Shown here piece after piece: positions 1-40,347 of a stretch of 40,347 nucleotides of DNA. How positions within the stretch are numbered: the first letter of the stretch is position 1; each line of letters opens with the position of its first letter. Under the pieces are notes generated by a model, which was not told the DNA's origin, made no database searches, and saw only the letters and a program-made list of their open reading frames with translations. The stretch is taken from NCBI GenBank assembly GCA_025454925.1, contig JALONM010000031.1, positions 1-40,347 on the forward strand, written 5' to 3'. Made by a program: the position numbers and the translations under genes. Origin of the DNA: Cytophagaceae bacterium. GTDB taxonomy: Bacteria > Bacteroidota > Bacteroidia > Cytophagales > Cytophagaceae.

Positions 1-29
1 CATCTACGAAAAGCTGCTTAGAATGCCTG

Positions 30-68
30 TGGCGCCATCAGCGCCAAGGTCGAGGGTTCGAATCCTTC
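30..68 (+). other. tRNA-like 3' segment (anticodon-arm-like hairpin plus T arm)
   Basis: Seen: a hairpin (TGGCGC / GCGCCA, 30-46) is followed by AGGTC, a typical variable-loop string, and then by a T-arm-like element at 52-68 with stem GAGGG/CCTTC around loop TTCGAAT. No matching D arm or acceptor strand is recognisable in the 29 bases left of it, and a seven-base anticodon loop would lack the near-universal U33. It may be the end of a tRNA gene cut by the window edge, a decayed tRNA, or a tRNA-like repeat. The flanking 42-bp direct repeat starts at its T loop. Confidence 0.35.
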
Positions 69-98
69 CGATACATCGGAACAGGCTGTCCATTCCGC
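57..98 (+). repeat. 42-bp direct repeat, left copy
   Basis: Matches 3928-3969 in the same orientation at 39 of 42 positions. It starts in a T-loop-like TTCGA and contains a perfect 16-bp palindrome, TTCCGATACATCGGAA. The two copies bracket the HipBA island, so they may be attachment-site-like borders. They could equally be copies of a dispersed repeat. Confidence 0.6.
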
Positions 99-223
99 AA
101 GGCGAATTCAGTTCGCTTCTAAAGCTTTCAGATCAAATTTATGCGATGATTACTTCACAATACTTCAGTACCATTGCCAGTCGCTTAGACAATAAGCTTT
201 GGAAATGTGCATATTGGCTATTT

Positions 224-430
224 TTATACCCGATAAGGTATTAAATCTAAGGGTTTAAATAAAATTATACCTGATCGGGTATAATCAACCGCTATTATGG
301 CCTTCAGATTATCATATTTGGTAGAGTAGGTTTTGCCGTATTCGGTAGTATGTGCAAAATTTGCACATACTGAACCTTCTGCTAACTCATTGGTTTCAAA
401 ACTATTCTTTGGGTGTTTAGTAATCACCAT
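224..430 (-). pseudogene. RhuM-family fragment
   Basis: A 68-residue reading frame. Its middle (KTYSTKYDNLKAIIAVDY) resembles the conserved part of RhuM-type proteins, where a similar string ending in NLDxIIxVGYR is usual. RhuM proteins are several hundred residues long and associated with mobile islands. Here the sequence leaves the family pattern right after that motif and stops, so the C-terminal bulk is missing. Its ATG overlaps the stop of the upstream broken frame (TAATG), which suggests the two were once translationally coupled. The family call rests on recognition by eye of a short motif. Confidence 0.45.
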
Positions 431-638
431 TACGACCTAAGATTATCCTCAGTCAAATATTTCTGACTCAATTCTTCTGCATGCGTCTCCTGTTCCTCTG
501 TCATTTCTTCCCACAACTTTATTATGAAAACACGCATTTCTTCATCAGGTTATCCTTTTCTTCAGGAGTAAGACCATGAGGGAAAATATGAATTTCTGCT
601 AATTCCTGATCGTTGTAATTTGAAAATCTATTGCTCAT
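430..638 (-). pseudogene. small broken gene upstream of the RhuM fragment
   Basis: An ATG at 638 opens a frame (MSNRFSNYNDQELAEIHIFP...) that stops early. After one frame change near 550-560 it continues as acidic, helix-prone sequence (EEMTEEQETHAEELSQKYL) to a stop at 430. The combined product would be about 69 residues. I do not recognise a family. The overlapping stop/start with the next frame suggests a two-gene unit that has decayed. Sequencing error at the frame change cannot be excluded. Confidence 0.4.
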
Positions 639-703
639 AAAACATCTCTTAAGGATCTGTTAATTTTCAAAAAAATGGAGCCGTTTTGACGGTAATTTAA
701 CCC

Positions 704-742
704 TAAACTTTGGCAAATTATGCTATTTTTTGCCAAAGTTTA
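704..742. promoter_or_regulatory. 14-bp perfect inverted repeat upstream of hipB
   Basis: Arms TAAACTTTGGCAAA (704-717) and TTTGCCAAAGTTTA (729-742) are exact reverse complements separated by 11 bases. It sits about 75 bp before the HipB start. It could be an operator for the helix-turn-helix protein, or a terminator-like hairpin for the minus-strand fragments ending nearby. HipB proteins are known to autorepress through palindromes; binding here is inference. Confidence 0.5.
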
Positions 743-763
743 GTATTTCAGATAGTGTATATA

Positions 764-797
764 ACGTTTTATATATTAAACGTATTTAGTATATTTG
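764..797 (+). promoter_or_regulatory. hipBA promoter with overlapping palindrome
   Basis: TATATTTG at 790-797 is an exact match to the Bacteroidota -7 box TAnnTTTG, 18 bp before the HipB ATG. Just upstream, ACGTTT / AAACGT (764-783) forms an inverted repeat across the -33 region, a natural place for autorepression. No clear -33 TTTG is seen. Confidence 0.5.
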
Positions 798-815
798 TAC
801 TATATATAAATCATT

Positions 816-1136
816 ATGAAAAGTAAATCTGTTATATTATTGCCCAAATTGCAAAAGATTCTGGAAGAATTGGGTGAAAATGTAAAGCTAGCCCGGTTGA
901 GACGAAAAATGAGTGCTGAGCAAGTGGCAGAGCGTGCCGGTATCAGCCGTTCTACTCTCTGGATGGTTGAAAAAGGAACTCCTACTGTTGCTATGGGAAC
1001 TTACCTTCAAGTCTTGTTCATTTTAGGTCTTGAAAAAGATTTATTGAATGTAGCCAAAGACGATTTGTTGGGCAGAAAATTACAGGATGCTGAATTGCTT
1101 ATCAAAGAAAGAGCTCCTAAAAAGGATAAAAATTAA
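816..1136 (+). CDS. hipB: HipB-like helix-turn-helix antitoxin
   Basis: A 106-residue protein with an Xre/HTH_3 domain at about residues 20-75. The second and recognition helices lie around MSAEQVAERAGISRSTLW, followed by the usual EKG turn. In HipBA systems this protein neutralises HipA, dimerises and represses its own operon. Its stop is 8 bp before the HipA ATG, the standard antitoxin-first order. The lysine-rich tail (about residues 90-106) is the likely unstructured end. The start follows the only good -7 box in the region. The assignment rests on fold plus partner; a generic regulator is the alternative. Confidence 0.85.
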   Translation: MKSKSVILLPKLQKILEELGENVKLARLRRKMSAEQVAERAGISRSTLWMVEKGTPTVAMGTYLQVLFILGLEKDLLNVAKDDLLGRKLQDAELLIKERAPKKDKN

Positions 1137-1144
1137 AACAAGCT

Positions 1145-2416
1145 ATGGCTACCAAAAACACTCAGCGGGAAATACTTATCTATGCACATTGGATGGACTT
1201 TAAGCAACCTGCCTTAATGGGAACTCTGAGGGCCACATTATCGCGTGGTAAAGAAATATTTTCTTTTGAATACGATAAGGATTGGTTGACGAATAAGCAG
1301 GCCCAGGTACTTGATCCCGATTTGCAGTTATTTTCAGGGCAACAATACTTATCAGATGACAAAAGCAATTTTGGAATCTTCCTGGATTCTTCTCCGGATC
1401 GATGGGGAAGATTGCTGATGAGAAGAAAAGAAGCGGCATTGGCAAGGAAAGAAAAACGAAATAGCAAAGATCTTCATGAGTCAGATTATTTACTAGGAGT
1501 ATTTGATGGACATCGAATGGGAGGCCTTCGATTCAAAGAAACTATTGAGGGGGCGTTTCTAAGTGACAATAGAGAACTCGCTTCACCTCCTTGGACTTCG
1601 CTTAGGGAACTAGAACATGCCAGCTTACAACTCGAACGCGAAGATATTGTAGACGACCCGGATTATTTGAAATGGCTGAATATGCTCATCGCTCCGGGTT
1701 CATCTCTCGGTGGTGCGCGCCCTAAAGCCAGTGTACTCGATACAAAAGGTCATTTATGGATTGCCAAATTTCCTAGTAGAAATGATAACAAGGATATAGG
1801 AGCCTGGGAAATGGTCGTACAGGAACTTGCAGTTAATGCGAATATTAAAATGGCCGAAGCGCAGGTACAAACCTACAATAGCGCTCAACATACTTTTCTT
1901 ACAAAAAGATTTGACCGCACTCCTAATGGTGATCGAATTCATTTCGCCTCTGCTATGACTATGCTGGGGTACAACGATGGAACAGACCATCATGACGGAG
2001 TCAGCTATCTCGAATTGGCAGAATTTATCTTACGCAATTCTGCTGAAGTAGAAAAAGACTTGGAACAACTCTGGAGAAGAATTGTGTTCAGTATCTGTGT
2101 TACCAACACAGACGATCATTTACGGAATCATGGATTTTTGCTTACAAAAGATGGGTGGAGATTATCACCAGCGTATGACATCAATCCGGTTGAAACAGGA
2201 ACTGGACTAAAACTAAATATATCCGAAGACGATAATTCATTGGATATAGAACTTGCCATAGAAGTTGCCAAGCATTTCCGTTTGACAAACACAAAGGCCA
2301 AAGAAATTGTCGAGGAAGTCATAAGTTCTGTTACTAATTGGAAAAAGATTGCCACGAAATATAGAATCTCCAGAACAGAACAGGAGTTGATGAGTAAGGC
2401 TTTTAGAATCAATTAA
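1145..2416 (+). CDS. hipA: HipA-family serine/threonine kinase toxin
   Basis: 423 residues, normal for full-length HipA. Seen: an N-terminal HipA_N-like region; a glycine-rich loop at about 183-193 (PGSSLGGARPKA); the ATP-binding lysine segment LWIAKFPS; a catalytic-loop string NTDDHLRNHGF at about 328; and LSPAYDINP for the metal-binding region. In characterised members HipA phosphorylates glutamyl-tRNA synthetase or related targets and induces dormancy. The target here is unknown. All catalytic motifs look intact, so this pair is probably active, unlike the decayed genes around it. It lies 8 bp after HipB and is presumably cotranscribed. Confidence 0.88.
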   Translation: MATKNTQREILIYAHWMDFKQPALMGTLRATLSRGKEIFSFEYDKDWLTNKQAQVLDPDLQLFSGQQYLSDDKSNFGIFLDSSPDRWGRLLMRRKEAALARKEKRNSKDLHESDYLLGVFDGHRMGGLRFKETIEGAFLSDNRELASPPWTSLRELEHASLQLEREDIVDDPDYLKWLNMLIAPGSSLGGARPKASVLDTKGHLWIAKFPSRNDNKDIGAWEMVVQELAVNANIKMAEAQVQTYNSAQHTFLTKRFDRTPNGDRIHFASAMTMLGYNDGTDHHDGVSYLELAEFILRNSAEVEKDLEQLWRRIVFSICVTNTDDHLRNHGFLLTKDGWRLSPAYDINPVETGTGLKLNISEDDNSLDIELAIEVAKHFRLTNTKAKEIVEEVISSVTNWKKIATKYRISRTEQELMSKAFRIN

Positions 2417-2423
2417 AAATACT

Positions 2424-2882
2424 ATGTATCAAATACCACCACTTACCAACGAATATCAATTTCAGGATTTAATTTGTGATCTATTTAATCATCTTCACAA
2501 TACCTCTTCGTATCAACTCTTTGGCAGAAAAGGGCAAGCTCAAAAAAGGCATTGATATTTTTTCGAAAGAAAAAGAAATGTAATTCAATGTAAGAATAAA
2601 GATACACTTAATAGAAGCCAAAATTTACTGAAAAAAGAATTATTAACTGAAATTGTAAATGATGTTGAATTAGCAAAATCTCTATCGTTCAAATTTCAAA
2701 AAATGATATTTACTTCTTCCTATAAATCAGATGCTGAATTGCAAGAATTGACAGCTCGATTATCCGACGAGAATGATTTTATCATTGAATATTGGGGGGA
2801 GGTGGGATATCCTAAGAAATGAAATAATTAAATCCGAAAGTTTACTAAAGACATATTACGCTGGAATGCCGAAAAAATATCT
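2424..2882 (+). pseudogene. frameshifted nuclease-like gene, N-terminal part
   Basis: An ATG 7 bp after HipA opens a frame (MYQIPPLTNEYQFQDLICDL...) that stops at 2555. Switching frame at a run of six A (about 2542-2547) continues it as KGIDIFSKEKE. A second shift near 2580 gives QCKNKDTLNRSQNLL. A third at a G run (about 2795-2800) gives DILRNEIIKSESLLKTYY, ending at a stop at 2882. The order FQDLICDLFN, then GRKGQ, GIDIF and QCKN resembles the core of Mrr/PD-(D/E)xK-type restriction endonuclease domains, with D and QxK as the acidic and basic catalytic positions. At least three frame changes are needed. Two lie at homopolymers, so assembly error is a real alternative to decay. Confidence 0.55.
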
Positions 2883-2904
2883 TTAGAGGAAGAGGCAACA
2901 AAAG

Positions 2905-3750
2905 TTGCCAAATATATTCGAGAACATTTTTTCGAAGCACACAGAGGCGCAATATTATGGACTTCGGAAATTACGGCTGTTTTTGGAAATGATGGATATC
3001 TACCTAAGAAAGGAAATCAGCATTGGCAATATGCGTTCACATAATGAAGTAATTGATCTTAGAGGAAAGCTGAAAGCAAAAGAGCTTGCTTTCGGTTTAT
3101 CATCAGACGGAGGTACGTGGGCTATTCTATTGGAAACAAAGAATGCAAAAGAAATACATGATTTGGTTTGGACTTGCTATCCTGAAGGATCATCAAATAA
3201 TGAAGAACAACAAAGAGTTGCCTTTAACAAACTTTGGACCTATTGGAATAAACCACATACTCAAATCAAAGGAAATGAAATCATCAAAAAAGTAGCGGAT
3301 GATAAAGATCAAAACACTGATAAAAAAGATCTGAAGGTAATTTCGTTCAATGACCAGGCCGCCATTCTAAGACTATTGAAAATATTAGACATTAAATTTT
3401 TTCAAGAAGACATCAATGAACAAGATGCCTGGTATGGATACACAAAAGAATCAATAGGCAACATGCTTGATTTTATTCATGAATCTAGATTATTAAAAAA
3501 TAAAATTCTCAATAAAGAGCTTCATTCACGATTGCAAAAATTTCTGAAAGCATTAGATAAGTTTGACTCTCTTTGTTCAAAATCTGTATTTGGAGCAAAT
3601 GAAATATGGTATCGTTCTATATATGCTGATTATGATCCGGAAAAAAGAAAAGAGGTTTCTGTTAAACTAAACAAGTTGACAACATCTGCATTTAAAGAAC
3701 TCGACAACCTTATTGTCTTTCTAAAAGAAAACAACATTGAGGTAGAATAG
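2905..3750 (+). CDS. unknown protein, possibly C-terminal part of the broken upstream gene
   Basis: 281 residues read from a TTG. An in-frame stop lies at 2882 and no ATG is near that TTG, so the frame may simply be the downstream part of the frameshifted nuclease-like gene. It is strongly biased to Lys, Glu, Leu and Ile and predicted mostly helical, with no signal peptide or membrane segment. I do not recognise a named domain. Stretches such as AKELAFGLSSDGGTWAIL and ITFFQED-like acidic motifs give no secure clue. Alternatives are a free-standing gene of an accessory defence module, or the sensor/helical half of a nuclease fusion. Confidence 0.55.
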   Translation: MPNIFENIFSKHTEAQYYGLRKLRLFLEMMDIYLRKEISIGNMRSHNEVIDLRGKLKAKELAFGLSSDGGTWAILLETKNAKEIHDLVWTCYPEGSSNNEEQQRVAFNKLWTYWNKPHTQIKGNEIIKKVADDKDQNTDKKDLKVISFNDQAAILRLLKILDIKFFQEDINEQDAWYGYTKESIGNMLDFIHESRLLKNKILNKELHSRLQKFLKALDKFDSLCSKSVFGANEIWYRSIYADYDPEKRKEVSVKLNKLTTSAFKELDNLIVFLKENNIEVE

Positions 3751-3864
3751 TTTTTCGGCTACAAGTCCAACCTAACCCTTGCGCACTATTTCCCTCCAAG
3801 TCCCCTGTTTTCAAGGTCCCGAACCCTTAGTCCGTGCTGGAAACAAATAGTGTTTGTTGCAATA

Positions 3865-4023
3865 TTATTTCACCTGCGTCAAAACGCTCATGTTAAGACT
3901 TCGGATTTTAAAAGGTTTACGGAATGCTTCGAGTCCTTCCAATACATCGGAACAGCCTGTCCATTCCGCTAACTTAAGTAAATACCTCTCCTTTGACACT
4001 TCTACCGAAGTAACTGAAAGCCA
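3865..4023 (-). other. in-frame read-through region after the glycosyltransferase stop
   Basis: After the TGA of the TPR glycosyltransferase (4024-4026) the same frame stays open for 52 codons to a TAA at 3865-3867 and reads like protein (KERYLLKLAEWTGCSDVLEG, then KPFKIRS). It may be a lost C-terminal tail, or the debris of another gene. The right 42-bp direct repeat lies inside it. The bases 3751-3864 show no gene or structure I can support. Confidence 0.35.
3928..3969 (+). repeat. 42-bp direct repeat, right copy
   Basis: 39 of 42 bases equal to 57-98, same orientation. The internal palindrome has one mismatch here (TTCCAATACATCGGAA). It marks the right side of the HipBA island, about 3.87 kb from the left copy. 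Confidence 0.6.
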
Positions 4024-6096
4024 TCAATGCAAACATCCAACTAAAAAATCTTCTAGCTCACGAACGGCTGCTATATCTTCAAAAATTTTATTGTCATGAC
4101 GTTTCATTCTACTTACAATATCCGTCCTCAACTCGATATTGCAGGAAATTTCAATTGCTTTCTCAACGTATTCATCCACGCTATGCGTGATGGTGTCTTC
4201 CACACCCATTTGTTTGAATACAGCCGTTGCAAACCGGGCACTGTGCTTATTTCCTTCCAAGGTGATGTATGGAATTCCCGCTTCGATGGCATCGTACACC
4301 GTATTCGCTCCGCCTCCATAATGAAGCGTATCCAAGGCAACAGAACATTGAGCCAGTAACCCGAGGTAATCGCCTTCTTCCATGCGCGGAAGAAAGTGAA
4401 CCCGCTGCATATCACGACCTATTGTCTTGGATAAGCGCCTTTGAAGACTTTCTGTGATTGCGTCTTGCTTGTCTTTTATAAACAAAACGATCCCTTCCGG
4501 GTCCTTTTCAAGCAAAGCAGCTATAAGTAAATCAAAATCTGGATGGACCTTTCTTACATTTTGCTGACAGATATACAACCGCTTGGTATCGGGCAAACCA
4601 TAATAGGAAAGTGTTTTTTTAAGGCTCGGAACCGGAGGCCTATAGTAATACACAGGTATCCTTGAAAATAGAATTAATTTTTCGGTATACTGATCTTGTG
4701 CGTTATCCGACTCTAGTTGTTTTTGTGAGAGGAAATAATCAACACTTTTTAGACCAGAGGTAACAGGCCAACCCCAGCTTGTCACTTGCACTTTAGCAGG
4801 TTTGGTTAAGGCTAAAAAATAATTGGTGGCATCGGTTCCTATTTCCCAATAATATAAAACATCGAATTTCGAATCGACTAAAACTTCCTGTGCTTTATTA
4901 AAAACAAATGGAAGCTCTATAAATCTGATATGGCGGTTGGATAACGCAGGTTGAATAATTTTTCTACCATTAGGCAAACTGCATACTACCGATACCTCCA
5001 TCCTTGTCGTGTCAATGTTATTCAAAATGCCTTTCATGCATTTCAGAAAAACTCCTTCATGGCCAGCCGTAACTACAAAACCTACATGAGGTTTGGTGTT
5101 GGAATGTTGAACGTTGAGCTTTGGAATAGCTTGAAATAAGCGATCATAAGCCACTTTAAGATCTTTGTTTATTCTTCCTTGGTAAATTAATTCAGAGGAA
5201 GGAAAACAGGCATTTTCTACAAGCTTAGCAATATTACTCATCGAATCTGGATTGGTGTTAGCTAATAATGACATCAACCCATTTCGGTAAGCATCAATAT
5301 CTTGGTTGCCTGAGGGAATAATGGGCGCTTTGGTTTCTAACTCAAACCGCACGTACGCATCCTCCGGATTTAATTTTAATAATTCATTTACCCACTTTTT
5401 AGATTGCGAATCTTTTCCTGCCCTCGCATACAAGTGTACCAAATTTTTTATGGCATCCTTGTAATTGGGTTGAATCTGAATAGCCCGCAGATAATGGTTT
5501 TCGGCTTCATCCAATCGATCCCATTCTATCAACGCAATACCTAGATTGTTGAGGGCAGGTGGATAATCGGGGTTAACCAAAAGGCAAGATTCGTATAAAG
5601 AAATCGCTGATTTATAGTTACCCAAGGCCAGCATGGTATTCCCTGCATTATAATAAGCAGTAAAGTTCTTAGGATTTAATGCTATTGCTTTTTGATAGGC
5701 GGGAATTGCCTCTTCTAACCTATTCAGAGCTTTAAGTGCGTTTCCTAATTTATGCCAGGCTTCATCAAAATCAGGTTTTATTGAAATAGATTGTTGTAAC
5801 AAGGGCAGTGCCTTTGCATAAGCATGTATTTTAAAGTAAGCATTACTAAGATTCGTGAGTAGAATTGGATTTTCAGGCCCTAATGCCAAGGCTTTCTCTA
5901 AATATAAAATTCCTTGCTCGTAATTTTGTAATCCACAATATGCAATTCCCAAATAGTGTAGCGCATCTATTTGTTTTGGTTTAACCTTCAAAGCTTCCTT
6001 ATATAAATTGATAGCTATGGACAAATCACCATTTTGATGGCTTCGTTGTGCAAAACCCATTAGGCTATTGAAAGAATCTTGATCTACCTTTTTCAT
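4024..6096 (-). CDS. TPR protein with O-GlcNAc-transferase-like (GT41) domain
   Basis: 690 residues. Seven consecutive TPR repeats occupy about residues 5-240. Residues ~335-680 resemble the catalytic half of O-linked GlcNAc transferase. QVTSWGWPVTSGL matches the family pattern QVxWxGxPxTxG, and DTLHYGGGANTVYDAIEAGI followed by PYITLEGNKHSAR matches the UDP-binding end (D..x..G..T..DAL..G.P..T..G....R). No signal peptide is seen, so it is likely cytoplasmic and would glycosylate a protein or another acceptor held by the TPR arm. It starts 26 bp after the TIGR03032-like gene and is probably in one operon with it. The acceptor is unknown. Confidence 0.8.
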   Translation of the reverse strand: MKKVDQDSFNSLMGFAQRSHQNGDLSIAINLYKEALKVKPKQIDALHYLGIAYCGLQNYEQGILYLEKALALGPENPILLTNLSNAYFKIHAYAKALPLLQQSISIKPDFDEAWHKLGNALKALNRLEEAIPAYQKAIALNPKNFTAYYNAGNTMLALGNYKSAISLYESCLLVNPDYPPALNNLGIALIEWDRLDEAENHYLRAIQIQPNYKDAIKNLVHLYARAGKDSQSKKWVNELLKLNPEDAYVRFELETKAPIIPSGNQDIDAYRNGLMSLLANTNPDSMSNIAKLVENACFPSSELIYQGRINKDLKVAYDRLFQAIPKLNVQHSNTKPHVGFVVTAGHEGVFLKCMKGILNNIDTTRMEVSVVCSLPNGRKIIQPALSNRHIRFIELPFVFNKAQEVLVDSKFDVLYYWEIGTDATNYFLALTKPAKVQVTSWGWPVTSGLKSVDYFLSQKQLESDNAQDQYTEKLILFSRIPVYYYRPPVPSLKKTLSYYGLPDTKRLYICQQNVRKVHPDFDLLIAALLEKDPEGIVLFIKDKQDAITESLQRRLSKTIGRDMQRVHFLPRMEEGDYLGLLAQCSVALDTLHYGGGANTVYDAIEAGIPYITLEGNKHSARFATAVFKQMGVEDTITHSVDEYVEKAIEISCNIELRTDIVSRMKRHDNKIFEDIAAVRELEDFLVGCLH

Positions 6097-6122
6097 TCTT
6101 ACCTTGGACTACATTACAAGAC

Positions 6123-7190
6123 TTATTCTTTTGCTTCAGCGCTAGACCAATATGCGTCCGTATTGGTTACAAGGGCTCTGCGATGTTCTTCTTTTAAGGT
6201 ATTTAAAATTCCAGGTCGTTTCATTCCATCCAAAAATTGAACATCATAAATCTCTTCTACGCTATTTTCATATTTGATATAACCGATTTGCTTACCACTT
6301 GGTAAGTGAATCGCCACAACACCTGAAAAGATAGATTCTCTGGCTATTGGTAAATCTCTAAAAGTACTTGCATTTTGCCTTAATTTGGAAAGACCAACAA
6401 ATACGACATCCCCCTTTCTGCACATCCCTCTTAAAAAACCCTGAACTTTGGTAACCACTTCGTACTTTCCTGAATTTGTATCAATACATATTATTTCCCC
6501 TCTCGCAGAGGACAATGCATATAATTTCCCATCAAATATTCTGGGTGAATGAGGCATTGGCAATCCATTTATCACAATTTCATTGCTATCTACATCCAGT
6601 ATAACGCCTCCTTCTAAAATATTTTCTCGCCATGCTTTTCCTACATTTGTTGCGCCCAAGGCCGTTACAAATGCAGGCCTCCCCTCCAGCATCGCCATGC
6701 CATTTAGATGACAACGATCGTCTGGAGTTTGATCAGAAACAAAGAATGGAGTCCATTTATTTTCAAAACTATACTCATCGTTGATCAAACATAAGCAGGA
6801 AAAACGAGTATTTACCCCCCAAAGACCTTCATTGCCCCAAGCCATATCATGCAGATCTATTTCGCCGCTATAATACGTAGCTCGTGGCAAGAACAAGGTA
6901 TCATACATTCCGGGTGTCTTTCCATAATGCAGGGCCAGAGCATTTGAACTAGCTAATACTTGTACTTCATCTTTAGTGGCAACAGCCATTTTACTTCCAC
7001 GGACTGCAAGTCCCATTGCCTTATCATATTGACGAGGTAACTGAACAATTTCTTCCTTATTTAAAGCACTAATTAAAATCAATTTACCAGCCTGGTAAGT
7101 TGTTAAAGCAATAGTGCCATTTAATTCGGTAAGGAGCTCTGCCATGTTCGGAGACATTGTACAGCTAAAGGGAGGAAGCGTTTGCCTCAT
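6123..7190 (-). CDS. TIGR03032-family protein (beta-propeller-like)
   Basis: 355 residues. Recognised by the family-typical opening (SPNMAELLTELNGTIALTTY then QAGKLILI), the central WGVNTRFSCLC and CHLNGMA strings, and a run of short beta-rich blades. Members of this family have no assigned reaction and often sit beside TPR/glycosyltransferase genes, as here. There is no signal peptide or membrane segment. It is the first gene of a two-gene operon with the GT41-like protein, which suggests a role as acceptor, accessory factor or sensor for that enzyme (inference). The ATG at 7190 is preceded by a plausible promoter. Confidence 0.75.
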   Translation of the reverse strand: MRQTLPPFSCTMSPNMAELLTELNGTIALTTYQAGKLILISALNKEEIVQLPRQYDKAMGLAVRGSKMAVATKDEVQVLASSNALALHYGKTPGMYDTLFLPRATYYSGEIDLHDMAWGNEGLWGVNTRFSCLCLINDEYSFENKWTPFFVSDQTPDDRCHLNGMAMLEGRPAFVTALGATNVGKAWRENILEGGVILDVDSNEIVINGLPMPHSPRIFDGKLYALSSARGEIICIDTNSGKYEVVTKVQGFLRGMCRKGDVVFVGLSKLRQNASTFRDLPIARESIFSGVVAIHLPSGKQIGYIKYENSVEEIYDVQFLDGMKRPGILNTLKEEHRRALVTNTDAYWSSAEAKE

Positions 7191-7223
7191 AATTCGATCT
7201 CTATGGTTTAATTTTAATCTTAC

Positions 7224-7251
7224 AAAATCTAAAAACGGTGTTTTTTATCAA
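7224..7251 (-). promoter_or_regulatory. candidate promoter of the TIGR03032-glycosyltransferase operon
   Basis: On the minus strand, TTG (7251-7249), a 17-bp spacer and TAGATTTT (7231-7224) fit the Bacteroidota TTG / TAnnTTTG pattern with one mismatch, about 33 bp before the ATG. It is a short motif in AT-rich DNA, so chance is possible. Confidence 0.3.
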
Positions 7252-7316
7252 TTATTCAAACTATTTAATGCAAGACTTAGTAAGCTCTGAAATAAACCTC
7301 TCCATACATGAATATT

Positions 7317-7514
7317 GTTAAACCGGCTTTTCTCAATAGAAGCGAAGCGCACTATGGAGAAAGCTCATGGATCGTAGATCCATGGCCGGTAATCCAGACT
7401 TAGAAAATCATAGGATTAGAAAAGAATTTCTTTTATTCGATTCCTTATCAAGCCCTTGATTTTATTAGTTGTTTTTTCAATAGAAGAATTTCTATTGAAA
7501 AATTAGGGTTAAAC
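7317..7514 (+). repeat. 198-bp dispersed repeat, copy A
   Basis: It recurs in inverted orientation at 22581-22777 with roughly 93% identity by eye. Ends read GTTAAACC and GGTTAAAC, nearly inverted copies of each other (7 of 8). Inside are a 19-base palindrome around a GTA centre (7366-7384) and a 13-bp-stem hairpin (about 7475-7504). It contains no open frame. Size and terminal inverted repeats fit a MITE- or REP-like non-autonomous element. No target duplication is evident. Confidence 0.75.
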
Positions 7515-7900
7515 TAATTTGACGCCAATGTACCCTAAAGCTGGAATTGTTACGCGAAATTGTATAAGATGTTGAATTGTTCGATTTTATTCCGAAAATG
7601 ATTTTACATTTTGAATCAAAAGTTGGTGATTTATGAAGAAATAAAATAACTAATCAGTACGTGTACCGCAGCCCTATGAGGCTGGAATTAACTCAAAATA
7701 TTTTTAGTCGAGGAAACTGCAATAATTGTGTCGGTTTCAATTCTGTTTCAGATAAATCAAAAACATCCTGGGATTTAAATTAAGTACATGAATGTAAGAA
7801 AATACTAGATCAAAGAAGGCCAGTGAACTTGATTGTTATTTAAAATGTGAAATACAAACGAATGACTTTCTTCCAACGTTATTTTGAATATGTAACTGAC
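7515..7900. other. intergenic DNA without recognised gene
   Basis: AT-rich, with stops in all frames. I see no tRNA, terminator or repeat here. It lies between the ~198-bp repeat and the end of the type IX cargo gene. Confidence 0.6.
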
Positions 7901-9550
7901 CTATTCTATTATTAACTTGGAATGAAGCGTGGCTCCTTCATTACTTAACTCAACCAAATACATTCCCGACACCAACGATGTGATTGTAAATGATTGATGG
8001 ATCAATTCGGTTTCTAAAATCAATTTACCATTCAAATCAAAAACACGAACGTTGGCATTTTTTTCCAGGTCGACATACACCTTGTCTTTAGCCGGATTAG
8101 GATATAGTTTAACAGGAGCCTCAATCACATCCTGGAGTACAGAGGTGGTAGGACTGATGCTAAAGCGTTGAGCATAAATGCCCCAATTGCTTCCATCCTG
8201 ATTTTTACTATCCCAGGTTATAATTAAATTTCCAAAATTATCCATGGCAACATCTGGATTAATCTTGACATGTACCGTGTTAGAATGTACCCGGATCTCT
8301 CCCCCCAATGGCTCGCCAGAAGAATGGTAGCATTGAGCATATATCCCAAAATAACTATCATTCGGCTCACCACTTATCCACGTTATTACAAAATCACCAT
8401 CGTCGTCCATCGCAATGGAGGGAGATGTTTGATCTCTTAGAGTAACGGTATTAACCCTAAACTCTGCCCCCACTAATGCATCTGTTGATGCATAGCGCTG
8501 GGCATAAACACCAGTCAAACTACCATCCTGATAATAACTAACCCAAGATACCAGAAAATCTCCATCGTTGTCCATCGCAATGAAAGGTGCAAGTTGATTG
8601 TTTTCCGTATAGGTATTGACTTTAAATTCTCCCCCTTGGGGCATCCCTAATGCATTGAAATGTCTGGCAAATATGCCATAATAACTTCCATCCTGATCAG
8701 AACTGGTCCACGACACAACAAAATCACCATCGCCGTCCATAGCAATAGATGGTAAGAATAGGCTACTGACAGTATAAGCATTCACTCTAAACCCTTCCCC
8801 CTGAGCTACGCCTGCAGCATTATATCGTTGTGCATAGATTTCATCAGCATCTCCATTCAAACCAGCATTTTGCCAAGCGATGACAAAATCTCCATCACTA
8901 TCCATTGCAATGGAGGGTAAACTTTGACTTCTTGAAGTATACGTATTCACTCTAAACTCTTCCCCTTGAGGTTCACCTATGGCATTATAGCGTTGGGCAT
9001 AAACTCCCATACTACTTCCATCCTGTAGGTTACTCTCCCAGGTTATAACAAAGTCGCCATCACTGTCCATGGCAATGGAAGGATTACGTTGACCATCCAC
9101 GGTATAGGTATTTACCCGAAATTCATCACTCAGTTTTGCACCTTGCGCATTATAACGCTGGGCAAAAATGCCCAAGCCACTTCCATCTTGATCTAAGCTT
9201 TGCCAAGTAATAACAAAATCACCATCGCTGTCCATGGCAACAGCGGGAACTTGTTGACTATTGGTTGTATAGGTATTTACTAAAAACTCAGACCCAACCG
9301 GAATAACTTGCCCTTGAATAGTGTTTAAAGAAGCAAGCAACGCAGATCCAGCGACTAAGCTTTTACCCAACGATTGCCAGTGAATCAGTTGCCTTTTTAG
9401 TTTTTCCAGCCGATGCAATAATTGATGTTGCTTACGTTTGCTCAATTCACAAAATCGCCCTAAAGCAAAATGTCTTTGAAGTCGATGGTTTAATTTATAA
9501 TACGTGGCTACCAAACGGCTGGATTGCCAATGCTGCAATGTTTTTTTCAT
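7901..9550 (-). CDS. secreted seven-repeat protein with type IX secretion sorting domain
   Basis: 549 residues. Residues ~1-80 form an extended export region: a basic, Leu-rich amphipathic segment (HQLLHRLEKLKRQLIHW), then a hydrophobic stretch ending near IQGQ. Seven ~55-residue tandem repeats follow (about 85-465), each with pattern EFRVNTYT, P-x-IAMDSDGDFVITW, QDGS, YAQRYNA. The Asp-rich IAMDxDGDF could bind calcium (inference). Residues ~475-549 are a type A C-terminal sorting domain (VKLYPNPAKDKVYVD; FDLNGKLI; SGMYLVELS; SKLIIE), read and cleaved during type IX export. The product is expected outside the cell or on its surface. Function is unknown; adhesion is one possibility. Confidence 0.85.
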   Translation of the reverse strand: MKKTLQHWQSSRLVATYYKLNHRLQRHFALGRFCELSKRKQHQLLHRLEKLKRQLIHWQSLGKSLVAGSALLASLNTIQGQVIPVGSEFLVNTYTTNSQQVPAVAMDSDGDFVITWQSLDQDGSGLGIFAQRYNAQGAKLSDEFRVNTYTVDGQRNPSIAMDSDGDFVITWESNLQDGSSMGVYAQRYNAIGEPQGEEFRVNTYTSRSQSLPSIAMDSDGDFVIAWQNAGLNGDADEIYAQRYNAAGVAQGEGFRVNAYTVSSLFLPSIAMDGDGDFVVSWTSSDQDGSYYGIFARHFNALGMPQGGEFKVNTYTENNQLAPFIAMDNDGDFLVSWVSYYQDGSLTGVYAQRYASTDALVGAEFRVNTVTLRDQTSPSIAMDDDGDFVITWISGEPNDSYFGIYAQCYHSSGEPLGGEIRVHSNTVHVKINPDVAMDNFGNLIITWDSKNQDGSNWGIYAQRFSISPTTSVLQDVIEAPVKLYPNPAKDKVYVDLEKNANVRVFDLNGKLILETELIHQSFTITSLVSGMYLVELSNEGATLHSKLIIE

Positions 9551-9804
9551 GCTGAAAATAACCTATTATCTATTGGGCAAATAATATGAACACTTGAATT
9601 CAAAGAGAAGATAAATTTAAAAATATCAATCTTTATTATCAATAGTCCGGTAAAAAACCAGAATGAATACTCACTCAATTACTTAATTTCATAGCTTCAA
9701 AACTATAATTCGTAAAATATCACCACTGTATGAATTATTACTTTTTCTATGCTTTTTTCAAGAACCTTAAAGACGCATTAAACTTTTAGTGCAGAAAAAA
9801 TCCA
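9551..9804. other. gap between cargo gene and pnkp
   Basis: 254 bp, AT-rich, with no gene or clear structure seen. It would hold the promoter of the cargo gene and the 3' end of the pnkp transcript. Confidence 0.5.
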
Positions 9805-12378
9805 CTATAATCGAGGGTCAACGGGCTCGCTTTCTAATGCCAAAATACCAAACACACAACGATGCACCTGGCGTAACGGTTCTTTTTTTACAAATCGCTC
9901 TAAGGCTTCTACTCCGAGCGAAAATTCACGCAAGGCCAGCGAGCGTTTGGCATTCAAGCCTCTTTTACGCAAGCGGCTAATATTAGCAGGCAAAGTATAC
10001 TCAGGCCCATAAATGATTCGCAAGTATTCCCTTCCCCGAATTTTTACGGCAGGTTGAATAAGTCCTTTGGCATTTTCTGAAATAAAATGGAAGGGTTTTA
10101 CCACCATCCCCTCTCCTCCTTTATTCGTAAGATTCAACCACCAGTCACATGCCTCCTGCCTCTGAACAGGATCAGTCAAAAGCACTTCTTTATAAGGCGT
10201 AGAGCGAAACAGGTGAGGCGCATGCAGAGCAATCTTCCGGATATGTTCCATGTGCCAAACATGGTCTTTATCAAAATGTGTATGATGTTCGGTAGCCAGA
10301 ATATGAAAAGGAGCTAGCTTGTAATCATTCACGGATTGCACTGGCCAACAATATTGCTGATACGATTTAGTATATTTTTCGGCAACGTCGAGACGTTCTG
10401 AGTAATCATTTAAAAGAGTAGTAACTTCAGGTCCGGATACTATTGCTTGTAACAACACATTTTTAACTTCCTGTAAGGCATTGGTAGAGGCAGTCGCTAC
10501 AGCAGCATATTGATCTCTTAACAAGGCTTGAGCCTTTGCTGACCAAGGCATTAATTCAGCATCCAAACACACCCAATCAGAATCAAATTCCTTCCAGAAA
10601 TCGGCCAGGGTTAGCGCCTTTTGCACCTCCGAAATAAATGAAAGTTCCATATCCTTGTCGGTAAAGAAATTTCTACCCGTGCGGGTATAGCAAACACCTA
10701 AGCAATCTTCGTCTATACCAAACCGTTGTTTCACCGTTTGAGTATCTTTGCAAACCACAAGCACCACGCGCGATCCCATGTGCTTTTCTTCACATACTAC
10801 TTTATCTACTCCATTTTTTATATAATACTCAAATGCTTCCTGAGGGTGTTCCAGAAAATCTTCCTTGTCGCTTGTTTCGGAGGGAGACATGGTGGGCGGA
10901 AGATAGATGAGCCATTTAGGATGCAAAGCAAACCTGCTCATTACCTCCAACGCAGCCATCGCATTTTCCTCACGTATGGTAATTTGATGTCCGTATCGTG
11001 TGGGTATGATTAGTTTTCCGCTGATATCGCCGATATCCAACACATCATCGTATTCCTGTTGCAAAGAACTGCCATTCGTAAATTCAGCATACCCCAGCGG
11101 ACGTGCTGGTATGCAATACGTTTCATGTGCCTTAACAGAGATTATTTCTTTTTCCGGATAGCGTAACGCTGTTAATTTTCCTCCAAACACGCAGCCTGTA
11201 TCAACATCGATGGTGTTGTTCAACCATTGGGCTTCAGGTACGGGAGTATGTCCGTAAACCACCATGGCTCTGCCTTTGTACTCGCTGGCCCAATTTAAAC
11301 GCACCGGCAGACCAAATTCATCGACCTCACCGGTAGTTTCGCCATATAAGCAAAAGGATCTTACAGCGCCTGAACCTCTCCCATGCATTTCTTCTTTTAA
11401 ACCAGCGTGAGCGACCACTAATTTTCCGGCATCGAAAACATAATGACTGACCAATCCATCTATAAACTGTTTAACCTTTTGTATAAAAAGAGGCGATTCC
11501 ATTGAAAGCTGATCGATGGATTGTTGCAAACCATGTTTCACCTGAACAGAATCACCTTGCAGGTATTTCAGCAGCTTTATATCATGATTACCCGGTACGC
11601 AAAATGCTATGCCTTGGGCCACCATGGCCATGACAAGCTTAAGTACGTCTGGTGTTTTGGGTCCTCGATCTACCAGATCCCCCAGAAAGATAACCCTCCG
11701 CCCATTAGGGGCCTCTACAGTAACACCCAGGTCGCTATCGGACTCGGGGCCTCGTGTAATCACATATCCTAATTTTTCTAATAAAAGAAGTAATTCATCG
11801 TAACAACCATGAATATCCCCAATAATATCAAAGGGGCCCGATTCATGTTTTTTATTATTATAAAGCTGCTCCCGCAATATAGACTGTACCTGTTCCAATT
11901 CAGTAGGCGAACGAAATTCATGGATGTGCCGAAATCCCTCTTTCTTTAAAAACTTAAGAGATTTTCGTAACTGACTAATCTGTTGAGGAATGACATGAGC
12001 CGCAAGATGCCTGTCGGTGCGCGTTTTATTGCGTTCGGCACATACCTTCTCTGACATATTCAACACAATGGCTACTGGTAAACAATGATACTTTTTTGCT
12101 AGCTGAATTAACGATTTGCGTGCCTCCGGCTGCACATGGGTGGCATCTACCACGGTAAGCAATCCGTTTTTCAAACGTTTTGAAATAATAAAATGGAGTA
12201 ATTCAAACGCGTCAGGTGTAGCCGATTGATCGTTTTCATTATCTGAAACAATTCCTCTGCAAGTGTCTGAGGAAACAATTTCTGTGGGCTTAAAAAATTT
12301 TTTGGCGAAAGTAGATTTACCAGAGCCGGATGCCCCTATAAGAATAACGAGTGATAGTTCTGGAACATTGATGTTCAT
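9805..12378 (-). CDS. pnkp: Pnkp, RNA-repair polynucleotide kinase-phosphatase-ligase
   Basis: 857 residues, the usual length of bacterial Pnkp. Three modules are visible. A 5'-OH kinase has P-loop GASGSGKS at residues 15-22. A metallophosphatase at about 180-420 has GDIHG, GDLVDRG and GNHD. A ligase/adenylyltransferase at about 490-857 has the nucleotidyl-lysine motif EEKHMGSR, where K takes AMP. Known: Pnkp heals 2',3'-cyclic phosphate and 5'-OH ends left by ribotoxins and seals them, with sealing depending on Hen1. Hen1 is encoded ~6.7 kb away on the same strand. The gene lies just downstream of the structured-RNA array and Ro60. All catalytic motifs are intact. Confidence 0.93.
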   Translation of the reverse strand: MNINVPELSLVILIGASGSGKSTFAKKFFKPTEIVSSDTCRGIVSDNENDQSATPDAFELLHFIISKRLKNGLLTVVDATHVQPEARKSLIQLAKKYHCLPVAIVLNMSEKVCAERNKTRTDRHLAAHVIPQQISQLRKSLKFLKKEGFRHIHEFRSPTELEQVQSILREQLYNNKKHESGPFDIIGDIHGCYDELLLLLEKLGYVITRGPESDSDLGVTVEAPNGRRVIFLGDLVDRGPKTPDVLKLVMAMVAQGIAFCVPGNHDIKLLKYLQGDSVQVKHGLQQSIDQLSMESPLFIQKVKQFIDGLVSHYVFDAGKLVVAHAGLKEEMHGRGSGAVRSFCLYGETTGEVDEFGLPVRLNWASEYKGRAMVVYGHTPVPEAQWLNNTIDVDTGCVFGGKLTALRYPEKEIISVKAHETYCIPARPLGYAEFTNGSSLQQEYDDVLDIGDISGKLIIPTRYGHQITIREENAMAALEVMSRFALHPKWLIYLPPTMSPSETSDKEDFLEHPQEAFEYYIKNGVDKVVCEEKHMGSRVVLVVCKDTQTVKQRFGIDEDCLGVCYTRTGRNFFTDKDMELSFISEVQKALTLADFWKEFDSDWVCLDAELMPWSAKAQALLRDQYAAVATASTNALQEVKNVLLQAIVSGPEVTTLLNDYSERLDVAEKYTKSYQQYCWPVQSVNDYKLAPFHILATEHHTHFDKDHVWHMEHIRKIALHAPHLFRSTPYKEVLLTDPVQRQEACDWWLNLTNKGGEGMVVKPFHFISENAKGLIQPAVKIRGREYLRIIYGPEYTLPANISRLRKRGLNAKRSLALREFSLGVEALERFVKKEPLRQVHRCVFGILALESEPVDPRL

Positions 12379-12407
12379 TGCGTAATTGATGATTTATATT
12401 TTCACAA

Positions 12408-12436
12408 TAAAGATAGAAATTAAATGATTCTCAAAA
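12408..12436 (-). promoter_or_regulatory. candidate pnkp promoter
   Basis: Minus strand: TTTTG (12436-12432), a 16-bp spacer and TATCTTTA (12415-12408) match TTTG / TAnnTTTG at 7 of 8 in the -7 box, 29 bp before the pnkp ATG. It suggests pnkp can be transcribed apart from the RNA array. Confidence 0.4.
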
Positions 12437-12576
12437 CACAAGAATTCTCTTTGAAAAATATTGATAATTTTCTTTTAAAACTTAGCTGAAATTCAAATCT
12501 ACTCCCTACTTGCATCTATTGCAGGACAATGGGAAGCAGCCACCTCACTCAAGCGATGATTATATTATTACTGAAG

Positions 12577-12706
12577 ATAAAAAAGAGCAACAAGCGGTCT
12601 TGCACGGGGCTATGTCAATAGGGATTTGCACCCTTTTCCGCCAAAGGCGGAACCCTACCCCATTATTGGCTGACGAAGTATGCAATACCTACGGCATCCT
12701 TTTTAT
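12577..12706 (-). ncRNA. Y-like tRNA-mimic RNA, unit 4
   Basis: 130 nt. 5' block AAGGATGCCGTAGG, seven bases, then TACTTCG; 3' block CTTGTTGCTCTTT. Ends pair (ATAAAAAG with CTTTTTTAT, one bulge). Inside: a perfect 7-bp hairpin TTCCGCC/GGCGGAA in the place of an anticodon arm, then a T-arm variant with stem AGGG/CCCT and loop TGCAAAT, and an enclosing CAATA/TATTG stem. A run of six T at the 3' end could terminate transcription. No D arm was found. It is the unit nearest pnkp. The RNA call is inference from conserved ends and pairing shared with three neighbours. Confidence 0.65.
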
Positions 12707-12724
12707 AATTCTTACATTCGATAC

Positions 12725-12860
12725 ATTAGAAAGAGCAATTATCGATACAAGCATTTATCCGGGGCATCGCATGCCGGGAGTCGAACCCGGGATCCTGCTT
12801 TCACAAAACCTCCTCCCCATGCACGAGCGAAGTAGCTCGTATCTACGACATCTTTCTAAT
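12725..12860 (-). ncRNA. Y-like tRNA-mimic RNA, unit 3
   Basis: 136 nt. The terminal stem is a perfect 9 bp (ATTAGAAAG with CTTTCTAAT). 5' block AAAGATGTCGTAGA, seven bases, TACTTCG; 3' block TCGATAATTGCTCTTT; GTCG of the first can pair with CGAT of the second. TACTTC is presented as the loop of a 6-bp hairpin ACGAGC/GCTCGT. A canonical T arm (CCGGG, loop TTCGACT, CCCGG) and a loop TTGTGAA that would be a His (GUG) anticodon loop follow. GCATG/CATGC may act as a short acceptor stem. It cannot be a working tRNA: no D arm. Confidence 0.72.
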
Positions 12861-13130
12861 CAGCTCCTCTTTCCGGATTCGAACCGGGACTTCCTGTGCA
12901 TGACAGCCAGGCTATCCATGCACTTCCCTAGCAGACTTCTACGATGGGTCTTTCGTTGCAACTGAAAACTCGATTCGTCTTGCACGCAACCCTAACGACT
13001 TTCTCCCGGCACTGCACGGTTTCAACTTTTACCGCAGCGCTTCCTTTTAAGCTAAAGAGGCAACTTCAATATTAAGTATGGACTGAGAAGTCTTGATTTT
13101 TTTTCATCATTCCATACGATAGAAAATTAA
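12861..13130 (-). other. further tRNA-like and hairpin sequence, unit boundaries unclear
   Basis: Contains a T-arm-like element (12873-12887, stem CCGG, loop TTCGAAT), preceded in the RNA by a 7-bp hairpin GTGCATG/CATGCAC (12896-12923) enclosing an Asp-like CTGTCAT loop, and a partial 5' block (CATCGTAGA near 12945). Nearer 13130 there is a degenerate 3' block (GTTGCCTCTTTA, about 13040) and hairpins GTATGGA/TCCATAC and GCGCTGC..GGT/ACC..GCAGTGC. CCTCTTT near 13043 could pair with AAAGAGG near 12868, giving one ~178-nt RNA. It may equally be one or two decayed units. Confidence 0.45.
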
Positions 13131-13272
13131 TAAAGGGCAACAATCGAACAGAGACGTATGCTGCTCTACCTTCTGAGCTACCCAGGCATGAATACACTTG
13201 TACCTGAGGTGGGACTCGAACCCACGACCCGCCGATTAGTAGTCGAAGTAACCCTGTTCTACGGCACCTTTA
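13131..13272 (-). ncRNA. Y-like RNA with circularly permuted tRNA domain, unit 2
   Basis: 142 nt. 5' block AAAGGTGCCGTAGA, seven bases, TACTTCG; 3' block TCGATTGTTGCCCTTT; ends pair through TAAAGG/CCTTTA. In RNA order: a perfect T arm (13225-13209, stem GTGGG/CCCAC, loop TTCGAGT); acceptor 3' strand CTCAGGT (13208-13202); a 14-base loop; acceptor 5' strand GCCTGGG (13187-13181); TA as positions 8-9; and a D arm GCTC..GAGC with AGAAGGTA loop (13178-13163). The two acceptor strands pair over 7 bp with two G-U. This is a tRNA top half in swapped order, closed by a loop, with the anticodon arm replaced by the terminal stem. Confidence 0.75.
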
Positions 13273-13342
13273 ATCTTTTATGCTCCTTAGAAATTTAATC
13301 CAGATAATTATCCGGACTCTTCTATGGCACTTAAAAAGTTTT

Positions 13343-13438
13343 ACTGAAAAAGCAATAATCGAAAAGCCTCTGGGGGTCGAACCCCACTCCTTTCAGAGTT
13401 CACCAACGAAGTATGGCTTCTCTACGACATCTTTCAGT
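13343..13438 (-). ncRNA. Y-like tRNA-mimic RNA, unit 1
   Basis: 96 nt, first unit after ro60. The terminal stem ACTGAAA/TTTCAGT is a perfect 7 bp. 5' block AAAGATGTCGTAGA, seven bases, TACTTCG; 3' block TCGATTATTGCTTTTT; GTCG can pair with CGAT next to an acceptor-like stem AGAAGCC (13421-13415) with GGCTTTT (13368-13362), 7 bp with one G-U. Inside are a small ACTC/GAGT hairpin and a T-arm-like TGGGG..CCCCA around TTCGAC. No D arm. A run of five T follows 8 bp downstream. Between units 1 and 2 (13273-13342) lies a further partial block (GTGCCATAGA) and an imperfect hairpin TCCGGATAA/TTATCTGGA. Confidence 0.7.
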
Positions 13439-13471
13439 TTAACTTACATTTTTCAATGAACATTTTTTTGT

Positions 13472-13497
13472 AGAAAACACCCCGGCACAAGGCCGGG
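13472..13497 (-). terminator. hairpin after ro60
   Basis: CCCGGC/GCCGGG stem with a 5-base loop, read on the minus strand and followed by GTGTTTTCTA, 25 bp past the ro60 stop. It may end or attenuate the ro60 message before the RNA array. The T run is short, so read-through is plausible. Confidence 0.5.
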
Positions 13498-13522
13498 ATA
13501 TTTTATCAGGCAGAGAGTATCT

Positions 13523-15052
13523 TTATACTTCTATCTTTTTTATTTCGTCCAATGCATTGCTTCCATTTTCTATGGCATTCAATACATCAAACACTTTGTC
13601 TGACCATCCTGCTATCAGGAACACATCTCGATCTTTCAGGCTCACGGCTACTTGTCCGTGTCCTGCGAGATCAAACAGATAAAGCTTCGCTTCCGGAGCA
13701 ATGGATTTCTTATAAATATTCCATTCGTTGCTTAAACTATGGGTTCCATTCGTGCTATCCCAAAGTTGCATATCCGTAAAGAATAAAATTTTATCCATCT
13801 TCTGCTTTCTTGCGATCAGATCTTTAATAACAAGAAACCCATTTGTGGAATATCCTACTTGCCCTTCCATACTTCTTAGCTTTTGAGAGTTTCCAAGTAC
13901 TCCTGCTTTCGGAAGATGGATTAACGTCCACGTATCCCCGAAAATTCCTGTTTCTACATTGGTAGAACGGTTTCTCATGAGCATACTTAATATCAATCCG
14001 ATATCATAGTTTTGTATCGAACTATTTTTAGAAATCGCACTATACATTGAACCCGACACATCGGAAGCAATCAACACTCTTGTATTCAGGTCAAATCCTT
14101 TTATATTTTCAGCGCTTATAAAGACTGCTTTTTCCAGACAATCCATTATAAATCCGACGTAAGAAGAATTTACTTTCTGAACTTCTCTATAAGCAGACAG
14201 GAATCGGAAAGGAAGTTGTTTAGAATTTCTAACCTGTGTTTCTGAGGAAAGAATTTCGCCTACCTTTTTCATGGCATCGGAACTTACTTGAAGCTCCAGG
14301 ATGTTGCGGAGATTTCGTAACAAAGCCATGTAACCTAGTCTACCGCTCAGAATTAATTCCTCCCATTTGGCTTTGAAAGCCAGATGTTGGTTTTCCTTCG
14401 TAGCATATTTTTGCTGACCTAATCTCGATAATTCAACTTCCCAGGTATATGGAATTTCCAAGGTATCCTTCACAATCTTATTGAACAAAGCTTGTTGTTG
14501 CTCATTCGTTGCTTTAGGGTGAACGATAAATAATGCATCACGCAGTTTTACTTGTGCCTCTCGGTTATATTTAGCGAATTGATATTCATCAAATTTACCA
14601 AAAGCTTCTGCCACTCCTTTCTGCAACTGCTTGGAAAGTTTATTCAGCTTTTTAGTACCGATTCGCTTGTTTGAAGCCTGGTAATAAGCCAGCAACTCTG
14701 TGATTTCATCGGCTCTTTGTATGATTCGATAAACCGTATTTTTTACCAGACTATCGCCGGAATGAATCTTAGCAAGTTCTACTGCCAGCACCAAAGGCAC
14801 ACTTCTCAAATGCATTTTCTCACGAGTATAGATGGCAAGCTGTGCTACAAACAAAGGATCTGATATTGAAATCAACGAAATAATTCTTGCCAAACGATCG
14901 TCTGCTTTTTCGTACATCATATCAGAAAGACTGGCAGTCACTACGGCAGAATAGAGTTCCCACTCAGGAGTGAGCCTAAAAGCTTTTCCACCTTCGTAGT
15001 TATTCAATTCCTGATTAGTTCTTTTTGGTATGTTAAATTTCATGACTGACAC
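13523..15052 (-). CDS. rsr: Ro60/TROVE-domain RNA-binding protein
   Basis: 509 residues, normal for bacterial Ro (Rsr). Residues ~15-310 are the helical TROVE repeats that form an RNA-binding ring (for example DPLFVAQLAIYTREKMHLR and RLGYMALLRNLRNIL). Residues ~320-509 are a vWA domain with an intact MIDAS motif DVSGSM at about 331. Known: Ro proteins bind misfolded RNAs in the ring and Y RNAs on its outside; in Deinococcus and Salmonella they cooperate with nucleases and Y RNAs. Here the gene lies directly before an array of Y-like RNAs and pnkp and is divergent from a WYL regulator. A second Met at residue 4 is an alternative start. Confidence 0.92.
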   Translation of the reverse strand: MSVMKFNIPKRTNQELNNYEGGKAFRLTPEWELYSAVVTASLSDMMYEKADDRLARIISLISISDPLFVAQLAIYTREKMHLRSVPLVLAVELAKIHSGDSLVKNTVYRIIQRADEITELLAYYQASNKRIGTKKLNKLSKQLQKGVAEAFGKFDEYQFAKYNREAQVKLRDALFIVHPKATNEQQQALFNKIVKDTLEIPYTWEVELSRLGQQKYATKENQHLAFKAKWEELILSGRLGYMALLRNLRNILELQVSSDAMKKVGEILSSETQVRNSKQLPFRFLSAYREVQKVNSSYVGFIMDCLEKAVFISAENIKGFDLNTRVLIASDVSGSMYSAISKNSSIQNYDIGLILSMLMRNRSTNVETGIFGDTWTLIHLPKAGVLGNSQKLRSMEGQVGYSTNGFLVIKDLIARKQKMDKILFFTDMQLWDSTNGTHSLSNEWNIYKKSIAPEAKLYLFDLAGHGQVAVSLKDRDVFLIAGWSDKVFDVLNAIENGSNALDEIKKIEV

Positions 15053-15085
15053 TGCTTTATTGTTTCACATAATCAACGATACAAA

Positions 15086-15119
15086 GTTGTACATCAACTA
15101 CGCAATCTTTTTGCGCAGT
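15086..15119. promoter_or_regulatory. candidate operator between ro60 and the WYL gene
   Basis: ACTACGCAA (15097-15105) and TTGCGCAGT (15111-15119) are inverted with one central mismatch and a 5-base spacer. A smaller GTTG/CAAC pair (15086-15098) adjoins it. On the minus strand CAACTTTG (15089-15082) resembles the -7 box (TAnnTTTG, one mismatch) of ro60, so binding here would cover its promoter. WYL proteins commonly act on such divergent regions; this link is inferred. Confidence 0.4.
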
Positions 15120-15168
15120 AAAATATTTTTTCTATTTTTATATAAAAAAGACTTATACCATTCAAGCC

Positions 15169-16212
15169 ATGCCTGTTAACCGAAATGCATTAATACGATA
15201 TAAAACCATCGACCATTGCTTGCGCAACCGCCGCCGCAGATGGACGCTGGAAGACCTCATTGAAGCTTGTTCCGAAGCTTTATATGAATATGAAGGGATT
15301 GACAAGGGCGTCAGCAAACGATCCATTCAGGCAGACATACAAATGATGCGCAGTGAAAAATTGGGATATAATGCCCCTATCGTAGTGCTTGAAAAGAAGT
15401 ATTATACATACGAAGATCCTGAATACAGCATCACCAACATCCCTCTTTCGGATCACGATATGAATACCCTTTCCGAAATACTGGGAATATTGAAACAGTT
15501 TAAAGGATTTTCTCATTTTAATCACCTGGACGGAATGGTGCATAAACTTGAGGATTATGTATATGTGCAAAAGGAAAACAAAAGGTCCGTTATTGATTTC
15601 GAAAAAAACGAATTACTGCGTGGTTTGGAACACCTCGATACCATTTACCAAGCGATTGTTCAGGAACAGGTGCTTGAAATAACCTATCAATCGTTTAAAG
15701 CCACCGAAGCTCATACATTTAAATTTCATGCTTATTTACTAAAAGAATATAAAAACAGATGGTTTGTAATTGGCATCCAAAAGAAAGGGCAACCCATCCT
15801 AAACCTTGCCTTGGATAGAATAAAGCTGGTGCGTGTTTCTCTTCAGGACAAATACCTTGTGAATACGGAATTTAGTGCGGAGGCATTTTATGCGCATGCT
15901 GTTGGGGTGACGGTAATTGAGGGGATGAGACCCGATAAAATCGAACTACGGGTTGATAAACACAATGCCCCTTATGTAGAAACCAAGCCTATTCACCCAT
16001 CCCAAACGATTGTGGAACGGTACGATGATGGCAGTATCCGAATCGCATTAAAAGTGATTATTAATTATGAATTGGAAAGAGAAATCCTGGGCTTCGGAGA
16101 TAGTATGATTGTGCTGAAACCCGAACGTTTAAAAAAACGAATTATTAAGAAGATGGAAAAAGCATTGCAAGAATACGCTCATCTTCTCGATTATTCTGAA
16201 CCCAAGCCGTAA
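15169..16212 (+). CDS. WYL-domain transcriptional regulator
   Basis: 347 residues. The N-terminus (about 1-75) is a winged helix (LIEACSEALYEYEG, then VSKRSIQADIQMMRS, the typical recognition helix). Residues ~160-235 are the WYL domain (ITYQSF, FHAYLLKEYKNRWFVIG, LALDRI), and the rest is the C-terminal extension. WYL domains are thought to sense nucleic acid or nucleotide ligands and often control RNA-repair and CRISPR loci. It is divergent from ro60 with 116 bp between, so it probably controls the ro60-RNA-pnkp block. Damaged RNA ends or 2',3'-cyclic products are plausible ligands (inference). Confidence 0.88.
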   Translation: MPVNRNALIRYKTIDHCLRNRRRRWTLEDLIEACSEALYEYEGIDKGVSKRSIQADIQMMRSEKLGYNAPIVVLEKKYYTYEDPEYSITNIPLSDHDMNTLSEILGILKQFKGFSHFNHLDGMVHKLEDYVYVQKENKRSVIDFEKNELLRGLEHLDTIYQAIVQEQVLEITYQSFKATEAHTFKFHAYLLKEYKNRWFVIGIQKKGQPILNLALDRIKLVRVSLQDKYLVNTEFSAEAFYAHAVGVTVIEGMRPDKIELRVDKHNAPYVETKPIHPSQTIVERYDDGSIRIALKVIINYELEREILGFGDSMIVLKPERLKKRIIKKMEKALQEYAHLLDYSEPKP

Positions 16213-16564
16213 TACCTCTGGTGGACCTGTTTTCCCTCACAGAAGTGAAGCGCAGGGTGGCGAACGCTTATGAATTGCCGACCCACAGCCGTTACTTGCG
16301 ACATAGAAGAATTGTCAGGAAGAAATGCCATTAAAATACATGGCAGGTTTTGCGTGAGGGATAGAGTGGAAAGCCTGTTTGCGTGGTGGCGCAACATGCG
16401 CCACCACGCAAACAAAGGCTTGCAGCGATAGCCCGGCCCAAGTGTGGTGGCGCCGAAGGTGCCACCACGCGGGACACGCCCAACATAAAGACAACCTCGT
16501 GGTTGGAGAATTCACTAAATACCCAATTGCCATCAACATCTTAACATTTCGGGTTGAATATCAT
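16213..16564. repeat. REP-like element with two strong hairpins
   Basis: There is no protein gene. Seen: an 18-bp perfect stem with ACA loop (16376-16414), arms TGTTTGCGTGGTGGCGCA and its complement; then a second 11-bp stem with one mismatch (16444-16468) sharing the core GTGGTGGCGC. The stretch also carries GCAGCGATAGCCCGGCC, a string I associate with intergenic repeats in this phylum. It sits between the convergent WYL and RlaP-like genes, where it may also act as a bidirectional transcription stop. Confidence 0.6.
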
Positions 16565-17638
16565 TCAAGAAGAATACCACTTATTACGTATGGACCATAA
16601 CAATTCCTCTGCCTTTTGCCAGTCGGGTTCTTCGGGTAGATCGGACTTGTCAAATAACTCATTCATACTACTCATTTTTTCTTCTGCCAATTGAAGGAGA
16701 TATTCATAACCAAATTCACCTCTTCTGATTTTTAATAAAAAATCCCGATCGTGTCGATGCACGATGACTCTTTTGTGTCTGGCAATCTCTTCGGCCATCG
16801 TCAACAGTCGAAAAACATGCATCATATTTTTCGCATCGTAATTTTTACCATGCTCCAGCGTGCCTTGATAACGTTCCTCGTTTCGAACCTCCACCCAATT
16901 CCAATAATCTTTATACTCTTTACAATACGTCGAATATCCATCTTTATTAACATGTACGATGCATAAAGGATCTATATGGGGAGGAATGGAACTCAACAAA
17001 ACCTCCTGGGATTCATCTCCTGAAAAGACACCCCGAAGTTTAGTCTTTTCTATCCCTTGCGAAGAATGAAACAAAGCGTAGACATCACGGAAATGAGGAA
17101 TAGCAGATAATCCGCAGTCTTGTTGCAGATACGCATAGGTATGGAGCCAAGCCGACAATGGAATACTTCCGGCACCTTGCTGCACATAACAAAAATCAAG
17201 CATTGATTTTTTCTCCTTGGAAAAAGGATTTACAATTTTTTTATTCAGTCCGCGTGCCTTTTTTATCTGAGCTTCTGCATATCCCGCAAAACTTTGTCGA
17301 CACAGCTTAGATAGAAACCAACCCGGATTAATGTCATCCAGGCAAGGGTGCTTGTAAATTACACTTTCTTCCGGCGTATACAACAATTCCAGAATGGTAG
17401 GGTTATTTTTCATGAGCAATTCCATAAAGCGTTTTAATTCGTAATAAACGATATCACTTTTGGCATTACTTATTTGTTCAGCATATCGCCAACCATAGAA
17501 AATATTTTTGGGCAAAATATAAATGCCTTTAATATCCATATCGGATTGCGGAGTATGCAAGCCGTAGGCTCGGCTTCCGCTTATTACTTCTAATAATAAA
17601 CAGGAACGATGAGCATATAGCCAATCCAGTGTTTGCAT
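16565..17638 (-). CDS. rlaP: RlaP-like RNA-repair nucleotidyltransferase (pol-beta fold)
   Basis: 357 residues. The catalytic signature of the minimal pol-beta superfamily is near the start: GSRAYG at about residues 21-26, then SDMDIKGIYI with the two metal-binding Asp. The rest matches the long helical form of the RNA-ligase-associated type (PF10127) that recurs in RNA-repair operons. The reaction is not settled; addition of nucleotides to repaired or damaged RNA ends is proposed for the group. It begins 9 bp after the hen1 stop and is surely cotranscribed with it. The remaining doubt is whether it belongs to RlaP rather than a related COG3541 branch. Confidence 0.75.
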   Translation of the reverse strand: MQTLDWLYAHRSCLLLEVISGSRAYGLHTPQSDMDIKGIYILPKNIFYGWRYAEQISNAKSDIVYYELKRFMELLMKNNPTILELLYTPEESVIYKHPCLDDINPGWFLSKLCRQSFAGYAEAQIKKARGLNKKIVNPFSKEKKSMLDFCYVQQGAGSIPLSAWLHTYAYLQQDCGLSAIPHFRDVYALFHSSQGIEKTKLRGVFSGDESQEVLLSSIPPHIDPLCIVHVNKDGYSTYCKEYKDYWNWVEVRNEERYQGTLEHGKNYDAKNMMHVFRLLTMAEEIARHKRVIVHRHDRDFLLKIRRGEFGYEYLLQLAEEKMSSMNELFDKSDLPEEPDWQKAEELLWSIRNKWYSS

Positions 17639-17647
17639 GGCTTCGTT

Positions 17648-19048
17648 TTATTTCATTGAAAAAACAGCCATTTGACTGGGAGCCCCAACCAGCTCATGCA
17701 GTGGCCCTACGGGCTTACACAGAAACGAGTAGCCATACTTTATTGCCAATCCCTTGGCCCAGGCTTCAAACTCTTGACGAGTCCATTCGAACCGATGGTC
17801 TGCATGGCGGAAAGAGCCAGCCGAGAGGGTTTCATACTGGGTATTGTATTCGGCATTGGGAGTTGTAATGACAATTGTTTTCGGTCTAGAATACTCAAAT
17901 AAAACCTTTTCTAAAGTCTTCAATCTGTCTGTGTCCAAGTGTTCGATTACCTCCACCAAGGCTGCGGCATCATAGCCTTCGAGCCGTTTATCACGATAGG
18001 TTAGCGAGCCTTGAATCAATTGAATACGCTCCAGTTGGGTGGGAGAAAAGCGATCAAGCTTTAATTTTTGTTTTGCTAATTCCAGGGAACGATACGACAC
18101 ATCCATGCCTAGTATCATTTCAAACTGTTTTTCTTTTACTAATAAACGCAACAGGCGGCCTTCGCCACAACCCAAATCTAACACCCGTTTGGCACCAGAG
18201 GCTAGTAACTCCTCTTTGGCTGCCAGTAGCCGCGCGGCATGTAAGTTCAGCACTTCCTTTTCACCACTCTCAACTTCTTTCGTCCCTTCCTCTTCGGTAT
18301 TTTCTGTGGCATCTTGTTGCATCAAGGCTACCAAAGCCTGATTGGTATAAGCAGGCATACTTTTTAGATAACGTTGCGTAATTTGTTTTTTCTCAGGATG
18401 CACTTCCAACCAACCTTTCCCTTTACTTACTAATTTCTCAATTTCATGTTCTCCAATCCAATAGTGTTTTGCATTATCCATAACAGGAATCAACACGTAT
18501 AAATGAGAAAGCAACTCTTTTAATTTCAATCGATTCTTCATGGTTACAGTAAAATATCTGCTTTTCCCCCATTCCGGAAAATTTGCATCGAGTTCGTGTT
18601 GCTGAGCCATAACCTCATACCCTAAGGGCTCCAGGAGTTTTCGAAGAAATACTTCTCCTCCTTTAACAGGCAACACCGCTAGTTTTACTTCAAGGGGCAG
18701 CACCTCTTCCACAAGTTCAGGTTTATCTTTGCACGTTCCATTCATGGCCGAAGAAAACGCTTTGGCTATGGCATGGCTCATCAGCGAAGAGGCTACGTAA
18801 GGGCGGTCATTCACATATTGTTCTAACAAAAACCCATCTCCGGCAGGGCCTTTATCATTTCGCACTAAACCTACTGGATCAATATCCAAAAGTAAGGCAA
18901 CAGTGCATTTTTCCTCTGAATTCGCAGTATAAAAAATATGGGCTTTGCCGGCAGAAAGTTCCACTTGCTGACATTTATCAGGTCTTTTATGAAGCAAATA
19001 ACTAAGGTCAGATGCCTTGGTATGCGTAGATGTGATGGTTAAAAGCAT
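17648..19048 (-). CDS. hen1: Hen1, 3'-terminal RNA ribose 2'-O-methyltransferase
   Basis: 466 residues from the ATG at 19048. A TTG 33 bp upstream gives a longer frame, but family members begin with the MLLTIT string found at 19048. The N-terminal half is the Pnkp-activating domain (DLSYLLHKRP). The C-terminal half is the methyltransferase: SAM-binding DLGCGEGRLLRLL at about 290-300, metal ligands in EVIEHLD, and the later His in FRHADHRFEW. Known: bacterial Hen1 2'-O-methylates the 3' end of a healed fragment before Pnkp joins it, so the repaired tRNA resists re-cleavage. First gene of a two-gene operon with the RlaP-like protein. Confidence 0.93.
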   Translation of the reverse strand: MLLTITSTHTKASDLSYLLHKRPDKCQQVELSAGKAHIFYTANSEEKCTVALLLDIDPVGLVRNDKGPAGDGFLLEQYVNDRPYVASSLMSHAIAKAFSSAMNGTCKDKPELVEEVLPLEVKLAVLPVKGGEVFLRKLLEPLGYEVMAQQHELDANFPEWGKSRYFTVTMKNRLKLKELLSHLYVLIPVMDNAKHYWIGEHEIEKLVSKGKGWLEVHPEKKQITQRYLKSMPAYTNQALVALMQQDATENTEEEGTKEVESGEKEVLNLHAARLLAAKEELLASGAKRVLDLGCGEGRLLRLLVKEKQFEMILGMDVSYRSLELAKQKLKLDRFSPTQLERIQLIQGSLTYRDKRLEGYDAAALVEVIEHLDTDRLKTLEKVLFEYSRPKTIVITTPNAEYNTQYETLSAGSFRHADHRFEWTRQEFEAWAKGLAIKYGYSFLCKPVGPLHELVGAPSQMAVFSMK

Positions 19049-19195
19049 TCTTTTAGAATTTAGTTCACCAACTATGATCAAATAAAACGTAAGAATTCTT
19101 TAACCATTAGTGTAGCTAATTACAAATTACAGGAACATCTACGCATTCTATGTGCGCAGGTCTATTTTACTTTATTTCTTTTTATGAAAAATCGA

Positions 19196-20713
19196 TTAAA
19201 TCTTGACAATCTTAAATTCAACCCTTCTGTTTTTTGCCCTGTTTTCTTCGCTGTCATTGGGCACCGTAGGTTTACTCTTTCCATAACCTTTAGGAATTAA
19301 TCGATCTTTGTTAATGCCTTTGGATACTAAAAAACCAACCACGGATTCCGCTCTGCTTTGCGACAATTTCAGGTTATAGGCTTCCGAACCTTTATCGTCT
19401 GTATGGGCAGAAATCTCTACCTGCATGCTGGGATTTTTCAGCAGCATATCTACTACACGATTCAGTTCCAATTCCGATTGAGGTTTTAATGCAGAAGAGT
19501 CAAATCCGAAAAAAATATTGTTCAACGTAAATGAGGTATTCGCTTTGAGCGGTTTCAGTTTGATATCTTTATTGACGATCTGATACTTTTTTACCTGCGA
19601 AAGATCTACAAGCTCCGACTCAAAAGACTTCCCTTGTGAACTAATGGCTATATCGTATTTCTCTCCTTCTTCCAAGGCTATTTTATACTTGCCCGTGGTT
19701 TCATTATTTTTTACTTCAGTCGTTTCTTTCGTATCCAGATTAGTAACTTTGATGGTAGCAGGAATAATTTTATTATTCTCTGACTCGCGTACTACACCTT
19801 CGAGAGTGACTATTTTGTCAGGCCTGAATTCTTTTGGCAGTTCAACTTTATATATATCGTCGAGGTTATTGCTGCTGGTATTGGATAAGTAAATAATATC
19901 ACCGGCTTCAGGTACTGAAATCAACTCATCATCCCGATGCGTATTTATAAACGACATAGGAACGGGTGCCGTCCACTTTCCTCCCCTTAATTTTGATTCG
20001 TATAAATCGTATCCGGTATTGGTTTTATCTTTGTACCTGGAAAAAATCAACGTCTTATTATCTGCCATAATTCGAGGATAGGCCTCACAGCCAGTATTGA
20101 TAGGCAAAGGCAAAGCTTTCGCATTCATGTAAAAAGCTCCTCTTTTTTCGGCTACATAGAGGGAGCAGCAAACTTGCTTGGAAGAAGTCATGCGCTTATT
20201 TCTTCCATCGCGCATAAAATACAACTGTTTGCCATCGGCCGACAAAGAAGGAAAGCCATCGTAGCCTGAAGAATTCACACCTTGTCCCATGTTTTTCGGC
20301 ACTTCCCAGGTAGTACCCGTTCGTTTGGTATACCAAATATCAATGCCTCCTAAAGAGCCTTTACGATTAGAGGTGAAGAACAAGGTTTTACCATCGTAAC
20401 TCAAGCACGGTCCTCCTAAAAAATCTTCGGGCCCTACAAAATTACTTACAACAGTTAATTCCTGCGGAAGCGACCACACGTCAGGCTTTGTCTGCTGGGT
20501 AATGTATAATCGCCAGCGACCTCCACGATTACTTTCAAAAATCATGGTATTCCCATCGGCGGAAACCGTAGGTGAAAATTCGGCATGATCAAGTGTATTA
20601 ATTGGTGTACCTAACGAAACTAATTGTGCACTTGGCTTATCTTGTTGTGTGGCTTGTACAAAAAACACAAACAACAACACTGCTATACCTATGCGGTAAA
20701 TACGTTTTACCAT
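19196..20713 (-). CDS. OmpA-family protein with PD40 propeller repeats
   Basis: 505 residues. A signal peptide (VKRIYRIGIAVLLFVFFVQA) begins it. Residues ~40-300 hold WD40-like PD40/TolB repeats (FSPTVSADGNTMIFESNRGG; LSYDGKTLFFTSNRKG; SLSADGKQLYF). A CarboxypepD-like beta domain follows at ~305-385. An OmpA peptidoglycan-binding domain closes it (FFGFDSSALKPQSELEL; SAHTDDKGS; LSQSRAESV; KNRRVEF). It should sit in the periplasm, holding the outer membrane to peptidoglycan. This is a single gene with 265 bp upstream. Its architecture is a shorter version of the gene at 26094. Confidence 0.85.
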   Translation of the reverse strand: MVKRIYRIGIAVLLFVFFVQATQQDKPSAQLVSLGTPINTLDHAEFSPTVSADGNTMIFESNRGGRWRLYITQQTKPDVWSLPQELTVVSNFVGPEDFLGGPCLSYDGKTLFFTSNRKGSLGGIDIWYTKRTGTTWEVPKNMGQGVNSSGYDGFPSLSADGKQLYFMRDGRNKRMTSSKQVCCSLYVAEKRGAFYMNAKALPLPINTGCEAYPRIMADNKTLIFSRYKDKTNTGYDLYESKLRGGKWTAPVPMSFINTHRDDELISVPEAGDIIYLSNTSSNNLDDIYKVELPKEFRPDKIVTLEGVVRESENNKIIPATIKVTNLDTKETTEVKNNETTGKYKIALEEGEKYDIAISSQGKSFESELVDLSQVKKYQIVNKDIKLKPLKANTSFTLNNIFFGFDSSALKPQSELELNRVVDMLLKNPSMQVEISAHTDDKGSEAYNLKLSQSRAESVVGFLVSKGINKDRLIPKGYGKSKPTVPNDSEENRAKNRRVEFKIVKI

Positions 20714-20978
20714 TCTGGTTTCTCGTTAAATCAAAAATTTCCCCCATTTATACCTTCTCATTCCACACAAATACATGGCGGACGCATTGGTATACTCTAA
20801 GATACATAATCCTACGGATTCATTCTGAATGTATAAATTGATTTTTTGCACTTCAATGGATAACAGCAAGACTTGCATTCATTGCCGGCTGCCTGAAGTA
20901 GCAACGCGTCGTCTGATATGCATTGACCGTTTAAATGAAGTAGGAAAACCAGCGATCGGTTGTCATGTACAGGTTAGT

Positions 20979-22535
20979 TTATGAAACACCATGCATCCAG
21001 CGTTTCAAGATGCCAGATAGCAACGTCAACAGGACTCCGGCAGCTATGCAAATCCAGGCGATCCAGTTAAATACGTCCAAGTACACATCCAAGGAACGTA
21101 TAGACTCAAAATTAAATCCAGCGGCAGCGGATAAAAATCGTTGAGATGGCAAACTCTCCTGACTGGTTAAATTGGTAATCATCCCCCCCAGCAAACCAGC
21201 GATGGTAGCGGATAATAGCCAAATGCCCATAATAAAGGCTACCAGCCGTTGTGGCGAAAGTTTGGATACCAGTGATAGTCCGATGGGAGACAAACAAAGT
21301 TCTGCGGTAGTATGAAACAAATACATCAAGACAAGAAAAACGACTGGAATCAATCCTATGCCATTGGCGCTGGACTTTGCCCAAACCAAAACCATAAACC
21401 CTATTCCAATCTGAAACATTGCCAAGGCAAATTTTTGAGGAATTGTAATGGATGGCAATTTTTCCCAGAGCAAGGAAAACAAGGGAGCCAGCATGATAAT
21501 AAACAAGGGATTTACAGCTTGAAACAAGCTGGTTGGCAAGAGGCCCAAGCCACTAACCGTCCTATCCACGTTGCGTTCGGTAAACAGAGTAATGGCGCTT
21601 CCTGCCAATTCAAAGAAGGTCCAGAAGAGAGTAGTAAACACAAACAACACCAGAATTACCCAAAGTTTTTCGCGCTGCTGTTTTTCTTCTTTTAATGACA
21701 TGTATAACAAGGTAGCGATAACACCAAAGCACACTGCGTATAAAATCATTTCAGCTATGGAAGCATATTTAATGAGAAGTGTAAATACCGGAACCAATAA
21801 AAATGAGCCGATAACTACCCATCGTTTGGCGGAAAGACCGGCCCAGTTATTCTGGGTAATGGAATTAATCGGAGCTAATCCTTTGTCTTCGTATACACCC
21901 TTTTGCTGTGCCCACCAGAAAATGATTAAACCCGCCAGCATGCCTATACCCGCTATGGCAAATCCGTAATGATAAGAATACGTTTCTCCGATATAGCCAC
22001 AGGTGATGGGCGCCAGGAAAGCACCGCTGTTAATTCCCATGTAAAAAATAGTAAATCCGCTATCTCTGTTTTTATCGTCTGCATGGTATAACTTTCCAAT
22101 GAGAGAAGAAATATTTGGTTTGAAAAAACCATTTCCAACAATCAAAAATCCGAGGGCTATTAGAAACACGGTATCGTTTTCTACGGCCATTGTTAAATGT
22201 CCGATTGCCATCAGTATGGCTCCTAATACGATACTCATCCGGGAGCCTATTATTTTCTCTGCTAACAACCCTCCCAGCACAGGAGTGGAATATACCAAGG
22301 CCACATACGCAGCATATATGGCGCTGGATTTAGTATCGGTGTATAATAAGCCCTTTACCATATACAACATCAACAGGGCACGCATTCCGTAGTAGGAAAA
22401 ACGTTCCCAGAGTTCTACAAAAAAAAGATAGAACAAGGCACGGGGGTGATACTTTTTGTTGGTTAAAATGGTAAACGTGGTCATGATGGCTACAAAGAGC
22501 CAAGCCGAAATGAGTAAAATAAATCCATTATCCAT
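20979..22535 (-). CDS. POT-family proton/oligopeptide symporter
   Basis: 518 residues with about 12-14 hydrophobic segments. The family signature ELWERFSYYGMR is at about residues 41-52, giving the ExxERFxYY motif of the first helix, used for proton coupling. GNGFFKPNISSLIG is the second conserved POT motif. It imports di- and tripeptides with protons across the inner membrane. Flanked by the inverted repeat copy upstream. The exact substrate range cannot be read. Confidence 0.9.
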   Translation of the reverse strand: MDNGFILLISAWLFVAIMTTFTILTNKKYHPRALFYLFFVELWERFSYYGMRALLMLYMVKGLLYTDTKSSAIYAAYVALVYSTPVLGGLLAEKIIGSRMSIVLGAILMAIGHLTMAVENDTVFLIALGFLIVGNGFFKPNISSLIGKLYHADDKNRDSGFTIFYMGINSGAFLAPITCGYIGETYSYHYGFAIAGIGMLAGLIIFWWAQQKGVYEDKGLAPINSITQNNWAGLSAKRWVVIGSFLLVPVFTLLIKYASIAEMILYAVCFGVIATLLYMSLKEEKQQREKLWVILVLFVFTTLFWTFFELAGSAITLFTERNVDRTVSGLGLLPTSLFQAVNPLFIIMLAPLFSLLWEKLPSITIPQKFALAMFQIGIGFMVLVWAKSSANGIGLIPVVFLVLMYLFHTTAELCLSPIGLSLVSKLSPQRLVAFIMGIWLLSATIAGLLGGMITNLTSQESLPSQRFLSAAAGFNFESIRSLDVYLDVFNWIAWICIAAGVLLTLLSGILKRWMHGVS

Positions 22536-22580
22536 GCCGGAATATAGAAAAAATAGAATAATAGAAAAACTAAGAATTTA

Positions 22581-22777
22581 TTTTAACCCTAATTTGTCAA
22601 TAGAAATTCTTCTATTGACAAACGACTAATAAAATCAAGCGCTTGAGAAGGAATCGAATAAAAGAAATTCTTTTCTAAGTCCATGATTTTCTAAGTCGGG
22701 ATTACCGGCCATGGATCTACGATCCATGAGCTTTCTCCATAGTGCGCTTCGCTTCTATCGAGAAAAGCCGGTTTAAC
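22581..22777 (-). repeat. 198-bp dispersed repeat, copy B (inverted)
   Basis: Reverse-complement match to 7317-7514, roughly 93% by eye. The 13-bp-stem hairpin has one base pair changed on both sides relative to copy A (T-A there, G-C here), so the structure is kept. It lies between the POT transporter and the queuosine-precursor transporter. Confidence 0.75.
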
Positions 22778-22942
22778 CGCAATTAGACAGTATAGATTGT
22801 AACGAGAGCCGAAAGCTCACCACCAGAGCGAGTACCCGCAAGAATTTACGAGGAAGGAATACTAACTCGTATTTCGACGAGGAAATTTGAGGAAACACAC
22901 TCTGATAAAGAGATTTCGACTAGTAAATTTACTAATTGCGGT
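22775..22942. repeat. 12-bp inverted repeat enclosing ~144 bp
   Basis: AACCGCAATTAG at 22775-22786 is repeated inverted at 22931-22942, where it forms the last codons and stop of the transporter gene. The enclosed bases hold no reading frame. It could be the footprint of another small element, or chance. Confidence 0.35.
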
Positions 22943-23699
22943 TTAAGGCAGCTTTATTTAAATACGCATCAATGCGTGCATGCGCCAGGTAAATAAGCGG
23001 GGTAAGAGCAACTGCCATCACAACTTTGTAGCAATAATTGATGCAGGCTACAGTAACTACCAACGAAAGCGTCCAGGCCTTATCGCGGGCTGGAAATACA
23101 TAAAATGCCAACATCAAAATTACAAAGCTGTCGAGCAGCTGTGAAACAAGCGTTGACCCTGTCGCTCTAAGCCAGATGTATTTTTCGCCAGTTTTCTTTT
23201 TCAGCCAATCAAAAAGCAAGGCATCGGCCAGTTGTCCCAACAAAAACGTAACAATGCTGGCGGCGATGATGTTGAGACCCTGTCCTAAAATAACACTATA
23301 AGCATAGTCTATGTCCAACGAATTTCCATGAGGATCTTTGGAAAACAACGAAACCCAAAACCCAGCAGGTGTAAGCTGTATGGCAATGTAAAGCATGCAG
23401 AAGGCATAGGCTATGCAGCCTGCAGTGATAAGACTGATGCGACGCACTCCTTTGGGGCCAAAATATTCATTCACCAGATCGGTAAGAATAAATACAAAAG
23501 GCCAAAGAATTACCCCCGCAGTCATATTAAACTGAAATGGAATAACACCGAACAACAAGGTTTCGGATGGCTTTATACCAAGACTAGCTTCTAAGGAAAA
23601 AATTTTACTGCCTATTATTTCCGCCACCAATGCATTCGTAATCAGCAAGGCTGCCAACAGCACAAACAAGGCTTGTTTTCGTGATTCAGTATTATTCAT
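22932..23699 (-). CDS. yhhQ: queuosine-precursor transporter (YhhQ/COG1738)
   Basis: 255 residues from the ATG at 23699. A longer frame to 23765 would run deep into the RNase Z gene. The chosen ATG overlaps the RNase Z stop by 8 bases, a normal coupled arrangement. Six hydrophobic segments are visible; the family motifs include TDLVNEYFG and the late ATGSTLVSQLLDSF. Known: YhhQ takes up preQ0/preQ1 for queuosine synthesis, a tRNA wobble modification. It follows rnz, so two tRNA-related genes are coupled. Confidence 0.85.
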   Translation of the reverse strand: MNNTESRKQALFVLLAALLITNALVAEIIGSKIFSLEASLGIKPSETLLFGVIPFQFNMTAGVILWPFVFILTDLVNEYFGPKGVRRISLITAGCIAYAFCMLYIAIQLTPAGFWVSLFSKDPHGNSLDIDYAYSVILGQGLNIIAASIVTFLLGQLADALLFDWLKKKTGEKYIWLRATGSTLVSQLLDSFVILMLAFYVFPARDKAWTLSLVVTVACINYCYKVVMAVALTPLIYLAHARIDAYLNKAALNRN

Positions 23700-24609
23700 G
23701 AATAAAATACGATTTACCTTCTTCGGCAAGTTGGGTATTCGGGAACACCGCTTTGGCTTCTTCAAAAATGGTATCCAACTCTTTGTACCTTGATGAAAAA
23801 TGTCCGATAATGAGTGCTTCGGCAGGACATTGCAGAGCTACGTTTGCAGCATCAGAGGCCGTAGAATGAAAAGTAGAAATAGCACGGCTCCGATACGCCT
23901 CATCGAATGTAGCCTCATGATAGAGCAAATCTACTTTTTCTATCATGGTTGGTAATTCTTCGAAATACGCTGTATCGGAGCAATACGCGTAAGACAAGCT
24001 GCGCTTAGGAGCCAAGGTAACAGTATCATTCCTAATACACTCCCCCTTGGAGTTAACGATATCTTCCCCATTTTTAAGCGCCTGCTTTTGCACCGGTGTG
24101 AGTGCCTCGGTAAGCAAATGATGCTGAAGCCTTCTTTTTTTAGGTTTCTCTCTAAAAATATATCCAAAACAGTCAATCCTATGATTCAGTGGGAATGCAA
24201 AGACCTGCAAATCTGAAAACTCTGCTATGCATTGCTTTTGCTTTTCCTTGATTTCGTGCAAGTGTAGTTTATAATTAAGCAAGGTATCGGAGTATTTCAA
24301 TTGTGTGAGCAATATTTCCGATACGCCCACAGGTGCATAAATATGCAAATCCTGCTGCCTTCCTACCAGGTGCATAGAACTGATTAAACCGATCAATCCA
24401 AAGAAATGATCGCCGTGCAGGTGGGTAATAAAAATATGGGTAATCTTGGTGTGTGAAATTCTGTATCTCAGCAACTGAAACTGAGTACCTTCACCACAAT
24501 CAACGAGAAAATGATGATTGTGGTGAAAGTTGATGTATTGACCGGAAGGCCGCCTGTTACGAATAGGACTGGCAGAGCCGGTGCCTAATATTTTGATCTC
24601 TACGGACAA
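23692..24609 (-). CDS. rnz: ribonuclease Z
   Basis: 305 residues, the short RNase Z (ElaC) form. Seen: LGTGSASPIRNRRPSGQY at the start, DCGEGTQF, the zinc motif THLHGDHFFG (HxHxDH) at about 59-68, the late HxxxxxxD element YHEATFDEA, and GHFSSRY near the end with the last His. It removes 3' trailers from tRNA precursors. It starts 3 bp after the STAS gene and overlaps the transporter, so these three form an operon. Confidence 0.93.
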   Translation of the reverse strand: MSVEIKILGTGSASPIRNRRPSGQYINFHHNHHFLVDCGEGTQFQLLRYRISHTKITHIFITHLHGDHFFGLIGLISSMHLVGRQQDLHIYAPVGVSEILLTQLKYSDTLLNYKLHLHEIKEKQKQCIAEFSDLQVFAFPLNHRIDCFGYIFREKPKKRRLQHHLLTEALTPVQKQALKNGEDIVNSKGECIRNDTVTLAPKRSLSYAYCSDTAYFEELPTMIEKVDLLYHEATFDEAYRSRAISTFHSTASDAANVALQCPAEALIIGHFSSRYKELDTIFEEAKAVFPNTQLAEEGKSYFIHE

Positions 24610-24612
24610 AAA

Positions 24613-24996
24613 CTAACTCCGCTTTTCTTCGTCTTTGAGATTACTCTCAATATCATGCAAAAATACTGCGTCAATGGATTCTTCAATAGTTGGAAGAATG
24701 TTCAACACGGTATCCAATTGAGAAATCTTAATTAATTTTAATACGTGTTCGGAAGGACCGCACAATACAAACAAACCTTGTTCGTTTTCACAAAGACGAT
24801 TACCAACCAGAATAGAACTTAAACCTGATGAATCGGTATATTTTACCGGACTCATGTCCAGGATAATGTTCTTTACACCTTCAGCATTCAACTTTACCAG
24901 TTCTGATTTCAAATCTGGTGCTATCACAGAGGTAAGTTTCTCCTCATTTAATTGGAAGATGGTGTACTTTTCCGTTTTTTCTACAGCGTATCTCAT
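24613..24996 (-). CDS. STAS-domain anti-sigma-factor antagonist-like protein
   Basis: 127 residues. A single STAS domain with the conserved phosphorylatable-serine segment KYTDSSGLSSIL at about 54-65, following a beta strand NIILDMSPV. Such proteins bind anti-sigma factors or kinases of partner-switching systems. No kinase gene is nearby. First gene of the STAS-rnz-transporter operon, separated from rnz by 3 bp. The acidic tail EESIDAVFLHDIESNLKDEE is longer than in the minimal family. Confidence 0.85.
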   Translation of the reverse strand: MRYAVEKTEKYTIFQLNEEKLTSVIAPDLKSELVKLNAEGVKNIILDMSPVKYTDSSGLSSILVGNRLCENEQGLFVLCGPSEHVLKLIKISQLDTVLNILPTIEESIDAVFLHDIESNLKDEEKRS

Positions 24997-25070
24997 AAGA
25001 ACATTTAAATAACCAGGTTTTTCTGACCAAAAAAATCTGGTCTATTAGTAAAAATACAAGTTTATTTCGG

Positions 25071-26006
25071 TCAATTTAAACTTTTTTTGATATTTTCTTC
25101 TATTCGACTTAAGGCATTAGAATAATCCTGAGGAACAAATTTGTCACCCGTAACCTGTTCAAAAAGTTCAATATAACGATCAGAAATGCTTTTCACCTTT
25201 TCTTCTGTCATTTCAGGCACTTTCTGGCCGTCTTTCCCCTGAAATCCATTTTCAATTAGCCACTGACGTACAAATTCTTTGGACAATTGTTTTTGAGCGT
25301 GCCCCGATCGCTGACGATCTTCGTAACCGTCAATATAAAAATACCGGGATGAATCGGGCGTATGCACCTCATCGATCAGATAAATGGTACCTTGATGATT
25401 CCCAAATTCGTATTTCGTATCTACCAAGATGAGTCCACGCTCTTTAGCAATTTCGGTTCCACGCTTAAATAAGGCAAGCGTATAGTTTTCTAATTGAATG
25501 TATTCTGATTCGGAAACCAATCCTCTTTTTAATATTTCTTCTCTTGAAATATCTTCATCGTGCCCTTCATGGGCTTTGGTTGTTGGAGTGATAATAGGTT
25601 GAGGCAAGCGATCGTTTTCTTTCAGCCCCTCGGGCAAAGCAACACCGCATACCTGGCGTTTTCCGCTGGCATATTCGCGCCATGCATGGCCTGCCAGATA
25701 CCCCCGCACCACCATTTCCACCGGATATGTTTTGCATGCAAGCCCCACCGTTACATTCGGGTCAGGCACACTCAATACCCAATTGGGAACTATATCGGAA
25801 GTACGTTTTAAAAATATAGCAGCAATTTGATTTAGTACCTGGCCTTTGTAGGGAATGGCTTTGGGTAACACGACATCGAAAGCAGAAATTCTATCGCTGG
25901 CAATCATTACCAGTTTCTCGCCAAAAGAATATACGTCTCTTACTTTCCCTTTGTAAAAAGAGGTCTGACCCGGGAACGAAAAATTGGTTTCCTTAATGGA
26001 TTGCAT
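25071..26006 (-). CDS. purC: SAICAR synthase (phosphoribosylaminoimidazole-succinocarboxamide synthase)
   Basis: 311 residues, the long PurC form found in this phylum and in yeast Ade1, against about 240 for E. coli. Motifs: [66 protein letters not shown], and DSSRYF near the active site. It joins aspartate to CAIR in purine synthesis, using ATP, in the cytoplasm. It stands alone: 87 bp follow the OmpA-LysM stop upstream, and 74 bp precede the STAS gene. Confidence 0.95.
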
Positions 26007-26032
26007 AACACAAATCTCCTTTATTTCTATAA

Positions 26033-26054
26033 ACTCCGTCCTGTTAAGCGGAGT
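26033..26054 (-). terminator. short hairpin between OmpA-LysM gene and purC
   Basis: ACTCCG/CGGAGT stem with a 10-base loop, followed on the minus strand by TTTATAG. A weak terminator or a leader hairpin for purC. Confidence 0.3.
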
Positions 26055-26093
26055 GGCCGAAGTTAAAAAATTATCGTGGATAGATGGATTTTT

Positions 26094-29000
26094 TTATTCT
26101 TTTTTCAATCGAAGGATCATATTCTTGCGGAGAATATAGCCATCCAGGTTATTGATTTCTAAAAGTTCATCAATGCTTAAGCCAAATCGCTGAGCAATAC
26201 CACTAATGGTATCTCCCTCTTTCACCACATAACCTTGCACTGAAGGATCGCGGAGAGAAAGATCCACTTTTATTTTTTGATTGATGTAAATGGTATCGGA
26301 ATTTAAATTATTGAGCACTTTCAATTCGTCTACCCGCATTCCATACAGCTTGGCTATATTGTACAAGGTATTTTTAGGTTGAGTAATATAAAATACTATT
26401 CCAGAAGAATTCCGATAACCATTGCGTTCTTCGTTAGCAATGCTATCCACTACATTCAGATACTCTTTGTTGGAGCCAAGATTCTTGTTTACTTCTTTGT
26501 TACGCTCGAACACTTTACGCTGTTCTTTTGTAAATCGGCTTTCATCCGTTACGTATGACTTAGCCAAAGCCCTGGTTGCGGGCGTCAAAAGACCATGCTC
26601 GGATGAAGTGCGTTTTACACGCAAAGGAGCAAATGCCTTTAACTCATCTCCTACTAAACCATTGGCTTCCTTCAACTCATCAACTGTCATATTGTATTCT
26701 TTCGCCAAAGAATAGAGGGTACGTTTGGGAGGAATAATTTCCGTCATGAAAGGAGTTTCATAACCAGAACCGCCCAAAATATAAAACTCCACACGCCTGT
26801 TTAACTGACGTCCGATTTCGGTATTATTATTGGCGATGGATTTGCCTTCCCCTACAGCATTTACTACTACTGAAGACTGCGGTAATCCGTGTTCTACCAG
26901 ATAATCCTGAGCAGCACTTCCTCTTTTGCCCGACAATATTTTGTTGTAAGAAGGAGTTCCATAACTGTCTGTATTGGAGTATAATTCAATCTGAACATTT
27001 GGATTCTTTTTGCAATACTCAACGATGTTGTCCAAGGTTTTCTTCGCTTCTGGCCTAAGCTCATAACTATCGAAATCAAAATAAATATTCTCAAATAATG
27101 TTTTGGTAGAAACCTTGTCCGATCCGGAAACAGCCACGCTGCCTGCTTTCAGAGCACGATTCTGATCTTTTTTTACAGATTGCAAAATCACCCGGTACGA
27201 TCGGTCGGCTGGAAGATTGGCAAACTTGTAATACCCGTTGGCATCTGTTTTTGACGTTTTTATGGTAGTACCATTATCATCTAGCAATAGGATGGTAGCC
27301 CCAGAAGCAGGCTTACCATTGTCTTCATAAAAGATTCTGCCTTCCACATTCATGCTTTTGGCTCCTTTGGCATCATCGGGACTGATGTTGCTTATTAAAG
27401 CATCCTGCACTTCTGCCACAGGCTTCTTGCGTTTGTAAGTAGTTTTTGTATTAGAAGCTGAAAACGATGCTGTTTCTGGTGCTTTGGTCGTATAGACAAT
27501 CTTATACCCTTTCTCACCTTCTTTCTTCACCACAGTTTCGTATTTACCATTCACCAAGGGAACGCTTTTTACGGTATTCCCGAATTCGTCTTTCAATAAG
27601 ACTGTACCTGTGGTTACTGGGGCTCCTTTTTCATTTTTGATTATTCCAGAAACTACGGCATGTTCGATCTGGTCGTGCAGCGAATCACGAGGAATTTCCT
27701 GAATTTCAAATTCGCGGGTGGTCAACACCGGAGCCGTTACTGGTTTAGTTTTATAATTCATTACGGGCTTATCTTTCCTGATTGCCAGCGTTCCCGGTTT
27801 ATCGTTTACTACCGCTAACTTTAATGGCCTGTTAGATGGAATATCGTTGATTGCATAATTTCCATTAGCATCCGTAGTAGTTTCACTGATCACGTTGCCC
27901 ACCTGATCCAAAACCTGTATTTTTTTACCTGCTAAAGGTTTGGAAGTTATGCTGTCGCGAATGGTTCCTTTAAAGTCAATCGTACGTTCGGGAGTCGCAT
28001 CGGCTTTTACATTGGCTATAATTTCTGTTTTAGATTCCAGAGGCTTTTCAATAAATTTCTGTTCCGGCTTTGAGGCTATGAACTTAGTTTTCTTAGGGTC
28101 TTTATTATTTACAGCGATGGAATAATTGTCGTTTGGCACGCTGACGTTGTATTTACCATCGGAATCTGTAATGGTTTTGGCAACCACCTCTCCTGAGCTG
28201 TTTCGCACTACAATTTCCTGGTTTGCGGCAGGTTTGCCATTCAAACTATCGAGCAGATGTCCCTGCACATCAATGGTCGAATGATTAGGATCTTGTGAAG
28301 CTTTGATTTCAGCCATAGACTGCTCCTTGGGCTGCACCACCGAAGAATCCATGGCCACTACGTTTTCATCGTAGGTTGAATCTTTGATAATTTCTTGTAA
28401 AATTTTACGACTCTTGATATTAAACGTGTATATATCGTCAAAGCCAATTCCGTTTTCACGGTTTGAGGTTAGATACCCTTTCTTTTCTCCCAGGATAAAG
28501 TAAAAATCATCGCGGTTAGAATTAAATGGAGTTCCCAGGTTGATGATGTTTTCAAATCCATCTTCCTCCCGGGCCATGAAAATATCCAATCCACCACGCC
28601 CTCCATGTCCGTTGGAGGAGAAGAATAAAACCTTTTGATCGGAATAATACCGAGGGGTCATGTCCACGAAAAGTGTATTGATGCGATCCCCAAGGTTAAT
28701 GGGAGGTCCCCAGGCATCATCGCCATTACAGGTGGAGTACCAGATGTCGTGCATACCTAAACCTCCCGGTCGCTTCGACACAAAGAACAGAATATTTCCA
28801 TCCGGGGAAATACTGGGTTGACTGTTCCATTGTCCTGGCATATTGATGTTTTCATTCAAGCGTACACCTTTTTCCCACTTGCCATTGCGGTTGATGCTAA
28901 CGTATATCGCACAGTTGTATTCCTGATAATTATCTACCTTTACGATTTCATCGCAACGAGTAAAATAAAACTTCTTCTTGTCCCCTGTAATAGAGCCGGC

Positions 29001-29792
29001 GCTCTCGTTGAAAGGCGTATTTAATTTCTGAAATTCATCGTGGTGACTATGGTGAACAGCGGTCCACAACGAATCGCTTTCTTTTTTAAATCGGTACATA
29101 TCACTCAGTGCACCACCAAAAGAATTATCTTTCCCTCCGCCCACAGAGCCTTTCCTGGAAGAGGTTACAATTACCACGGAGTCGTTATCATAAATAACCG
29201 GTGAGTATTCCCCCTCCTGACTATTAACCGGTTTGGGCAATACTCGAAACTTATACAAATGCTTATCCTGATCGTGTTGTTTATCCGCCTCAATAGCTTC
29301 CTCACAACCTTTGATCTCCTGAATCGCTTTTTCACGGTACAATTCCGTTTCGAGATCGGTATCCGTATGCTCGTTTCGGTAACGGTTAAATTCTATAATT
29401 GCTTTTTGAAAATGCGCATTGTCTTTTAGCATGGTGGCATACCAAAATCGGGCAAAGGGATATTGCTCACGAAAGCGTTCCGCAACTTTTTTGTACAGAC
29501 GCTCTGCATTTTTATAATCAAAAAAGAGACGGTAACATTCTGCCATTTGAAACATGGCGTAGGCATTACTACTGTCGTGGCGCAGCACGCGACCATATTC
29601 CTGGCCGGCAAGGTAATATTCGTGGTTGTTGAAATGCTTATCCGCAAGAATCAATACAGGATTGGGTCTTGCTTTTTTCTTAGTTTTTGGCTGAGCTTTC
29701 AGGCTCAATTGTCCAGACAAACCAAGTAACAATAAAAAGCCAAACAGAAAATAGTGAAGGGTTCTTGTTGGCATTTTCAGATTTAGTTGCAT
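26094..29792 (-). CDS. large OmpA-family protein with TPR-like, PD40, CarboxypepD-like and LysM domains
   Basis: 1232 residues. In order: a signal peptide (to about 33); TPR-like helices (~40-150); PD40 propeller repeats (~195-470, FDGGLGMHDIWYS-like strings); about four CarboxypepD-like beta domains (~515-870, YNVSV, YAIND, YYKFANLP); an OmpA domain (~905-1010, YFDFDSYELRPEAKKTLDNI; SYNKILSGKRGSA; LNRRVEF); and three LysM repeats (~1025-1232). It should anchor the outer membrane to peptidoglycan by two kinds of glycan binder. Its ATG overlaps the stop of the PorP/SprF gene (TAATG), an arrangement typical of type IX secretion or gliding accessory proteins (PorE-like). Confidence 0.87.
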   Translation of the reverse strand: MQLNLKMPTRTLHYFLFGFLLLLGLSGQLSLKAQPKTKKKARPNPVLILADKHFNNHEYYLAGQEYGRVLRHDSSNAYAMFQMAECYRLFFDYKNAERLYKKVAERFREQYPFARFWYATMLKDNAHFQKAIIEFNRYRNEHTDTDLETELYREKAIQEIKGCEEAIEADKQHDQDKHLYKFRVLPKPVNSQEGEYSPVIYDNDSVVIVTSSRKGSVGGGKDNSFGGALSDMYRFKKESDSLWTAVHHSHHDEFQKLNTPFNESAGSITGDKKKFYFTRCDEIVKVDNYQEYNCAIYVSINRNGKWEKGVRLNENINMPGQWNSQPSISPDGNILFFVSKRPGGLGMHDIWYSTCNGDDAWGPPINLGDRINTLFVDMTPRYYSDQKVLFFSSNGHGGRGGLDIFMAREEDGFENIINLGTPFNSNRDDFYFILGEKKGYLTSNRENGIGFDDIYTFNIKSRKILQEIIKDSTYDENVVAMDSSVVQPKEQSMAEIKASQDPNHSTIDVQGHLLDSLNGKPAANQEIVVRNSSGEVVAKTITDSDGKYNVSVPNDNYSIAVNNKDPKKTKFIASKPEQKFIEKPLESKTEIIANVKADATPERTIDFKGTIRDSITSKPLAGKKIQVLDQVGNVISETTTDANGNYAINDIPSNRPLKLAVVNDKPGTLAIRKDKPVMNYKTKPVTAPVLTTREFEIQEIPRDSLHDQIEHAVVSGIIKNEKGAPVTTGTVLLKDEFGNTVKSVPLVNGKYETVVKKEGEKGYKIVYTTKAPETASFSASNTKTTYKRKKPVAEVQDALISNISPDDAKGAKSMNVEGRIFYEDNGKPASGATILLLDDNGTTIKTSKTDANGYYKFANLPADRSYRVILQSVKKDQNRALKAGSVAVSGSDKVSTKTLFENIYFDFDSYELRPEAKKTLDNIVEYCKKNPNVQIELYSNTDSYGTPSYNKILSGKRGSAAQDYLVEHGLPQSSVVVNAVGEGKSIANNNTEIGRQLNRRVEFYILGGSGYETPFMTEIIPPKRTLYSLAKEYNMTVDELKEANGLVGDELKAFAPLRVKRTSSEHGLLTPATRALAKSYVTDESRFTKEQRKVFERNKEVNKNLGSNKEYLNVVDSIANEERNGYRNSSGIVFYITQPKNTLYNIAKLYGMRVDELKVLNNLNSDTIYINQKIKVDLSLRDPSVQGYVVKEGDTISGIAQRFGLSIDELLEINNLDGYILRKNMILRLKKE

Positions 29793-30832
29793 TAGCGATT
29801 TGGATTCTGAATAATAGTCACCATTTGTTTTCGTTGACGCTGAATTCTGAGTGTTACTTCCCAGGCTCCCTGTACTCCGGTATAATCTTTCAGGCCATTT
29901 TGATTCAAATCGTAACTAAAACCCAAGGTATATAAATTGGAACTAATACCAATGATTCCAATAATGGCATCTTCTACTCTGTACCAAGCACCCAGAAGGA
30001 TTTCGCTAGGGGCCAAGTCCGATTCTTTTTCCACAAGCAAATAGCGCATGTACAAGCCTCCATTGATTTGCATATTCTCGCGCTGGTAGGCCAACAAGGC
30101 ATTAGGAGCAATGTTAAACCGCGGGGAAAAAGAGTGTTCGATTCCAAGAACTCCTTTGTAAATTAAAGGCATCGGACTACGAACGGTGGAGAACATAGAT
30201 TCGTTGGCTCGGTTGAGGTGATAACCGGAAACGCCCATCCAGAAACTGGTTCCACGTTGACGAATATCGCGATGAGGTTTACGAGCATACACAAAACCCG
30301 CTCCTAGATCCAAAATCATTCTGCTTTTAATCAGATTTTCACCTAAAGGATCTGCCGCTCTGCTGGCATCAAAACCATTAAACCTATCGAATTGTGACCC
30401 CCATTGCAAGGAGGAAAGATCGATGCTTTTCTGAATGGCTCCAATTTGTATGGCCCCGAGAAGTGCATTATCAGGGTTGTTTCGAAACATGTTGATGCTT
30501 CCGCTTAAATTAGCTCCCATGGTTTTAAAACCAAAGTCCCCGGCTGTACTTTGCCAGAATGAAGCACCGGCGCCGCCTATGGAATAATCAGAAAGTCCTT
30601 CCCTGTATATGGGCACCACCAACGAAACTTGACTGGTGGTATACGCAGAGCCCAAACTTCTCCATTGGGAACGATGCGATACATTCACATTCAGGTTTCG
30701 ATCTGAACCGGAAAAAGCGGGATTGAGATATAAACTGGAGGCATAATACTGGGAAAAAATGGCATCCTGTCCATGCATGCACAGAGGCAACCAAACAACC
30801 CACATAACAATTAGCCTGTACAGCTTAAACAT
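29792..30832 (-). CDS. PorP/SprF-family type IX secretion membrane protein
   Basis: 346 residues. A signal peptide ending near MHGQ is followed by the family opening DAIFSQYYASSLYLNPAFSG, then an alternating beta-barrel pattern (SLVVPIYREGLSDYSIGGAG; NLSGSINMF; GFSYDLNQNGL). Members are outer-membrane proteins that act with particular type IX cargo or with gliding adhesins. It is first of a two-gene operon with the OmpA-LysM protein. Which cargo it serves cannot be read. Confidence 0.88.
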   Translation of the reverse strand: MFKLYRLIVMWVVWLPLCMHGQDAIFSQYYASSLYLNPAFSGSDRNLNVNVSHRSQWRSLGSAYTTSQVSLVVPIYREGLSDYSIGGAGASFWQSTAGDFGFKTMGANLSGSINMFRNNPDNALLGAIQIGAIQKSIDLSSLQWGSQFDRFNGFDASRAADPLGENLIKSRMILDLGAGFVYARKPHRDIRQRGTSFWMGVSGYHLNRANESMFSTVRSPMPLIYKGVLGIEHSFSPRFNIAPNALLAYQRENMQINGGLYMRYLLVEKESDLAPSEILLGAWYRVEDAIIGIIGISSNLYTLGFSYDLNQNGLKDYTGVQGAWEVTLRIQRQRKQMVTIIQNPNR

Positions 30833-31110
30833 ACCTTTCAGTAGATCCCTTTTAAATCTTTAACCTTTTAATTAAGAACGGAATACGAATTACAAAGTTG
30901 TAAATCTAAGAAAAAAAATGGATTTCCAAGGATTTTATAAGGGTAAGATAATCAAGCTAATGAAATTTTAATTTCAAAAATTGCATGTTTTTACCCATAA
31001 ACCTATCATAATGGCATTTTCTCTTGATAATCAATTCTTTTAATGGCAAGCAATTACAAATGAAAGTAAACAAGTTGAAATAAGTGTATATTTTACAATA
31101 ATATAGGAAG

Positions 31111-31930
31111 ATGAAAAAATCCACTCATTCCTTAACATGTCAAACCGCTCTATGAACCTCCATTCTTACCGTATACATTTTCAGCACTCCTGTTTTAGGT
31201 CAATTAGTGCCCATTCTTACGGAGAATTGTAATTCATCCCGGTGTGCCCCAAGACACCTTGTATCTTAAAAACAAAAGTAAAAATGGAAAGGGCAACAAA
31301 AGTGCACTAATGCAAGAGGGATCCGGATCAGCAACTAAAGCAGGCAAAACCTGCTTTAAAAAACGATACAAAAGGCATCAGCATTGTTCCTCCGGTTTCA
31401 GAAAAATATTTAAAAACTCAAACTGGCTAAAAAGCATGTACCCATTATCGCGTATAATCGTCCGATTGAGGGGCCTTACTTGGGTTACTGACAAAATCAA
31501 TTTCAGCATGAACAGCCATGATTCAGTTTGTGCGCGCTCATGCTTTGCAATCCGATTTGAACGAGAACATTGTTTTTGAAAATAACGTCCTGCCTTGTAA
31601 CGATTAATGAATCCCCTCGCAATGTAGAAAATGCATCGACGACACCATCTGATATCTGGCGACGATAACCGCATCAATATTTTCGTTTGAAGGAAATTGG
31701 AGGTTGCCAAAAGGGCTTCCACAACATGCCGGCTCGTGCTGCCGAAGCGATGGATGCCTTGTTGAAGGGGACCTTTCGCGACTACGGCAAAGTAAAATTC
31801 TATAACAGCACCAAAAGAAATTATATTCATTCGAAGTCTCTCATAGCCATTAACAAGCATCTGTTTCGGAATATAAGAAACACCAATACCCAAACGAATA
31901 ATCAGGGAATTCAAAATAATTTGCCCGGAA
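31111..31930 (+). pseudogene. decayed secreted-protein gene
   Basis: The ATG at 31111 opens a frame that stops after 14 codons. In the same frame beyond the stop lies a signal-peptide-like stretch (TSILTVYIFSTPVLGQ). Protein-like pieces then appear in changing frames (GISIVPPVSEKYLKTQTG; HVPIIAYNRPIEGPYLGY; PARAAEAMDALLKGTFRDYG), ending near 31930 just before a strong plus-strand terminator. Several stops and frame changes are required. I cannot name the family. The preceding 30833-31110 is AT-rich without a gene. Confidence 0.5.
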
Positions 31931-31958
31931 TTACCAGTAGGTTTCCGGGCGTTTTTTT
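31923..31958 (+). terminator. Rho-independent terminator
   Basis: GCCCGGAA / TTCCGGGC, a perfect 8-bp stem with a 12-base loop, followed by seven T on the plus strand. It ends the decayed plus-strand gene and also abuts the stop of the minus-strand aldo/keto reductase. Confidence 0.85.
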
Positions 31959-32928
31959 ATTGTGACCAGGAAGTAGGGATCCTATCCCAACGATGCCGGC
32001 GCAGTTCCTGGTATAGTGCCTGACTTAAGGCAACACCATCTCCAGCGTTGCAATTGGCAGCTACGTGCGAGGGAGAACGCATACCAGGAATAGTGGTACT
32101 TACGACTCCGTTATTCAAAATAAATCGCAGGGCCATTTCAGCCATGTCCATGCCATCGGGCACCAGTGGCTTGAGTTGGTCGGCACGCTCTACACTGGGA
32201 ATAAGATTTTCCGGAACAAAATACGTATTACGCCAATCACCTTCCGGAAACGTAGTGTCTTTGGTAAGCTTGCCGGTGAGAGTCCCCTCGTCAAAAGGAA
32301 CACGCGCAATTACCGCAATGTCTAGTTCCTTGCACACCGGAAAGAGAGCATCTTCCGGATTCTGGTCAAAAATATTATAAATCACCTGCACAGAGTCGAT
32401 GAGACCCGTACGCAGCGTTTGAATAACATTTTCGGGTTCCCATCGATTTACACTGATTCCAACATGCGCTATTTTACCTTCCTGCTTCAAGCGTGTTACT
32501 GCTTCTTTCCAATCGTCGTTGGAATGCCAGGAATCTTCCCACACATGAAACTGCTGAAGGTCGATGCAATCCGTTTTTAAATTTCGTAAACTCATTTCCG
32601 TGTATTCCCGAATGTAAGAGGAAGGAAATACATCCTTTAGCAAATACTCGGGACGAGAAGGCCATCTGCGGTTTTTGGGGGGAATCTTGGTAGCGGCATA
32701 CAAGCGTTTTCCGGCATGCCGTTTTATCAAATCACCGAGCATTTCTTCACTCAGTCCATCTCCGTATGCCCAGGCCGTATCAAAAAAATTACACCCCAAT
32801 TCAACCGATACATCGAGGGCGTGGTCGGTTGCGGCCCGATCAGAGCCTTTCCAGCCTGCCATTCCCCACATACCATAGCCGATGCCGCTCACTTGCCATC
32901 CTGTTTTTCCAAATCTTCTTCGTTTCAT
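31957..32928 (-). CDS. aldo/keto reductase
   Basis: 323 residues, a complete AKR barrel. The catalytic tetrad is visible: Asp in FFDTAWAYGDG, Tyr four residues on, Lys in YAATKIPP, and His in LQQFHVWED. The C-terminal NADP-binding part carries STTIPGMRSPSHVAANC. It reduces aldehydes or ketones with NADPH in the cytoplasm; the substrate is unknown. It starts 2 bp after the stop of the small unknown gene, so the two are probably cotranscribed. Confidence 0.9.
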   Translation of the reverse strand: MKRRRFGKTGWQVSGIGYGMWGMAGWKGSDRAATDHALDVSVELGCNFFDTAWAYGDGLSEEMLGDLIKRHAGKRLYAATKIPPKNRRWPSRPEYLLKDVFPSSYIREYTEMSLRNLKTDCIDLQQFHVWEDSWHSNDDWKEAVTRLKQEGKIAHVGISVNRWEPENVIQTLRTGLIDSVQVIYNIFDQNPEDALFPVCKELDIAVIARVPFDEGTLTGKLTKDTTFPEGDWRNTYFVPENLIPSVERADQLKPLVPDGMDMAEMALRFILNNGVVSTTIPGMRSPSHVAANCNAGDGVALSQALYQELRRHRWDRIPTSWSQ

Positions 32929-32930
32929 GA

Positions 32931-33347
32931 TTAATTATTTGAACTGAATAAATGACTGTATATAGCAGGCAGTACCTCTATGGGAGCATACCACCCGTAA
33001 TCGCCTTCGTTGAAGCGCACACCAAAAACACCAGCATTTCCTTTCACGAGCCAATCGAGCGCCGCTGAAGCAGGAACGCTCATGCTAAGAACCTTGTTGT
33101 CGTCATTGGTATAATGATGCAAACGTGCATAATCGTTTAGTTTGGTATTATCGGTAAATACAAGTACCCATGATTTCCCGTCGTGTTCTTCCACATGAGG
33201 CTTCATGGGTGCATCCGGATGAATTAAAAAATTCCAGTATTCCAACAAAAACAAACTACGCCATAATTTATCCAAATGTTCTTTCGAACCGGGTTCTCCG
33301 GTATATGGATCGTAGGCATTCGCCGATAGCGCATCAAAGTTTTCCAT
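32931..33347 (-). CDS. small protein of unknown function
   Basis: 138 residues, acidic and aromatic-rich (LEYWNFLIHPD; HDGKSWVLVFTDN; LHHYTND; GDYGWYAPIEVLP). No signal peptide or membrane segment. The alternating strand pattern and the closing segment vaguely recall SseB-like domains, but I do not claim that family. It begins about 160 bp after the SpmAB stop and leads into the aldo/keto reductase. Confidence 0.7.
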   Translation of the reverse strand: MENFDALSANAYDPYTGEPGSKEHLDKLWRSLFLLEYWNFLIHPDAPMKPHVEEHDGKSWVLVFTDNTKLNDYARLHHYTNDDNKVLSMSVPASAALDWLVKGNAGVFGVRFNEGDYGWYAPIEVLPAIYSHLFSSNN

Positions 33348-33507
33348 TTCGTAAAATAAAAATATTTTATGGAACTGCTTCGATTTCTAAAAAAAATCAC
33401 ATGAGAAATAAAATAATTAGGATGATTTACTTCGAATCCATCCATCTTTCAGCACTATAATATGGGAATGTTTTTACCTTTCAATCATTTCAGATAAAAA
33501 AGGTAAA

Positions 33508-34737
33508 TTATTTAAAGAAGATAAATGCCACTGCAATGGCGGCAAGCACTCCCGCCAAGTCTGCGAGCAAACAGGTGTACAGCGCATAACGACTGTCTTT
33601 CACCTTTACATACCCGAAGTATAAGGTAAGGATAAAGAACGTTGTATCGGCCGCTCCTTGAAAGATTCCGGCTAAGCGCGCGGGAAAGGAATCGGGTCCT
33701 TTGGTTTCCATTACTTCTAAAAACATTGCGCGGGCACCAGAGCCGCTCAAAGGCTTCATGATTGCAGTAGGTAATGCCGGTATTACTTCCTGATTCCATC
33801 CCAGTGCCGCAAAAACATGCCCCAACCCACTCATCAACATATCCATCACTCCGCTGTTTCTAAACAAGCCTATTGCGATTAGCATCGCCACCAGATAGGG
33901 TATAATCTTAATGGCAGACTCAAAACCTTCTTTGGCCCCTTCAATAAAAGCATCGTAAACATTGATCTTTTTGCGCATACCTGCCAGAAGAAATACCATG
34001 ACCACGGAAAGTAAAATGAACGCAGATGCATTGGATGAAACACGTTGCAAAGACTCAGCATCGAGCCCGGCAAAATACCAAACAATCAAGCCAACCAGGG
34101 CTGTCATTCCCAACAGGGTAAACAATAACACCGGTTGAAGCAAATTAATGCGTTGTATCAAACAGACTGAAACGAGCGCAACCAGCGTGGAACAATAGGT
34201 GGCAATTAAAATCGGCAAAAATACATCGGCTGGATTTGCCGCGCCGGCCGTGGCGCGCACCGCCATTATGCTCAGTGGAATGATTGTTAATCCGGAAGCA
34301 TTCAGGGTAAGAAACATGATTTGAGCATTACTCGCCTTTTCTTTCTGTGGATTTAATTCCTGCATGCCCTCCATGGCCTTCAATCCTATGGGCGTGGCAG
34401 CATTGTCCAACCCTAGCATATTGGCGGAAATATTCAGAAACAAATGTCCGGACACAGGACTTCCTTTGGGAATTTCAGGGAAGAGCTTTAACAAAAAGGG
34501 CGCAATTACCTGAGCGATGCGATCTGTTAAACCCGACTTTTCTCCGATTTTAAGCAAACCCAATCCAAAGGCCAGAGTTCCCGTAAGGTTTAAACAAAAT
34601 TCAAATCCGGATTTGGCCGAATCAAACATGCCCGTGGAAAGTTTGGGAAGCACTGTCGTGTCGCCTAGCAAAAGACCAACCAGGGCGGCTAGCAGCGATA
34701 TTAGTATCAACCCAATCCAAATGAAATTTATAATCAT
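33508..34737 (-). CDS. SpmA-SpmB fusion (nucleoside-recognition/Gate domain membrane protein)
   Basis: 409 residues with about ten hydrophobic segments. The first half has the SpmA pattern NISANMLGLDNAATPIGLKA, and the second half the SpmB pattern KPLSGSGARAMFLEV with ADTTFFIL. The two are separate genes in Bacillus and fused in many Bacteroidota. The Gate fold is shared with nucleoside transporters; the function outside sporulation is unknown. It begins 13 bp after the rarA stop and is likely in its operon. Confidence 0.85.
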   Translation of the reverse strand: MIINFIWIGLILISLLAALVGLLLGDTTVLPKLSTGMFDSAKSGFEFCLNLTGTLAFGLGLLKIGEKSGLTDRIAQVIAPFLLKLFPEIPKGSPVSGHLFLNISANMLGLDNAATPIGLKAMEGMQELNPQKEKASNAQIMFLTLNASGLTIIPLSIMAVRATAGAANPADVFLPILIATYCSTLVALVSVCLIQRINLLQPVLLFTLLGMTALVGLIVWYFAGLDAESLQRVSSNASAFILLSVVMVFLLAGMRKKINVYDAFIEGAKEGFESAIKIIPYLVAMLIAIGLFRNSGVMDMLMSGLGHVFAALGWNQEVIPALPTAIMKPLSGSGARAMFLEVMETKGPDSFPARLAGIFQGAADTTFFILTLYFGYVKVKDSRYALYTCLLADLAGVLAAIAVAFIFFK

Positions 34738-34750
34738 AGCTTTCTTATTC

Positions 34751-36025
34751 TCAATATTGATACTTATCGCCCCACAATCTTTTTAAATAATTGCGCAACT
34801 CTTCTTCCCGCGCGTTCTTTCCGGGGTTATACAATTTTTTCCCTTTCAAAGCCTCGGGCATGTATTCTTGCTGCACAAAATTTCCTGTAAAATTATGCGC
34901 ATATTGATATTCTTTCCCATACCCCAATTCCTTCATCAGCTTGGTGGGTGCATTGCGCAGATGCAGCGGAATCTCCAAATCGCCGTGTTCGCGCACCAGT
35001 GCTTGAGCTTCGTTGATGGCCATATACGAGGCATTACTTTTGGCCGAAGAGGCCAGGTAGGTAGTAACCTGTGATAATATGATACGGGATTCCGGAAATC
35101 CTATAACCCGCACGGCTTCGAAGGCGCTGCTGGCCATGACGAGAGCCGTTGGATTGGCATTGCCTACATCTTCCGAGGCAAGAATAACCAAGCGACGCGC
35201 AATAAACTCCAGATCTTCTCCACCTTCGATCATACGGGCCAACCAATAAACCGCCGCATTGGGATCACTGCCACGTATGCTTTTGATGAATGCTGAGATA
35301 ATATCGTAATGTTGCTCTCCATTTTTATCATACAAGGCTACCTTGCTTTGTGCTACTTGCATGACGAGGTCGTCGGTAAGCACCACGGCCTGGTCGTTTA
35401 CAGACTGCACCACCAATTCAAAAAGATTAAGTAATTTGCGGGCATCACCGCCAGATAATCGCAACAGGGCTGAGGTTTCTTTTAGATCTACCGATTGAGA
35501 CTTCAGCCAAGGATCCCGTCGCAGGGCTTCCGTAAGCAGAAAGGTAAGTTCTTCTTTGCTGAGCCCCTGTAAGGTATACACCTGGCAGCGGGACAACAAC
35601 GCGCGATTGACTTCAAAGGATGGATTTTCGGTAGTCGCACCGATGAGAATGATATACCCCTTTTCTACCGCACCAAGTAAAGCATCTTGCTGAGATTTAC
35701 TGAAGCGGTGAATTTCATCGATAAATAAAATGGTTTTGCGACTGGACTTGGCCCGCTCAATTACATCACGCACTTCTTTCACTCCTGAACTGATAGCACT
35801 CAAGGTAAAGAATGGCAGTTTAAGTGTATGAGCGAGCAAGGCAGCGAGGGTAGTTTTGCCTACACCGGGTGGGCCCCAAAGAATCATAGAGGGCAATACC
35901 CCCGAGTCGAGGGCACGCTTCAGTACAGCCCCCTCCCCTACTAGATGGGCCTGGCCTACATAATCAGCCAATGTTAAAGGCCGCATGCGCTCTGCCAAAG
36001 GAGCTTCGGTATGAAACAAACTCAT
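34751..36025 (-). CDS. rarA: RarA/MgsA, replication-associated recombination ATPase
   Basis: 424 residues from the ATG at 36025. A longer frame to 36145 only translates an 8-bp tandem repeat (HSITPSF...) and is rejected. Motifs: PLAERMRPLTLADYVGQ at the start, Walker A GPPGVGKTT, Walker B LFIDEIHRF, sensor 1 IGATTENPS, and arginine finger in LLSRCQVYTL. The C-terminal tetramerisation region carries GSDPNAAVYWLARMIEGGED. It is a clamp-loader-like AAA+ protein that acts at stalled replication forks. First gene of an operon with SpmAB. Confidence 0.94.
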   Translation of the reverse strand: MSLFHTEAPLAERMRPLTLADYVGQAHLVGEGAVLKRALDSGVLPSMILWGPPGVGKTTLAALLAHTLKLPFFTLSAISSGVKEVRDVIERAKSSRKTILFIDEIHRFSKSQQDALLGAVEKGYIILIGATTENPSFEVNRALLSRCQVYTLQGLSKEELTFLLTEALRRDPWLKSQSVDLKETSALLRLSGGDARKLLNLFELVVQSVNDQAVVLTDDLVMQVAQSKVALYDKNGEQHYDIISAFIKSIRGSDPNAAVYWLARMIEGGEDLEFIARRLVILASEDVGNANPTALVMASSAFEAVRVIGFPESRIILSQVTTYLASSAKSNASYMAINEAQALVREHGDLEIPLHLRNAPTKLMKELGYGKEYQYAHNFTGNFVQQEYMPEALKGKKLYNPGKNAREEELRNYLKRLWGDKYQY

Positions 36026-36054
36026 GAACGAAAATACAAAAAAAAATGAAAAGA

Positions 36055-36132
36055 GAATGATGGAGTGATAGAATGATGGAGTGATAGAATGATTGAATGA
36101 TGGAGTGATGGAATGATAGAATGGTAGAATGG
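36055..36132 (+). repeat. 8-bp tandem repeat (GARTGATN)
   Basis: About ten degenerate tandem copies of GAATGATG / GAGTGATA / GAATGATA, about 78 bp. It lies between the rarA start and the first CRISPR repeat, where the rarA promoter should be. Confidence 0.8.
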
Positions 36133-37552
36133 CCAGTACCAGCACCTGCTATTTGTGGTAAAAATTTCAATTCCACTATGGTACGATTAGATTCCTTTGA
36201 TGTGACGTTGACCAAATAACACAGTTGTAATTTCAATTCCACTATGGTACGATTAGATTCAATACATCTAACGCAGTACTATAATTTACATACAAATTTC
36301 AATTCCACTATGGTACGATTAGATTCATTTTTAGGCCCTCCGTTGCGCTCTCTATTCCTATATTTCAATTCCACTATGGTACGATTAGATTCAGAAGCAA
36401 ACAAAGCTTGTTTGGGTAATTTAAACAATTTCAATTCCACTATGGTACGATTAGATTCATGAATTCCTTTGATAACCAGGAAATGATGGAACGCATTTCA
36501 ATTCCACTATGGTACGATTAGATTTATTCAAAAAGCTTCGTGAGCTGGGAATTCTCTATCATTTCAATTCCACTATGGTACGATTAGATTTTATATCAGG
36601 CGCTACGCAAGCAAAGAGTAAAGCCAATTTCAATTCCACTATGGTACGATTAGATTATTTAAACAACAAAAGGGGGATTCATTTGAGCATAATTTCAATT
36701 CCACTATGGTACGATTAGATTTAGGACTTCATTTTTTTTACTTATTAAAATTGGGCCAATTTCAATTCCACTATGGTACGATTAGATTTTACAGTGGTGA
36801 AGTAAAAAGAACAAAAATTTTCTAAAATTTCAATTCCACTATGGTACGATTAGATTTTTGCAGCCTTTTTATTTCCAAATTGGGGATCAATAATTTCAAT
36901 TCCACTATGGTACGATTAGATTCCAGTCTGGAATAGAGTACTGTAATCATAATGCATAATTTCAATTCCACTATGGTACGATTAGATTTTAAAATGAACC
37001 CTAAATTTACCCTAATTGTACGTTATTTCAATTCCACTATGGTACGATTAGATTGTTACGCGGTTTAGCGATTACGTAGACGTGTGTGTAATTTCAATTC
37101 CACTATGGTACGATTAGATTGGTCGTAACGATTGACGAAGACTTTGAGTCTGTAAGATTTCAATTCCACTATGGTACGATTAGATTAAAAAATTAACATC
37201 AAAAGTTATTATACCTTTCCAATTTCAATTCCACTATGGTACGATTAGATTCATTGTAGAAATCGATGCGTTTTGCTTCGGTTTCTTATTTCAATTCCAC
37301 TATGGTACGATTAGATTGTATATTCGAATTATGGATCGAGAAACCTTTGAATAATTTCAATTCCACTATGGTACGATTAGATTACCAAGCTCCTGGATTG
37401 GGTTACTCCTGTCCTGGAAATTTCAATTCCACTATGGTACGATTAGATTCCATCTTTGTTCTATTGCTTACATCATGTCGCTCTTATTTCAATTCCACTA
37501 TGGTACGATTAGATTTCAAACGCTGTTTCGTTTTCGGCTTTCATTTTTATGC

Positions 37553-37715
37553 ATTTCAATTCCACTTTGGTACGATTAGATTAAATTTAGAAAGTAGGCA
37601 TATAGTCTATGTCGGTGGTAATTTCAATTCCACTTTGGTACGATTAGATTGCTGTCTACCTCCGAATACCCGGCAACAAAATACAATTTCAATTCCACTT
37701 TGGTACGATTAGATT
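37553..37715 (-). repeat. three consecutive CRISPR repeats with the same A-to-T change
   Basis: Repeats at 37553, 37621 and 37686 read CCACTTTGG where all others read CCACTATGG. Sharing by neighbours suggests copying of one mutated repeat in successive spacer additions. Confidence 0.9.
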
Positions 37716-38148
37716 GCGCCCTTTCTGAATCCGCTTAGCCAAGTAGTCGGATTTCAATTCCACTATGGTACGATTAGATTTGGCACTTTCTGGAGATACG
37801 CTCGGATTGCTGATGTAATTTCAATTCCACTATGGTACGATTAGATTCATGTGCCATTGAAATAACCTTCTTGCGCATCACGTCATTTCAATTCCACTAT
37901 GGTACGATTAGATTGTCTCCACACACCTACTGCCGCTGGGGTAATTTCCTATTTCAATTCCACTATGGTACGATTAGATTGTATTACCGCTCACAATTCC
38001 GCGGGGCTTCACTCATATTTCAATTCCACTATGGTACGATTAGATTCAACGATGGATTTTTTAAAAACACAAGTGAATATTTATTTCAATTCCACTATGG
38101 TACGATTAGATTAGGGGTTTTAAACACGTCATGTACGTTACAGGTTAT

Positions 38149-38178
38149 ATTTCAATTCCACTATGGTACGATTAGTTT
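38149..38178 (-). repeat. CRISPR repeat with a point change
   Basis: Ends GATTAGTTT instead of GATTAGATT. It follows the first copy of the duplicated spacer. Confidence 0.85.
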
Positions 38179-39944
38179 ACAATTTGCCTCTAGCTGAAAT
38201 ACAACAGAAGTTAGAATTTCAATTCCACTATGGTACGATTAGATTGGGGTGGTCTTGTTAGGTGAAACTACTTTTTTCTCATTTCAATTCCACTATGGTA
38301 CGATTAGATTGAGGCCGTCCAAAGGGTTCTAAAAACAAATTTACTAAATTTCAATTCCACTATGGTACGATTAGATTAATACAGAAAATTTTTAAAAATT
38401 GATAAGATATTTTTATTTCAATTCCACTATGGTACGATTAGATTCGGTTTCTCCGGAAAGCACCACAGCTTGGCTTGTTGAATTTCAATTCCACTATGGT
38501 ACGATTAGATTAACACAGGATTGAACTTGCTCAGTGACAATGGATATATTTCAATTCCACTATGGTACGATTAGATTCGGTTGAAAGCGCTGGGTCTGGA
38601 TTCTTTAAAGATGTATTTCAATTCCACTATGGTACGATTAGATTTAGGGGTTTTAAACACGTCATGTACGTTACAGGATATATTTCAATTCCACTATGGT
38701 ACGATTAGATTTCATCGTAGCTGGTTTATTTATGTTTCTGAGAAAAATTTCAATTCCACTATGGTACGATTAGATTTTTGAATTCAAAAAAGGTGTTCGC
38801 ATCGGAAAGGCTTATTTCAATTCCACTATGGTACGATTAGATTTTTTGAAAAGTTAGCTTGTCACACATGTTAATATACATTTCAATTCCACTATGGTAC
38901 GATTAGATTGGAGCCAACCGAAGCAGTAAAAATTTATCAAAACATATTTCAATTCCACTATGGTACGATTAGATTCATCTGCCGAAACATAACAATTGTC
39001 TGGCTTAACTTATTTCAATTCCACTATGGTACGATTAGATTTGGCGTATGGAGATGCCTCGCTTATGTGCGAGATAATATTTCAATTCCACTATGGTACG
39101 ATTAGATTAGCAGCCATCAGGCCGGCAGCATCTTCTGGCATCTTATTTCAATTCCACTATGGTACGATTAGATTCTAAGAAAATTAATAGAGTCCATCAG
39201 TTTTTTAGTCATTTCAATTCCACTATGGTACGATTAGATTGTGAAAAATTTAAAGCGTGGGAAGATGAACAATCTATATTTCAATTCCACTATGGTACGA
39301 TTAGATTAATCAAGGCACCCTGCTGCTTGCATTCTTAGGTTGTATTTCAATTCCACTATGGTACGATTAGATTTGGTTAACGGCTTTGCAGAAGTATTAA
39401 TTTTTCGTTCATTTCAATTCCACTATGGTACGATTAGATTCTAAAGGGCAATTACAAGAGATATTCACGATTAACCCATTTCAATTCCACTATGGTACGA
39501 TTAGATTCGTAGCGCCTGTATAAATAAATCGAATAGAAGAATTATTTCAATTCCACTATGGTACGATTAGATTGTTGTTTTTTAACTACATTTTTAGCTT
39601 CTGCATCTGTATTTCAATTCCACTATGGTACGATTAGATTCACCGATCGCCTTAGAATTAAACGCGGATCTTGACATATTTCAATTCCACTATGGTACGA
39701 TTAGATTCAGGATATTCAACAGCAATAACACCTACATCAAACTAATTTCAATTCCACTATGGTACGATTAGATTAATAACAGCTCCGTCGCCTTTTAGCT
39801 TGCGGAAGAAATTTCAATTCCACTATGGTACGATTAGATTGGATTTTACAACGATATCAAAGCACAGAAAAAGGAAAAATTTCAATTCCACTATGGTACG
39901 ATTAGATTCAATGCTAACCCGACTTGGGAAGGATGGAAAATTGT

Positions 39945-39959
39945 ATTTACGATTAGATT
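39945..39959 (-). repeat. CRISPR repeat with a 15-base internal deletion
   Basis: Only ATTT and ACGATTAGATT remain, with normal 36-base spacers on both sides. Its hairpin-forming centre is gone, so the crRNA between it and its neighbour may not be processed normally. Confidence 0.9.
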
Positions 39960-40347
39960 CATCCATGACAGGCGGGTTTACGAGCTGGTGATTCTATTTC
40001 AATTCCACTATGGTACGATTAGATTTTTTTTGAATGGATTTGATGTTGTGATTTTCGGTATATTTCAATTCCACTATGGTACGATTAGATTGAATAAAAA
40101 ACAAAGACCTGGCCGATGGGGTAAATGTATTTCAATTCCACTATGGTACGATTAGATTTTTTGAAGTTTTAACCAGTCTTCTCTATTTCTTAATTTATTT
40201 CAATTCCACTATGGTACGATTAGATTGCGAGAATAAAATATATCATAAAAATTAATTTAAGATTTCAATTCCACTATGGTACGATTAGATTCTTTCATAT
40301 AACCACCAAAAATTATCCTCACCAAAATTTCAATTCCACTATGGTAC

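Follow-up and report, generated by a model that had tools for sequence, protein, structure and literature searches.

What kind of RNA is encoded immediately downstream of the Ro60-like gene rsr in this member of the Cytophagaceae, and why does it carry the arms of a tRNA elbow in swapped order? In the window, by which we mean the whole 40,347-nucleotide stretch analysed here, the RNA in question (unit 2) occupies 144 nt at 13130-13273 on the minus strand, an assignment that rests on the match to an Rfam family and on homologues, which pair and covary accordingly. In the minus-strand direction it contains a T arm (13225-13209) with the stem GTGGG/CCCAC (13225-13221/13213-13209) and the loop TTCGAGT (13220-13214). 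The acceptor stem follows (13208-13181), in which the 3′ strand CTCAGGT (13208-13202) comes first, a 14-nt closing loop (13201-13188) second and the 5′ strand GCCTGGG (13187-13181) last, the two strands forming seven pairs of which two are G-U. TA, corresponding to tRNA positions 8-9, stands at 13180-13179, and the D arm, GCTC AGAAGGTA GAGC, at 13178-13163. These parts were identified from sequence, fold and alignment, and the acceptor stem also from pairing in homologues. The whole is closed by a terminal stem in two parts with an internal loop between them, the outer AAAGG.GC/GCCCTTT and the inner AACAGGG/CTCTGTT. The swapped-order elbow that the earlier note had read from the letters, from the T arm through the 7-bp acceptor stem and its loop to TA and the D arm, is therefore confirmed at 13225-13163.

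That note had proposed folding as a check. The lowest-energy fold of 13275-13128 indeed holds the T arm, the acceptor stem and the D arm, but in energy it does not stand out from shuffled sequences (z -0.66; 51 of 200 shuffles are at least as stable). Thermodynamic stability was thus rejected as proof of the structure, and the evidence for it is comparative.

For this comparison, rsr loci were collected by searching with the Rsr protein, which gave 19 from one genome collection and 35 from 36 further genomes or hits of two samples; the 54 rsr stretches parsed include the window and leave out the distant locus L019. A Y-foot pattern recognises 167 units in 42 of the 54, with up to seven in one stretch. 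To judge the acceptor stem, 43 units were picked by their T arm and first D-arm anchor, with pairing ignored; seven units whose T and D anchors lie too close for 7 + 7 bases were left out, as was L004, a near-copy of L006. Their acceptor strands form 6.12 of seven pairs on average, compared with a mean of 3.45 when strands are shuffled between units (the highest of 5000 shuffles reached 4.23), and six or seven pairs are formed in 34 of the 43. The pairing of GCCTGGG with CTCAGGT, on which the earlier note had staked its reading, is thus kept in homologues. An earlier count that applied a pairing threshold gave a mean of 6.37 over 46 units with 44 distinct strand combinations; L004 and three units with doubtful D arms were set aside both there and in choosing the alignment of this type of unit, which we call type A. 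Since the 39 units of that alignment were chosen for at least six acceptor pairs, those below six being dropped, the 43-unit test is the fair one for the acceptor stem. From the 39 units, RNAalifold recovered the outer foot, the inner foot, the T arm, the acceptor stem and the D arm unaided, with compensatory change in 29 of 33 pairs. The covariation score is 0.767 against 0.217 for shuffled alignments, none of 500 of which reached it, and 95.2% of the pairing cells hold a pair, against 66.6% after shuffling. Two covarying terminal helices with an internal loop between them are what is expected of the terminal stem of a Y RNA, which unites the 5′ and 3′ ends and has such a loop for the binding of Ro. 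The Y-like stem of the earlier note is accordingly borne out by covarying pairs and by the adjoining Ro-like (TROVE) gene, and its closed acceptor end by pairing and covariation.

To which known family does such an RNA belong? An Rfam scan of the window at E values up to 1 returned a single match, YrlA (RF02553), over model positions 1-114 of 114 at 13255-13131. Its E value is 6.9e-6 and its score 41.2 bits, below the curated gathering cut-off of 69 bits. When 10 further rsr loci were scanned, no named family ranked above YrlA in any of them; its matches, at 28-46 bits (best 45.8), are again all below 69, and one of them, in L030, spans two tRNA genes. Since the YrlA head resembles tandem tRNA genes, weak YrlA matches (E up to 1) also turn up in 13 of the 14 control genomes. 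As the score lies under the cut-off, we name unit 2 YrlA-type and do not present it as a certified member of RF02553. YrlA is recognised by a tRNA-like domain with swapped T, acceptor and D arms and by a gene near the Ro60 ortholog; unit 2 has both. It is a divergent YrlA and no new kind of RNA, its architecture being already known under that name. As a tRNA gene it was rejected: ARAGORN finds none in the window, and the tRNA model reaches 20.9 of the 29 bits required, at 13201-13265.

The YrlA of Salmonella (RF02553, PDB 6CU1) is described as having the same order of foot, T arm, acceptor, closing loop, acceptor, D arm and foot, and as adjoining rsr (PMC8394870). According to the same source, the structure of its tRNA-like head (PDB 6CU1) has been solved, and DusA and TruB introduce dihydrouridine and pseudouridine into its loops. 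By analogy, both modified nucleotides are expected in the corresponding loops of unit 2. Unlike that YrlA, unit 2 scores below the cut-off, its foot words TGYCGTAG...TACTTCG belong to this group of loci, and it sits in an array of differing units beside Pnkp, Hen1 and RlaP instead of rtcBA. The Y RNA of Deinococcus radiodurans (RF01053) is reported to tie Rsr to PNPase (PMC4726728), but unit 2 has no RF01053 match; a unit of another kind in L024 (type C, below) alone matches weakly, at 34.2 of 80 bits (E 0.028). tmRNA is another RNA said to mimic tRNA (PMC8394870); it differs by its normal order, its tag frame and the lack of a Y foot, and ARAGORN finds no tmRNA in the window. The YrlA plan thus extends to loci of Bacteroidota and Acetivibrio, in sequences that score too low for the public model to name; these loci show clean covariation, and they tie the plan to repair clusters with Pnkp/Hen1 or RtcB.

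A model built from the 39 type A units follows rsr closely. Unit 2, on which it was trained, scores 124.6 bits. At least 85 bits are reached in 44 of the 54 rsr stretches, of which 29 had given model sequences and 15 had not, so that 15 of the 25 stretches outside the model are positive at this level. No match of at least 60 bits was found in eight of the 54, two of which end soon after rsr. Among 295 sampled genomes of the class, all 14 with a TROVE protein score at least 90.9 bits; 13 of these gave training sequences and one (G078) did not. The other 281 score no higher than 55.9 bits, reached by a partial match of the tandem-tRNA kind over the head part. The type A model thus separates much better than the Rfam YrlA model. 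Among the stretches of viral contigs listed for the foot pattern, 80 were compared with the model, and none of these matched at E 1e-6. The position of the units can vary: in G078 (C4, 186730-188259 and 213408-214431) the Y RNA array lies about 26 kb from rsr, and in the Acetivibrio loci L016, L017 and L018 (5702-5873) the type A unit is upstream of rsr, not downstream.

In the window, rsr itself (13523-15052, minus strand; TROVE 1.4e-28, Ro60 vWA 1e-8) ends 86 bases before unit 1, the first unit of the array. Between them, at 13498-13470 on the minus strand, a GC-rich hairpin is followed by T-rich bases, and this could be a candidate terminator of rsr. After the array comes a Pnkp-like RNA repair enzyme with kinase, phosphoesterase and ligase domains (9805-12378, minus strand). 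On the other side, a WYL/WCX regulator diverges from rsr (15169-16212, plus strand), and beyond it lie the RNA repair nucleotidyltransferase RlaP (16565-17638, minus strand) and the RNA repair methyltransferase Hen1 with its Hen1_L region (17648-19081, minus strand). All four were assigned by domain matches. RtcB is matched in 23 of the 54 rsr stretches and Pnkp substantially in few (the window, L003, L016 and L018), many stretches being too short to include neighbours. Also near the cluster are an HTH and HipA-like pair (816-2416, plus strand) and a TPR/glycosyltransferase-41-like protein (4024-6096, minus strand).

What might the RNA do at such a locus? Bacterial Y RNAs of the YrlA kind are described as binding Rsr by their foot, and the Deinococcus Y RNA as tying Rsr to PNPase and gating Rsr (PMC8394870, PMC4726728). 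From these studied relatives, unit 2 would most likely link Rsr with a tRNA-binding enzyme, as a tether or as a gate. Rsr, a Ro60-like ring, would bind the foot, and the tRNA-like head would dock an elbow-recognising enzyme; the RNA would thereby tie this enzyme to the ring or block entry to the ring. With a Pnkp/Hen1/RlaP cluster around it, candidate partners would be PNPase and enzymes that repair or modify tRNA. We consider it probable that unit 2 is a YrlA-type Y RNA working in this way.

The earlier note had suggested a decoy, sensor or scaffold for enzymes of tRNA repair, and such a role is possible. On a rival reading, the head would recruit Pnkp/Hen1/RlaP, or RtcB, to Rsr, and damaged tRNAs caught by the ring would be mended and not degraded. 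The gene order rsr - array - Pnkp suits this idea, as does the description of a TROVE protein with a tRNA-like partner as an RNA repair platform (PMC7824862). However, the repair enzymes vary by locus, Pnkp being present in few and RtcB in many, and the type A head is constant; a constant partner such as PNPase therefore fits at least as well, and a guide for repair seems to us doubtful. On another rival reading, the head, which lacks an anticodon arm, would compete for an anticodon nuclease or another attacker of tRNA and thereby shield tRNAs, and the neighbouring enzymes would mend those already cut. Competition of the YrlA head for an anticodon nuclease is among the possibilities suggested in PMC7790460, which reports no YrlA fragments after damage. 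The repair enzymes of the window and the RtcB matches elsewhere, the several differing elbow heads in one locus and the tRNA gene arrays at some loci would all agree with a decoy. Yet a decoy would do without a Ro-binding foot, whereas here the foot is conserved best of all parts. No nuclease partner is known, and the heads copy no single tRNA of the genome, the best agreements (21 of 26 and 21 of 25 positions; 30 tRNAs compared, 33 genomic matches over the cut-off) coming from different tRNAs. We regard shielding of tRNAs as unlikely to be the function.

It could also be argued that the swapped order is the mere junction of two tandem tRNA genes, where the 3′ half of one meets the 5′ half of its neighbour, and serves no function. 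Tandem tRNA genes do reach the 55.9 bits mentioned above with the type A model over the head part, and tRNA arrays are present in related loci; for these reasons such a junction may well be the origin of the head. As an account of the present RNA it is highly improbable, because the covariation of the acceptor strands between units, and of the foot too, already contradicts a reading without function; moreover, no anticodon arm is left in the head, and type A tracks rsr. The tether or gate between Rsr and an elbow-binding enzyme stays our preferred reading of unit 2.

Unit 2 does not stand alone on its foot. Four units of the window carry a Y foot (units 1, 2, 4 and 5), and unit 3 carries none. 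Unit 1 (13345-13436, minus strand), assigned through the type B alignment, joins the foot to a type B head made of a D-loop-like TTGGTGA strand, a small hairpin and a T arm. Units 4 (12728-12857) and 5 (12580-12703), both on the minus strand and recognised by the foot pattern and the type C alignment, have type C heads, with GGGG...CCCC closing strands, a hairpin and a T arm in unit 4 and the T-loop variant TGCAAAT in unit 5. A crude rule divides the 167 units into 51 of type A (swapped elbow), 51 of type B (a T arm for which no D-arm partner was found, some of these being in fact swapped-order heads with a short acceptor), 24 of type C (GGGG/CCCC strands), 36 of type E (short units without a T loop) and five unclear ones. 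The alignment of 18 type B units, from which the rows of L004, L003, L041, L047, L048 and L049 were left out, shows compensatory change in 18 of 22 predicted pairs. In type B units a strand like TTGGTTGA precedes the T arm; from the alignment we take it for a possible D loop, whose two Gs would be presented to the T loop. For 26 type C units, compensatory change is found in 19 of 24 predicted pairs, and the GGGG/CCCC helix is absent from the predicted consensus pairs. In both types the covariation covers the foot and the T arm. No paper on arrays of such units was found in the literature collection searched. The array is a naturally occurring series of heads that share one foot, which raises the question of which enzyme each head binds.

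Unit 3 (12864-13061, minus strand; defined by an alignment of six sequences) is of a different kind, type D, a tRNA-like RNA of about 200 nt in normal order, in which the unit parser found no Y foot. Acceptor, D arm, extra hairpin, conserved core, short variable arm and T arm follow one another, and the core, which lies in and around the place of the anticodon arm, reads TTTRCAG..GCACCGAA, a hairpin and GTAGGGAAGCG in the bacterial copies. The six sequences share 44 pairs, 27 of them changed on both sides, and score 0.641 for covariation against 0.272 after shuffling (0 of 500 shuffles reach it). Copies are found in L003 (7693-7890), L006 (2449-2651) and L123 (2592-2746). A close copy in L004 (2397-2583) differs from that in L006 by four separate 4-base absences, 16 bases in all, which are either real or an assembly error. 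The type D model reaches at least 50 bits in nine of the 54 rsr stretches, one of them a Firmicutes record (L017), and at least 126 bits in seven of the 295 class genomes; below these seven, the scores drop to 29.5 or less. A sample of the phylum gave four of 296 genomes, all four among these seven. Two of the seven are without a TROVE match; one (G247) has type D near a WYL regulator and the other (G272) near 14 tRNA genes and a Band-7 protein.

Type D is shared with phages. Its core pattern occurs in 26 viral contigs, 17 of which have a model match of 50-80 bits, and most of the viral stretches checked also have tRNA genes. One type D copy is matched by 23 Streptomyces phage records, in which nothing is annotated under the match (21) or a hypothetical protein is (2). 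The copy of Streptomyces phage Comrade (NC_048728, 80573-80727) is surrounded by tRNAs and a tmRNA as well as by genes for a Band-7 protein, an RNA ligase and a polynucleotide kinase. One query of plasmid records gave no match. Rfam placed no family over its cut-off on four type D copies, the closest being tRNA at 28.1 of 29 bits on one phage copy, and we therefore think that type D is an undescribed tRNA-like RNA; no paper on it was found in the literature collection searched. It offers a concrete, testable RNA family common to bacteria and phages. Identity with rnaC or rnaD of phage T4 was rejected, since the best score in that stretch, 14.0 bits, falls on a tRNA gene. Mimicry of 23S rRNA by the core was likewise dropped: aligned over the whole length, 23S scored no higher than shuffles, and the core profile scored 6.8 bits on E. 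coli 23S, beaten by two of 300 shuffles, with no match among those listed on Bacteroidota 23S. The words ATGCACCGAA and GTAGGG.AGCG do occur in the same order at 1147-1208 of E. coli 23S rRNA, a likeness unsupported by the shuffle control.

Taken as a whole, these rsr loci might hold a panel of tRNA mimics instead of a single Y RNA, with several elbow heads (the full swapped elbow, the T arm with a D-loop strand, the head closed by GGGG/CCCC) on one Ro foot and the new type D family beside them. Each head would occupy a different tRNA-handling or tRNA-attacking enzyme. Type D, which also occurs in phages with tRNA arrays and genes for Band-7 protein, RNA ligase and kinase, would act as bait or as regulator when tRNAs are damaged and repaired. 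We put this forward tentatively, as a possibility that we do not favour outright.

Genes for tRNAs also accompany some of these loci. Four rsr stretches have tRNA arrays downstream of rsr, with 7 (L031), 14 (L030), 23 (L029) and 23 (L034) genes, and in these and in L108 (7890-9802) the arrays of 7-23 genes are mixed with Y-foot units or type D. Total tRNA matches amount to 50-61 in three of the four array genomes and to 38 in that of L031, compared with 36 in the genome of the window, so that three of the four genomes seem to carry the array as an extra set. The trn operon of Anabaena, with 26 tRNA genes, is described as a silent array repressed together with rtcB by TrcR (PMC10272220). It resembles these arrays as a silent tRNA array whose control is shared with an RNA ligase, and differs in that the ligase gene lies elsewhere in the genome and that the available part of that source reports no Rsr or Y RNA. 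In eight stretches (L009, L015, L023, L025, L026, L027, L035 and L051) rsr is followed by only one, two or three named tRNA genes, and tRNA-Lys(UUU) is present in five of these stretches, an apparent regularity noticed post hoc. L108 further contains two swapped-order tRNA-like elements (at about 6527 and 6682, minus strand), neither of them a junction of called tRNAs, which have anticodon arms too, with the loops CTGTTAA and CTGAAAA.
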